A stretch of 48,380 bases of DNA. Source: Acetobacteraceae bacterium. GTDB taxonomy: Bacteria > Pseudomonadota > Alphaproteobacteria > Acetobacterales > Acetobacteraceae. Under the pieces are notes generated by a model. It saw only the letters and a list, made by a program, of their open reading frames with translations. It made no database searches and had not been told where the DNA came from. Shown piece by piece: positions 1 to 48,380 of the stretch; the stretch's first letter is position 1, and every line of letters starts with the position of its first letter. The translations under genes and the position numbers were made by a program. Location of the stretch: NCBI GenBank assembly GCA_027353465.1, contig DAIEHR010000202.1:1-48380 (forward strand), read 5' to 3'.

Positions 1-1
1 C

Positions 2-292
2 CATCTGGGCGACTTCATCGAGGACAAGGCGGCGGTGATTCCGTTGGATGCCGCCATTCAGGCCAACCTACGCGAGGCGACGACACGCGTGCTGTCCTCG
101 CTCACGCCGCGCGAGGAACGCGTGCTGCGCATGCGTTTCGGTATCGGCATGAACACCGACCATACGCTGGAAGAGGTTGGGCAGCAGTTCAACGTGACCC
201 GCGAACGTATCCGCCAGATCGAAGCGAAGGCGCTGCGTAAGCTGAAGCACCCCAGTCGCAGCCGGAAATTGCGGAGCTTCCTGGACGATTGA
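2..292 (+). CDS. rpoD: RNA polymerase primary sigma factor RpoD, C-terminal fragment
   Basis: The open frame enters from the left edge, so only about the last 96 residues are present. The visible part is sigma region 4. It includes the helix-turn-helix of region 4.2 ([20 protein letters not shown]), which reads the -35 element, and the conserved tail [21 protein letters not shown]-like end typical of sigma-70/RpoD proteins. The protein directs core RNA polymerase to housekeeping promoters in the cytoplasm. The preceding residues ([18 protein letters not shown]) match the region 3-4 linker of RpoD and not an alternative sigma. A strong hairpin follows the stop codon. The family call is secure; the start lies outside the window. 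Confidence 0.95.
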
Positions 293-307
293 GTCGCGGT
301 CCTCGGT

Positions 308-342
308 AAGCCCGAGCGGTGGTAGAGCCAACCGCCGGGCTT
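308..342 (+). terminator. Hairpin after rpoD, probable terminator
   Basis: The 7-bp arms AAGCCCG and CGGGCTT (308-314 and 336-342) enclose a second stem GCGGT/ACCGC. The hairpin starts 15 nt after the rpoD stop. It is not followed by a run of T, so it may act as a transcript 3'-end stabiliser or a weak intrinsic terminator. Confidence 0.5.
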
Positions 343-374
343 GCGAACCGCCGAACCCATGGTACCGTGGATAG

Positions 375-1316
375 ATGACCGATCACCTTCTATCCTCCGT
401 AGACCGCGATCTTCCGATCGTGGATGCCCATCACCACCTGTGGGATCTTGAAGGCGCGTTGCGCTACCCTTGGCTCCAAACCGGCGAGCACGCATGGCTT
501 GGTGACTACTCAAGACTCTGCCGCACCTACCTCCCGGCTGAATACCGCCGCGACACGGCGCTGCACAACGTGGTCGCCACCGTCCATGTGGAGGCGGAAT
601 GCGACCGCACCCAACAACTGGCGGAAACCGAGTGGCTGACCCGGATCGCCGACGAAACCGGCATGCCCAACGCAATCGTCGCGCACGCCTGGGTGGACAC
701 CCCGGACGCCGAGGACATCATCGCTGCGCAAGCCGCCAATCCGCTGGTGCGCGGCATCCGGACGAAACCGGTCATCGCCTACGATTCCAATGACTCGGTG
801 CGCGGACAGCCCCGCAGCCTCCAGGACCCGGCCTGGCGCAAGGGCCTCGGCCTGCTGACCAAATACGGCCTTTCCTGGGACCTGCGCGTACCATGGTATC
901 ACCTGGAGGAAGCCGCCGAAGTTTGCCGCGAGCATCCCGACCTGCGCATCGTCCTGAACCACACCGGCTATCCGCTGGACCGGTCGAAGGAACAGCTCGC
1001 TATGTGGAAGCGCGGTATGGAGGCGCTGGCATCCTGTCCAAATGTCTGGTGCAAGATTTCCGGCCTGACGGTGGCTGGGAAACCGTGGACGTTACAGGTC
1101 AATGGTGCGGTAATCCGCGAGACCATCGGCATGTTCGGCGTGAACCGCTGCATGTTCGCCTCCAACTATCCGGTGGATAGCGTGAAGGCGAGCTGGGACT
1201 GGATCTATACGCAGTTCAAATATGTCACCGCTGGCCTGCCGCACGAGGACCGGCGGAAACTGTTCGCAGACAACGCGCTGGCGTTCTACCGGATCGCATT
1301 GCCAAAACCGGCCTGA
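375..1316 (+). CDS. Amidohydrolase-2 family lactonase/hydrolase (L-fuconolactonase-like)
   Basis: A 313-residue TIM-barrel metal-dependent hydrolase of the amidohydrolase-2 group, which includes sugar lactonases (L-fuconolactonase, rhamnono-lactonase) and 2-pyrone-4,6-dicarboxylate hydrolase. Visible motifs are VDAHHHLWD at residues 17-24 (the N-terminal HxH signature), the strand IRTKPV near 128, NHTGYP at 195-200, CKISGL near 226 and the C-terminal SNYPVD at 263-268 carrying the catalytic Asp. It has no signal peptide, so it is cytosolic. It is followed 91 bp downstream by an SDR on the same strand. The exact substrate cannot be read from sequence. A sugar-acid lactone is the most likely, given the sugar-acid SDR/FAH genes elsewhere in the window, but that link is inference. 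The start ATG is the first in frame, and no strong Shine-Dalgarno is seen. Confidence 0.8.
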   Translation: MTDHLLSSVDRDLPIVDAHHHLWDLEGALRYPWLQTGEHAWLGDYSRLCRTYLPAEYRRDTALHNVVATVHVEAECDRTQQLAETEWLTRIADETGMPNAIVAHAWVDTPDAEDIIAAQAANPLVRGIRTKPVIAYDSNDSVRGQPRSLQDPAWRKGLGLLTKYGLSWDLRVPWYHLEEAAEVCREHPDLRIVLNHTGYPLDRSKEQLAMWKRGMEALASCPNVWCKISGLTVAGKPWTLQVNGAVIRETIGMFGVNRCMFASNYPVDSVKASWDWIYTQFKYVTAGLPHEDRRKLFADNALAFYRIALPKPA

Positions 1317-1407
1317 CATTCCCCAGGAACACCGGCTTCAGGCCCCCTTATTTGCGAAAGCCACACCGTCGTTCTATCCCGTGGATCAAACAACAGGAGG
1401 AACGGCA

Positions 1408-2190
1408 ATGGACCTGAACCTGCGCGGACGGACGGCGCTGATTACCGGGGCCTCCAAGGGCATCGGCATCGCCAGCGCCGAGAGCCTCGCCGCCGAGGGC
1501 GTGAATCTTATCCTGGTTTCCCGCACGCAAGCCGACCTGGACGCCGGCAGGGCGCGCATCGCCGGACGGCACAATGTCAATGTGCGGGTCTATGCTTACG
1601 ACCTGTCGGACAGCCGCAATGTGGACGCCCTGGCAGCCGCGCATCCCGACATTGATATCCTGGTGAACAACGCCGGAGCCATTCCAGGCGGCGACCTTCA
1701 AGCGATCGACGAGCAGCGCTGGCGGGAGGCATGGGACCTGAAAGTCTTCGGCTACATCAACATGTGCCGCCGCTTCTACGCAGCCATGAAAACGCGCGGG
1801 CGCGGCGTTATCATCAACGTGCTTGGCATGGCCGGGGAAAAGATGGACAGGGACTATATCGCCGGCTCCACCGGCAATGCAGGTCTGATGGCATTCACCC
1901 GAGCGCTAGGTGGATCGGCGGGGGATGACGGTTTGCGTGTGGTGGGCATCAACCCCGGCGCCATCGCCACCGATCGCCTGATTACCCTGATGAAACAACG
2001 CGCCAAGGTCAGGTTCGACGACGCAAGCCGCTGGGAGGAGCTGATGCGGCCCCTGCCCATGGGCCGGGCGGGAAAGCCGCGGGAGATCGGCGATATGGTT
2101 GCGTTTCTGGCGTCGGACGTGTCGGCTTACACGACAGGGACCATCATCACCATCGACGGGGGCGCCGCCAATCGCGCGCCGATGTTCTGA
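1408..2190 (+). CDS. Divergent short-chain dehydrogenase/reductase-like protein
   Basis: A 260-residue classical-SDR fold protein. The cofactor motif TGASKGIG is at residues 13-20 and NNAG at 87-90. The start was chosen at 1408 because AGGAGG lies 7-8 nt upstream; the frame is open further upstream but has no such signal. The C-terminal IDGGAANRAPMF resembles normal SDRs. The active-site region is odd: the usual Ser is replaced by Gly near residue 140, the loop is short, and after Tyr150 (RDYIAGSTGNAG) the expected Lys at Y+4 is Ser154. It may bind NAD(P) without classic SDR catalysis, or use other residues. It lies downstream of the lactonase-like gene and may share its pathway. The substrate is unknown. 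Confidence 0.8.
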   Translation: MDLNLRGRTALITGASKGIGIASAESLAAEGVNLILVSRTQADLDAGRARIAGRHNVNVRVYAYDLSDSRNVDALAAAHPDIDILVNNAGAIPGGDLQAIDEQRWREAWDLKVFGYINMCRRFYAAMKTRGRGVIINVLGMAGEKMDRDYIAGSTGNAGLMAFTRALGGSAGDDGLRVVGINPGAIATDRLITLMKQRAKVRFDDASRWEELMRPLPMGRAGKPREIGDMVAFLASDVSAYTTGTIITIDGGAANRAPMF

Positions 2191-2209
2191 AGGAAGTCCA
2201 GCTGGTATT

Positions 2210-2809
2210 CTATCGGGAAAATCGCCGCCGTCGGCCGACGCGCATGCGCTGCAATTCGGCCTCCCCCTCGATGAACTGATGCTTCAACGCGCCCAGGACA
2301 TGCAGTGCCACCAGTCCGTATAACGCGTAGCCCAACCAGACATGCAGCGCGAACAACTGGCCATGCACGCTCTCCTTCGTCACGGGGTCTAAATGTGCCA
2401 GCGCACCGATCCGAAACCACGGGATTACCCAAAATATCCGTAACGGATGGGCCGCGGCATCCTTAAACGCGGAGTCATGCAGCCATCCGGAAATCGGCAA
2501 CGCCAATATCAACCCATACAGGACGATATGCGCTTCATGGGCCGCGGCCCGCTCGACCCGCCCATACGATTCTGGCAGTGGCGGTGCCGGATGCGCCATC
2601 CGCCAAAGGATTCGCATCAACACCAGCCCGATCACTGTCAGTCCGATCGATTTGTGCAGGTCGATCGCTGGTCGAATCCAGTTGTCCGGGAACAATTCGG
2701 CGGTATAGCCCAGCCCCGCATTGACGACGATAAGGGCGGCAACCAGCCAGTGAAGCACGGCGGCAACGCGGGTGTATTGCCAAACAGGTTCGGCCATATT
2801 CTCGATCAT
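2210..2809 (-). CDS. Cytochrome b561 family membrane protein
   Basis: A 199-residue integral membrane protein with about four transmembrane helices, of the bacterial cytochrome b561/CybB type. It is a di-heme quinol-oxidising electron carrier, suggested for this family to move electrons from ubiquinol to superoxide or another acceptor. Candidate heme-ligand histidines lie in the helices: His20 (VAAVLHWLVAA), His52 (DLHKSIG) and the pair in the last helices (LFALHVWLGYALYGLVALH). The C-terminus is basic (VGRRRRFSR), consistent with a cytosolic tail. A second in-frame ATG four codons in (MAEPVW) is an equally likely start. It is convergent with the SDR, with only 19 bp between the stop codons. 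The family call is firm; the partner is unknown. Confidence 0.88.
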   Translation of the reverse strand: MIENMAEPVWQYTRVAAVLHWLVAALIVVNAGLGYTAELFPDNWIRPAIDLHKSIGLTVIGLVLMRILWRMAHPAPPLPESYGRVERAAAHEAHIVLYGLILALPISGWLHDSAFKDAAAHPLRIFWVIPWFRIGALAHLDPVTKESVHGQLFALHVWLGYALYGLVALHVLGALKHQFIEGEAELQRMRVGRRRRFSR

Positions 2810-2887
2810 CGGCTTGATATTCGTTGTATTGCCCTATTTGCAAGCAGGTGGGCGCACCCGGCCCGCCATGAGGCCGCGACCACCCGC

Positions 2888-4339
2888 ATGACCATCGAAC
2901 TCGACCGCATCCGCCAGGCTGTCTCGCCGCGCTATGTCCCGCCGCCGACGCCGCCGCGCGCCCTTGCGATCCATGCCGGGGCGGCGTTGCTGTGGGTTGC
3001 GCTATTTGTCCGTGCCTTCGGGGCCGCCAGCATCTTCACCTGGTCGGTCGGTCTCGCCTATATCTCGTACGACACCGCGCTCCTGATTTTCGTCTTCGTG
3101 CAGACCCTGCCGCTGCTGCGGGGTGCCGAAATGTCCCGATCGCTGCCCCTGCCAACCATCGGCGTGATCGTGGCGGCCCGCAACGAAGCGTCTGTGTTGC
3201 CAGCGACGCTCGCCGCATTGTTTGCACAGACCCGGCCGCCCGACGCCGTGGTGATCGCCGATGATGGGTCCGACGACGGCACCGCGGCGCTGCTGACCCG
3301 CGAATACGGCCTGCCGGTCCCCAATCTCGGCCAAATGAGTGCCGCATCTGGACGCTATTCAGCCTTGCGCTGGCTCCGCCTGCCGCACGGCGGCAAGGCC
3401 CGGGCGTTGAACGCGGCGATGACCAGTATGACGACCGAACTGGTTCTGACCGTCGATTCCGATACGATTTTGGAACAAGACGCGATCGCGGCGATGGGTC
3501 GGGCATTCGCATCCGATCCGGCGCTGACGGCGGCCACCGGGGTCCTGCTTCCGGTCTGCGGGCCGACTGTCGGTGGACGGTTCTTCCAGTGGTTCCAGAG
3601 TTACGAATATATGCGCAACTTCCTGTCGCGCTATGCTTGGGCGCGACAGGACGGACTTTTGCTGATTTCCGGCGCATTCGCCGCCTATCGCCGCCAGGCG
3701 ATACTGGACGTGGGCGGTTTCGATCCTGACTGCCTTGTCGAGGACTACGAACTTACGCATCGGCTGCGCGATTACGCCGAGGCGCACGGCTTGATCTGGG
3801 GTACCGGCGTCATCGGCGGCGCCCGCGCCCGCACCGACGCGCCCGCGACGATCGCCGCATTCCTCCGGCAGCGGCGGCGCTGGTTCGGCGGCTTCCTGCA
3901 GACACAGCTCTGGTATCGCCACATGGTCGGGAACCCCCGATACGGCCGTCTCGGCACCCGCATGCTGCCAGTAAAGGCGTTCGACACCATGCAGCCGCTG
4001 TATGGGCTGACCGGCACAGTCCTGCTGCTGGCCTCGCTGGCCGCGGGCCAATCAACCGTGCTGGCGCCTGTCGCCGGAGCGATCGTCGCCAAGATCGTAC
4101 TCGACCTGCTGTTCTACCTCTGGTCGATTCTGCTCTACCGGAGCTGGATCGGGGAACTGGCGAAAACTAATGTCGCCTTGGCTATCCTGGCGGCGCTGAT
4201 CGAACCATTTACGTTCCAAATCCTGCGGCACGGCGGGGCTGCGCTCGGTTGGGTGTCGTTCCTGACCGGACAGCGCCAATGGGGATCGCGGGCACGCGCC
4301 GGGCTTGACCACCAAGCATCGACGGAAAAGGCTGGCTAA
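2888..4339 (+). CDS. Membrane-bound GT2 glycosyltransferase (processive, BcsA/HAS-like fold)
   Basis: A 483-residue membrane glycosyltransferase. Two N-terminal hydrophobic segments (about residues 28-75) are followed by a cytosolic GT-A catalytic domain and C-terminal transmembrane helices (about 365-450). The family-2 hallmarks are in order: ADDGSDDGT at 124-132, DSDT at 190-193, ED at 285-286 and QRRRW at 328-332. The Q-x-x-R-W motif is typical of processive beta-glycan synthases and related enzymes (cellulose, hyaluronan, poly-GlcNAc synthases). No PilZ domain is present. The start ATG at 2888 follows the end of an untranslatable AT-poor leader; the frame is open further upstream but has no homology there. 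It probably builds or extends an envelope polysaccharide with the neighbouring genes. The sugar donor cannot be told. Confidence 0.85.
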   Translation: MTIELDRIRQAVSPRYVPPPTPPRALAIHAGAALLWVALFVRAFGAASIFTWSVGLAYISYDTALLIFVFVQTLPLLRGAEMSRSLPLPTIGVIVAARNEASVLPATLAALFAQTRPPDAVVIADDGSDDGTAALLTREYGLPVPNLGQMSAASGRYSALRWLRLPHGGKARALNAAMTSMTTELVLTVDSDTILEQDAIAAMGRAFASDPALTAATGVLLPVCGPTVGGRFFQWFQSYEYMRNFLSRYAWARQDGLLLISGAFAAYRRQAILDVGGFDPDCLVEDYELTHRLRDYAEAHGLIWGTGVIGGARARTDAPATIAAFLRQRRRWFGGFLQTQLWYRHMVGNPRYGRLGTRMLPVKAFDTMQPLYGLTGTVLLLASLAAGQSTVLAPVAGAIVAKIVLDLLFYLWSILLYRSWIGELAKTNVALAILAALIEPFTFQILRHGGAALGWVSFLTGQRQWGSRARAGLDHQASTEKAG

Positions 4340-4459
4340 ATCGATCCGCAAGACCATGGACCTGCGCCCGCCATGACGGTCTGGCCAGATCGTCGCCCAT
4401 CGAATCATCGGTTGATTGCCCGATTGGGCACGACCCCGCCGCGACAAAGCGGACCCCTG

Positions 4460-6457
4460 CTATTCCGGTGGCGGAATCCTTGCCAGCGCAAGCCGCACGT
4501 CGCGCCAACTGGCGCAGACACCCCCGACGTCCCGGGTGAAGTAATCATAGAACTCATCCAGCCAACCCAGGAACCTGGCGAGGTCCTCCCCGCTGCGCAC
4601 ATACGGCGTATTGCCGGGTTCCAGCGAAGGGCTGTGATAGGTCAGCACAAAGACCTTATGGCCATTCGCAACCATATGGCCAACCAGGCGCTTGGCCTCA
4701 TTGATGGTGATGCCCTCCGGGGTCAGCTTGATCCGTTCCAGCAAGCCCAACCGGGACATGACCGAGGGAAGTCCGATCGCCTCACTGTATCGGCCAAAAA
4801 CACGAGCCGTCAGCACATGCGGCAATCGCGCGGCCCGCCCAACGATGGCCGCCGTGACAGGCAATTCCAGTATCTTCCGCTCAGCATCGATCCAGTAAGG
4901 ATTTGCCCCCATCGCGCGGAAGTCGGGACCACCCTGGGCGGCGAAATTCCAGCAAGGGACCACGCTGCTGTCGGCATCATAACCAAAATGGCTCAATACC
5001 CCACCGGTGTTAGGGCCCACCCCGTATCGGCCGGCCCGGAATATGCGCGGCGCCTGACCGAATGCCTTGGCCAATTCTTCCGTTAGAACCTGAATCTTTG
5101 CGAACTCCAGGGCCGGCGGAAGGTTGCCCTGATAGCTGTTGTGCGTTGAAACATATTCGACAAACGGCGGGGTCACCCATGGATGCAGTTGCGCGCCGAT
5201 TTCGCAGGCTCCGCTCTGCAGCAATTCCTTCAGCGGTGCCCGACCCTCATCCTGCGACGCTACCGGATGATCAACCATATAGGTCGGAACGACACCGTAT
5301 CGTTCAAATATCCGATGTGCCAGGTGCTGGGACCGCATCGACGTCACATCCGTCGCCGCTCTGGAAAACGGCCGTGTCCAATCGAAATCCTCCTCGGCAT
5401 CAATTGTGGTGATCAACATCGGATGCTTGAGTCCCAGCTCGATGGCTGGTTCATGAAATTTGGCATCCAGAATCGACACCCGGCTCGGCTTGGTATCTGG
5501 ATGCTCGTCCAACTCGAAAGCCGGGGCGGCGTTTGCCTGAGTCGCATTGGTCTTTCGAGCAACCTCGCGCTGCTCGAACAGCCGCACCGTGTTGCGACGC
5601 ATATCGAGCACGGGGGCCGGCATCGCGGCGATCGCCAGATGCAACAAATTCCGACTGCTTGGGGCTTCCCTGAACGCACGGCCCAGAAGATGCCGAGCGG
5701 TGGGAAGATCGCGTTCGAACAAAGCCTTGCGGCCGAAATCGACGATGATTTCGTTCCGCTTTTGCTTAATCATGGTCTCTGGCAGAGACAGGCGCTCTCC
5801 GATGTCGTCAACGTTGAACAGCGACGCCCGCATGAATCGCTCGGAATTGGATGAAATGCCAATGCCGCGGGTATAGTGCACAAGAACATGCGGACATGTA
5901 ACGATCTTCCAAGCGGAGGCTGCGACGCGGATCCATAGGTTGTAGTCCTCGACACTGATCAATTCGCGCGCTTCGTTGAACCCCCCTAGCGCATCGAACA
6001 CCGAACGGCGCAGTAGAACCGACGAGTTGATGATCCAGTTGCGGTCCCACATGTGATCGAAGGTCAGCCTGGCAGGGACTGCATCCTCGCGATGATCGGG
6101 AAGACAGTGAATCATCCCCGCATCGGCCTCGGCAGCTTGCTCAAGCTGGACCTTCAGTTTCTCTGGAAACCACCAGTCATCTGCATCCAGCAGTGCAAGC
6201 CAGTCACCCTTTGCCAGACTGGCGCCAAGGTTGCGGGCGCTTGCGGGTCCGCCATTTTCCTTCTCGATCAACCGGACGGGAGGCGGCATGCGGCGCACGA
6301 CCTCGCGCGTGTCGTCCTTTGACCCATCGTCAACAACCAGGATTTCCAGGGGCTTGTGCGTCTGGGCCAGCGCACTTTCTACCGCCCGGGTTACATAAGC
6401 GGCGGCATTGTAGGCCGGAATGATGACACTGACCGTGCCGCCTCCGTTATCGGACAT
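4460..6457 (-). CDS. GT2 glycosyltransferase fused to a polysaccharide-deacetylase-like domain
   Basis: A 665-residue two-domain protein. Residues 9 to about 230 are a GT-A family 2 transferase: VSVIIPAYNAAAYV near the start, VVDDGSKDDT at 42-51, LLDADDWW at 88-95 and VEDYNLW at 169-175. A linker (about 230-340) leads to a region resembling NodB/polysaccharide deacetylase-like TIM-barrel proteins: ITTIDAEEDFDW at 349-360 (acidic cluster D353, E355-D357), QLHPWVTPPF near 423-432, FRAGRYGVG at 473-481 and TYHSPSLEPG at 606-615. The architecture suggests one protein that adds a sugar and removes an acetyl group (or hydrolyses a related bond) in the same pathway. No transmembrane helix is obvious, so it is likely cytosolic or peripheral. 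It is the last gene of a minus-strand operon and overlaps the upstream GT4 by 11 bp. Deacetylase activity is inferred. Confidence 0.82.
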   Translation of the reverse strand: MSDNGGGTVSVIIPAYNAAAYVTRAVESALAQTHKPLEILVVDDGSKDDTREVVRRMPPPVRLIEKENGGPASARNLGASLAKGDWLALLDADDWWFPEKLKVQLEQAAEADAGMIHCLPDHREDAVPARLTFDHMWDRNWIINSSVLLRRSVFDALGGFNEARELISVEDYNLWIRVAASAWKIVTCPHVLVHYTRGIGISSNSERFMRASLFNVDDIGERLSLPETMIKQKRNEIIVDFGRKALFERDLPTARHLLGRAFREAPSSRNLLHLAIAAMPAPVLDMRRNTVRLFEQREVARKTNATQANAAPAFELDEHPDTKPSRVSILDAKFHEPAIELGLKHPMLITTIDAEEDFDWTRPFSRAATDVTSMRSQHLAHRIFERYGVVPTYMVDHPVASQDEGRAPLKELLQSGACEIGAQLHPWVTPPFVEYVSTHNSYQGNLPPALEFAKIQVLTEELAKAFGQAPRIFRAGRYGVGPNTGGVLSHFGYDADSSVVPCWNFAAQGGPDFRAMGANPYWIDAERKILELPVTAAIVGRAARLPHVLTARVFGRYSEAIGLPSVMSRLGLLERIKLTPEGITINEAKRLVGHMVANGHKVFVLTYHSPSLEPGNTPYVRSGEDLARFLGWLDEFYDYFTRDVGGVCASWRDVRLALARIPPPE

Positions 6458-7589
6458 AGGAAGGAGCTGCCTGTATGGTTCGATACATTGAAGTGATGGT
6501 ATCGGTCACAGCCGCTTCAGCGAAGTGCCGTTCAACATGCGCTCGTCCTGCCTTGGCAAAGGTCCTGCGTATCGCTGGGTCGAGCAAATAGGTTAATCCA
6601 GCGGCAAGCTCTCCGTCCGTGCTAAAATTCCGATATACTCCCCCGGCCCCGACAATGGCACGGAAATCCGGGGTATCGTTACACAACACAGGAAGTCCGG
6701 TGGCCAGAGCCTCCAGCAGTACGATGCCAAACATCTCATGCAGCGAGGGGAGTACGAACGCGTCCGCGGCGCGGTACAGATCTGGCATTTTGTCGCGTGG
6801 CAGGTTGGGCAGAAACCGAACGCGATCGCCCAACAAAGCGGTTCCCTCGGCGATCAGTTCGTCGGTATCCGCTTCGCGGCCGCCGGCAATGACCAGCATC
6901 GCGTCCGACGGAACACTGGTGAAAGCCCGGATTAAGCTATCGATGCGCTTATGGAACCGCCTGATGGCCGCACAGCACAGGATAATCGTGCGGTCGGGTG
7001 GAAGTCCGAAACGTTCGCGCGCCGCTACCTGGTCGCCGGGCTGGAACCGCTGTGTATCGATGAAATTAGGAATTGCGAATACCGTCTGCGCTGGCGGCTT
7101 TAGGCACTTCCAGTCGTCAGCCGCCGATTGCGTCAGAAGCTGAAGAAACGAAAACCGCCGCATGATTGACGCATTCTCTCCAGTCCCGTTTGCATAGACT
7201 ACTTTCGGCCGCGACAGACCAGCTCGATTTGCCCGATCCAACCAGATCGCGATCATCGGGTCTTGAACATGGGCAATATCGAAGTCCCGGCGGATGCGTC
7301 GCCACAGCGCGAATGCGAAGCTCGTCTGCTCCACGTCGTACGCAGAGCCCATGCCGTATCGCCAGCCGCCTAGATGACGCAGTCTGTTCGCCAGGACAAT
7401 GGCTGTCCGGCCTGTGCGGCGAAGAGTCGGCAAGGCGACCACACCCGCCATCGGCGCGCCGCCAAACAATGTGACGTCTGCGCCAGAACGCTGAAGCGCC
7501 CCCGCGAGATCGGCCGCCCATGACTCGATGCCACGCTGGATGTGCCCAAGGCCCGAACATGCGACTGCGATCCGGGGCGCCGTGGTCAA
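6447..7589 (-). CDS. GT4-family glycosyltransferase (GT-B fold)
   Basis: A 380-residue retaining glycosyltransferase with the GT-B fold. The N-terminal acceptor half contains GLGHIQRGIESWAADLA, a form of the glycine-rich loop seen in GT4 enzymes. The C-terminal half has the donor-binding E-x7-E motif in HEMFGIVLLEALATG (E285 and E293) and the strand FAIPNFIDTQRF typical of the domain boundary. It transfers a sugar from a nucleotide-activated donor to a growing lipid-linked glycan on the cytosolic face. It overlaps the upstream GT2 gene by 4 bp and the downstream fusion gene by 11 bp, so the three are almost certainly co-translated. The sugar specificity is unknown. Confidence 0.88.
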   Translation of the reverse strand: MTTAPRIAVACSGLGHIQRGIESWAADLAGALQRSGADVTLFGGAPMAGVVALPTLRRTGRTAIVLANRLRHLGGWRYGMGSAYDVEQTSFAFALWRRIRRDFDIAHVQDPMIAIWLDRANRAGLSRPKVVYANGTGENASIMRRFSFLQLLTQSAADDWKCLKPPAQTVFAIPNFIDTQRFQPGDQVAARERFGLPPDRTIILCCAAIRRFHKRIDSLIRAFTSVPSDAMLVIAGGREADTDELIAEGTALLGDRVRFLPNLPRDKMPDLYRAADAFVLPSLHEMFGIVLLEALATGLPVLCNDTPDFRAIVGAGGVYRNFSTDGELAAGLTYLLDPAIRRTFAKAGRAHVERHFAEAAVTDTITSMYRTIQAAPSYVR

Positions 7590-8611
7590 CGCGCCGGCCG
7601 CTTAAACGGGTTCTTGCGATCGATCATCGCCAGCCAGAAATTAGAATGACGACCCAGCGCCATGCGAAGGACCCATGGAGCCTTGTGGTGCGGCCGATAC
7701 GGACCGCCGACGCCACGGACGCCATCCCACAAACCGGCCAACACCGCGTCGATCGCCCCGGGGATGCTCGGCATCCGTTGGATCTGAGCCAAGCGCTGAC
7801 GCAGAAACCAGAGAGTGGCTTTCCGTAGCAGCACGGGCGGCGGCAGCTTTCGCCAAAGCAGCAGGTAATTCCGAGTGATGAAGTAATGCAAATAGGGCGG
7901 TACGCCGTCCGGGTTTTCAATCGGTTGCTTGAACTTGTGGCCAACCACAGCCCCAGGCACCGCAACGGCACGAAAGCCCGCGGCGTGGGCGCGCAAACAA
8001 TAATCAACATCTTCGACATAGGCGAAAAAATCAGGGTCGAGCATGCCGATGGCCGCGATGAGCCGGCGCCGGATCAATAAAGCAGTACCCAAAAGGACCA
8101 CTTGGTCAGGATGGTCGCGTTGCCAAGCGGCCGCGGTCGAGGCATCGATCGTTTGGGACGCCTGACGCCCGTCCGAATCGAAACGCCCCAAGCGGAATTC
8201 CATCGCCGACGCGTCACCCGGATCACAAAAGACCGGGCTGACCAAGCCGATCTGTTCATCTGCCTCGGCAGCGGAAACGAGTTGAGCTAGGACGTCCGGC
8301 TTCGTCGTCGCATCGCTGTTCAACAGCCATACATAGTCGGCGCCAGACGCTATCGCCCGGCCAATTCCAATGTTGACACCGCCTGTGTAACCAAGGTTCG
8401 TTGGGTTGGTGATTAGATCTATCCCCGCAATACCGCGAAGACGGGCAGCCGATCCGTCGGTTGAACCGTTATCCACTACGATCGTCGTGTAGTTGGAATA
8501 GTCCGTCGCACGCAGCGCATCCAGACACGCGACCGTCGCCGCGGCATCGTTCCAGTTCAGGATAACGATCGCGACACGGGGTTGTCGGGTGGAGGCGCTC
8601 TCAGCGTCCAT
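7586..8611 (-). CDS. GT2 glycosyltransferase, rhamnosyltransferase-like
   Basis: A 341-residue family 2 transferase. The N-terminal VAIVILNWNDA, VVDNGSTDGS at 46-55 and LLNSDAT at 96-102 (the acidic metal/nucleotide site) are followed by VEDVDYCLRAHAAGF near 209, which carries the catalytic-base acidic pair. This pattern (NWN, DNGSTDGS, NSD, EDVDYC) is typical of dTDP-rhamnosyl or galactofuranosyl transferases of the GumC/WbbL-like group. The C-terminal part is amphipathic and basic and may rest on the membrane. The gene starts 20 bp after the end of the decarboxylase gene and overlaps the GT4 gene by 4 bp. It belongs to the polysaccharide operon; rhamnose as donor is only a family guess. Confidence 0.86.
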   Translation of the reverse strand: MDAESASTRQPRVAIVILNWNDAAATVACLDALRATDYSNYTTIVVDNGSTDGSAARLRGIAGIDLITNPTNLGYTGGVNIGIGRAIASGADYVWLLNSDATTKPDVLAQLVSAAEADEQIGLVSPVFCDPGDASAMEFRLGRFDSDGRQASQTIDASTAAAWQRDHPDQVVLLGTALLIRRRLIAAIGMLDPDFFAYVEDVDYCLRAHAAGFRAVAVPGAVVGHKFKQPIENPDGVPPYLHYFITRNYLLLWRKLPPPVLLRKATLWFLRQRLAQIQRMPSIPGAIDAVLAGLWDGVRGVGGPYRPHHKAPWVLRMALGRHSNFWLAMIDRKNPFKRPAR

Positions 8612-8631
8612 TCTTATCCACCGTTTACTGA

Positions 8632-9597
8632 CTAGTCGCGCCCCTCAAACTCCGCCAGCATCTGCGCAAAATACGCGGCTGTCCTGCCCAGACCGGCGTC
8701 CAGCTCGACCGTTGGTTGCCATCCCAGCACATTCCTGGCCAGTTCGATGTTGGGACAACGCTGCAGCGGGTCATCCTGCGGCAGGGGGCGATGTACTATG
8801 CGCGACGACGATCCGGTTATGCGGATTACCCGTTCGGCCAATTCGCGAACCGGAATTTCGTGCGGATTGCCGATGTTAATGGGGCCAGTGATGTCGGGGC
8901 CGGTGGCCATCAAGCGGATAAAGCCCTCGATCAGGTCATCCACGAAGCAGAATGCTCGTGTCTGGCTGCCGTCGCCGTATAAGGTGATGTCCTCGTTTCG
9001 TAGCGCCTGGACGATGAAGTTGGACACCACCCGGCCATCGTTCGGATGCATCCGTGGTCCATAGGTGTTGAAGATACGCACCACTTTGATCTGGGTATGG
9101 TGCTGTCGGTGATAGTCGAAGAACAGCGTTTCGGCGCAACGTTTGCCTTCGTCGTAGCAGGCCCGGGGACCCAGAGGGTTGACGTTGCCGCGATACTCCT
9201 CGGTCTGTGGGTGGACAGTCGGGTCGCCATAGACCTCGCTAGTGGAGGCCTGCAAAATCTTGGCGCCAATGCGCTTGGCTAAGCCCAGCATATTGATCGC
9301 GCCGATGACACTGGTCTTGGTAGTCTGCACCGGATCGAATTGATAATGTACCGGAGATGCTGGACAGGCCAGATTGTATATCTGATCCACTTCGACATAC
9401 AGAGGGAAAGTCACGTCGTGGCGCATAGCCTCGAAGTGCGAATTGCCCAGCAGATGCGCGATGTTTTCCTTGCGACCCGTGAAATAGTTGTCAACGCACA
9501 GGACATCGTTGCCCTCCGCCAGCAGACGCTCACATAGGTGGGAACCCAGAAAGCCAGCCCCGCCGGTAACGAGGATACGCGTGCGTGTCAGGGCCAT
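8632..9597 (-). CDS. UDP-glucuronate decarboxylase-type NAD-dependent SDR (UXS)
   Basis: A 321-residue extended SDR. The Rossmann motif GGAGFLG is at residues 12-18. The catalytic Thr/Ser is in [10 protein letters not shown] (117-126), with Tyr148 and Lys152 in YDEGK. The segment [20 protein letters not shown] and the following [17 protein letters not shown] are very characteristic of UDP-glucuronate decarboxylase (UDP-xylose synthase), which makes UDP-xylose from UDP-glucuronate with transient NAD reduction. The start at 9597 is chosen because GGAGG lies 9 nt upstream. It heads the minus-strand polysaccharide operon, so the glycan may contain xylose or a derived pentose. No UDP-glucose dehydrogenase is in the window, but galU (28.3 kb) makes its substrate. 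A dTDP-glucose dehydratase is less likely. Confidence 0.88.
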
Positions 9598-9819
9598 ACA
9601 GGACTGCCTCCAAAATAGAAGTTTTTTAGATGCGTTGATTTCAAATGCCAACTGAATTGTAGGTTTAACCGACCGCGGCGACATCTGCCGATAATCGCGA
9701 GTGTATCCCGTTTTGGATTCAGGTATTAGCCCCGCGGCACAAAGCGGGTTCCTGAGTTCGATGAGACGCTCTTCCAATTGCGCAACGGAGCCGGAATTCC
9801 CGGAATGGAGCGTCCACCC

Positions 9820-11334
9820 ATGAATCAGGCCGAGACGGCCGAACCGTCGATATCCCAGCGTGCCGCGAGGGGCGCCGGTTGGATCATCGCCTGGCGCCTC
9901 GCCACACGGAATATTGGCCTGCTAAGTACACTGGTCCTGGTGCGCCTTCTGCAGCCTTCGGATTTCGGCCTGGTGGCACTGGCTACCGGATTCATCAGTT
10001 CGGTCGATGCCCTTTCGGCAATCGGGGTGCAGGATGCACTGGTGCGAACGCCGAAATTGAGCCGGGCCCTTTACGACACGGGGTTTGGCCTCAGCGTATT
10101 GCGCGGACTCCTTACGGCGTCGCTGATCGCCACTATTGCCTGGCCTGTTGCCCATTTCTTCAACGACCCCCGATTAACAGTCGTTATGCTGGCGCTGTCC
10201 GCCGGCACTTTAATCAGCGCGTTCGAGAATATCGGCATTGTCGATTTCCGCCGCGAGCTCGCATTCCGCAAGGAATTCGACATGCAGCTATGGTCAAGGG
10301 TGATCGGGACGATCGCCACCATCACCGTCGCCGCGATCTGGCGCACCTATTGGGCGCTGGTGGCCGGCATCCTGGTCTATCGGGTGGTGCGGTTGGCACA
10401 AAGCTATCTGATGTCCGCCTACAGACCGCAATTCAGTGTTAGCGCATGGCGGCAAATTATCGGGTTCTCACTTTGGACCTGGGCCCAAACGATGCTCTAT
10501 CAGGCCCGCGACCGCACCGACGGGATCGTTATCGGTCGCTTGCTCGGCACCGGCCAGGTCGGCGAGTTTTCTGTAGGAATGGAACTCGGCTCACTGCCGA
10601 CTACCGAACTGGTCGAGCCATTGGGGCGCGCCCTGTTTTCCAGCTTTGCCTCCCTCCATAACTCGGCCGCCGATTTAGGAGGCCTGTTTTTGGGGGCCGT
10701 TGGGCTAGGATTGATGGTCATCTTGCCGGCCGGTGTCGGTATCTCCATGGTGGCCGATCCGATGGTCCGCCTGTCCCTCGGGGAACATTGGCTTGCCGCG
10801 GTACCGGTTGTGGAGATCATGGCAATCGGGGGAATCGCCGGGATTTTCACCCAAACCTGCTCTAATCTCCTGAACGCGGTGGGTCGGCCGCATGTCAATT
10901 TTTATGTCGGCGCGATATCGACGGTGGCAAAGCTGGGGGCGTTGCTGCTGTTGATTCCTTTCTTTGGGCTCGCCGGTGCGGCGGGAGCTGTGTTGCTTTC
11001 CTGCTACGGCGACTTGGTCATGCTGCTTTGGATGACCCTGCCACGAATTCAGGTTTCAATTTGGCAACTGGCGGAAATCTCGGTCAGGCCGATGATCGCA
11101 ACGGTCGTCATGGTCATTGTGTTGCGCCTGTTAGGCATGGCCTGGACACAAAGCGTGGGCACCAGTGTCGGGGATTACGCCTGGGATGCAGCGGTTCGCT
11201 CCGCGAGCGGGGCTGGTTGTTATTCCCTCGTGTTACTGGCTGCGTGGCTAGCCAGCGGCCGACCCGATGGGGCGGAGCAGCATGTACTGCGGGTGCTAAG
11301 CAGCCTGTGGAAGGGCCGACGTCGCTGGGTGTAG
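9820..11334 (+). CDS. Polysaccharide flippase/exporter, Wzx-like (MOP superfamily)
   Basis: A 504-residue polytopic membrane protein with roughly 12-14 hydrophobic segments along its length. It resembles PST/Wzx-type lipid-linked oligosaccharide flippases (the family also called polysaccharide biosynthesis protein or LPS biosynthesis translocase). The N-terminal pattern [31 protein letters not shown], with the following [10 protein letters not shown], is characteristic of these transporters. It would move the undecaprenyl-linked repeat unit across the inner membrane. ATG 9820 is favoured over the upstream ATG 9805 and the TTG at 9778, because TGGAG sits 9 nt before it. It is transcribed divergently from the UXS-GT operon. 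No Wzy polymerase or Wza/Wzc export system is visible nearby. Confidence 0.87.
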
Positions 11335-11365
11335 CTACGTCCCCTCCTCTGAGAGAGAATTCTCG

Positions 11366-12358
11366 CTAGAACCGGAAAGAGAGCGCGGCGGAACCGAACT
11401 GGTGCAGGCCGCCGGACTGTCCATTAAATTCCTGGGTCTGGGCGACATAGGCGAAGGTCAGGCGCATGCCATATGCCATGACCGCGAAGCCGCCCTGCAT
11501 TTCCGCGACATCCCAGACTGTGGAAACATGCGGGCCGCCGCGAAATGGGTTTGACTGCAATAGCATGTCGTAGCCGACAGCTTGGCCGTCAACGCCGGCG
11601 AACACGTACCAGGCGAAGGGGCGGGTCGGGGTGAAGACGTCGCCGCCGCTAAGACCGGGGCGAATCCGGGGCACGCCGAAGTCAGACGTCAGGCCCTGGC
11701 CGAAACGGAAGGTGACGCCGGTTTGGATGTAATCCCTCAGATCGCCCAGGCCGATGGTGAGCGACGGCAGTGCGTCGGTTTCAATCCCCCCAACCGTCCC
11801 GGTGGCTATACGCCATGTCCGCTCGTGCAGCAGCTCCACCGCGGGCGTGTTGTCGATCTGGCTGCCCCAGCCGTTGGTGTGGGCTTGGCCGATGATATTG
11901 TGGAAGCCGTTCTGTACCCCTTCCGCGCCGGCAGCCGGGCCGACGACTCCAAGGCTGAGAGACAATACGCTTCTGGTGTCCTCGCCATCGCTCATCAGCG
12001 AGAGGTTGCCCAGCAATACGCCGGCGTAGGGCCGATCAAATGGGCTGGGCACCGAGGCCTGTGTGCCCATTGGCGTGTAGATTTGCTGCGACAAGCTAAA
12101 CCCAACGCGTTGCTGGCCGCCGTCCCATAGCGCCCGACCGAGGTTGGAGAGAACATCCGGCACCTCGCCGGTTGGCGATACCCAGCCCAGGTTCAAGCCG
12201 TTCACATATTGCCGGTCGGTAGGTTTGCCGGCGGAGATGGAAGCGTTTTCGCCCTGGATCGTCCAAATGCTGGAAGGATCTGCGATCGGCTGTGCTTGCG
12301 CCGCGATGGATTGGATCGCAAGGGCGACGGCAAGAGTGGCTACTGAGCGGACATTCAT
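11366..12358 (-). CDS. LpxR-like lipid A 3'-O-deacylase family outer-membrane protein
   Basis: About 330 residues, starting with a signal peptide (MNVRSVATLAVALAIQSIAA, then QAQ). The rest fits the LpxR/DUF2219 outer-membrane beta-barrel family: TDRQYVNGLNLGW, IYTPMG, DRPYAGVLLGNL, VGPAAGAEGVQNGFHNIIG and GWGSQIDNTPA, ending in an aromatic residue (ALSFRF) as barrels do. LpxR in Salmonella removes the 3'-acyloxyacyl chain of lipid A using Ca2+ and a catalytic His; the His of the FHNIIG region is present here. The N-terminal ENDS-type calcium motif reads ENAS, so activity is not certain. An upstream in-frame ATG at 12418 would add 20 residues; neither start has a clear Shine-Dalgarno. It is convergent with the flippase. 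Confidence 0.8.
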   Translation of the reverse strand: MNVRSVATLAVALAIQSIAAQAQPIADPSSIWTIQGENASISAGKPTDRQYVNGLNLGWVSPTGEVPDVLSNLGRALWDGGQQRVGFSLSQQIYTPMGTQASVPSPFDRPYAGVLLGNLSLMSDGEDTRSVLSLSLGVVGPAAGAEGVQNGFHNIIGQAHTNGWGSQIDNTPAVELLHERTWRIATGTVGGIETDALPSLTIGLGDLRDYIQTGVTFRFGQGLTSDFGVPRIRPGLSGGDVFTPTRPFAWYVFAGVDGQAVGYDMLLQSNPFRGGPHVSTVWDVAEMQGGFAVMAYGMRLTFAYVAQTQEFNGQSGGLHQFGSAALSFRF

Positions 12359-12472
12359 AAATCTGCGGCTTTGGGCAAGAGAGACGCTGGGAAACCAAGA
12401 CATGATGGAGAATGTCATCCTTCGTCAACACTTGAGATAGAATCGATGAACAGGTAAAGGTTGGCGGCAGCG

Positions 12473-12562
12473 GGATGGGTGGCCGAGCGGTTTAAGGCAG
12501 CGGTCTTGAAAACCGCCGTGCGTGTAAGCGCACCGTGAGTTCGAATCTCACCCCATCCGCCA
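12473..12562 (+). tRNA. tRNA-Ser (anticodon UGA)
   Basis: A 90-nt class II tRNA. The acceptor arms are GGATGGG (12473-12479) and CCCATCC (12552-12558), followed by discriminator G and encoded CCA at 12560-12562. The anticodon stem GCGGT/ACCGC encloses loop CTTGAAA, with anticodon TGA at 12507-12509. A long variable arm (about GTGCG-TGTAAG-CGCAC) and the T-arm with GTTCGAATC complete the fold. The D-arm reads TGGCCGAGCGGTT. The long variable arm and the discriminator G support serine. It decodes UCA (and other UCN by wobble). Confidence 0.96.
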
Positions 12563-12570
12563 TCCAGCGA

Positions 12571-12600
12571 GTTAATGTGTTGTATTAACGGGTGTTATTT
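12571..12600 (+). terminator. Weak hairpin with T run after tRNA-Ser
   Basis: GTTAAT (12571-12576) and ATTAAC (12584-12589) form a 6-bp AT-rich stem with a 7-nt loop. It starts 8 nt after the tRNA CCA and is followed by GGGTGTTATTTTT. Its position and the T run suggest a 3' end for the tRNA transcript, though the stem is weak. Confidence 0.4.
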
Positions 12601-12668
12601 TTGACGCGGTGGGGTCCCCTATCAATCCCTCGTCCAATTTTGGCGCAGATGGTGTACGCGGCTAAGGG

Positions 12669-12701
12669 CTCAACAATTTCGCTTGAGTTCCGGTTGTTGA
12701 G
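12669..12701. repeat. Inverted repeat between tRNA-Ser and the tartrate dehydrogenase-type gene
   Basis: Perfect 8-nt arms CTCAACAA (12669-12676) and TTGTTGAG (12694-12701), separated by 17 nt. They lie in a gene-free stretch (12563-12804). It could be an operator-like site or chance; no adjacent promoter was identified. Confidence 0.3.
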
Positions 12702-12762
12702 TCGCCGCGCCTAGACGGGGTCATTCCCGGTCATCCATATGGATAATCCCGAGAGCAAAACG

Positions 12763-12785
12763 CCCTGGCATGATCGACACCAGGG
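12763..12785 (-). terminator. Probable terminator of the tartrate dehydrogenase-type gene
   Basis: On the minus strand, CCCTGG and CCAGGG (12780-12785 and 12763-12768) form a 6-bp stem with an 11-nt loop. It is followed by CGTTTTGC, 20 nt after the stop codon. The short T run supports intrinsic termination. Confidence 0.5.
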
Positions 12786-12804
12786 GCTCTGCCGCGAACG
12801 AGCG

Positions 12805-13875
12805 TTACCCGGCCGCCACAAGCTGGGCAATCGCGGTGCCGACGTCGGCGGTCCCCGCCTGCCCGCCCATATCCCGGGTCTTGGGGCCGCTTTCGCGCAG
12901 CAGCGTCTCGATCGAGTTAACGATCGCCTTGCCGGCGTCCGCCTCGCCCAGATGCTCCAGCATCAGTGCCGCCGACCAGATCTGTCCGATCGGGTTGCAG
13001 ATGAATTTGCCCGCGATATCAGGCGCGGAGCCATGCACAGGCTCGAACATCGAGGGGAACTTGCGCTCCGGATTGATGTTCGCGCTGGCGGCGATGCCGA
13101 TCGAGCCCGCGACTGCTGGCCCCAGGTCGGACAGGATGTCGCCGAACAAGTTGGAGCCGACGACCACGTCGAACCAATCGGGGTGCTGCACGAAATGCGC
13201 GCACAGGATGTCGATGTGGTACTGATCGGTGCGGATGTCAGGATACTGCCCCGCCATCGCGGCGAAGCGCTCGTCCCAGTACGGCATGGTATGAATGATG
13301 CCGTTCGATTTGGTTGCCGAGGTCACATGCTTTTTGGGGCGGGTCATCCCCAGCTCGAACGCATACTTCAAAATGCGGTCCACGCCCTGGCGGGTAAATA
13401 CGCTTTGCTGCGAAACGAATTCCCGGTCCGTGCCGGGGAACATCCGGCCTCCGACCGACGAGTATTCGCCCTCGGTGTTTTCGCGCACCACGTAAAAGTC
13501 GATATCCGCCTCGGTTCGGCCGGCCAGCGGGGTTTTCACGCCGGGCAGCAATTTGCACGGCCGCACGTTGGCATACTGGTCGAAGCCCCGGCGGATGGGG
13601 ATCAGCAGGCCCCACAACGACACATGGTCGGGAACGCCCGGCCAGCCTACGGCACCCAGCAGGATCGAGTCGGACTTCGCCAACTGGTCCAGCCCATCCT
13701 CCGGCATCATCATCCCGGTGTCTTTGTAGGTTTCGCAGGACCAGTCGTAATGGGTCAGGTTCAGGTCGAACCCGAAACGGCGCGCGGCGGCGTCCAGGAC
13801 TTTCAGGGATTCGGGCACGGTTTCCTTGCCGATCCCGTCACCGGGAAGAACCGCGATGTTGTGCGTGCGCGTCAT
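12805..13875 (-). CDS. Tartrate dehydrogenase/decarboxylase-type beta-decarboxylating dehydrogenase
   Basis: A 356-residue member of the isocitrate/isopropylmalate dehydrogenase family. It opens with NIAVLPGDGIGKE and carries the substrate-loop Arg region NVRPCKLLPGVKTPL, VVRENTEGEYSSVGGRMF, a Lys in HVTSATKSNG, and the metal-binding Asp cluster in GSNLFGDILSDLGP. MFEPVHGSAPDIAGK follows and forms part of the NAD site. Among the subfamilies, the WGLLIPIRRGFDQYANVRP stretch and the overall length match tartrate dehydrogenase/D-malate dehydrogenase, which oxidises and decarboxylates L-tartrate or D-malate with NAD, better than LeuB or Icd. The start at 13875 matches the family N-terminus; upstream in-frame ATGs add a non-conserved tail. 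It is divergent from lutB. D-malate is an alternative substrate. Confidence 0.85.
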   Translation of the reverse strand: MTRTHNIAVLPGDGIGKETVPESLKVLDAAARRFGFDLNLTHYDWSCETYKDTGMMMPEDGLDQLAKSDSILLGAVGWPGVPDHVSLWGLLIPIRRGFDQYANVRPCKLLPGVKTPLAGRTEADIDFYVVRENTEGEYSSVGGRMFPGTDREFVSQQSVFTRQGVDRILKYAFELGMTRPKKHVTSATKSNGIIHTMPYWDERFAAMAGQYPDIRTDQYHIDILCAHFVQHPDWFDVVVGSNLFGDILSDLGPAVAGSIGIAASANINPERKFPSMFEPVHGSAPDIAGKFICNPIGQIWSAALMLEHLGEADAGKAIVNSIETLLRESGPKTRDMGGQAGTADVGTAIAQLVAAG

Positions 13876-13994
13876 GGGCTTGTTTCCCGGGGCAATGTTC
13901 CAGGCAGGGATAACGCCGCCGGCGCCGAACGCCAAGCCCATGGCGCGCGGGCGCACCACGGTTTATCCTCGGCCAAGCCTGAACGAGAACCGCC

Positions 13995-15428
13995 ATGCAC
14001 ATCGCGACTTCCCCCGCCTTCAAGGACAACGCCCATGCGGCGCTGGCGAATGCCGGCCTGCAGAAAGCCCTCGCGCGCAGCGGCCCGAGCTTCATTGCCC
14101 GGCGGGCGGCGGCGGTCGCCGGGCTGCCGGAGTTCGAAACGCTGCGCGATACCGCGCGGGACATCAAGAACCACGCGCTGGCGAACCTGGATTTCTACCT
14201 GGAGGCCTATGAGGCCAAGGTCCTGGAATCCGGCGGCAAGGTGCATTGGTGCGCCGACGCCGCGGAAGCCCGGCAGGCCGTCCTGGCGATTTGTCGGGCG
14301 GCGGGCGCCAAGACGGTCACCAAGGGCAAGTCGATGATTGGCGAGGAAATCGCTATCAACGACCATCTGGAACAGCACGGCATCACCCCGGTCGAGACCG
14401 ATCTGGGCGAATACATCATCCAGCTGAGACATGAATTGCCGAGCCACATCATCGCGCCGGCGTTTCACCTGAACCTGGAAGATTGGGAGGATACGTTCCG
14501 CAAGGCGCATACCGACCTGCCCGCCGACCGCCAGTTCACCGAACGGCGCGATGTACTGATCGAGGCCAGAACCAAATTGCGGTCGAAGTTCCTGGCCGCA
14601 GATGTGGGGATTACCGGCGCCAACTTCCTGATCGCCGAGACCGGCAGCAGCGTGATCGTCACCAACGAGGGCAACGGCGATCTGACCCAGACCCTGCCGC
14701 GCGTCCACATCGTGCTGGCCAGTATCGAAAAATGCGTGCCGACGCTGGAGGATGCAACGTCATTGCTGCGGGTGCTGGCCCGTTCGGCGACGGGGCAGGA
14801 TTTCTCGGTTTATACCACGTTCTCCACGGGCGTCCGCCGCTCGGGGGACCTGGACGGGCCGGAGGAATACCATGTCGTGCTGATCGACAACGGGCGGTCG
14901 GCGATGCTGGGAACGGATTTCCAGGAGATGCTGCGGTGTATCCGCTGCGCGGCGTGCATGAACCATTGTCCGGTCTATGGCGCGGTCGGCGGGCATGCGT
15001 ATGGGTGGGTGTATCCTGGCCCGATGGGTTCGGTGCTAACCCCGGGGCTGATCGGGGTGGATAAGGCGGGACACCTGCCGAACGCATCCACGTTCTGCGG
15101 CAAATGCGAGAGCGTCTGCCCGGTGAAAATTCCGTTGCCCAAGCTGATGCGGCACTGGCGCGAACGGGAGTTCGAGCGGCATCTAAGTCCGGGCGGACAG
15201 CGGACGAATCTAGCGATTTGGGCGTTTTTTGCGCGCCGGCCGGGTCTGTATCGGTTGGCGACGCGGGCGGCGGCATTTGGGATGGGGCTGTTGGGCCGCA
15301 AGAAGGGCCGGTTCGCTAAAATGCCGATGGCCGGCGGCTGGACGGGCGGGCGAGATCTGCCGGTGCCCGAGGGCGATACGTTCTTCCAACGCTACGCGAA
15401 GGCTCAACGCGCGGGCATCGGCGCATGA
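13995..15428 (+). CDS. lutB: Lactate utilization iron-sulfur protein LutB (LldF-type)
   Basis: A 477-residue protein with an N-terminal LUD domain (about residues 60-290; TVTKGKSMIGEEIAIN, GITGANFLIAETGS) and a C-terminal ferredoxin-like part with two cysteine clusters. C315, C318, C321 and C325 lie in CIRCAACMNHCP; C368, C371 and C375 lie in CGKCESVCP. The short motif VYPGPMGSVLTPG between them is typical of LutB/YkgF. In the Lut complex it passes electrons from L-lactate oxidation to pyruvate. Its stop overlaps the lutC start (ATGA), so the two are translationally coupled. The LutA (CCG-domain) subunit is not in the window. The start has only a weak upstream purine stretch. Confidence 0.92.
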   Translation: MHIATSPAFKDNAHAALANAGLQKALARSGPSFIARRAAAVAGLPEFETLRDTARDIKNHALANLDFYLEAYEAKVLESGGKVHWCADAAEARQAVLAICRAAGAKTVTKGKSMIGEEIAINDHLEQHGITPVETDLGEYIIQLRHELPSHIIAPAFHLNLEDWEDTFRKAHTDLPADRQFTERRDVLIEARTKLRSKFLAADVGITGANFLIAETGSSVIVTNEGNGDLTQTLPRVHIVLASIEKCVPTLEDATSLLRVLARSATGQDFSVYTTFSTGVRRSGDLDGPEEYHVVLIDNGRSAMLGTDFQEMLRCIRCAACMNHCPVYGAVGGHAYGWVYPGPMGSVLTPGLIGVDKAGHLPNASTFCGKCESVCPVKIPLPKLMRHWREREFERHLSPGGQRTNLAIWAFFARRPGLYRLATRAAAFGMGLLGRKKGRFAKMPMAGGWTGGRDLPVPEGDTFFQRYAKAQRAGIGA

Positions 15429-16096
15429 GCAAGGAGTCGATCCTGACCGCCATCCGGCGGGGGCTGAAACGGGGACCATTACCCGGGGATCAGGCCGCCA
15501 TGCTGCGGGGGCGTCTGGCCCAGCATCCTCGCCAGCTGATTCCGGCCAGGTCCAGGTTGGCGCATGCCGAACAGGTGGCGTTGTTCGTACGGAATGTGGA
15601 GAAGGAGTTCGGGTCGGTGGCCCGTGTCGCCGAATTGGCGTCGGTGCCGGGTGCGGTGGCGGACTACCTGGGGGCACAGAATTTGCCAAGCCGAGCGGTC
15701 ATGGCGCCGCATCCAGAGTTGCGGGCGATTCCGTGGGCAGAACGGCCGCTGCTGGAAATTCGCGAAGGTCGGGCGGAGGGCTCGGACGCGGTCAGCATCC
15801 AGCACGGCTTCGCGGGGATCGCGGAGACGGGGACGCTGATGCTGCCATCGTCGCCGGAGCGGCCGGTGACCTTGAACCTGCTGGCGGACACCGAAATCGT
15901 GGTGCTGCGTGCGTCGGCGATTACCGGGGCTTACGAAGAAGGCTGGGACCGGGTGCGGACGGAGATCGGGGCGATGCCGCGGAATGTGATGTTTATCACC
16001 GGCCCGTCGCGATCCGCCGATATCGAGCAGACGCTGGAACTGGGCGCCCATGGGCCGCGGCGGCTGCATGTGGTGCTGGTGGACGATATGCAGTGA
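15425..16096 (+). CDS. lutC: Lactate utilization protein LutC (LUD domain)
   Basis: A 223-residue LUD-domain protein matching LutC/YkgG. The conserved late motif GFAGIAETGTLMLPSS (about residues 127-142) is the signature that LUD proteins share with LutB, and HVVLVDDM closes the protein. It works with LutB in the lactate-oxidising iron-sulfur complex; its own biochemistry is poorly defined in the family. It overlaps lutB by four bases. The C-terminal ITGPSRSADIEQTLELGAHGPRRLHV is well conserved in the family. A perfect hairpin follows. Confidence 0.9.
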   Translation: MSKESILTAIRRGLKRGPLPGDQAAMLRGRLAQHPRQLIPARSRLAHAEQVALFVRNVEKEFGSVARVAELASVPGAVADYLGAQNLPSRAVMAPHPELRAIPWAERPLLEIREGRAEGSDAVSIQHGFAGIAETGTLMLPSSPERPVTLNLLADTEIVVLRASAITGAYEEGWDRVRTEIGAMPRNVMFITGPSRSADIEQTLELGAHGPRRLHVVLVDDMQ

Positions 16097-16104
16097 TGGA
16101 CTGG

Positions 16105-16133
16105 CCGCGATGGCCGCGTTTGGGCCATCGCGG
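16105..16133. terminator. Bidirectional hairpin between lutC and pyrE
   Basis: Perfect 11-bp arms CCGCGATGGCC (16105-16115) and GGCCATCGCGG (16123-16133) with a 7-nt loop GCGTTTG. It lies between the stop codons of two convergent genes. There is no T run on either side, but the stem is very stable. Confidence 0.6.
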
Positions 16134-16150
16134 TGGGGACAGGGCGGTGT

Positions 16151-16888
16151 TCAGGCGTCGGTGCTGGCGGGCGGGGCTTCATCGGCCGACGCTCTGCCCC
16201 CGTGGGCGGCCGACCATTTGACCGGATTTTCCAGGAACCGGCGGACTTCCGAAAGCGCGGCCTCGGAGAAATAAGGACGGTCCTTACACGCCTCCAGCAC
16301 GTCCCACCATGTGCAGAGGCTATGCAGGGTGATGTCCATTCCGGCGAGGGTTTCGAACGCGCCTGGAAAGACGCCATAGAAGAAGACGACGAACGCGTGG
16401 TTCACGATGGCCCCGGCATCGCGGAGGGAGTTCGCGAACCGGATTTTCGATCCGCCGTCGGTAGTCAGATCTTCGACCAGCAGGGTGCGCTTGCCAACAG
16501 GGACATCGCCCTCGATCAGTGCGTTCACGCCGAAGCCTTTCGGCTTTTTGCGAACGTAGGACATGGGCGCGGCCATGCGGTCGGCGATCCAGGCGGCAAA
16601 CGGGATACCGGCGGTTTCGCCCCCCGCGACAGTCTCGATCGTCTCGTACCCGACATGGCGGTTGATCTTTTCCACCGCCAGATCGCAGATTTTAGCGCGC
16701 GCGTGCGGGAAGTAGATGATCCGGCGGCAGTCGATATAGACTGGCGACTTCCAGCCGGCGGTGAAGGTGTAAGGTTCCTCCGGCCGGAAATTGACCGCCT
16801 TGATTTCCAGCAGGATGCGCGCGGTCGTCAGCGCGGCGTCGCGGTCCCACTCGGTATCGGACGATGAGGAATGAGCGGGTTTGGCCAT
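16151..16888 (-). CDS. pyrE: Orotate phosphoribosyltransferase
   Basis: A 245-residue enzyme that joins orotate and PRPP to give orotidine 5'-phosphate in pyrimidine synthesis. It has FTAGWKSPVYIDCRRI near the N-terminus, ETAGIPFAAWIADR, the flexible-loop motif YVRKKPKGFG and the PRPP-binding motif LLVEDLTTDGGSK. At about 245 residues it is longer than the E. coli enzyme (about 213); the extra part is a C-terminal tail (SAAHGGRASADEAPPAS) and an N-terminal Ser-rich leader. Start 16888 is preferred because AAGGA lies about 10 nt upstream; a further ATG nine codons earlier is possible. It is convergent with lutC and not linked to other pyr genes here. Confidence 0.93.
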   Translation of the reverse strand: MAKPAHSSSSDTEWDRDAALTTARILLEIKAVNFRPEEPYTFTAGWKSPVYIDCRRIIYFPHARAKICDLAVEKINRHVGYETIETVAGGETAGIPFAAWIADRMAAPMSYVRKKPKGFGVNALIEGDVPVGKRTLLVEDLTTDGGSKIRFANSLRDAGAIVNHAFVVFFYGVFPGAFETLAGMDITLHSLCTWWDVLEACKDRPYFSEAALSEVRRFLENPVKWSAAHGGRASADEAPPASTDA

Positions 16889-17332
16889 CGGGCGCCGTCC
16901 TTTGTCGTAATGCACTGCCGCACTGATAGCGGATCACGGATGTGGGTAACAGCCCTTTCACCCGCTGCAATGGGTCGAATGCGGCCGCAATATCGGCGGT
17001 CCGCGTTATGGCATGGGTCTGCGACCTCCTGCTTCCATCGTGGTGATGGAGGCTGGTTCCACCGTTTCGTCGCGATTGTGGGCGCGGCGGGAGCGCGAGG
17101 AGGATGTGGAGCATAGTGACGATCCGCCCGGGCCGGGAGTTCCATGGGCGGGTCCTATGGCCGGGGGTGGGTTTCCGTTGTTAATCTTTCGCAGATGCCT
17201 GGATAGCTGTGCCATTTACGCCAGGCGAATGGCCGCCATGAAGTGTCCCGCTTTGCCGCCCAAGGTCTGACAGGCTAGCCAAACGCCACGGCTTCCGGCA
17301 GGTTAGGGAATGGAAATGTCACAAGCGAAGCA
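16889..17332. other. 444-bp intergenic region, pyrE/livH divergent
   Basis: Separates pyrE (-) from the Liv permease gene (+). Open frames here are short, lack clear ribosome sites and resemble no family I know. It presumably carries both promoters, but no convincing -35/-10 pair was found by eye. Confidence 0.5.
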
Positions 17333-18211
17333 ATGTATATATCGTTCGATCTGCTAAGTAACGCCCTGGTGTCCGGGTTGCTTTTGGGTGGCTTTTACGC
17401 GGCCGTCACGATCGGGATATCGATCTCGTTCGGGATGCTTGACATCGTCAACATCGCGCATCCCGCATTTATAATTTTGGGATCCTATACCGCGTACATC
17501 GCCAACAGCGTCTTCGGGTTCGACCCGATCCTTAGTAGCATTGTCCTTATGCCTGCGTTCTACCTGTTGGGCGTAGCGATATACTATATTTACGACATAT
17601 CCTTCGAGCGACGAGGGGATACCTCGATCCGCGGTCTCGCGTTCTTTTTCGGCCTATTGTTCATTACGGAAGTTACGTTGGTGCTGGTGTTCGGAGTCGA
17701 TTATCGGCTGGTGGACGCGCCCTATATCGGCCCCAGCATCCACCTTGGCGTCGTTGATCTGCCGTTGCGACTGCTGATTCCGTTCATGGTGTCGATGGCG
17801 CTGGTCGGTGGACTGCAACTCTACATCTCCCGCACCTTCATCGGCCGAGCGATCCAGGCGGTGGCGCAGGATCCGTCGGCGCTGCGCTTGATGGCCGCCG
17901 ACCCCAGCCGGATAAAGCAGATCGCCTTTGGACTGTCGATTGCCACTGCCTCGGTCGCCGGGGCGATCCTGATCATCATCCAACCCGTGGAACCGTCGAT
18001 CGCGCGGGATTATATCGGCCGAATCTTTGCAATCTGCGTGATGGGCGGGCTCGGCAGTTTCGGTGGCACGGTGCTCGCCGCAATCATCCTCGGGATCATG
18101 GAAAGTCTGACCTCCACTTTCTATGGTCCGTCGTGGTCCCCGGCCGTGGCATTCGGATTTCTCTTGCTAACGCTCGCGGTTCGGCCCGCTGGCTTGTTTG
18201 GGCGCCGCTGA
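17333..18211 (+). CDS. livH: Branched-chain amino acid-type ABC transporter permease LivH
   Basis: A 292-residue polytopic inner-membrane protein of the LivH family, with about eight hydrophobic segments. Typical features are NALVSGLLLGGFYAAVTIGISISFGMLDIVNIAHPAF at the N-terminus, the cytosolic EAA-like loop FIGRAIQAVAQDPSALRLM, which contacts the ATPase, and GGLGSFGGTVLAAIILGIMES near the C-terminus. It forms a heterodimeric channel with LivM for a substrate delivered by a periplasmic binding protein (branched-chain amino acids, amides, or aromatic acids in relatives). Its TGA overlaps the livM ATG by one base (TGATG). No ATPase or binding-protein gene is adjacent. A weak purine stretch (AAGCGAAG) precedes the start. 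Confidence 0.9.
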   Translation: MYISFDLLSNALVSGLLLGGFYAAVTIGISISFGMLDIVNIAHPAFIILGSYTAYIANSVFGFDPILSSIVLMPAFYLLGVAIYYIYDISFERRGDTSIRGLAFFFGLLFITEVTLVLVFGVDYRLVDAPYIGPSIHLGVVDLPLRLLIPFMVSMALVGGLQLYISRTFIGRAIQAVAQDPSALRLMAADPSRIKQIAFGLSIATASVAGAILIIIQPVEPSIARDYIGRIFAICVMGGLGSFGGTVLAAIILGIMESLTSTFYGPSWSPAVAFGFLLLTLAVRPAGLFGRR

Positions 18212-19176
18212 TGAATGGAAATATCCGCTTTGGAATATTGTCGCTGATTGTTGCCGCTGCCACGTTCGCCGTAGCGCTGTTGATTGGCAACGCCTATGTG
18301 TTTTTTGCCGGCTACGTCGTGTTGCAATACATCGTATTGGCGACGGCATGGAATATCTTAGGTGGATTCACCGGCTATGTGAATTTCGGCACCGCCGCAT
18401 TCTTCGCGCTGGGTGCTTACTCAACCGTGTTGTTGCACAAAACCGTTCCAATGCTGCCGTTGCCTGTCATGATGGCGGTCGGCGGCCTGATTTCCGGCCT
18501 TGTCGGCTTGGGCATGGGGTATCTGACGCTACGATTGAAGGGCACGTTCTTTTCCATCGCCACGCTCGCTATGGCTGTCGTCGCGCAGACGCTGATTACC
18601 AACTGGAACTTCGTCGGCGGGTCGCGGGGCGCCTATATTATCAGACCATCGGTCTCCCCCATTTTCACGGGGGATTACATCCAATACCTGTTCGTTGTGA
18701 TGTTGCTGCTGTCGGTCATCTCCGTCTTGATCGCGCGGTCAATTCAGCACTCCAAACTGGGATATGGCTTTGCCGCCATTCGCGACGATGAAGTCGCGGC
18801 GGAGGCCACCGGAGTGCCCACGCTGAAGTTGAAGCTAATCGCAACGGCTTTGTCGGGGGCGCTGATGGGCATGGCCGGTGCGCCATTGCCGTATTACGTA
18901 ACGTACCTCGATCCGGCGTCGGGCTTTAGCCTCAGCTATGCGGTCAACACGATCGCGATGCCCCTGATTGGGGGAACTGCCACATGGCTTGGTCCGGTGA
19001 TCGGCGCTGTTTTGTTGGCCACGCTGCAACAGGTTGCAACGGTAACGATTTCTTCGGCGCTTTCATTGCTGTTGGTCGGCGTCCTGCTGGTCGTTTTTGT
19101 TATCGCCGCGCCGAAAGGGATTGTTGGCTGGTTCAGCCCGCGAATTCAACCAAACCGACCGAGCCCCGCGGAATGA
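18211..19176 (+). CDS. livM: Branched-chain amino acid-type ABC transporter permease LivM
   Basis: A 321-residue permease of the LivM family with about nine to ten hydrophobic segments. The signature YVVLQYIVLATAWNILGGFTGYVNFGTAAFFALGAY is close to the start. The cytosolic coupling loop SKLGYGFAAIRDDEVAAEATGV lies mid-protein, followed by GGTATWLGPVIGAVLL near the end. Start 18211 is taken because it overlaps the LivH stop (TGATG); the frame is open for 26 codons upstream but those lie inside livH. It pairs with LivH. The operon ends here at a perfect hairpin, so the ATP-binding subunits must be encoded elsewhere, if the system is functional. Confidence 0.9.
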   Translation: MNGNIRFGILSLIVAAATFAVALLIGNAYVFFAGYVVLQYIVLATAWNILGGFTGYVNFGTAAFFALGAYSTVLLHKTVPMLPLPVMMAVGGLISGLVGLGMGYLTLRLKGTFFSIATLAMAVVAQTLITNWNFVGGSRGAYIIRPSVSPIFTGDYIQYLFVVMLLLSVISVLIARSIQHSKLGYGFAAIRDDEVAAEATGVPTLKLKLIATALSGALMGMAGAPLPYYVTYLDPASGFSLSYAVNTIAMPLIGGTATWLGPVIGAVLLATLQQVATVTISSALSLLLVGVLLVVFVIAAPKGIVGWFSPRIQPNRPSPAE

Positions 19177-19233
19177 TCTGCGATCGGCATTTCGAGCGGC
19201 ACAACCAGAGCCTGGGCGCCAGCAGCGGGCAGC

Positions 19234-19258
19234 CCCAGAGCGATATCTTCGCTCTGGG
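19234..19258. terminator. Bidirectional hairpin between livM and cysI
   Basis: Perfect 10-bp arms CCCAGAGCGA (19234-19243) and TCGCTCTGGG (19249-19258) with a 5-nt loop TATCT. It lies between convergent livM and cysI stops. There is no T run. Confidence 0.6.
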
Positions 19259-19273
19259 CAACGTTTGGCGGCT

Positions 19274-20977
19274 TCACGCAGCTCCAGCTGCGCCAGAGAC
19301 ATTGTGGTGGAAGTCCAGGCCGGCGACGGTTCTTGCGACGGCCCCACACCTTACGGCGTAGTCACCGAAACACTCACCATCGAAGCGTTCCGCCGAATAG
19401 GCCGCGAACAGCGGCGAAAGAATCGAAACGACTTCGTCTCCATCCACGTCACCGCGATATAGCTTGTTCAGCCGGGCGCCGTCGCGAGAGCCGCCGAGAT
19501 AAAGATTATAGATGCCGGGCATCCGGCCGACCAAGCCGATCTCCGAAAGGTAAGGCCGCGCGCAGCCGTTCGGGCAGCCGGTCATGCGGATGGTGATATC
19601 GTCCTCCCGCAGGCCGAAGCGGTCCAATTCGTCCTCCAGGCGGGAGACGAGATCGGGCAAGTAGCGCTCGCTTTCGGCCAAGGCCAATCCGCAGGTTGGC
19701 AATGCGACGCAGGCCATGGCGTTACGGCGCAAACCGCCGGCAGGCAGATCCAGCCCGTATTCCCGCAACAGAGCGTCAACCCTTGCGCGCGAAGCGGCCG
19801 GAATATCGGCCAGGATCAGGTTCTGATTCGGCGTCATGATAAAACGGCCGATGTTCAGTTCGGCGATCTGATGCAACCCCGCCATCATGCGCCCGCGGAC
19901 GCGGCCGTTTTCCACGAACAGGGTGAAATGCCCGGAGCCATCGGCCTCCATCACCCAGCCTAGACGGTCGCCCGTGGAGGTAAACGAAAAGGCCCGAGCA
20001 GGTTCCAGCTTCACGGCCAGCCGTTCGTTCACCAGCGCGGCGAAGCGGTCGATACCCATGCCGTCGATGGTGTATTTCAGTCGGGCGTGTTTACGGTTGG
20101 ATCGATCACCGTAGTCGCGCTGAACCGTCACAACCTGTTCCGCGACATGGACCGCATGTTCCGCCAGGCAAAATCCGATCACGTCTCCGGCTCGGGGATA
20201 GGTTTCCGGTTCGCCGTGCGTCATTCCCATGCCGCCGCCCACGACCACGTTATATCCGACGATCCGATCCTGTTCGACAATCGCGATCAGCCCGAGGTCG
20301 TGAGCAAACACATCGACATCGTTATGCGGCGGCAGCGCCACGGCGATCTTGAACTTGCGCGGCAGATAGGTCCGACCGAGGATTGGCTCGTCCTCGACGA
20401 CTCCGCCGGCTACTTTTTCTTCGCCCAGCCAGATCTCGTGCCATGCACGGGTGCGCGGTAGCAGATGGATGGACAGGTCACGGGCCAAGCCACTGACCGT
20501 GGCGTGCAGGTCTGGCCGCCACGGATCGGCGGTGGCAATGACGTTACGGTTAACGTCGCCACATGCCGCAATAGTGTCCATCAGGTCTTCGTGGAGACCC
20601 TGCATCAAAGGCTTGAGGTTGCCCTTCAGGATGCCGTGGAACTGGACCGTTTCCCGGGTGGTCAGGCGGATCGTCCCATTGGCACGCTCGACCGCCAGCT
20701 TTTCCACTTTCAGCCATTGCTTGGGCGACAGGATGCCAGCGGGCACGCGCATCCGGACCATGAAGCTGAAGGCTTTTTCCATGCGCTGCTTGCCGCGTTC
20801 GCCACGCAGGTCGCGGTCATCCTGCTGGTAGAAGCCGTGGAATTTCGTCAATTGGGTATCGTCATCCGCCAGCGCGCCCGTTTCAGCGTGGGTCAGGCCG
20901 TCGGCGATAGTACCGCGAAGGAGGTTGCTGGCGAGTTTGATGCGTTCGTTCGCGGAGAGGGGGCGTTCGGTGTCCAT
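19274..20977 (-). CDS. cysI: Sulfite reductase hemoprotein subunit CysI
   Basis: A 567-residue siroheme/[4Fe-4S] enzyme that reduces sulfite to sulfide by six electrons in assimilatory sulfur metabolism. The two cluster-binding motifs are present: C-x5-C in ACVALPTCGLA and C-x3-C in TGCPNGCARPY. The siroheme/sulfite basic patch region (RLTTRETVQFHGI; CGDVNRNVIATADP) is intact. The length matches the E. coli CysI (about 570). It starts 41 bp downstream of cysJ on the same strand, with AAGGA about 10 nt before the ATG. It receives electrons from CysJ, and its siroheme comes from the pathway fed by the SUMT gene at the head of this operon. CysJ rather than ferredoxin as donor is supported by the linkage. 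Confidence 0.95.
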   Translation of the reverse strand: MDTERPLSANERIKLASNLLRGTIADGLTHAETGALADDDTQLTKFHGFYQQDDRDLRGERGKQRMEKAFSFMVRMRVPAGILSPKQWLKVEKLAVERANGTIRLTTRETVQFHGILKGNLKPLMQGLHEDLMDTIAACGDVNRNVIATADPWRPDLHATVSGLARDLSIHLLPRTRAWHEIWLGEEKVAGGVVEDEPILGRTYLPRKFKIAVALPPHNDVDVFAHDLGLIAIVEQDRIVGYNVVVGGGMGMTHGEPETYPRAGDVIGFCLAEHAVHVAEQVVTVQRDYGDRSNRKHARLKYTIDGMGIDRFAALVNERLAVKLEPARAFSFTSTGDRLGWVMEADGSGHFTLFVENGRVRGRMMAGLHQIAELNIGRFIMTPNQNLILADIPAASRARVDALLREYGLDLPAGGLRRNAMACVALPTCGLALAESERYLPDLVSRLEDELDRFGLREDDITIRMTGCPNGCARPYLSEIGLVGRMPGIYNLYLGGSRDGARLNKLYRGDVDGDEVVSILSPLFAAYSAERFDGECFGDYAVRCGAVARTVAGLDFHHNVSGAAGAA

Positions 20978-21018
20978 GTCCCGGTGTCCTTCGGGTTACA
21001 ATACGGGGGGGAGACTTC

Positions 21019-22758
21019 TCAATACACGTCGAGCAAATAACGACCATCGCGCCGTATCGCGTCGAGTTCGGCCTTTGCACTGGCCTGATCCTGGTTGCCC
21101 TGGTCGGCCAGGACGCGCAATACGGTAGCATGCACGTCCTTTGCCATCGCGCTGGCATCGCCGCAGATATAAAGCCCAGCGCCATCCCGCAGCCAGGCAT
21201 AGAGGTCCGCTCGCCTTTCCCACAGCAGATCCTGGACGTAGCGCTTTTCAGGCTGGTCGCGGGAAAACGCGACGTCGAGCCGGGAGAGAAGGCTGCTCTT
21301 GAGCCAATCCTGCAATTCCAGCTGATACAGGAAATCGTGAGTGTAGTGCCGGTGTCCGAATACCAACCAATTCCGCCCGCGGGCTCCGACGGCCTCGCGC
21401 TCCTGCAGGAATGCTCGGAATGGCGCCAAGCCGGTACCGGGGCCGACCATGATGATCGGGCGGCCGTTGTCCACAGGAAGACGGAAGTGCGGGTTGGACC
21501 GGTGGAAGACCTTTAGCTTATCGCCCTCGCGGTGGCGGGCAACGATGTCGAGCGACGCTACACCCCGGCGTTCTCGACCATGCGAGGTGTATCGCAAACC
21601 CGCTACCAGCAAGTGAGCTTCCTCGCCCACAGCCTTGCGGCTGGAAGCGATCGAGTAATAGCGCGGTGCCAAGGGGCGGAGCAGTGCGGTCAGTTGCTCC
21701 GCCGACAGCCGGCCCGGGGCGAGTTCCAAAAGATCGATGATCTGGCGCCCCGCGGCCCAGTCGGCTGGCAGTGGCTGGATACCGGTGTCGCGGGCGAAGT
21801 TCTCAATCTGCTGGCCGGTCAGGGTGGCGATGTCGAGCCGGTGGGTCAGGGCGGTGAGAAGCGTGTCGTCACCGGATAGGCCGGCGGCTTGCAGCACGGC
21901 CTCTACCTGTGCCGGGTCGTTGGAGGCGACGACGCCCAGGGAATCCCCTGGTTCGTAGGCAATCGCGGAACCTTCCAGCGAAATCGCGATGTGATGTGTG
22001 TCAGAGGTGGACCGGCTGCCTGTCAAACGCAGATGTTCGGTTATTTCGGCCTCGAACGGGTGTGCGCGGCTGGCCGATTCGGTGTTGGGGCGCGCGAAAT
22101 CGACGTGGATCACGGACGCCGAGGCGTCCTTGACGCCGATTTCCGCATTCAGTCGATCCAGCGTCGAGTCGATCCAGCCGGTCGCCGGGGTTGCGAAATC
22201 CAGGTCGCAATCGATGCGGTCGGCGATGCGGATGCCCCCGAGAGTTGCGAGGCGTTCGTCGATCGCGCGTCCGATCTGGCAGAACTGGGCGTAAGCGCGA
22301 TCGCCCAGCGCGAGAACCGCGAACCGGGTCTTTTCGAACCGAGGAGCATCGTCCGCCATTAGCGCCTCATAGAAGTCGATAGCGCGTTGCGGCGGGTCGC
22401 CCTCGCCCCAGGTGGACGCCACGATCAGCAGGTTTTCGGTGGCGGCCGCTTGCGCCGGGGTGAAGTCGGCCATGTCGATGACCTTGGGCGCGAAGCCCAG
22501 CTTCGCGGCGGCCTTGCGTAGCTGTGCGGCCAGCGCTTCGGCGTTGCCCGATTCGGTGCCGAACAGGATGGTCAACGGGGCACGCTTCGCCGGCGGTGCG
22601 GCGGGAACGACGGCTTCAGGATCATTTGCGGCCTGAATTCCGGCGAGATAGCCGGACAGCCAGGCTCTTTGCTCTGGTGTCGTGACCGAGATGACGCGGT
22701 TCAGTGCGGCGATATGCTCGTCGGCGAATGGCGCGGTAGCGGGCAACATGGGTGGCAT
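21019..22758 (-). CDS. cysJ: Sulfite reductase flavoprotein subunit CysJ
   Basis: About 579 residues. An N-terminal flavodoxin domain binds FMN (ILFGTESGNAEALA, VASTWGEGDPPQ, LGDRAYAQFC). It is followed by an FAD-binding ferredoxin-reductase module (RYYSIASS, the R-x-Y-S FAD motif) and an NADPH domain (MVGPGTGLAPFRAFLQER, FGHRHYTHDFLY, YICGDASAMAKDVH), ending in DVY as in E. coli CysJ. It moves electrons from NADPH to CysI. The ATG at 22758 is preferred, since GAAGGA lies 6-7 nt upstream; the in-frame ATG at 22776 lacks a ribosome site and would overlap the upstream SUMT gene by 8 bp. It sits between SUMT and cysI in one operon. Confidence 0.94.
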   Translation of the reverse strand: MPPMLPATAPFADEHIAALNRVISVTTPEQRAWLSGYLAGIQAANDPEAVVPAAPPAKRAPLTILFGTESGNAEALAAQLRKAAAKLGFAPKVIDMADFTPAQAAATENLLIVASTWGEGDPPQRAIDFYEALMADDAPRFEKTRFAVLALGDRAYAQFCQIGRAIDERLATLGGIRIADRIDCDLDFATPATGWIDSTLDRLNAEIGVKDASASVIHVDFARPNTESASRAHPFEAEITEHLRLTGSRSTSDTHHIAISLEGSAIAYEPGDSLGVVASNDPAQVEAVLQAAGLSGDDTLLTALTHRLDIATLTGQQIENFARDTGIQPLPADWAAGRQIIDLLELAPGRLSAEQLTALLRPLAPRYYSIASSRKAVGEEAHLLVAGLRYTSHGRERRGVASLDIVARHREGDKLKVFHRSNPHFRLPVDNGRPIIMVGPGTGLAPFRAFLQEREAVGARGRNWLVFGHRHYTHDFLYQLELQDWLKSSLLSRLDVAFSRDQPEKRYVQDLLWERRADLYAWLRDGAGLYICGDASAMAKDVHATVLRVLADQGNQDQASAKAELDAIRRDGRYLLDVY

Positions 22759-22768
22759 TTCGTTTCCT

Positions 22769-23593
22769 TCAGCCATTTGCCCGGACTGGCGCGGTCCGGG
22801 GCTCGACGGTCATGGGTTCGATCTGCTGCCAGTCCGCCAGTAGCGGGCGCAGCGCGATGGTTGGGCCGACCAGAACCAGCGTCGGGGTGCCGGGCGGGAT
22901 ATTGGCGACGGCCGAGGCGGCTTCAGCGAGGGTGCAAATACGGACGTCCTGGTTGGAACAGGTGGCGTTGCCGATCAGGGCCATCGGTTCCGCTGGCGCG
23001 CGTCCAGCCTGAATCAGGCGCTCGGCAATCTGGGCGATGCGCCGACGCGCCATGTAGAATACCAGGACCTCGGAACCGCGGGACAGGGCGGCCCAATCTA
23101 CATCGGCCAGTTCGCCGCTGGAGTCGTGGCCGGTCGCAAAGGCCACGCTGCGTGCCAGCCGGCGGTGGGTCAGCGGAATGCCAGCAGCAGCGGTGCCGCC
23201 AATGCCGGCGCTGATTCCCGGGACGATGCGGAACGGAATGCCCGCAGCCGCGAGGGCCAGTGCCTCCTCGCCTCCGCGCCCGAACACCAGCGGATCTCCG
23301 CCTTTCAGGCGGACCACGCGAAGGCCCTGCCGCGCAAGCTGTATCAGTCGGTCGTTGATGCGCAGTTGCTGGGTGCGGATGCCGCCGGCGCGCTTGCCTG
23401 CCATCTCTAGCCGAGCGGCCGGAGCCATCGAGAGGATTGCGTCGGAGATCAGGGCGTCGTGGAGGATAATTTCGGCCTGACCGAGGGCATAAGCGGCGTG
23501 CAGCGTCAGCAAGCCGGGGTCGCCGGGACCGGCGCCCACCAGCCAGACGGAGCCGGGGTCGAAAGCTGGACCGACAAGACGGGGAAAATCCAT
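22769..23593 (-). CDS. cobA: Uroporphyrinogen-III C-methyltransferase (SUMT, CobA/CysG C-terminal type)
   Basis: A 274-residue SAM-dependent methylase that converts uroporphyrinogen III to precorrin-2, the precursor of siroheme (and of cobalamin). Family signatures are VWLVGAGPGDPGLLTL (about residues 17-32), VRLKGGDPLVFGRGGEE and the GIPLTHR stretch. It is a single-domain SUMT without the CysG oxidase/chelatase half. Start 23593 was chosen because GAGG lies about 10 nt upstream and the conserved N-terminus follows directly; the frame extends 29 codons further upstream without homology. Linkage to cysJ and cysI shows its job is siroheme supply for sulfite reductase. The dehydrogenase/ferrochelatase step is not in the window. 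Confidence 0.92.
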   Translation of the reverse strand: MDFPRLVGPAFDPGSVWLVGAGPGDPGLLTLHAAYALGQAEIILHDALISDAILSMAPAARLEMAGKRAGGIRTQQLRINDRLIQLARQGLRVVRLKGGDPLVFGRGGEEALALAAAGIPFRIVPGISAGIGGTAAAGIPLTHRRLARSVAFATGHDSSGELADVDWAALSRGSEVLVFYMARRRIAQIAERLIQAGRAPAEPMALIGNATCSNQDVRICTLAEAASAVANIPPGTPTLVLVGPTIALRPLLADWQQIEPMTVEPRTAPVRANG

Positions 23594-23665
23594 CGCGTAT
23601 ATTGCCTCGGGACGCCCAAAAGGGGCGCCACACCTTCTGTAGGAGGATATTTTTCGCCGAATAGC

Positions 23666-23683
23666 AATATGGCGCGGCATATT
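23666..23683. promoter_or_regulatory. Near-perfect palindrome in the SUMT/malic enzyme divergent region
   Basis: An 18-bp palindrome AATATGGCGCGGCATATT (16 of 18 positions symmetrical), placed 73 bp upstream of the SUMT start and about 140 bp upstream of the malic enzyme start. A second, smaller one (ACCCGA-AA-TCGGGT, 23705-23718) follows. It could be the operator of a dimeric regulator of sulfite reductase or malic enzyme expression. No protein is assigned. Confidence 0.4.
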
Positions 23684-23821
23684 TAGGGAAATTTTTGTCG
23701 TTTCACCCGAAATCGGGTTGGGACTTCCATTTCTTCGGTTGGCGGGGTAAAATCAACCTTATGTTGCCACCGCGCGGCCACGCCACCATGGTGGGCCCAG
23801 AAACCGACCCGGACTCAGAAA

Positions 23822-26107
23822 ATGATGGACGAAGATTTCCGTAAGGCCGCGCTCGACTACCACCGGCTTCCACGGCCTGGAAAACTCGCGATCGAGCCAA
23901 CCAAGCGCATGGCCACGCAGCGTGACCTGGCATTAGCCTATTCGCCCGGCGTGGCGGCGGCTTGCGAGGCTATCAAGGCCGATCCGAACGCCGCCTATGA
24001 CTATACGACACGGGGCAACCTGGTTGGTGTGATCTCTAACGGCACCGCCGTCCTGGGATTGGGCAATATCGGCGCGCTAGCCGGTAAGCCGGTGATGGAG
24101 GGCAAGGCCGTTCTGTTCAAGAAGTTCGCCGGCATCGACGTGTTCGACATCGAGGTGGACGCCACCGATCCGGCGCGCTTCTGCGATGTGGTTGCGGCCT
24201 TGGAACCCACCTTTGGCGCGATCAACCTGGAAGACATCAAAGCGCCAGAGTGCTTTGCGATCGAGGCCGAGCTGCGTGCGCGAATGAAGATCCCGGTCTT
24301 CCATGACGATCAACATGGCACCGCGATCACTGTGGCCGCTGCCGTGCGTAACGGTCTGCTGTTGCAGGGCAAGGAACTGACCGACGTCAAACTGGTCACG
24401 TCCGGCGCGGGCGCGGCGGCCCTGGCGTGCGTCGATTTGCTGGTATCGATGGGCCTGAAGCCTGAGAACGTAACACTGACTGACATCAAGGGCGTGGTCG
24501 CCAAGGGCCGCCCGGATATGCTGCCGAACATGGCCAGGTATGCCCGCGATACCAACGCGGCGACATTGCACGATGCGCTACCGGGCGCTGATATTTTCAT
24601 GGGTTTGTCCGCGCCGGGGGTTCTGAAGGCGGAATGGCTGCCGCTGCTGGCCGATAGGCCGCTCATCCTGGCGCTGGCGAATCCCGACCCCGAAATCGAT
24701 CCCGCCCTGGTCTCCGCCGCGCGGCCCGACGCGATCATTGCAACGGGTCGCAGCGACTATGCCAACCAGGTCAACAATGTGCTGTGTTTCCCCTTCATCT
24801 TCCGCGGGGCGCTGGATGTTTGGGCATCCACGATCAATGAGGCGATGAAGATCGCCGCCGTCGAGGCGATCGCGAAGCTCGCCCGGGTTGAGGCCAGCGA
24901 AGTCGTGGCCGCCGCTTATGGCGGGTCTGCCCCGGTCTTCGGGCCTGATTACATCATTCCAAAGCCATTCGATCCGCGTTTGATCCTGGAGATCGCGCCG
25001 GCTGTCGCCCGGGCGGCGATCGAGAGCGGGGTCGCTCGGCGGCCGATCACCGATTTCGTGGCCTACCAACATGACCTGGAGCGGTTCGTCTTCCGTTCGG
25101 GCTATTTGATGCGTCCGGTGTTTGAGGCAGCGATGCGCGATCCGAAACGGGTGGTGTTCGCGGAAGGTGAAGACGAACGCGTGCTGCGGGCCGCGCAAAC
25201 GCTGATAGATGACGCGATCGCCAGGCCGATTCTGTTGGGACGGCGGGATGTGATCGCGGCGAAAGTCAAAGAGATGGGGCTTCGGCTCAACCTAGGCCAT
25301 TCCGTTCAGATACTGGATCCGGCGGCCGATCGGGATGTGTTCGACCGGTTGATTCCAGAGTATCAGCGTCTGGCCGGCCGACACGGCACACCCCCAGATC
25401 CCGCGGCTCGGCGATTGGCGACGCGGCCGTCGGTGGCGGCAGCGATGCTGCTGCATGACGGGCAGGCTGATGCGGCGATTTGCGGCGGAACGGGCGCCTG
25501 GTGGCGACAAATTCAGTATGTCCTGCCAATCATTCCGCGCCGGTCGGACGTCAACCGGGTCTACGCACTCTCCTGCCTGATCATCCCCTCCGGCGTGCTG
25601 TTCATCTGTGACACGTTCATGGTGGTTGATCCCACGGCCGAACAGATCACCGAGATGACCTTGCTGGCAGCGGAAGAAGTGCGCGGTTTCGGGCTGACTC
25701 CGAAGGCGGCGCTGGTGTCACACTCCAGCTTCGGCGCCAGCGACAGCCAGTCGGCGCGCAAGATGCGCCAGGCGCTAGCGATGATTCGGGCCAGGGCGCC
25801 CGGGTTGGAGATTGACGGTGAGATGCACGCCGACGCGGCGCTGGTGCAGGCGATCCGCGACAAGGCGGTGCCCGACAGCCGCCTGACCGGAACGGCAAAT
25901 CTGCTGATCATGCCGACCTTGGATGCGGCAAATATTTCCTTCAACGTGCTGAAGGCGGCGGCGGACGGATTGCCCGTGGGACCGATCCTGCTGGGAATGT
26001 CCAAGCCAATCCACGTGGTGGTGCCCAGCGTGACCGCACGGGGCATCGTCAACCTGAGCGCCTTGGCGGTAGTCGAAGCGCAGGAACAAGCTGGCGTGGT
26101 CGGATAA
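23822..26107 (+). CDS. maeB: NADP-dependent malic enzyme with C-terminal phosphotransacetylase-like domain
   Basis: A 761-residue MaeB-type enzyme that oxidatively decarboxylates malate to pyruvate and NADPH. The N-terminal malic-enzyme domain (about 1-165; [40 protein letters not shown]) contains the metal-site motif EDIKAPECF. It is followed by the NAD(P) domain ([16 protein letters not shown]) and then a phosphotransacetylase-like domain (about 430-760; [24 protein letters not shown]-type [14 protein letters not shown]). The PTA part in this class is regulatory (acetyl-CoA sensing) rather than catalytic. ATG 23822 and ATG 23825 are both possible starts. The gene is monocistronic here and divergent from the SUMT-cys operon. 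Confidence 0.95.
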
Positions 26108-26176
26108 AGCCGCGGGGCATGGCAGGAAATAGTCGGAATTTGGCCGTGTTTCGCTTCAATCCATCGCCCATTATCG

Positions 26177-26195
26177 GTCATTGCGGGGCAATGAC
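26177..26195. terminator. Short perfect hairpin after maeB
   Basis: 8-bp arms GTCATTGC (26177-26184) and GCAATGAC (26188-26195) with a 3-nt loop. It lies 70 bp after the maeB stop and 40 bp before the J-domain gene. There is no T run; it may end the maeB transcript or sit in the leader of the next gene. Confidence 0.4.
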
Positions 26196-26234
26196 AGGTA
26201 GGGCCGTGAAGCAGCGCAAGCGCGCCACCTGACC

Positions 26235-26675
26235 ATGATTTGGTTTCTGTTTGGCGTCATCATACTGTTTGTTTTGATCGGGGGAGCGTCGGCATTTGAG
26301 CGGTCTTCAGTCACCTCGATCAAAACTCTGCTTGCATGGGTCGTTGCACTTGGCGGCCTAAGTCTGGCGCTGCTGCTGGTCTTGTCTGGTAAGGGCGGTA
26401 TCGCGCTTGGGGCGCTTACCCTATTCGGGCCATTGCTGTATCAGAAGTGGCGATCCATGCGGGTCCAGCGACCTGACGGGCCAAAGGTCAAACGCGGTTC
26501 GGACACGATGACCCGGCAGGAGGCATTTGAGATTCTGGGCCTCCCGCTCACCGCCTCGGAGATCGATATCCGGGAAGCTTATCACCGGTTAATGCGGGGG
26601 GTTCATCCCGATGCCGGTGGGTCTGACTGGCTGGCTTCCAGGATCAATCAGGCTCGCGATACTCTGTTGAGGTGA
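26235..26675 (+). CDS. Membrane-anchored J-domain protein
   Basis: A 146-residue protein with two N-terminal hydrophobic segments (residues 2-19 and 29-68) and a C-terminal J domain (about 92-146). The J domain has the catalytic HPD at 124-126 in MRGVHPDAGG, preceded by the helix IREAYHRLM. The arrangement (short membrane anchor, then C-terminal J domain) resembles Tim14/Pam18-like and other bacterial membrane DnaJ-like proteins. These stimulate a Hsp70/DnaK at the cytosolic membrane face. The client is unknown. No dnaK is adjacent. Confidence 0.85.
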   Translation: MIWFLFGVIILFVLIGGASAFERSSVTSIKTLLAWVVALGGLSLALLLVLSGKGGIALGALTLFGPLLYQKWRSMRVQRPDGPKVKRGSDTMTRQEAFEILGLPLTASEIDIREAYHRLMRGVHPDAGGSDWLASRINQARDTLLR

Positions 26676-26768
26676 ACTTCTAGTCCCTTTATCGAAATGG
26701 CGATCCGGAAACCGGTCAACGAGTCTCAGTTCGATTCCCGCGTCTGGACGGCGGGAGTGAGGGCGATA

Positions 26769-26794
26769 CCGGAGCCTGTTTCGATAGGTTCCGG
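26769..26794. terminator. Bidirectional hairpin between the J-domain gene and phosphohexomutase
   Basis: The arms CCGGAGCCT (26769-26777) and AGGTTCCGG (26786-26794) form a 9-bp stem with one G-T pair and an 8-nt loop. They lie in the convergent gap. A second hairpin TCCCGC/GCGGGA (26736-26741, 26751-26756) is just to its left. Confidence 0.5.
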
Positions 26795-26846
26795 ACCGCT
26801 TAGTCTCCCCGATCTCCAGCAATCGATCCACTGCGATTCCGTCAAC

Positions 26847-28256
26847 CTAATGTCCAGAAGTGCTCCCCGAGAAGTCCGGTTCCCCCAAACCCGATGCAGC
26901 GAGTTGCCTGGATAATGCCGCTTTCAGCTGTTCCAACCCCTTTGGCGTGGAGGCCTCACATCGGGCGACCAGCACCGCCTGGGTATTAGAAGCACGCAGC
27001 AGCCACCAGCCATCGTCGGTCTGCACCCGGACCCCGTCCGTCGAGGATACTTTCGCGCCCTCTGCTGACAGCCGGGCGGCAACTTCCGCTATGACCGCGA
27101 ATTTACGCTTGTCATCACAGTCGAACCGCACTTCTGGGGTGTTGATGACATGCGGCATTGCCTCGCGCACGGCCGACAACTTGTCCTCCATCCGCGCGAG
27201 GATACCCAGGACACGTATTGCGGCGTAAAGCGCGTCATCGAAGCCGTACCACCGATCTGCGAAAAATATGTGGCCCGACATTTCGCCAGCCAACGGGCTG
27301 CCGGTTTCCGCCATTTTAGACTTAATCAGCGAGTGGCCAGTCTTCCACATGAGCGGGTCGCCTCCCGCCTTGGCGATCTCATCAAACAGGACCTGACTGG
27401 CCTTAACATCGGCGATGATCGTCGCACCTGGGTGATTCTTGAGCACGTCGCGGGCCAATACCACCATGATCTGGTCGCCGAACAGGATTTCGCCCTTGTC
27501 GTCCACCAGTCCAATCCGATCCGCATCGCCGTCGAACGCAATACCGACATCGGCTTTGCGTTTGCGCACCTCAGCGATTAACTCAACCAGGTTGGCGGGG
27601 ACGGTTGGGTCCGGATGGTGGGCCGGGAAACGCCCGTCGATCTCGCCGTTTAGGACAACATGCTCACCGGGCAATGCAGCCACCAACTTCCGCAGCACGT
27701 CGCCTGCTGCCCCATTGCCATTGTCCCAAACCACCTTCAGCAGACGGTCGCCCCCGTCCCAGTCCGAAAGCAGGCGCGCGATATAGTCGTTGGCAATGGC
27801 CACGGTCTGTTCACTGCCCACGGCATCCGCCACGACGTCGCCAGCAGCGGATAGCGTGCCAATATCAAGGATCTGCTTTCCGAAAAATGGCTTACGCCCG
27901 AGCATCATCTTGAAGCCATTATAATCCGGCGGATTGTGTGATCCGGTCACCATTACCGCGCCATCAGTCTTCAACGTGGTCGCTGTGTAATACAACATGG
28001 GGGTTGGACCGCAGCCAATCCGCATGACTTCCATGCCGCTGGCCCGCAGGCCATCGACCAACGCCCGCTCCAGCTCCGGACTGGTCAAGCGGCCATCATA
28101 GCCGACCGCGACCCGCGTGCCGCCGGCACGGGCAACAACCGAACCGAACACCCGACCGATCGCAAACGCGTCGGCAACATGTAGAGTCTGACCGACGATG
28201 CCGCGAATGTCATACTCACGCAGGACGGTCGGGTCGAATTTATGGGAGAACGTCAT
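26847..28256 (-). CDS. Phosphomannomutase/phosphoglucomutase
   Basis: A 469-residue alpha-D-phosphohexomutase of the AlgC/ManB type, interconverting hexose 6-phosphate and 1-phosphate. The N-terminal [10 protein letters not shown] is followed by the active-site phosphoserine loop [12 protein letters not shown] (Ser106), the metal loop DGDADRIG at 242-249 and the sugar-specificity loop GEMSGHIFF. The C-terminal phosphate-binding loop is [15 protein letters not shown]. The REYDIRG start and the specificity loop favour the dual PMM/PGM (AlgC) enzyme over strict PGM. It starts 18 bp after galU on the same strand, so the pair supplies glucose 1-phosphate and then UDP-glucose (and mannose 1-phosphate) for envelope polysaccharide. 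Confidence 0.92.
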
Positions 28257-28274
28257 GGCTCGGTTTGATCTCGC

Positions 28275-29144
28275 TTAGATGTATTTCTTCAGAAATTCAC
28301 GCACGGCACCCGACAGCTCAGGCCGCTTGAGCGCGAACGCGATCTGCGCTTCCAGAAACCCAATCTTATCGCCGCAATCGAAGCGACGCCCATCGTAACG
28401 TAAGCCATGGAATGGTTGTTCGCCTATCAGACGGGCCATTGCATCAGTCAACTGTACTTCGTTGCCGGCCCCGCGTTCCATTAGGGCTAGATATTTTATG
28501 ACCTCTGGCATCAAAATATAGCGGCCGATGATCGACAAGTTAGATGGCGCATCTTTGGGGTCGGGCTTTTCGACCAAGCCGATGACTTCGACCAGTCGGC
28601 CATCATCTTTACCGATCTTTAGAATTCCATAGCGGTTGGTCTGCTCAGGCGGTACCTCGGTCACCGCCACTATGTTGCCACCAGTCTGGTAATAGGCATC
28701 GGCAAGCTGCGCGAGGCACGGCTTGTCGGCTAACACAAGATCGTCAGGCAGGAGGATCGCGAATGGGTCGTCACCGATGAACGCGCGGGCGCACCAGATC
28801 GCGTGGCCCAGACCAAGCGGCACTTGCTGGCGAACGGTGGTTATCGAACCGGGTTCGCTTTGGGCACCACTGAGCGATGCCAGCGCATCCTGCTTGTCAC
28901 GTTCACGCAGCGTGGCTTCCAACTCGTACGCGACGTCGAAATGTTCCACCAGAGCGGTCTTACCACGTCCAGTGACCATGCAGAACTGCTCGATCCCGGC
29001 GGCCCGCGCTTCCTCTACCGCATATTGGATCAATGGCTTATCGACAACAGGCAGCATTTCCTTGGCTGTCGCCTTGGTGGCTGGCAGAAAACGTGTGCCC
29101 AGGCCGGCCACAGGAAGAACGGCTTTGCGCAGTTTCTTGATCAC
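28275..29144 (-). CDS. galU: UTP-glucose-1-phosphate uridylyltransferase GalU
   Basis: A 289-residue nucleotidyltransferase that makes UDP-glucose from UTP and glucose 1-phosphate. It opens with KAVLPVAGLGTRFLPATKA, the nucleotide-binding signature, followed by KEMLPVVDKPLIQYAVEEA. FAILLPDDLVL carries the metal-site acidic residues, and NRYGILKIG and GLVEKPDPKDAPSNL are typical of GalU. The length fits the family. It is the promoter-proximal gene of the galU-phosphohexomutase operon and should feed the UDP-glucuronate/UDP-xylose branch used by the 2.9-11.3 kb cluster. Confidence 0.95.
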   Translation of the reverse strand: MIKKLRKAVLPVAGLGTRFLPATKATAKEMLPVVDKPLIQYAVEEARAAGIEQFCMVTGRGKTALVEHFDVAYELEATLRERDKQDALASLSGAQSEPGSITTVRQQVPLGLGHAIWCARAFIGDDPFAILLPDDLVLADKPCLAQLADAYYQTGGNIVAVTEVPPEQTNRYGILKIGKDDGRLVEVIGLVEKPDPKDAPSNLSIIGRYILMPEVIKYLALMERGAGNEVQLTDAMARLIGEQPFHGLRYDGRRFDCGDKIGFLEAQIAFALKRPELSGAVREFLKKYI

Positions 29145-29530
29145 ACATTATCTCCGATAGAGAATTAGCTTTAATCAGCATGGCCAGGGGGCAAGAATAT
29201 GGCAGGATACGAAAATCCGCCGCCCGTGCAAATTCGAGCAATGGGTTTCCAGCTGTCCTGCTCGAATCTTGTTCGACTTGCCAGACCCCCGCGGGTAATC
29301 GCAGACCTCAAGCTTCTCATCGTTCCATCTGAACCCTCCGGGCAATAAAAATTATCCAACCATTCTTCAAGATTTTGACACAAATCTAACGCGGCCGGCC
29401 GCCTGCATCGGAGCCGTGAGCATATATAGAAAACGGCTGCGGCGAGAGCGCAGGTCATTCGCTCAGGAGAGGTCGATGCATTTTCAACCTCTCAGTGAAA
29501 CTTCATGTCCCCCAACCAACACCCCCGACT
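29145..29530. other. 386-bp intergenic region between galU and the class II aldolase
   Basis: AT-richer than its surroundings in the middle (29340-29390), with a TTGACA at 29375-29380 on the plus strand but no convincing -10 at normal spacing. A 7-bp inverted repeat GAGAGGT/ACCTCTC (29467-29473 and 29487-29493) may be the aldolase terminator. A 95-codon minus-strand frame (29171-29458) has no ribosome site or family resemblance and is not called. Confidence 0.4.
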
Positions 29531-30148
29531 TCACCGAGACCCATAAGTCCGGAAGCGCTCCCGCGCCGCCGCCATTTCCTCCAAGGTCAGCAGACGGGGT
29601 GTGCCCGCCGCCAACGCCATCAAATACTGCCGGCACAACGTCTCCAGCAGCTCCGCCTGGGATAGAGCGGCCCGGGCCGACGTCGCACAAACGATCATCC
29701 CATGGTTCCCCAGCAGGCATGCCGTCCGTCCCCGGATCGCCGCGGCAGCGACAAGTGCCAGATCGGGAGTCCCGAACGTAGCGTACGGCGCGCAGCGGAC
29801 ATCCGAGCCTCCGAATCGCACGACCATGTAATGAAAGGCCGGCAGCCCGGACCCGAGGCAGGCCAAGGCCGTGCAAGCATCCGCATGGGTGTGAACAACG
29901 AACGCCGCGTCGGGACATTCGCGGTAAACCGCGGCGTGCAACGCCCATTCGCTGGACGGGGTGCCGCCGTCGGGTGCTGTGGCCCCATCCATCGAAACGT
30001 CCACCAGCGCGAAGTCGGCCGCCGGATCGCCGCCGGACGGGGTGATCACCATCCCGTCCGGCAGGCGGCCGCTGACGTTGCCCGAACTGCCGACAATCAG
30101 CCTCCGTTCGGACAGAGACCGGTACAGCCAGCCAACGTCCTCCCGCAT
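29531..30148 (-). CDS. Class II aldolase/adducin family protein (fuculose-phosphate aldolase-like)
   Basis: A 205-residue zinc-dependent class II aldolase/epimerase-fold protein. It has SSGNVSGRL near residue 21, TPSGGDP at 36-42, the catalytic Glu67 in SSEWALH, and zinc-binding His86 and His88 in VVHTHADA, with a further His149 in LLGNHGMI. This set is typical of L-fuculose-phosphate/rhamnulose-phosphate aldolases and of four-carbon-phosphate decarboxylase-like relatives. Its start overlaps the stop of the upstream alcohol dehydrogenase by one base (TGATG), so the two are co-translated. Together they may oxidise a polyol or sugar and cleave the product; the true substrate is unknown. Confidence 0.85.
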   Translation of the reverse strand: MREDVGWLYRSLSERRLIVGSSGNVSGRLPDGMVITPSGGDPAADFALVDVSMDGATAPDGGTPSSEWALHAAVYRECPDAAFVVHTHADACTALACLGSGLPAFHYMVVRFGGSDVRCAPYATFGTPDLALVAAAAIRGRTACLLGNHGMIVCATSARAALSQAELLETLCRQYLMALAAGTPRLLTLEEMAAARERFRTYGSR

Positions 30149-31200
30149 CAGATCAGGAACACGCCCTTGCCGTCCGACTGCTTGTCGAACAGCTTATAAG
30201 CCTCATCCGCCTGCTCCAGCGTCCAGTGGTGGGTGAATAGTCTGTCCACATCAACGTTGCGGTCCACGCAGAAATCCGCGCATTCCGCTTGGATGATGTT
30301 GGAGAACGTCCAGGACGCCACCAACGTCATCTGCCGCCGCAGCAGATTTGGGCTGACGTCGATATGCACGTCGCCGCCCTCACCCACGAAGCACATCGTG
30401 CCCCAAACCTTGGTGGACTGGATCGCCTGTAGCCGAGCGCCGGCGTTAGACGAGGTATCCAGTGTCAGATCGGCGTATTTACCGTGCGTCAGCTCTTTGA
30501 TCGCGCCGACCGGATCGTTCGACCCGGGATTGACCACCTCGTCCGCGCCGAATTCCTTCGCCCGCTCCAGCCGCTGCGCATTCACATCCAGCGCGATGAC
30601 CTTGGCACCCATCGCCTTGGCGAACTGCGTCGCCGCCAGCCCAACCGGCCCTTGGCCGAAGATCGCGATGGTATCGCGGCCCGAGATGTTCATCCGCCGC
30701 AGCGCCCCGTATGCCGTGCCCGACCCGCAGGCGATCGCCGCACCGGCTGAGAATGACAATTCCTCACGCAGCGTCACCAATGTGTTCGCCGGCACCGCCA
30801 TGAACTTCGCATGCCCGCCATGGGCGTTGTTGCCGTACACTTTCACCGGCACTTCCTGGCAAAGCTGCTGCCAGCCGGATTTACAATGCCCGCACTGGGT
30901 GCAGCCCTGGTAGTGATGCACCATAACCCGCTGTCCGATATGCGCCTCGGCCGGCAGCACGCCTGGTCCTATCGCCACCACCACGCCGCACGGTTCATGG
31001 CCACCGATTGTTGGGTTCGGATTCGCCGGCAGCCCGGTGCCAGCCCGGGCCTCGCCACGCGGCCGACGGTATTGATGCAGGTCGGACCCGCACATCCCAG
31101 AAGCTTTCATCTCCAGCACAACCTCGCCGGGGCCCGGGGTAGGGTCCGCGAACGTCATCAGTTCCAGCTCGCGCTCACCGGTAAATACGACACCTTGCAT
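30148..31200 (-). CDS. Zinc-dependent medium-chain alcohol/polyol dehydrogenase
   Basis: A 350-residue MDR-family dehydrogenase. The catalytic zinc ligands are in ASGMCGSDLH (Cys37) and GGHEPCG (His68, Glu69). The structural zinc cysteines C100, C103, C106 and C114 are in GCTQCGHCKSGWQQLC. The NAD-binding loop is FGQGPVGLAATQFAKAMGAKVIALD. It oxidises a secondary alcohol, most likely a sugar, polyol or threonine-like compound (the family includes L-threonine, sorbitol and L-idonate dehydrogenases). GGAGGAAA lies 5 nt before the ATG at 31200, giving a strong start. It is first in a two-gene operon with the class II aldolase. Confidence 0.87.
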   Translation of the reverse strand: MQGVVFTGERELELMTFADPTPGPGEVVLEMKASGMCGSDLHQYRRPRGEARAGTGLPANPNPTIGGHEPCGVVVAIGPGVLPAEAHIGQRVMVHHYQGCTQCGHCKSGWQQLCQEVPVKVYGNNAHGGHAKFMAVPANTLVTLREELSFSAGAAIACGSGTAYGALRRMNISGRDTIAIFGQGPVGLAATQFAKAMGAKVIALDVNAQRLERAKEFGADEVVNPGSNDPVGAIKELTHGKYADLTLDTSSNAGARLQAIQSTKVWGTMCFVGEGGDVHIDVSPNLLRRQMTLVASWTFSNIIQAECADFCVDRNVDVDRLFTHHWTLEQADEAYKLFDKQSDGKGVFLI

Positions 31201-31408
31201 CGGTTTCCTCCGCCTTAATTGGACCTGGAGACCACTTTAGCCCCATTCGCGTCCAGGGGAACCTGTGGGCTGATCCCGCATTATCCGCCGCAGGTTGAAA
31301 CAAAGCCCGTCGATCTCCATCAACCGCACTTCGATAGAGGGGGAACGATTGCGAAGGGGTGCCCTGGCCGAGCGGTTCGCCTGACAAAGCCTGCCGCCCC
31401 AGAGGCCG

Positions 31409-33961
31409 TTACCCCACAGCGACCGCGACGACCAAAAGCGCCTCTATACGGTCGATCAACTGTGCTTCCGTCACCGGTTTGCGCATCAAGGTGAAGGCGC
31501 CATTCAGCGACCCTCCAACCGCCAACTGCGCGCCGTGACCGGCGTAGCCAGTCAACAAAATCGCCGGAAGGTCTGGACGCTGGTCCCGCGCCTTCCGGAT
31601 CAGTGCCAAACCATCCATCCCGGGCATCGACAGGTCGGTGACGAGCACATCGATCGCGGTGCCAGACGCGATGATCTCCAGCGCCCGGGGCCCATCGTCG
31701 GCGACCTGCACCAGGTAGCCCGCGTCGCCCAGCGACATCGCCAAGGTTTCGCGGACCATCGCCTCATCGTCCACCACCAGCACGCACTTCGCTGCGTTCG
31801 GCGCTGCCACCCCCACGGGCCACGCCCGCCCAAGGGACATCGTCCGCGTGGTCGCCGGCAACCACAGATGGACCGACGTACCGCGCCCGGATGTGCTTTC
31901 TATCCACAGCGCGCCGCCGCTCTGTTCGGCAAACCCCTTGGCCATCGACAGCCCCAGACCGGTCCCCTGGCCCGCTGGCTTGGTGGAGAAAAACGGTTCC
32001 TGCGCTCGGGCAAGGGTAGCTTCGTCCATCCCGGTTCCGGTGTCGCTTACGGTAATCCTGACATACCGGCCCGGCTGCAAATCCACCGTTGGTCCCGACC
32101 CTGATTCCAAAACCTCGGACGTTGCGGTGAAGGTCAACGTGCCCCCCCCTTGCATCGCATCCCGGGCGTTGGTGGCCAGGTTGACCAGCACGGTTTCAAG
32201 TTGGCCCTTGTCGGCCAGCAACGGCGGCAGATCGTCAGCCAGTTGCAGTCCGACCGCCACCGGGCTGCCCAGTGTATGACTAAGAACGTCGCGCAGGCCG
32301 GACAGCAAATCGGCGGTTTCCACCGGTTCCGCCCGCAACTCTCCCCGCCGGGCAAACGCGAGCAAACGCCGCGTGATAGAGGTTCCGCGTTCGGTCGCGT
32401 CCAGGATCATTTGTCCGAACCGGCCCACGCTCTCGGGGTCTGCCGCCCGCTTGACGATCAGACTGGCGCCGCCCTGAACCGCCTGCAAAATGTTGTTGAA
32501 ATCATGCGCGATCCCGCCCGCCAACTGGCCCAGCACCTGCATCCTTTCCGCGTGTGCGGCACGCGCCCGCGCAGCCGCCAATGCCGCCTCGTTCTCCTTT
32601 ATGGCGGTAATGTCCGTGTAGGTCCTGACAACACCGCCATCCGAAAGCCATTGGGTTCGGACCTCCAGCACGGTTCCGTTCGGGCGGGTCCGTTCATAGG
32701 TGTAATCGGACCCAGGCGCTTTGGCGTCGGGTATCATACCGATGGTGGCTTCCTTGAGATTGGTACCGTCGCCGAATTCCCGATGCGCGAATTGCCAGTC
32801 CACGATCTGCCGGAACGTTGTCTTTGTGCGCACCAGACTGTCCGGAAGACCCAGCAGCTCAATCACCCGCTTGTTCATGACTTGCACGTAACCGTCGGAA
32901 TCGACCATTGCGATTCCCTGCGACATGGCTTCCAGGGTAGCGGCAAGCACCTGACGCGATGCCACCAGGGAATGGCGCTGCCTGGCCATGATCAATCCGG
33001 CGATGATACTACCAATGGTCAGCACGACGCCGATCACGAGGTAGAGCCGTTCGTTCCGCCTGTAAGGCGCGAAAACTTGTTCAGCCTCAAGACCCACGGC
33101 AACCATCAACGGATACCGTTCGATCCGGCGCGAACTGTAAATCCGATTAACACCGTCGATTTGACTCACGCCCCAATGGTTACCGCCAGCCGTGCCCTGC
33201 AGGATTTGGGTTCTCGTCTCTGGCGGCAGCACGCCATTCAGCAAATCCGGCCGCGCCGGAACCCGGATCAAAACAACCCCGGAGGTCGTCGCCAGGACGA
33301 TCACGCCGTTGCCGATCGAGATCGACTCGTAAAATCGCGAAAGATACGAAGGATCGAGAGAAACCACCATGATCCCGCCAAAGCCGCCATCCGGCGCCAC
33401 CAGTTTCCTGACGAACTCGATCTCCCAGATATGGGAGAGCCGGCCTATCACCGGCCGGCTGATAACCAGCTTGTCGCTGGTGTTGTCCCGTTGCGCCTGA
33501 AAATGCGGCCGGTCAGCGAGATTGATGTCGCCGACGAGAGGCCCTGGATTGGTCCACAGGACGTGCCCGTTGCGATCCGTCAGCGATATCTTGACGGGCA
33601 GGCCGCTGAGGAAGCCCCGCTCGTTGGCCCACGACCCGGCGATGAAACCCTTTGGATCGTGCTGATACGCGTCCCGCAGAAACAACAAGGTCTGGTCGAT
33701 AGACTCGACCGTGCGGGTGATATTCTCGTCGAACGCGCGCGCCAGATTCGCGGTATCGGCGGCGGCTTGCTGCTCCGCGGCCCGATATTCGCGCCACAGA
33801 TTGAGTCCAATGCCTGCCCAAAGCAGCCCAATCGCTAAAACGATCAGCGACAGGTGCCAAAGATAGGCTCGGGCGACCTGACGGATCCTGTTTGTCAAAA
33901 CCTTCCCCGGCCAATGGTGGCTACCTGATTGTGGCCATACCAGCACCGCCGTAGCAATCAC
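31409..33961 (-). CDS. Membrane hybrid histidine kinase (Cache-like sensor, PAS, HisKA, HATPase, REC)
   Basis: An 850-residue hybrid sensor kinase. A first transmembrane helix (about 34-55) leads to a periplasmic sensor of about 245 residues with PDC/Cache-like character. A second helix (about 306-327) is followed by a PAS domain (about 335-460), a HisKA dimerisation helix with the phospho-acceptor in GGIAHDFNN (His486), an HATPase domain (ATNARDAMQGGG; DTGTGMDEA; GTGLGLSMAKGFAEQSGG) and a C-terminal receiver domain (VVDDEAMV at 729-736; probable phospho-Asp776 in VTDLSMPGMDG; Lys828). The start is GTG at 33961; a TTG 21 codons in is an alternative. No separate DNA-binding regulator is adjacent, so the output is unknown. 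The ligand could be an organic acid. Confidence 0.9.
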   Translation of the reverse strand: MIATAVLVWPQSGSHHWPGKVLTNRIRQVARAYLWHLSLIVLAIGLLWAGIGLNLWREYRAAEQQAAADTANLARAFDENITRTVESIDQTLLFLRDAYQHDPKGFIAGSWANERGFLSGLPVKISLTDRNGHVLWTNPGPLVGDINLADRPHFQAQRDNTSDKLVISRPVIGRLSHIWEIEFVRKLVAPDGGFGGIMVVSLDPSYLSRFYESISIGNGVIVLATTSGVVLIRVPARPDLLNGVLPPETRTQILQGTAGGNHWGVSQIDGVNRIYSSRRIERYPLMVAVGLEAEQVFAPYRRNERLYLVIGVVLTIGSIIAGLIMARQRHSLVASRQVLAATLEAMSQGIAMVDSDGYVQVMNKRVIELLGLPDSLVRTKTTFRQIVDWQFAHREFGDGTNLKEATIGMIPDAKAPGSDYTYERTRPNGTVLEVRTQWLSDGGVVRTYTDITAIKENEAALAAARARAAHAERMQVLGQLAGGIAHDFNNILQAVQGGASLIVKRAADPESVGRFGQMILDATERGTSITRRLLAFARRGELRAEPVETADLLSGLRDVLSHTLGSPVAVGLQLADDLPPLLADKGQLETVLVNLATNARDAMQGGGTLTFTATSEVLESGSGPTVDLQPGRYVRITVSDTGTGMDEATLARAQEPFFSTKPAGQGTGLGLSMAKGFAEQSGGALWIESTSGRGTSVHLWLPATTRTMSLGRAWPVGVAAPNAAKCVLVVDDEAMVRETLAMSLGDAGYLVQVADDGPRALEIIASGTAIDVLVTDLSMPGMDGLALIRKARDQRPDLPAILLTGYAGHGAQLAVGGSLNGAFTLMRKPVTEAQLIDRIEALLVVAVAVG

Positions 33962-34116
33962 TATGACTGGGTCCGCCTAGTCCCGAAAACGTGATCCGAC
34001 GAGTTTGCCGGCCTGGTGGTAGGCGGCCAGCGTTGGATGTGGAACGATGCGTCATCCACCAACCCGTGGATCAGTGCACGGCGGACAATGCCGCCGTTCC
34101 TCCGAAGGAACCATGA

Positions 34117-35208
34117 ATGACATCGCGTAGAAACTTCCTAACCAAAACCGCCGCCGCCGCGGGCCTGATGTTCTGCGGTTGCGGCCTGTCTGGGCCGGCC
34201 CATCCCGCGCGGGCCGCCGCGCGCCTGCCCGTTACGGTTGCCGGCAGGCGGATCAAAACCATCGATGTCCACTCCCATTGCCTGTTCCACGAAGCCAACG
34301 CGCTGATGGGCGAAGAGGGCGCCAAAGCGCTGGTTCCGCCGATCAACAACGCAACCGAGACTTTTTTGGTCATCGAGCAGCGCCTGAAGGCCATGGACGG
34401 CCAAGCGGTCGATATGGAAGTCCTGTCGGTCAATCCGTTCTGGTATGAGCAGGATCGCGACGTCGGTGCGAAGATCGTCAGCATCCAGAACGAAAAATTG
34501 GCCGAACTCGTTGCCTCCAGGCCGGACCGGTTTGCCGCTTTCGCCTCGCTGACAATGCAGGACCCGCAGCTTGCCGCTCAGCAGCTTGAAACCGCGATGA
34601 AGAAACAAGGCCTGAAGGGGGCCGCCATCGGCGATCAGGTCGCCGGCGATGAATTCTCCAACCCTAAATTCGATGTCGTCTGGAAGAAGGCCGAGGAGCT
34701 GGGTGCCACGCTGTTCATCCATCCCCAGGGCGTGCCGGAGCTGAACAAGCGATGGAAAGGCAACGGCTGGTTGGCCAACACTATCGCCAATCCGCTAGCC
34801 ACCACCATCGCGCTGCAGCACCTGATCTTCGACGGTTCGTTCGACAAGTTCCCGGGCCTGAAAGTGCTTGCGGCCCACGGCGGCGGCTACCTGGCGTCCT
34901 ACGCGCCTCGCGACGACCACGCCTGCACCGTTGCGCCGAATTTCTGCGACCCCAACATCAAGCTGAAGAAGAAGCCAACCGAGTACCTGAACCAGATCTA
35001 CTTCGACTCGCTGATCTTCACGCCCGAGGCGTTGCGCCACTTGGTCGCGCAGGTGGGCGCCAGCCAGGTCATGCTGGGCAGCGACTACCCTTACGTTTGG
35101 GAGTTTCACCCCGCCGACCACATCCTGGGCACCAATACTCTCAGCGACAAGCAAAAGGCCGCCATTCTTGGCGACAATGCCGCAAGGGTCCTAGGGATCA
35201 AGGCGTAA
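34117..35208 (+). CDS. Tat-exported amidohydrolase family protein (ACMSD-like fold)
   Basis: A 363-residue metal-dependent hydrolase/decarboxylase of the amidohydrolase-2 group. It begins with a twin-arginine signal (SRRNFL at residues 3-8, hydrophobic A12-C20, then an Ala-rich cleavage zone near 32-35), so it is exported folded to the periplasm. The barrel motifs are TIDVHSHCLFHE (His52, His54), FIHPQG (about 206), LKVLAAHGGG (about 249) and MLGSDYPYVWE with the catalytic Asp near the end. The arrangement resembles aminocarboxymuconate-semialdehyde decarboxylase and related aromatic-acid decarboxylases. GAAGGA lies 7 nt before the ATG. It is followed by a 15-bp hairpin and then the CMD gene. 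The substrate is unknown. Confidence 0.85.
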   Translation: MTSRRNFLTKTAAAAGLMFCGCGLSGPAHPARAAARLPVTVAGRRIKTIDVHSHCLFHEANALMGEEGAKALVPPINNATETFLVIEQRLKAMDGQAVDMEVLSVNPFWYEQDRDVGAKIVSIQNEKLAELVASRPDRFAAFASLTMQDPQLAAQQLETAMKKQGLKGAAIGDQVAGDEFSNPKFDVVWKKAEELGATLFIHPQGVPELNKRWKGNGWLANTIANPLATTIALQHLIFDGSFDKFPGLKVLAAHGGGYLASYAPRDDHACTVAPNFCDPNIKLKKKPTEYLNQIYFDSLIFTPEALRHLVAQVGASQVMLGSDYPYVWEFHPADHILGTNTLSDKQKAAILGDNAARVLGIKA

Positions 35209-35221
35209 CGAAACCGTTCAA

Positions 35222-35257
35222 CGCGTCATGGTTCGGCACAATCCGAACCATGACGCG
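35222..35257 (+). terminator. Perfect 15-bp hairpin after the Tat amidohydrolase
   Basis: The arms CGCGTCATGGTTCGG (35222-35236) and CCGAACCATGACGCG (35243-35257) with a 6-nt loop start 13 nt after the stop. It is an unusually long perfect stem for this window and may be a terminator or a transcript barrier. A degenerate copy of the 3' arm region recurs at about 35331-35353. Confidence 0.6.
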
Positions 35258-35392
35258 GCGCGCGGTCGGCTCACTGCGCCCATCGTGGCCCCGCACGGTT
35301 CCGAATGCGGTTGCCAGCCCCGCACCACCAGGACAATCTGAACCATCGCGTCGGGAAAAATCCCCTGCGAAACAACGATCAGGAGGCAAAGC

Positions 35393-36004
35393 ATGGCACG
35401 TATCCCAATCCTGCATGAAGACGACCCCGCTACCCCGGCCGACGCCAGGGCGTACCTACAGGAAGCGGGACAGTCGCGCGGGCGCCTTATCAACATCTAT
35501 CGCGCGATGGCCAATCGGCCGGAAACCGGCCGTGCATTTTCCGCCCTCGCGAATACGGTGTACCGGGGCACTACCACCCTCGACCCGAAGGACGGGGAGC
35601 TCGCCTATCTGACCGCCACCGTCGTCAATAACTGCTACTACTGAATTCCCACCCACACAGTGCTCGGTCGGAGCCTTGGGTTAACGGAAGACCAGATGCG
35701 GCATTTGAACGACGATCCGCTGCCCGACGGCGTATACGACGCCAAACAGGCGGCCATCGTCCGTTACGCGCGGAAATCCACGCGCCTGGAACGGATCGAC
35801 GACGCAACTTATGCTGGTCTGGCCGCGCATTTTTCGATCCCGCAAATTATGGATATCTGTCTGACTGTCGGCCTCAGCAACATGGTCAACCGATTCCATG
35901 CCACCTTCCAGACCGACGTCGATGCCTCGACGCTGGAGGCGGTCGAAACCGGGGATGCCATCGCCGGCGTATGTGCCATACCGATACCGAAACCGCCGGG
36001 TTAA
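35393..36004 (+). CDS. CMD/AhpD-like protein with in-frame TGA at the catalytic CxxC: candidate selenoprotein
   Basis: Reading through one TGA (35642-35644, codon 84) gives a 203-residue carboxymuconolactone decarboxylase/AhpD-like protein, all in one frame. Without readthrough the gene would stop after 83 residues. Visible features are the helix LDPKDGELAYLTATVVNN before the active site, then Cys81-Y-Y-TGA84-I-P-T-His88. In relatives this is C-x-x-C-x-x-x-H, so TGA replaces exactly the second cysteine. Downstream residues LGRSLGLTEDQMRHL, AAIVRYARKSTRLERIDDAT and MDICLTVGLSNMVNRFHATFQ are normal for the family, and no further stop occurs until the TAA. AGGAGG lies 7-8 nt before the ATG. AhpD-like proteins are thiol-based peroxidases/disulfide reductases; CMD/AhpD-like families are known to include selenoproteins. 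Recent nonsense mutation is the alternative. Confidence 0.72.
35645..35684 (+). promoter_or_regulatory. Candidate bacterial SECIS hairpin
   Basis: The hairpin starts just after the TGA. The upper stem is GCTC (35662-35665) with GAGC (35671-35674), and the 5-nt apical loop GGTCG starts with two G. Below it, pairing continues with single mismatches down to 35655/35681. The loop begins 21 nt after the TGA, within the spacing reported for bacterial SECIS elements. SelB would bind here to insert selenocysteine. The structure was folded by eye only. Confidence 0.5.
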
Positions 36005-36010
36005 CGGGCT

Positions 36011-36034
36011 GCCTCCGTCGGCATCGACGGAGGC
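36011..36034 (+). terminator. Perfect hairpin after the CMD gene
   Basis: 10-bp arms GCCTCCGTCG (36011-36020) and CGACGGAGGC (36025-36034) with a 4-nt loop GCAT. It starts 7 nt after the CMD stop and ends 25 nt before the MFS start. There is no T run. Confidence 0.5.
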
Positions 36035-36059
36035 GCCGTCCGGTGCCAGACTCCCGATC

Positions 36060-37286
36060 ATGACCACCCATACTCCGAATCGCCCCTCGACCGTCAGCCT
36101 GCTGCGGTCGATGCCGATGTGGCCGCTTACCGCCACCCTGGCCGTGCAGACCCTGGCGACCATGACGCTGTATTCGCTCCCGGCCGTGGCCCCCGAGGTC
36201 GCACGCGACCTGCATGTTCCCGGCACCCTGGTCGGCAGTTTCGTCGCCATGGCCTACGGGGTCGGCATAGTCTCCGCCCTGATTTCCCCCGGCATGGTGC
36301 GCCGCTACGGCGGCGTCAGGGCCACCCAGGCGGTGCTGCTAGGGGCCGCCGGAATGGTGCTGTTCGCCACCTTTGGATCGGGAGTCGGCGGCCTGGCGCT
36401 GGCGGTATTCGTTCTCGGGCTGGGCTATGGCGCTGCTGCCCCGGCCAGCACCCATTTACTGGTTCCGCAGACTCCGCAGCCGGTGTTCAATCTGGTCATG
36501 TCGCTGCGTCAGATCGGCGTGCCGCTGGGCGGGGTGCTGGCGGCGCTGATCCTGCCGCCGCTGTCCCTGGTCATCGGATGGCGTGGTGCATTGCTGACTG
36601 AACTGCTGCCCATCCTGGCGCTGATTGTCGCGATGCAGATTCCACGCAACCGCTGGGATGCCGATCGGGAGCCGGGGCGCCGCGTGTTCGGCAGGGCGCT
36701 ACTGCAACCGTTCTCTTTGCTGCGGGAATCCCGCTTTCGCCGCCTATCGGTCGCGGCCTTCATCTATGCCGGACTTGCGCTGTGCCTGATCGCATTCATG
36801 ACTGTTCAACTAACAACTGTCGTCGGGCTGCCCTTGGTGCAGGCGGGTCAGATCCTGGCCGCGTATCAGATCGCCGGGTCGGTCAGCCGCCCGATCTGGG
36901 GCTGGATCGCGGATCGCTGGCTGACGCCCGCGCAAACGCTGGCGGTACATGGGGTTGGCATGGCCGCGGCCTCGGTGCTGACCGGCCTTTATGCGCCGGG
37001 ATGGCCAGTCTGGGCGATCACGGCAAACGCGATTTTGGCCGGCTGTACCGCCGGTGGCTACACCGGGGTAGGATATGCCGAATATGCCGCGTTGGGCGGC
37101 GCCCGCCGCACTGAGGCAACTGGTCTGGGCACCGCGATCTTCTTCGCCGGCGGGATGGCCGCCCCCCCGATCTTTGGTGCCGCCGTCACGGCGCTGGGCG
37201 GGTATTTCGACACCTATCTGGCGGGCGCGGCCTGTGCCCTGTTCAGCGCAACGCTGCTGGTCTGGCCAGGGTCCAGCAGGCGTTAG
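36060..37286 (+). CDS. MFS transporter (CynX/NimT-like)
   Basis: A 408-residue major facilitator protein with about 12 hydrophobic segments. It begins MTTHTPNRPSTVSLLRSMPMW and contains the first-half motif FVAMAYGVGIVSALISPGMVRRYGG, corresponding to the loop 2-3 signature region. The pattern of helices with TPQPVFNLVMSLRQIGVPLGGVL resembles the cyanate/nitroimidazole CynX-NimT subgroup. It would carry a small organic acid or similar solute. ATG 36060 is chosen because the frame upstream overlaps the CMD gene and lacks homology; no strong Shine-Dalgarno is present. It lies downstream of the Tat amidohydrolase and CMD genes and may import their substrate, but the substrate is not known. Confidence 0.85.
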   Translation: MTTHTPNRPSTVSLLRSMPMWPLTATLAVQTLATMTLYSLPAVAPEVARDLHVPGTLVGSFVAMAYGVGIVSALISPGMVRRYGGVRATQAVLLGAAGMVLFATFGSGVGGLALAVFVLGLGYGAAAPASTHLLVPQTPQPVFNLVMSLRQIGVPLGGVLAALILPPLSLVIGWRGALLTELLPILALIVAMQIPRNRWDADREPGRRVFGRALLQPFSLLRESRFRRLSVAAFIYAGLALCLIAFMTVQLTTVVGLPLVQAGQILAAYQIAGSVSRPIWGWIADRWLTPAQTLAVHGVGMAAASVLTGLYAPGWPVWAITANAILAGCTAGGYTGVGYAEYAALGGARRTEATGLGTAIFFAGGMAAPPIFGAAVTALGGYFDTYLAGAACALFSATLLVWPGSSRR

Positions 37287-37302
37287 GACGCTGAGGGGCC
37301 TG

Positions 37303-37770
37303 CTACCCCAGGCTCTTCGCCGCTGCCAAAACCTCTTCCGCGTGCCCTGGAACGCTGACCTTGCGCCAGATCTTCGCGATCTTCCCATTGGCGCCGATCA
37401 GAAATGTCGTCCGCTCTATCCCCATGTACTTCTTGCCGTACATAGATTTCTCTACCCATGTTCCATACCGTTCCGCCACCGCATGAGCCTCGTCCGAGGC
37501 CAACGGAAATGTCAGCCCGTATTTCGACGCGAACTTCTCGATGGGCTTCATCTTGTCGGGAGACACGCCGATCACATCGATCCCGATCTCCGAGAAAATC
37601 GGCAATCCCGACTGGAACGCGCAGGCTTCCTTGGTGCAGCCGGGGGTGTCGGCCTTCGGGTAGAAATACAGGATAAAAGGCTTACCCTTCATGCCGGAAA
37701 GGCTGACCGTTCGGCCTCCGGTCGCCGGCATTTCGAAATCAGGCGCGATATCTCCGTCCGCGAGGCTCAT
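37303..37770 (-). CDS. bcp: Thioredoxin-dependent thiol peroxidase Bcp (peroxiredoxin)
   Basis: A 155-residue peroxiredoxin of the PrxQ/Bcp type. The peroxidatic Cys45 is in PKADTPGCTKEAC and the resolving Cys50 lies five residues later in the same helix, as in E. coli Bcp. Other signatures are LYFYPKADTPGCT, GVSPDKMKPIEKFASKYGLTFPLASDE and the C-terminal RTTFLIGANGKIAKIWRKV. It reduces hydrogen peroxide and organic peroxides in the cytosol using thioredoxin. It is convergent with the MFS gene (16 bp apart). The nearby CMD/AhpD-like gene is also a thiol redox protein, but they are on opposite strands. Confidence 0.95.
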   Translation of the reverse strand: MSLADGDIAPDFEMPATGGRTVSLSGMKGKPFILYFYPKADTPGCTKEACAFQSGLPIFSEIGIDVIGVSPDKMKPIEKFASKYGLTFPLASDEAHAVAERYGTWVEKSMYGKKYMGIERTTFLIGANGKIAKIWRKVSVPGHAEEVLAAAKSLG

Positions 37771-37874
37771 CTGTGCTGTTTCCCTGGTTGAATTGCCGTT
37801 GGGCTATAACAAGGGGCGTTTCGCCCATCTGTCCAGGGGCGCGACCCAAGGGCGGGAGGATGTCGGCGGCCCCA

Positions 37875-39338
37875 TCATCGTGGCCGCAGGCTTTGCCCCC
37901 GTAACACGGTCAAAGTCCGAAGGATGCGCCCGTCCAGAACCACCGAAACCGGCGGCAAGACCTCGACCGAGGCAAACCACGCTTTCGCTTCGTCCACCGC
38001 GCGCGGACTGGGATCCACCGACAGCACGATCGCATCCTGACCGGCAAACGCCCGAACCGGATAGGCGAAACCAAGCTGACGCGAATCCGCATTCAGGCAT
38101 AACACCGTCACGTCAGGCCCCAGGGCATATCCGATCTTGCCTGCATCCCGCCAGTTCAGCGCCGCCACCACCGCGCCCGGGGGCAGCAATCCGCGCGTGC
38201 GCAAGTCCTCCCGCACCGATATCCAGTCCAGCCCCTCGGACGTGGGGTCGTTACGCATCACGATGGCCAGACCTCCTCTAAGCCAGTCGAACTGGATCTG
38301 GGTGGCGACGACCGTCACTGCCACCAGCACCAACGCCGCGGACCCAGCTATCACCCGCCGCACCCAAATCCGATCCAATCGAGCGGCGATCTGCTCGCCC
38401 AGCAGCGGGAACAGCATCAGATAGCCGGGGGCCGCCCAGTGGTACAGAATTCGCTGGCTCGACCATGCCGAGATCAGCGCGAATACGGCGATAGGGGGCA
38501 ACGCCAGACAGCACAGCAGGCGATGGCGCCACGCAGCCCCGCGCCGAAAGCCCCGAACCAGCAAAATCATCATCGGAAGCCATATCCAGGGCAGTACAAA
38601 TAGTGCCTCCCCCCCCAGCGTCTGCAACGGCATCCACGGCCGGAACCGGAACCCCAGCGCCCGGTCGCCCTGAAAGGCGAACGACGCCCATCCATGCGTG
38701 GCGTTCCAGATCGGGACGGGCGAAAACACTAAAGCTGCCAGAATTACCGCCAGATACGGATGTGGCCGCCGCAACCACCGCCGATGTATCGGATCGACGG
38801 CCAGATACAGAAACGCCCCCGCGATCGTCAGCACAGCCGAGTATTTGGAAAACAGTGCCAGTCCCGAACAAACCCCCGCCGCTGCCCACCAGCCCGTCGC
38901 CCGCCGCCCACTGGCCGGCAACGCGTTCAGCAGGCAAAGCGCCGCCCCCAGCAATGCCGCATCCAACGGCCCATCCGGAAGCACCCAGTCCGCCGCGGTA
39001 ACCCCGAACACAGGCGATAAGTTCAGCCCGACAGCGGCCCAATATCCGGCCCGCTGGCCGGCGAGGACGCAGCCGATCCGCCAGATCAGGAATTGCGACA
39101 ACGCGAACAGCAGGATGAACGGCAGCCGCACCGCGACAGGTGCCTCGGTTCCCAGCAGGTGCGATGCGCCCCACGACAGCCACCAACTCGACGGCGGGTG
39201 ATCGAAATAGCCGAGACTCAGCACCCGCCCGGCTGTCACCATATAGCTCTCATCAACCCCAAGCCCGGTCGCCGCGGCGAACGCCAGCCGGATCAGTGTA
39301 GTCGCGGCGATCAGCCGCAGGATCGGAGACAATTTCAT
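37875..39338 (-). CDS. GT39-type membrane glycosyltransferase (ArnT/PMT-like)
   Basis: A 487-residue polytopic protein of the dolichyl-phosphate-mannose-protein mannosyltransferase/ArnT superfamily, with about 11-12 transmembrane segments and a soluble C-terminal domain. The N-terminal first-loop acidic motif is in GLGVDESYMVTAGRVLSLG followed by YFDHPPSSWWL, where the D-E pair is part of the active site in GT39/GT83 enzymes. It transfers a sugar from a polyprenyl-phosphate carrier to lipid A, protein or another acceptor in the periplasm. Start 39338 fits the hydrophobic start; a further ATG at 39389 would overlap the divergent gene. The two genes' start codons share CATG. The acceptor is unknown; lipid A is possible given the LpxR-like gene elsewhere. 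Confidence 0.85.
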   Translation of the reverse strand: MKLSPILRLIAATTLIRLAFAAATGLGVDESYMVTAGRVLSLGYFDHPPSSWWLSWGASHLLGTEAPVAVRLPFILLFALSQFLIWRIGCVLAGQRAGYWAAVGLNLSPVFGVTAADWVLPDGPLDAALLGAALCLLNALPASGRRATGWWAAAGVCSGLALFSKYSAVLTIAGAFLYLAVDPIHRRWLRRPHPYLAVILAALVFSPVPIWNATHGWASFAFQGDRALGFRFRPWMPLQTLGGEALFVLPWIWLPMMILLVRGFRRGAAWRHRLLCCLALPPIAVFALISAWSSQRILYHWAAPGYLMLFPLLGEQIAARLDRIWVRRVIAGSAALVLVAVTVVATQIQFDWLRGGLAIVMRNDPTSEGLDWISVREDLRTRGLLPPGAVVAALNWRDAGKIGYALGPDVTVLCLNADSRQLGFAYPVRAFAGQDAIVLSVDPSPRAVDEAKAWFASVEVLPPVSVVLDGRILRTLTVLRGQSLRPR

Positions 39339-39543
39339 GGAATGCGGCTGCTTCTGTTGCCTGCAAACATTCGCGGCTTCGGAGGTCATCGACTGGATCG
39401 ACGACGGAGATACGCCACTATGCCCCTATTGCGGCATCGCTGCCGTAATGCCGGGTGTGACCGACCTGGTGAAACTGTTCAAGCTGCGAGAACAACGCTT
39501 TGGCCCTGACACTGACGTAAAGCTGAAGGACGGCGAGGGCTGA
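39337..39543 (+). CDS. Small cysteine-rich cytosolic protein, probable zinc ribbon
   Basis: A 68-residue protein with MECGCFCCLQTF at the start and LCPYCGIAAVM in the middle. This gives Cys residues at 3, 5, 7, 8, 29 and 32, suited to binding one metal ion with the CPYC pair and the N-terminal cluster. I recall conserved uncharacterised proteins with the same pattern (CxC...ExxxWIDEGDTxLCPYCG) in Gram-negative bacteria, so I call it real. GGAG lies 8 nt before the ATG. Its start codon overlaps that of the divergent GT39 gene. No function is known; it is likely soluble. Confidence 0.72.
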   Translation: MECGCFCCLQTFAASEVIDWIDDGDTPLCPYCGIAAVMPGVTDLVKLFKLREQRFGPDTDVKLKDGEG

Positions 39544-39623
39544 TGTCAGATCCATTTTCTGTCAGGGCCAGGCTTGGTCCGGCCACATACGACTTTGTCT
39601 GCTTCCCGACCGCAAGACGTGGG

Positions 39624-39644
39624 TGGCCGGGACGCGCCCGGCCA
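39624..39644. terminator. Bidirectional hairpin after the small Cys protein gene
   Basis: 8-bp arms TGGCCGGG (39624-39631) and CCCGGCCA (39637-39644), loop ACGCG, in the convergent gap before the FAH gene. There is no T run. Confidence 0.5.
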
Positions 39645-39723
39645 TGACACATCTAACAACAGCCACGACCCACCATCGATCCGCAACGACGCGGACCAAC
39701 GGAATGGATCGACGGCTCAGCAG

Positions 39724-40569
39724 TTAAGCGCCGACAACGCGCTGCGTCTGGATGCCCAGGCCCTCGATCCCCAGCCGCATTACGTCGCCAACCTTCAGAA
39801 ACACCGGCGTTGGCTTTACACCCACACCGACGCCAGGCGGCGTGCCGGTGGCGATCACGTCGCCTGGATGCAGCGTGATGAAATGGCTGACGTAGCTGAC
39901 CAACTTCCGCACGCCGAAAATCATCGTCTGGGTGGATCCGTCCTGGAACCGCTTGCCGTTCACTTCCGTCCATAGCGGCAGGTCCTGCGGGTCGCTGACC
40001 TCATCCTTCGTCACCATCCATGGTCCGGTCGGGCCGAACGTGTCGCAACCCTTGCCTTTGTCCCAAGTGCCGCCACGCTCCATCTGGTATTCGCGCTCGC
40101 TGACGTCGTTGCAAACGCAGTAGCCGGCAACATAGTCCATCGACTCGTTCTCGGGCACATAGCGCGCGGTCTTGCCAATCACCACGCCCAATTCGACTTC
40201 CCAGTCCATCTTCACCGAACCGCGCGGCAGTTTCACGTCATCGTTCGGGCCGCTGAAGGCGCTGAGCGACTTCATGAACACGATCGGCTCTTTGGGGATC
40301 GGATTGCCGGTTTCCGCCGCATGGTCGGCGTAGTTCAGGCCGATGCAGACATAGTTCACCGGACGCGCCACGCACGGACCGATACGCGGATTACCCTCGA
40401 CCTTCGGCAGCTTCATCGAATCCACACCAGCCAGCATCGCCAGCGAGGCATCGGACAACGCGAACCCGTCGATATCGCGCACCAGCGCGCTTAAATCGCG
40501 GATCGAGCCATCATTGGCGAACAGACCGGGCTTCTCGGCCCCGGCTGGGCCGTAGCGCAGCAGCTTCAT
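39724..40569 (-). CDS. Fumarylacetoacetate hydrolase family enzyme (2,4-diketo-3-deoxy-L-fuconate hydrolase-like)
   Basis: A 281-residue FAH-fold hydrolase. The signature VCIGLNYADHAAETG is near residue 74. The metal ligands lie in KMDWEVELGVVIGK (the E-x-E-L core) and in the NDVSEREYQ strand, and DVIATGTPPGVG is near 242. The length and pattern match the group containing 2,4-diketo-3-deoxy-L-fuconate hydrolase and similar sugar-acid or acylpyruvate hydrolases, previously often annotated as ureidoglycolate lyase. It cleaves a 2,4-diketo acid between C3 and C4. It lies 21 bp downstream of the SDR in one operon, and GGGGGAG precedes the start, so the pair should do consecutive steps. The exact substrate is inferred. 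Confidence 0.86.
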   Translation of the reverse strand: MKLLRYGPAGAEKPGLFANDGSIRDLSALVRDIDGFALSDASLAMLAGVDSMKLPKVEGNPRIGPCVARPVNYVCIGLNYADHAAETGNPIPKEPIVFMKSLSAFSGPNDDVKLPRGSVKMDWEVELGVVIGKTARYVPENESMDYVAGYCVCNDVSEREYQMERGGTWDKGKGCDTFGPTGPWMVTKDEVSDPQDLPLWTEVNGKRFQDGSTQTMIFGVRKLVSYVSHFITLHPGDVIATGTPPGVGVGVKPTPVFLKVGDVMRLGIEGLGIQTQRVVGA

Positions 40570-40590
40570 GACATTCTCCCCCTAAACGAA

Positions 40591-41337
40591 CTAAAGTGTC
40601 AGGCCGCCATCTATAACGATGGATTGACCCGTAATGAACTGGGCATCGTCGCCGGCCAGATACACCGCCAGCGCCGCGATCTCCCGCGGGGTCCCCAACC
40701 GTCCCATCGGCTGCCGAGCCACGAAAGCCGCTCGGGCGGCATCCAGAGACCCGGCGGTAGAGGCGTTGGCGGCGATTCGTTCGCCAAGGCTGGGCGTTTC
40801 CACGGTGCCCGGGCACAGGCAGTTGCAGCGAATTCCCTTGGTCACATAGTCGGTGGCGACCGAACGGGTCATGCCGATCACGGCGGCCTTGGACGCGCTA
40901 TAGATAAACCGGTTGGGCACGCCCTTCACGCTGGATGCGACCGAGGCCATGTTGATGATCGCCCCGCCGCCCCGCTGCACCATCCCCGGCAGGAATGCGC
41001 GCATGGTGCGGAACATCGAGCGTGCATTGAGGTCGAACGCCAACGACCAGTCGTCCTCGGTTGCTTCCATCAGCGTGCCCTGATGCACGACACCAGCGCA
41101 GTTGAACAGGATATCGACGGGTCCGGCCTCCCGAGCCGCCGACTCGATCGCGCCTGCGTCCAGCACGTTCAACGCCATCGTGCGAATCATGTCCGACTCC
41201 AGCCCCGCCAGTTTCGCCGGATCGACGTCCGTGGCAATAATCCGCGCGCCAGCGGCGGCGAACGCCAGCACGGTCGCTCGGCCAATGCCTTGCCCAGAAG
41301 CGGTTACAAACGCTGTCTTACCGGTCAATGATGCCAT
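40591..41337 (-). CDS. SDR dehydrogenase, 2-keto-3-deoxy-L-fuconate dehydrogenase-like
   Basis: A 248-residue classical SDR with TASGQGIGRATVLAFAAAGA at the cofactor site, NCAG near 80, and the catalytic Ser in NMASVASSVKG followed by Tyr and Lys in YSASKAA (all present). The C-terminus TGQSIVIDGGLTL is typical. The AxGQGIG start and the NCAGVVHQGTLMEATEDDW stretch resemble 2-keto-3-deoxy-L-fuconate/L-rhamnonate 4-dehydrogenases and the BDH2 group. It oxidises the 4-hydroxyl of a 2-keto-3-deoxy sugar acid, giving the 2,4-diketo acid that the FAH-family neighbour would cleave. The start at 41337 is set by GGAGGAAAG just upstream. The Shine-Dalgarno sits in the 3' arm of a perfect hairpin. Confidence 0.87.
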   Translation of the reverse strand: MASLTGKTAFVTASGQGIGRATVLAFAAAGARIIATDVDPAKLAGLESDMIRTMALNVLDAGAIESAAREAGPVDILFNCAGVVHQGTLMEATEDDWSLAFDLNARSMFRTMRAFLPGMVQRGGGAIINMASVASSVKGVPNRFIYSASKAAVIGMTRSVATDYVTKGIRCNCLCPGTVETPSLGERIAANASTAGSLDAARAAFVARQPMGRLGTPREIAALAVYLAGDDAQFITGQSIVIDGGLTL

Positions 41338-41346
41338 CGGGTCTTT

Positions 41347-41376
41347 CCTCCGCCGCACCCCTTGACGCGGCGGAGG
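41347..41376 (-). promoter_or_regulatory. Hairpin covering the SDR ribosome-binding site
   Basis: A 10-bp perfect inverted repeat CCTCCGCCGC (41347-41356) and GCGGCGGAGG (41367-41376) with a 10-nt loop. On the minus strand its 3' arm contains the GGAGG of the SDR Shine-Dalgarno. It could block translation until melted, or be a terminator-like element for upstream transcription. Confidence 0.5.
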
Positions 41377-41634
41377 TCCGTTTAGGCCATTTCGCCGCCA
41401 AGGTCACCCGATCAAACAACACGCGCGATGCCATGCTGGATCAACCCGCGGCGCTAAGTTCGGGTATTAAGCAGATTGGTGCTGGGAATCGAGCATCGGG
41501 CGGCGCGCGGGATGACGATCGGTCGCCCGTACTCCGGCGCGCCGTGCGTACCGGCCAGAAAATTCTGTTTCGGTCGCGACGTGGCACAAAGGCTGCTTCA
41601 CTGCCTTGGCCACCAGGAAACAGAGAGGCGGATG

Positions 41635-42951
41635 ATGTCGGATGAAACCTTGAACAGCGGCGAAGTTGCCGCCGGGTCTGAAACCCTGACGCGCCAGCAG
41701 CGATCGGCGATTTTCGCCGGCGTTATCGGCAATATGCTGGAATGGTACGATTTCGGGGTCTATGGATATTTCGTGCCGGTAATTTCCAAGCTGTTTTTTC
41801 CAGCTTCCACGCCGGTTGTTTCGCTGCTGCTCACCTTCTCCGTTTTCGGGGTCGGCTTCGTGATGCGCCCGGTGGGCTCCATCATCTTCGGCCATTACGG
41901 CGACCGGCACGGGCGCAAGAAAGCGCTGAGTGCGGTGATCCTGCTGATGGCTGTATCCACGTTTGTCGTCGGTTTACTTCCCACCTACGATTCGGTCGGG
42001 GTTCTAGCGCCGCTGTTGCTGGTCGTCGCGCGGCTGGCCCAGGGTCTGTCCGGTGGTGGCGAATGGGGCGGCGCCGCCGCCTATTTGGTCGAATTCGCGC
42101 CGCCGCGGCGGCGTGGCTTCGTCGGCTCCTGGCAGCAGTTCAGCGTGGGGGCCGGATTTTTGCTTGGCTCGCTGGCGGCGGCCCTTCTGACAACGGTAGT
42201 TTCCGCTGATGCCATTTCCAACTGGGGGTGGCGCGTGCCGTTCCTGCTGGGAGTCCTGGTCGGGGGCATCGGCCTGTATCTGCGGCTGCAGTTGAACGAC
42301 ACGCCCCAATACACCGAAATGACCAATCGCGGCGAGGTCTCGGGCCTGCCGATCCACGAAGCCCTGACCACCCATCTGAAGCCGACGTTACTGGCGTTCG
42401 GTATCACGCTTCACAACACCGTCGCGTATTACGCGGTGCTGATTTACATGACCAGTTGGCTGACAACGGCGGTGAAAATGCCGCGCGGTACCGCGCTGTG
42501 GATCGGCACCTCTTGCCTGTGCATCTTCGTGGTCCTTGTTCCGGTTATGGGATGGGTGTCCGATCGCGTCGGCCGCAAACCGATTCTGATCGTTTCCTGC
42601 ATCGGCTACATCATGCTGACCTATCCGGTGTTCTATATAGCCTCGACCGGCAGTGCGGCATACGCGTTTGTCGGCCAAGCCCTTCTGGTGGTGTTCCTGG
42701 CGATCTATGCCGGCGCTGGCCCCGCCATCTATTGCGAACTGTTCCCGACCCGGGTGCGCTACACTGCCTTGTCGATCGGATACAACATCCCGGTCGCGAT
42801 TTTCGGCGGTTTCGCGCCGTTTATCGCAACAGGTCTGATCCAGGCCACCGGCAGCATTCTCTCACCCGCATGGTACGTGATTGCGGCCGCCCTGGTGACG
42901 CTAATTACTATGATATTCGTCAAGGAAAGCGCATTCTCTCCATTGCGATAA
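41635..42951 (+). CDS. MFS transporter, MHS (metabolite:H+ symporter) family
   Basis: A 438-residue MFS protein with about 12 helices. The MHS signatures are IGNMLEWYDFGVYGYF in helix 1, GSIIFGHYGDRHGRKKAL in loop 2-3 and GGEWGGAAAYLVEFAPPRRRGF in helix 5. The second half contains GWVSDRVGRKPILI and YCELFPTRVRYTALSIGYN. Relatives carry proline/betaine (ProP), alpha-ketoglutarate (KgtP), citrate or shikimate. Start 41635 has AGAGG 6 nt upstream; an ATG three bases earlier is less well placed. It is divergent from the SDR-FAH operon across a 297-bp region, which suggests it imports that pathway's sugar acid, by inference. Confidence 0.9.
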   Translation: MSDETLNSGEVAAGSETLTRQQRSAIFAGVIGNMLEWYDFGVYGYFVPVISKLFFPASTPVVSLLLTFSVFGVGFVMRPVGSIIFGHYGDRHGRKKALSAVILLMAVSTFVVGLLPTYDSVGVLAPLLLVVARLAQGLSGGGEWGGAAAYLVEFAPPRRRGFVGSWQQFSVGAGFLLGSLAAALLTTVVSADAISNWGWRVPFLLGVLVGGIGLYLRLQLNDTPQYTEMTNRGEVSGLPIHEALTTHLKPTLLAFGITLHNTVAYYAVLIYMTSWLTTAVKMPRGTALWIGTSCLCIFVVLVPVMGWVSDRVGRKPILIVSCIGYIMLTYPVFYIASTGSAAYAFVGQALLVVFLAIYAGAGPAIYCELFPTRVRYTALSIGYNIPVAIFGGFAPFIATGLIQATGSILSPAWYVIAAALVTLITMIFVKESAFSPLR

Positions 42952-42985
42952 TGGGGCGCAACGCCCTTCCGGCGAGACGAGCCGG

Positions 42986-43003
42986 GGGGCGACGGTTCGC
43001 CCC
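42986..43003. terminator. Bidirectional hairpin between MHS transporter and dodecin
   Basis: 7-bp arms GGGGCGA (42986-42992) and TCGCCCC (42997-43003) with loop CGGT, in the 75-bp convergent gap. There is no T run. Confidence 0.5.
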
Positions 43004-43026
43004 GCCGACCACCGGCCGTACGCGAT

Positions 43027-43251
43027 TTACGGGACCTTATCCGAGTCCTCGAGAGTAAACCCAACCTTCATGGTCACTTGGTAATGCCGGATTTCGCCGT
43101 CCTCTATTTCACCCCGCATCTGAGTTATTTCGAACCAACGCAGGTTACGCGTGGTCTGCGAAGCGCGTGCGACAGCGTTCTCGACCGCATCGGCATGGCT
43201 GATCTCCGATGAGCCGGCCAGTTCGATAACGCGATAGGTGTGATTGGGCAT
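43027..43251 (-). CDS. Dodecin family flavin-binding protein
   Basis: A 74-residue dodecin (family size about 65-75). It starts MPNHTYRVIELAGSS and contains HADAVENAVARASQTTRNLRWFEITQMRGEI, in which the aromatic Trp stacks on the flavin in known dodecins, followed by the strand IRHYQVTMKVGFTLE. Dodecins form twelve-subunit hollow shells that store or buffer riboflavin/FMN or coenzyme A. The frame is open much further upstream, but GGAGAG lies 8 nt before the ATG at 43251 and the family starts there. It is transcribed divergently from the next MFS gene. Confidence 0.92.
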   Translation of the reverse strand: MPNHTYRVIELAGSSEISHADAVENAVARASQTTRNLRWFEITQMRGEIEDGEIRHYQVTMKVGFTLEDSDKVP

Positions 43252-43543
43252 GCAAACGCTCTCCATTTTCCAGCGATACGGCTTTAACCGGTCAGCCGCC
43301 GGATGGTGCCATCGCCAGCGGCATTTTGTTAAAGTGCCCGGGCGATCGGCAACGCCGGCAGCTGAAATAGAGCAAGGGTAACTATCGACTCCGGAATCAA
43401 AACGCCCACCACGACGAATCTGGATGCGCACTCGGTTAAGTACCGCAACTACCTGTCATTCGCCGCGGAACAAGCCGCTTGCCACCCTCGGCGGGTCGCG
43501 CTTCACTGTTCGGACAAAAAATAAAATCCCGGGGGAAATCGGC

Positions 43544-44788
43544 ATGCTGTCCTGGTTTAGCGATCTAACCACCAAGGAACGACGCACCATGGCGGCCTGT
43601 TTCGGCGGCTGGTCGCTGGATGCACTCGATGTGCAGATTTTCAGCTTCGTCATTCCGTCGCTCCTCGCGTTATGGGGCATCACCACGGCCGAGGCCGGCG
43701 TATTGGCTACTGTAACGCTAGTCGTCTCCTCCTTCGGTGGCTGGATGGCTGGCGCTCTGTCGGATCGGTTTGGCCGCGTTCGCGTCCTGCAGGTCACGAT
43801 TCTGTGGTATGCGTTCTTCACCTTCCTCTGCGGCTTCTCCCAGAACTTCAATCAGCTTTTCGTGCTCAAGGCGCTTCAGGGCCTTGGCTTTGGCGGCGAA
43901 TGGGCGGCCGGCGCGGTGCTAATGGGCGAGGTGATCCGAGATAAATATCGAGGCCGGGCGGTGGGGCTGGTGCAGACTGGTTGGTCGGTGGGTTGGGGCG
44001 CCGCGGCGCTGCTTTACACCCTATTGTCGGCTAATCTGCCCGAAGCCCTGACCTGGAAGGTCATGTTCTGGATCGGCCTCGCGCCTGCCGCCCTGGTATT
44101 CTGGATACGCCGTTTCGTGGAAGAGCCGGATATCCAGCCCGGCACCGCCGCGAGCCACGGCCCGATGCATCTGTTCGCCGCGCTGAAGCCGCCGCATTTC
44201 TCCGTCACATGGCGAGTGTCGCTGATGGTGACCGGCGCCCAAGGATCGAGCTATGCCATCACCACCTTCCTGCCGCTATATCTGAAAACCGAACGGCATC
44301 TGACCTCCGTGGGCACCGGCAGCTACCTGATGGTGCTGATCCTGGGGGCGTTCTTCGGCTTCCTGTCGGGTGCTTATCTGTCCGACGCCATCGGGCGGAA
44401 AGCCACGTTCATGGTGTCCGCCATCGGGTCGGTGGTGCTGATGCTGGTTTATCTGTTCGCGCCGCTCAGCAACGCCCTGATTCTGCCGATCGGCTTCCTG
44501 CTCGGCTATATCAACCTGATGATGTTCTCGCCCATGGGACCGTTCATGACAGAGCTGTTTCCCACTGCCGTGCGCGGCGTGGGGCAGGGTTTCTGCTACA
44601 ACGTCGGACGCGGTATCGGCGCCATCTTCCCCGCGCTCGTCGGCTTCCTCGCTGCCCGCCTGGGTCTGGCCGCGGCGATCGCCACCTTCAGCTTTGCGGG
44701 CCTGACGCTGATGATTCTAGCGCTCCTCATGTTGCCCGAAACCAAGGGCCGTTCCCTCGCCAGCCTGGAACGCCAGCCGGCTCGATAG
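43544..44788 (+). CDS. MFS transporter (organic-acid/sialate:H+ symporter-like)
   Basis: A 414-residue MFS protein with about 12 helices. Signatures are WSLDALDVQIFSFVIPSLL in helix 1, GALSDRFGRVRVL in loop 2-3, GFGGEWAAGAVLMGEVI in helix 5 and LSDAIGRKATFM in the second half, ending GFCYNVGRGIGAIFPALVG and LPETKGRSL. This resembles the sialate/aromatic acid:H+ symporter group of MFS, which includes NanT and the 4-hydroxybenzoate carrier PcaK. The ATG at 43544 follows GGGGGAAA; the upstream frame has no homology. The substrate is not determinable; it is likely a small carboxylate. It is followed by the YqjD-like gene on the same strand. Confidence 0.86.
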   Translation: MLSWFSDLTTKERRTMAACFGGWSLDALDVQIFSFVIPSLLALWGITTAEAGVLATVTLVVSSFGGWMAGALSDRFGRVRVLQVTILWYAFFTFLCGFSQNFNQLFVLKALQGLGFGGEWAAGAVLMGEVIRDKYRGRAVGLVQTGWSVGWGAAALLYTLLSANLPEALTWKVMFWIGLAPAALVFWIRRFVEEPDIQPGTAASHGPMHLFAALKPPHFSVTWRVSLMVTGAQGSSYAITTFLPLYLKTERHLTSVGTGSYLMVLILGAFFGFLSGAYLSDAIGRKATFMVSAIGSVVLMLVYLFAPLSNALILPIGFLLGYINLMMFSPMGPFMTELFPTAVRGVGQGFCYNVGRGIGAIFPALVGFLAARLGLAAAIATFSFAGLTLMILALLMLPETKGRSLASLERQPAR

Positions 44789-44886
44789 ACTCAGTCGCGC
44801 AACCGTGCGGCGGCGGGGCTGTCCCCGGGCAACCGGACGGCCTAAATCTTGTTCCGGTTCGAACTGAATTCGGAAGGAGAGACCAA

Positions 44887-45156
44887 ATGGCTTTCGCCGA
44901 CGACGTGCACGGTAAACTGGACGACGCGCAGGCCCAAATCTTGAGGCTACGCGACCAGGTGGAGGCGCTGATGAAAGACCGCATCTCCCCGGCAATGGCC
45001 GACTTCGCGGGCCGAGCGGAAAGCGCCGCCCACACCGCTGGCGACGTGTTCAAGGACCAGGCGAAAATGGTATTCGGTCGGGTGAAGGAACAGCCGCTGA
45101 TCGCGCTGGCCATCGCCGCCGCTGTGGGTTGGGTCATCGGCCGCGCGATGCGCTGA
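44887..45156 (+). CDS. YqjD/ElaB-type DUF883 membrane-anchored protein
   Basis: An 89-residue protein with an amphipathic, charged, helical N-terminus (ADDVHGKLDDAQAQILRLRDQVEAL) and a single C-terminal transmembrane helix (PLIALAIAAAVGWVIGRAMR) preceded by the basic KEQ. E. coli relatives YqjD and ElaB are C-tail-anchored inner-membrane proteins that bind ribosomes in stationary phase. GGAGAG lies 5 nt before the ATG. It is followed 3 bp later by the holin-like gene on the same strand, recalling yqjD-yqjE. Ribosome binding here is inferred from family. Confidence 0.85.
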   Translation: MAFADDVHGKLDDAQAQILRLRDQVEALMKDRISPAMADFAGRAESAAHTAGDVFKDQAKMVFGRVKEQPLIALAIAAAVGWVIGRAMR

Positions 45157-45159
45157 TCG

Positions 45160-45558
45160 ATGCGCCCGTTTCGGCTTGCCCGGATCGCCGTGGAGGCCGA
45201 GGGCGTTCGCCTGCGCGGCATGGCGGCCCGCATCGCGACGCGGGCCGCGTTTGCGATCGTCGCGATGGTCTTCCTGGCCGGCGCACTGGTGTTCGCACAC
45301 CTTGCCGCATGGTATGTACTGCGAACGGCGCTGGACCTTTCCTATCTCGCTACCGCTGCCACCCTGGGCGGCGCGGACCTTCTGCTGGCGATCGTCCTAC
45401 TGGTTCTCGCGAGCCGGTCTGCACCGAGCCGCGTGGAAATCGACGCGCTGGAAGTTCGCCGCAGGGCCATCGAAGGGATCGGCAGCGCGATGAGCATAAT
45501 AGCGCTGTTGATGCCGATGCTGAGGATCGCCGCCAGATTCCGCCGCCGCCGGGAGTGA
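45160..45558 (+). CDS. Holin-like/YqjE-type membrane protein
   Basis: A 132-residue protein with two hydrophobic helices (about residues 28-53 and 62-83) joined by a short loop, and a basic C-terminal tail (RIAARFRRRRE). The arrangement resembles the phage holin family-like proteins (YqjE group) that lie downstream of YqjD in many proteobacteria. It starts 4 bp after the YqjD-like stop, so they are co-transcribed. No function is established for the family. A third hydrophobic stretch (AMSIIALLMPMLRIAA) near the C-terminus may also enter the membrane. Confidence 0.72.
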   Translation: MRPFRLARIAVEAEGVRLRGMAARIATRAAFAIVAMVFLAGALVFAHLAAWYVLRTALDLSYLATAATLGGADLLLAIVLLVLASRSAPSRVEIDALEVRRRAIEGIGSAMSIIALLMPMLRIAARFRRRRE

Positions 45559-45559
45559 G

Positions 45560-45703
45560 GGCCTGCAATCCAACGCTTCGGTCGTAGCGCTTGGACCAAG
45601 TCCGATCGAAGTCGCAACGTGGCTTGAAGCGGCCGATCTCAACCGCGCGCAGCCGCTGCTCCAGAATACGGCGGGCTAGTTCCTGGTCCTTTAAGCCGAG
45701 GGT
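45560..45703 (-). pseudogene. Possible remnant of an IS21-type IstB ATPase gene
   Basis: On the minus strand, about 48 residues read GLKDQELARRILEQRLRAVE and IGRFKPRCDFDRTWSKRYDR. These resemble the N-terminal part of IS21-type IstB helper ATPases, with a basic ERRLRxAxxxRFKPxxDFDW-like stretch. It has no ATP-binding domain, start codon or inverted repeats, and it runs into the holin-like gene. If real, it is a decayed insertion-sequence fragment. The match is from memory and needs a search. Confidence 0.35.
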
Positions 45704-45830
45704 CGGCTTTGCGTTACACTCAGTCGCCCACGTTCCTATTTGAGCGGTCGAAGGTTTCCAGTGCACGCGGTCGGGCCGGCAAGGCGACCGCGGCAGGAGG
45801 GATATCGCCGTTCTGCGCGAGCACCCAGCG

Positions 45831-45864
45831 AAAAGGGCCGATGGCACTCTCGTGCCACCGGCCC
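45831..45864 (-). terminator. Intrinsic terminator of rpoC
   Basis: On the minus strand, GGGCCG/CGGCCC and TGGCAC/GTGCCA form a 13-position stem with one A-C mismatch and the loop GAGA. It is followed by TTTTCGC, 27 nt after the rpoC stop. It has both the strong stem and the T run, so it is the clearest terminator in the window. Confidence 0.8.
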
Positions 45865-45890
45865 AGGTCGTATTAACCGTTCGGAGGGAA

Positions 45891-48380
45891 CTACTCGGCC
45901 GCGGCTTCGTCCGTTAGCCTGGCGTTTTCGTTCCAAAGCGTCCGCTGATCACGGCCTGCCGCCACAGCGCGAAGACGGTTCATAACCGCACCCGTGCCAG
46001 CCGGGATCAGACGACCCACGATGACGTTTTCCTTCAACCCCATCAGGCTGTCGGTCTTGCCGGCCGTTGCCGCCTCGGTCAGGACCCGCGTGGTCTCTTG
46101 GAACGAGGCCGCGCTGATGAAGCTGTTCGTCTGCAACGACGCCTTTGTGATACCCTGAAGCACCGGCATCGCATGGGCTGGCCGCTCGTCCTTCATCAGC
46201 TTGCTGTTGATGTGGTCGAACTCCGTGCGATCCACGGTTTCCCCGGTCAGGAAGGTGGTGTCGCCCGGATCCATGATTTCCACTTTCTGCAGCATTTGGC
46301 GGACGATCACTTCGATATGCTTATCGTTGATCTTCACGCCCTGCAGACGATAGACATCCTGGATTTCGTTCACCAGATAGTCGGACAGCGCTTCCACGCC
46401 CAACACCTTCAGGATGTCATGCGGCACGCGCGGCCCATCGACCAGCGGATCGCCCTTGCGGACGAAATCGCCTTCCTGCACCGAGATGTGCTTGCCCTTC
46501 TGGATCAGGTATTCGGTTTCCTCGCCTGTCTCGTCGTTCTTCACGACGATGCGGCGCTTGGCCTTGTAGTCCTTGCCGAATTCCACTCGTCCGTCGCACT
46601 CGGCGATGACAGCATGATCCTTGGGGCGGCGCGCTTCGAACAGTTCGGCCACACGTGGCAGACCACCCGTGATGTCGCGGGTCTTGCTGCCTTCGCGCGG
46701 GATACGCGCGATCACATCGCCAGCCTGCACAATGGCCCCATTATCGACCGAGAGGATCGAGTCAGGCGCCAAGAAGTACCGCGCGTCGGTATTGTTCTCC
46801 AGCCGGATGACCTCGTTCCGCTCGTCCTTCAACTGCAGGCGGGGACGTAGATCGATGCTCTTCGAGCCCTGCTTGTAATCGACGACAACCTTGGAGGTCA
46901 GGCCGGTGACTTCATCCATCCGCTCCATCAACGTGATGCTTTCGATCAGATCGATATACTCGACCTTACCGGCGCGTTCGGTGATGATCGGAAGGGTGAA
47001 CGGATCCCATTCGGCGAGCTTCTGGCCGCGGGTCACTGACTGGTTTTCCTCGGCCAGCAGACGGGCGCCGTATGGGACGCGGAAGCGCGCGCGTTCGCGG
47101 CCCTTGTCATCGACCAGCACGATTTCGCAGTTACGCGACATTACCACCAAAGCGCCGGAGCTGTTGGCGATCACGTTGCGATTGCGGACAGTGATGGTGC
47201 CTTCGTGGGACGCTTCCACGCTGGACGTTTCCGCCCCGCGCTGCGCCGCACCGCCGATATGGAACGTGCGCATAGTCAACTGCGTGCCAGGCTCGCCGAT
47301 CGACTGCGCGGCAATAACGCCGACAGCCTCACCGATGTTGACCGGCGTGCCGCGGGCCAGATCGCGTCCGTAGCAGTGGCCGCAAACGCCGATGTGAGAC
47401 TCGCAGGTCAACACCGAACGGATTTTAACCGCCTCGACGCCGGCCGTTTCAAGTAGTTCGGCTTCCGGTTCCTCGATCAGCGTGTTGTTCGGCAATAGCA
47501 CCTGGCCGGTCGCCGGGTCCAGCACGTCCTCGGCCGTGGTACGGCCCAGCGTCCGTTCCGACAACGACGACACGACCTCACCGCCATCCATGACCGGCTT
47601 TACGGTCAGGCCGCGTTCGGTACCGCAATCTTCCTCCACGATGATGCAATCCTGCGCCACGTCAACCAGACGGCGGGTCAGGTACCCGGAGTTCGCGGTC
47701 TTCAGCGCCGTATCCGCAAGGCCCTTTCGAGCGCCATGGGTGGAGTTGAAGTATTCAAGGACGGTCAGGCCTTCCTTGAAGTTCGCGATAATCGGCTGCT
47801 CGATGATTTCACCCGACGGCTTGGCCATCAGCCCGCGCATGCCGGCCAACTGGCGCATCTGCGCCGGCGACCCACGCGCGCCAGAATGAGACATCATCCA
47901 TACCGAGTTGGTTGGGACGCCTTTTTCCTGCCGGCTGATCTCCTTCATCATCGCGCCTGCGACTTCGTCCGTGCAACGCGACCACGCATCAACAACCTTG
48001 TTGTAGCGTTCGCCAGCGGTGATCAAACCGTCCTGGTACTGCTGCTCAAACTCTTTCACCTCGGCTTGGGTGCTGGAAATCAGCTGGCCCTTGCTGTCCG
48101 GAATGATCATATCGTTCTTTCCGAACGAAATGCCCGCCTTCGCCGCATTGGCAAACCCAAGGCCCATCAATCGGTCAGCAAAAATCACGCACTCCTTCTG
48201 ACCGCAGTGACGGTACACTGCGTCAATGACGTCGGAGACATTCTTCTTGGTCAGCTGGCGATTGATAAGCTCGAAAGGCACTTCCGGGTGCTTCGGCAGG
48301 ATCTGCGCGATCATCATCCGGCCTGGGGTCGTCACGACGACTGGACGGATTGGATTGCCTCCAGCGTCAACCGTCTCATA
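45891..48380 (-). CDS. rpoC: DNA-directed RNA polymerase beta' subunit RpoC, C-terminal part
   Basis: The frame runs off the right edge, so about the last 829 residues are present, with a TAG stop at 45891. It is beta' subunit sequence: [25 protein letters not shown] near the secondary channel, [37 protein letters not shown] (bridge helix region), [29 protein letters not shown] (trigger loop) and the second zinc site in [14 protein letters not shown], then [28 protein letters not shown]. The end [23 protein letters not shown] and LIPAGTGAV is the usual C-terminus. It catalyses RNA synthesis with RpoB. A strong terminator follows. The start and rpoB lie outside the window. Confidence 0.97.

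Follow-up and report, generated by a model that had tools for sequence, protein, structure and literature searches.

Does a TGA codon in the middle of a CMD/AhpD-like gene end a broken frame, or does it specify selenocysteine (Sec)? The question is raised by a locus in the window, by which we mean the whole 48,380-nucleotide (nt) stretch of Acetobacteraceae DNA that was analyzed. We are nearly certain that the locus encodes an AhpD-like selenoprotein, with UGA-84 read as Sec under the direction of a candidate hairpin and with predicted AhpD-type chemistry.

An open frame interrupted only by TGA

The features of the locus, all on the plus strand, are as follows.

35381 to 35386, plus strand: AGGAGG, a Shine-Dalgarno-like site 6 nt before the ATG, from the sequence
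35393 to 36004, plus strand: the proposed AhpD/CMD-like selenoprotein gene, 203 codons with an in-frame TGA (Sec) at codon 84 and a TAA stop
35597 to 35599, plus strand: codon 69, Glu, predicted from residue spacing to be the proton-relay Glu (equivalent of Glu118 in Mycobacterium tuberculosis AhpD), invariant in 23 of 23 aligned rows
35633 to 35635, plus strand: codon 81, Cys, predicted partner (resolving) Cys of the CxxU motif, invariant in 23 of 23 rows
35642 to 35644, plus strand: TGA, proposed Sec codon 84, at the second Cys position of CxxC, TGA in 25 of 25 distinct genomes
35654 to 35656, plus strand: codon 88, His, predicted from residue spacing to be the proton-relay His (equivalent of His137), invariant in 23 of 23 rows
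35659 to 35677, plus strand: putative upper hairpin of a bacterial SECIS (bSECIS) element, with arms at 35659 to 35665 and 35671 to 35677 and a U bulge or U-C mismatch at 35661 in the window sequence
35666 to 35670, plus strand: apical loop GGUCG of the putative SECIS, 21 nt after the UGA, from folding; GGUCG in 27 of 28 rows of the extended alignment (A3)

An earlier note on this DNA had described a single 203-codon frame broken only at codon 84, and sequence and translation confirm it. From the ATG at 35393, 83 sense codons lead to the TGA, which is followed by 119 sense codons and the TAA at 36002 to 36004, with no other stop in between. Located 41% of the way along the frame, within C81-Y-Y-TGA-I-P-T-H88, the TGA falls, as had been claimed, on the second Cys of C-x-x-C-x-x-x-H. 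Third-position G+C content (GC3) remains high across the TGA: it is 0.76 on the 5' side of the TGA and 0.70 on the 3' side, and the two flanking genes have 0.80 and 0.79. The read-through protein matches the Pfam CMD family (PF02627) with 44.1 bits, passing the gathering cutoff of 23, and the match (residues 43 to 119) spans the TGA. Standard gene calling turns the gene into two separate frames, of 83 and 114 residues, as gene finders usually do with proteins of this kind.

Conservation of the TGA and constraint on both sides of it

Searches of 98 relatives and of the GTDB contig collection (22 loci) yielded 25 distinct genomes with the gene after duplicates were merged; genomes G002, G029, G005, and G020 appear to be those of loci L051, L052, L053, and L071, with identical tRNA-Sec positions. 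Codon 84 is TGA in every one of the 25, from the window's own genus to a Rubrobacter metagenome-assembled genome (MAG), G820, and down to 35% identity. Over the aligned span, 23 of the 25 loci have no further break. The two exceptions are L053, which has one more stop besides a gap at its N terminus, and L071, in which codon 83 is TAA and a frameshift occurs; both copies may be decaying or misassembled. The main alignment, A1, has 23 rows; L051 and L052 (the same genomes as L022 and L023) were kept out of it, as were L053/L025 and L071/L026, which are disrupted. Five further stretches, all from G820's class and including one from the frameshifted copy in G853, bring alignment A3 to 28 rows.

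Substitutions relative to the window gene are similarly constrained before and after the TGA: pN/pS is 0.16 and 0.15, respectively, for the closest relative, 0.15 to 0.39 on both sides in 20 of 22 pairs, and 0.51 to 0.67 in the two most distant pairs, L070 and L027. The low values on both sides exclude a decaying remnant as the general case. A pseudogene, in which a TGC-to-TGA nonsense mutation left the downstream part to decay, is therefore very improbable. It requires only one base change from a Cys codon, and 2 of the 25 relatives (L053 and L071) do have further breaks, but the same TGA recurs in all 25 genomes across the range of divergence given above, pN/pS stays low after it, and codons 90 to 93 are under additional synonymous-site constraint (see below). 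We reject both pseudogene and sequencing error on the basis of the 25 recurrences and the downstream constraint, and the earlier argument that a random nonsense mutation is improbable gains from the recurrence together with purifying selection on both sides.

When 63 match rows were aligned to the profile, the codon-84 column contained 9 U, 20 Cys, 29 Glu, 3 Val, and 2 gaps. Cys thus occupies the TGA position in 20 of the 52 non-UGA homologue rows that have a letter there (the others being the 29 Glu and 3 Val), a check that had been proposed for this locus, and all 20 of these rows also have Cys at position 81, like the UGA rows. In a FastTree phylogeny of 76 tips, built after matches of fewer than 110 residues and repeated UGA rows had been dropped, the 23 aligned TGA orthologues group together (support, 0.997), and no other tip, hence no Cys member, falls within their clade.

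The gene is rare. Among the listed matches from 385 genomes of the class, two score far above the rest, at 364 and 249.5 bits, and in each of them codon 84 is TGA; the next four listed (100.4 to 91.5 bits) are free of stops and show Cys in the codon-84 column. Some lower-scoring listed matches carry a TGA whose place within the gene is unassigned; the best 30 loci of this search were taken, and their codon-84 column was inspected. Among 398 genomes of the phylum, the sole match at an E value of 1e-30 was the window's own genome, and the plasmid collection gave no match at 1e-15. In the class of the Rubrobacter MAG, 6 of 39 genomes match at 1e-25: G820, G834, and G835 have TGA orthologues, G832 has one full and one partial copy, G853 has a copy broken by a frameshift, and G824 has only a more distant TGA homologue.

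That class holds further TGA-bearing homologues. In G820, a second CMD paralogue (L070, positions 4376 to 4987, plus strand) lies 13 nt upstream of the orthologue, so that two UGA genes of one superfamily are adjacent; its motif, A-E-Y-U-G-P-H-H, retains the UGA and has Ala for the first Cys. G853 (L169/L172) has a similar copy, A-R-Y-U-G-P-R-H. A third TGA type, N-E-C-N-Y-U-Q-S-H-G-A-G-L, occurs in L170 and L174 (G824 and G832) and scores 96 to 97 bits against the A1 profile. Beside the two CMD selenoprotein genes, the L070 contig also encodes a SelD (1802 to 2860, minus strand) that has a TGA at codon 25 (G-U-A-S-K) and probably itself contains Sec.

Selenocysteine machinery in the carriers

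The window's own genome is a 4.59-Mb MAG of 413 contigs that is 77% complete. When its Sec machinery was looked for, as the earlier note had proposed, selA, tRNA-Sec, and selD were all found, and selB was represented just by its C-terminal half. SelA (456 amino acids, 541.8 bits) is encoded on contig C357 with the tRNA-Sec gene directly behind it (71.8 bits; called by ARAGORN as tRNA-SeC, anticodon tca). SelD, on contig C339, is fused to an oxidoreductase and scores 298.4 bits against TIGR00476. The SelB piece, 441 residues at the end of contig C42, scores 158 bits against a full-length cutoff of 242. A frame at the end of contig C35 (L016), the sole contig-end candidate tested for the missing SelB N terminus, was rejected as EF-G. 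The isolate Rhodopila globiformis DSM 161 carries both the gene and tRNA-Sec, which lessens the concern that the MAG mixes organisms.

The SelD fusion (L017, 1387 to 3501, minus strand, on C339) is a 704-residue protein in which SelD is C-terminal to a pyridine nucleotide-disulfide oxidoreductase domain; it scores 454.9 bits against TIGR04369, under that model's cutoff of 700. The window has a single RNA gene according to both ARAGORN and Rfam: a tRNA-Ser (tga) at 12473 to 12562 (plus strand), which scores 46.3 bits against the tRNA-Sec model. We rejected it as a cryptic selC, since it is just below the cutoff of 47 and the true tRNA-Sec is on C357.

Across the carriers, tRNA-Sec was found in 24 of 25 genomes and selA matches in 22 of 25. 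G805 (L055) gave neither, and G807 and G813 gave no selA match. In the sample of 98 genomes, tRNA-Sec is present in 7 of 7 carriers versus 37 of 91 others (P = 0.003, Fisher exact test, uncorrected for relatedness); restricted to the genus, this comparison does not reach significance (6 of 6 versus 21 of 27, P = 0.27). With machinery found elsewhere in the genome and the TGA found in other genomes, the original proposal of a selenoprotein is supported.

These data also bear on whether the UGA might be translated as something other than Sec (Trp, for example), by readthrough or under a reassigned code. Readthrough alone would likewise keep the frame open past a conserved TGA. Yet Trp appears in none of the 52 non-UGA homologue rows at the codon-84 column, which holds Cys, Glu, and Val, with a second Cys at position 81 in every Cys row; the gene travels with tRNA-Sec and selA; and six neighboring frames in the window, translated under table 11, match Pfam families. 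We give a non-Sec reading hardly any weight.

A candidate Sec insertion signal

The best explanation is that UGA-84 would be decoded as Sec by SelB and Sec-tRNA-Sec, as directed by the GGUCG-loop hairpin that lies 21 nt downstream, inside the coding region. This hairpin is a candidate insertion signal, proposed from sequence. In the window, folding of a 40-nt stretch gives a 5-nt GGUCG loop on 4 + 2 bp with one bulge, at -13.0 kcal/mol. The bSECIS model as given in PMC13188914 calls for a loop of 3 to 9 nt with an early G, a stem of 4 to 16 bp, a spacing of 16 to 37 nt, and a minimum free energy of at most -7.5; the window hairpin falls within these constraints, and the agreement is less clear in some relatives. 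The single exception to GGUCG among the 28 rows of A3 is the frameshifted copy, with U at the first position.

Codon usage in this region is unusually uniform. Codons 91 and 92 are CTC GGT in all 23 rows, codon 93 is CGG in 21, and codon 94 is AGC in 17; even L027, at 35% identity, reads CTC GGT CGG AGT at codons 91 to 94. Once corrected for amino acid, synonymous identity is highest in the gene at codons 91, 92, and 90. Codons 90 to 93, which form the 5' stem arm and loop of the hairpin, are the four-codon run of strongest excess synonymous identity, which is equaled in 2 of 10,000 permutations of the columns (uncorrected for relatedness).

Support for the stem itself varies with the measure. 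Over the 28 sequences (27 distinct), 85.7% of cells pair, a value as high in 2 of 500 shuffles, and the covariation score of 0.260 is reached by none of 500 and is lower in all slid versions of the stem. Other measures on the same sequences are unremarkable: pair changes on both sides (497 of 500 shuffles), further pair types (91 of 500), and cells changed on both sides (28 of 500). The outer pair of the hairpin is missing in 13 of the 27 distinct rows, and the third pair is missing in 7. For the first 23 rows, support is modest, with 24 of 500 shuffles as well paired and 9 of 500 reaching the covariation score. RNAalifold did not recover the hairpin and proposed another, weak helix. When the window hairpin was folded with four different flanks, equally good folds came from 23, 14, 25, and 47 of 200 shuffles. 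Of ten relatives folded singly, several (e.g., L054, L057, and L066) have a different structure as their best fold. A U-bulged version of the stem was set aside, having less support across relatives than the continuous stem.

The loop resembles that of formate dehydrogenase (FDH) genes. Four Sec-FDH genes of the window's own genus (two in G002 and one each in G021 and G029) share with Escherichia coli fdhF a UGA and a nearby hairpin whose loop contains (G)GUC. Counting the U of UGA as position 1, the GUC lies at positions 23 to 25 in E. coli fdhF and the four genus genes, whereas it lies at 26 to 28 in the window gene, and FDH is a protein unrelated to the AhpD-like one. From the shared GUC loop, we infer that one SelB recognizes both the FDH and the AhpD-like genes.

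Predicted fold, active site, and function

Glu69, Cys81, Tyr83, U84, and His88 are invariant in all 23 rows. M. tuberculosis AhpD is described as using Glu118, Cys130, His132, Cys133, and His137, and Pseudomonas aeruginosa PA0269 as using Glu36, Cys48, Tyr50, Cys51, and His55 (PMC3141380). The window protein has the relay spacing of both, Glu-x11-Cys-x-(His/Tyr)-Cys-x3-His (PMC3141380). The Glu/Cys/Cys/His relay of AhpD is thus found here as E69, C81, U84, and H88, with Sec for the second Cys; the known enzymes differ in having Cys at this position, and identity to the PA0269 structures 2ijc/2o4d is 22%.

An AlphaFold2 model built from the 23-row alignment, with Cys at position 84, is all-helical with an AhpD-like fold (pLDDT, 90.1); one helix covers residues 65 to 79, and the next, helix 84-94, has the Sec position as its first residue. 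The best fold matches in the PDB are 2pfx, 2prr, and 3c1l, which are peroxidase-related or AhpD-like proteins, and lower matches include 2ijc/2o4d and the debrominase Bmp8. A sequence profile search returned the same families, Bmp8 included.

The model bears on a further alternative, in which the UGA mostly terminates translation to give an 83-residue product and the full-length protein is made only when selenium is abundant. Bacterial UGA decoding is generally incomplete, which would favor such regulation, as would the location of the TGA well inside the frame, at 41% of its length. However, the first 83 codons stop just before helix 84-94, so a truncated product would be without part of the active site, and the clade contains no Cys version in the tree. 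We consider regulated truncation improbable.

The preferred reading remains full-length decoding, the product of which would be an all-helical, AhpD-like, peroxidase-related selenoprotein of the CMD superfamily. In it, Sec84 would react with a peroxide or disulfide substrate, would be resolved by Cys81, and would lose its proton by way of a Glu69-His88 relay close to Tyr83, as in AhpD. Sequence provides the frame, the conserved UGA, the machinery, the candidate signal, and the predicted fold, and from these we infer Sec insertion, peroxidase chemistry, the reductant, and the substrate. The protein is probably a Sec-dependent hydroperoxidase or thiol-disulfide enzyme.

A real selenoprotein might nevertheless be a thiol/selenol redox enzyme other than a peroxidase, such as a disulfide reductase or a reductive dehalogenase. 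Bmp8 shares the fold and is among both the sequence and the fold matches, and no conserved gene partner points to AhpC; on the other side, the AhpD relay (Glu/Cys/Tyr/Sec/His) is complete, and the best matches are peroxidase-related proteins. This alternative is a substantial possibility, though the less probable one; it concerns function alone and is compatible with Sec decoding of the UGA.

Gene neighborhood gives no guide to the substrate. The window gene sits between an amidohydrolase gene (PF04909) and an MFS transporter gene, the frame of which overlaps it. When neighbors were clustered at the 25 loci (flanks no longer than about 5 kb and much shorter at several loci), none was common to more than 5, so context points to no substrate and operon logic was abandoned as a guide. 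The most common neighbor is the MFS transporter, at 5 of 25 loci (the window, L051, L052, L053, and L071), all in the window's genus, and there is no conserved ahpC partner beside the gene at the 25 loci. A peroxiredoxin of the BCP/AhpC-TSA type is encoded two genes downstream in the window (37306 to 37770, minus strand) and also near L053 and L071.

Relation to known selenoprotein families

That CMD/AhpD-like families include selenoproteins, as the earlier note had stated, is borne out by the literature (PMC1088965 and PMC13188914). AhpD-like and CMD-like selenoproteins with CxxU were described in 2005 from Sargasso Sea data (PMC1088965), a 2008 count in ocean data again included AhpD-like selenoproteins (PMC2398784), and both kinds appear in a 2026 review among 119 families and subfamilies (PMC13188914). 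Such selenoproteins have therefore been known since 2005, and the window gene is a further member. Our literature search returned no paper linking a selenoprotein with Rhodopila.

Comparison with the published AhpD-like (example, MCB9421940.1) and CMD-like (example, MBW1767730.1) selenoproteins is by motif and family models. With the AhpD-like selenoproteins (COG2128/TIGR01926; PMC1088965, PMC9312934, and PMC13188914), the window protein shares CxxU and the CMD/AhpD superfamily, and TIGR01926 is its best NCBIfam match. It scores 57.1 bits, however, against a cutoff of 81.8, and the best of the 23 rows, L070, reaches 69.3; the protein resembles TIGR01926 and is not a member by the curated rule. 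With the CMD-like selenoproteins (PF02627; PMC13188914 and PMC1088965), it shares CxxU and passes PF02627. Three (seleno)protein models of the same superfamily, NF053654 (GroundWater_YciW), NF041238 (AhpD_rel_CFYUT), and NF041047 (GSU3128), match it weakly (21.4, 20.8, and 12.1 bits versus cutoffs of 310, 175, and 110), so it is a member of none; the best rows are L027 for NF053654 (61.6 of 310) and L060 for NF041238 (30.2 of 175). None of the 23 rows reaches the cutoff of TIGR01926 or of an NCBIfam (seleno)protein model. L027 passes the AhpD core domain model TIGR00778 (43.8 bits; cutoff, 27.8), whereas the window protein, at 23.8 bits, does not. Because gene calling splits the enzyme and no (seleno)protein cutoff is reached, the gene is probably misannotated in many carriers.

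Implications for selenocysteine use

Cys homologues are widespread for most of the selenoproteins described in PMC1088965, and beside them a clade that is exclusively Sec among the sampled genomes is unusual. According to the portions of a 2006 survey that treat the group, FdhA was the sole selenoprotein in its Alphaproteobacteria (PMC1794560); a passage of the deep-Sep paper counts three known selenoprotein genes in Afipia carboxidovorans, which it leaves unnamed (PMC12013277). Beside the former statement (PMC1794560), the gene described here is a Sec client in Alphaproteobacteria that is unrelated to FDH. Of the seven carriers searched for a TIGR01553-type FDH with a TGA, four (G000, G005, G020, and G083) yielded none, in the presence of tRNA-Sec and the gene; these genomes are 77%, 91%, 86%, and 95% complete, respectively. 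A tentative and rather doubtful extension is that the Sec-exclusive AhpD-like clade, in Alphaproteobacteria and the class of the Rubrobacter MAG, is a client of the Sec machinery independent of FDH. The cultured carrier R. globiformis DSM 161 makes the gene directly testable. If the extension is true, the AhpD-like enzyme may be what maintains the selenocysteine trait in G000, G005, G020, and G083.
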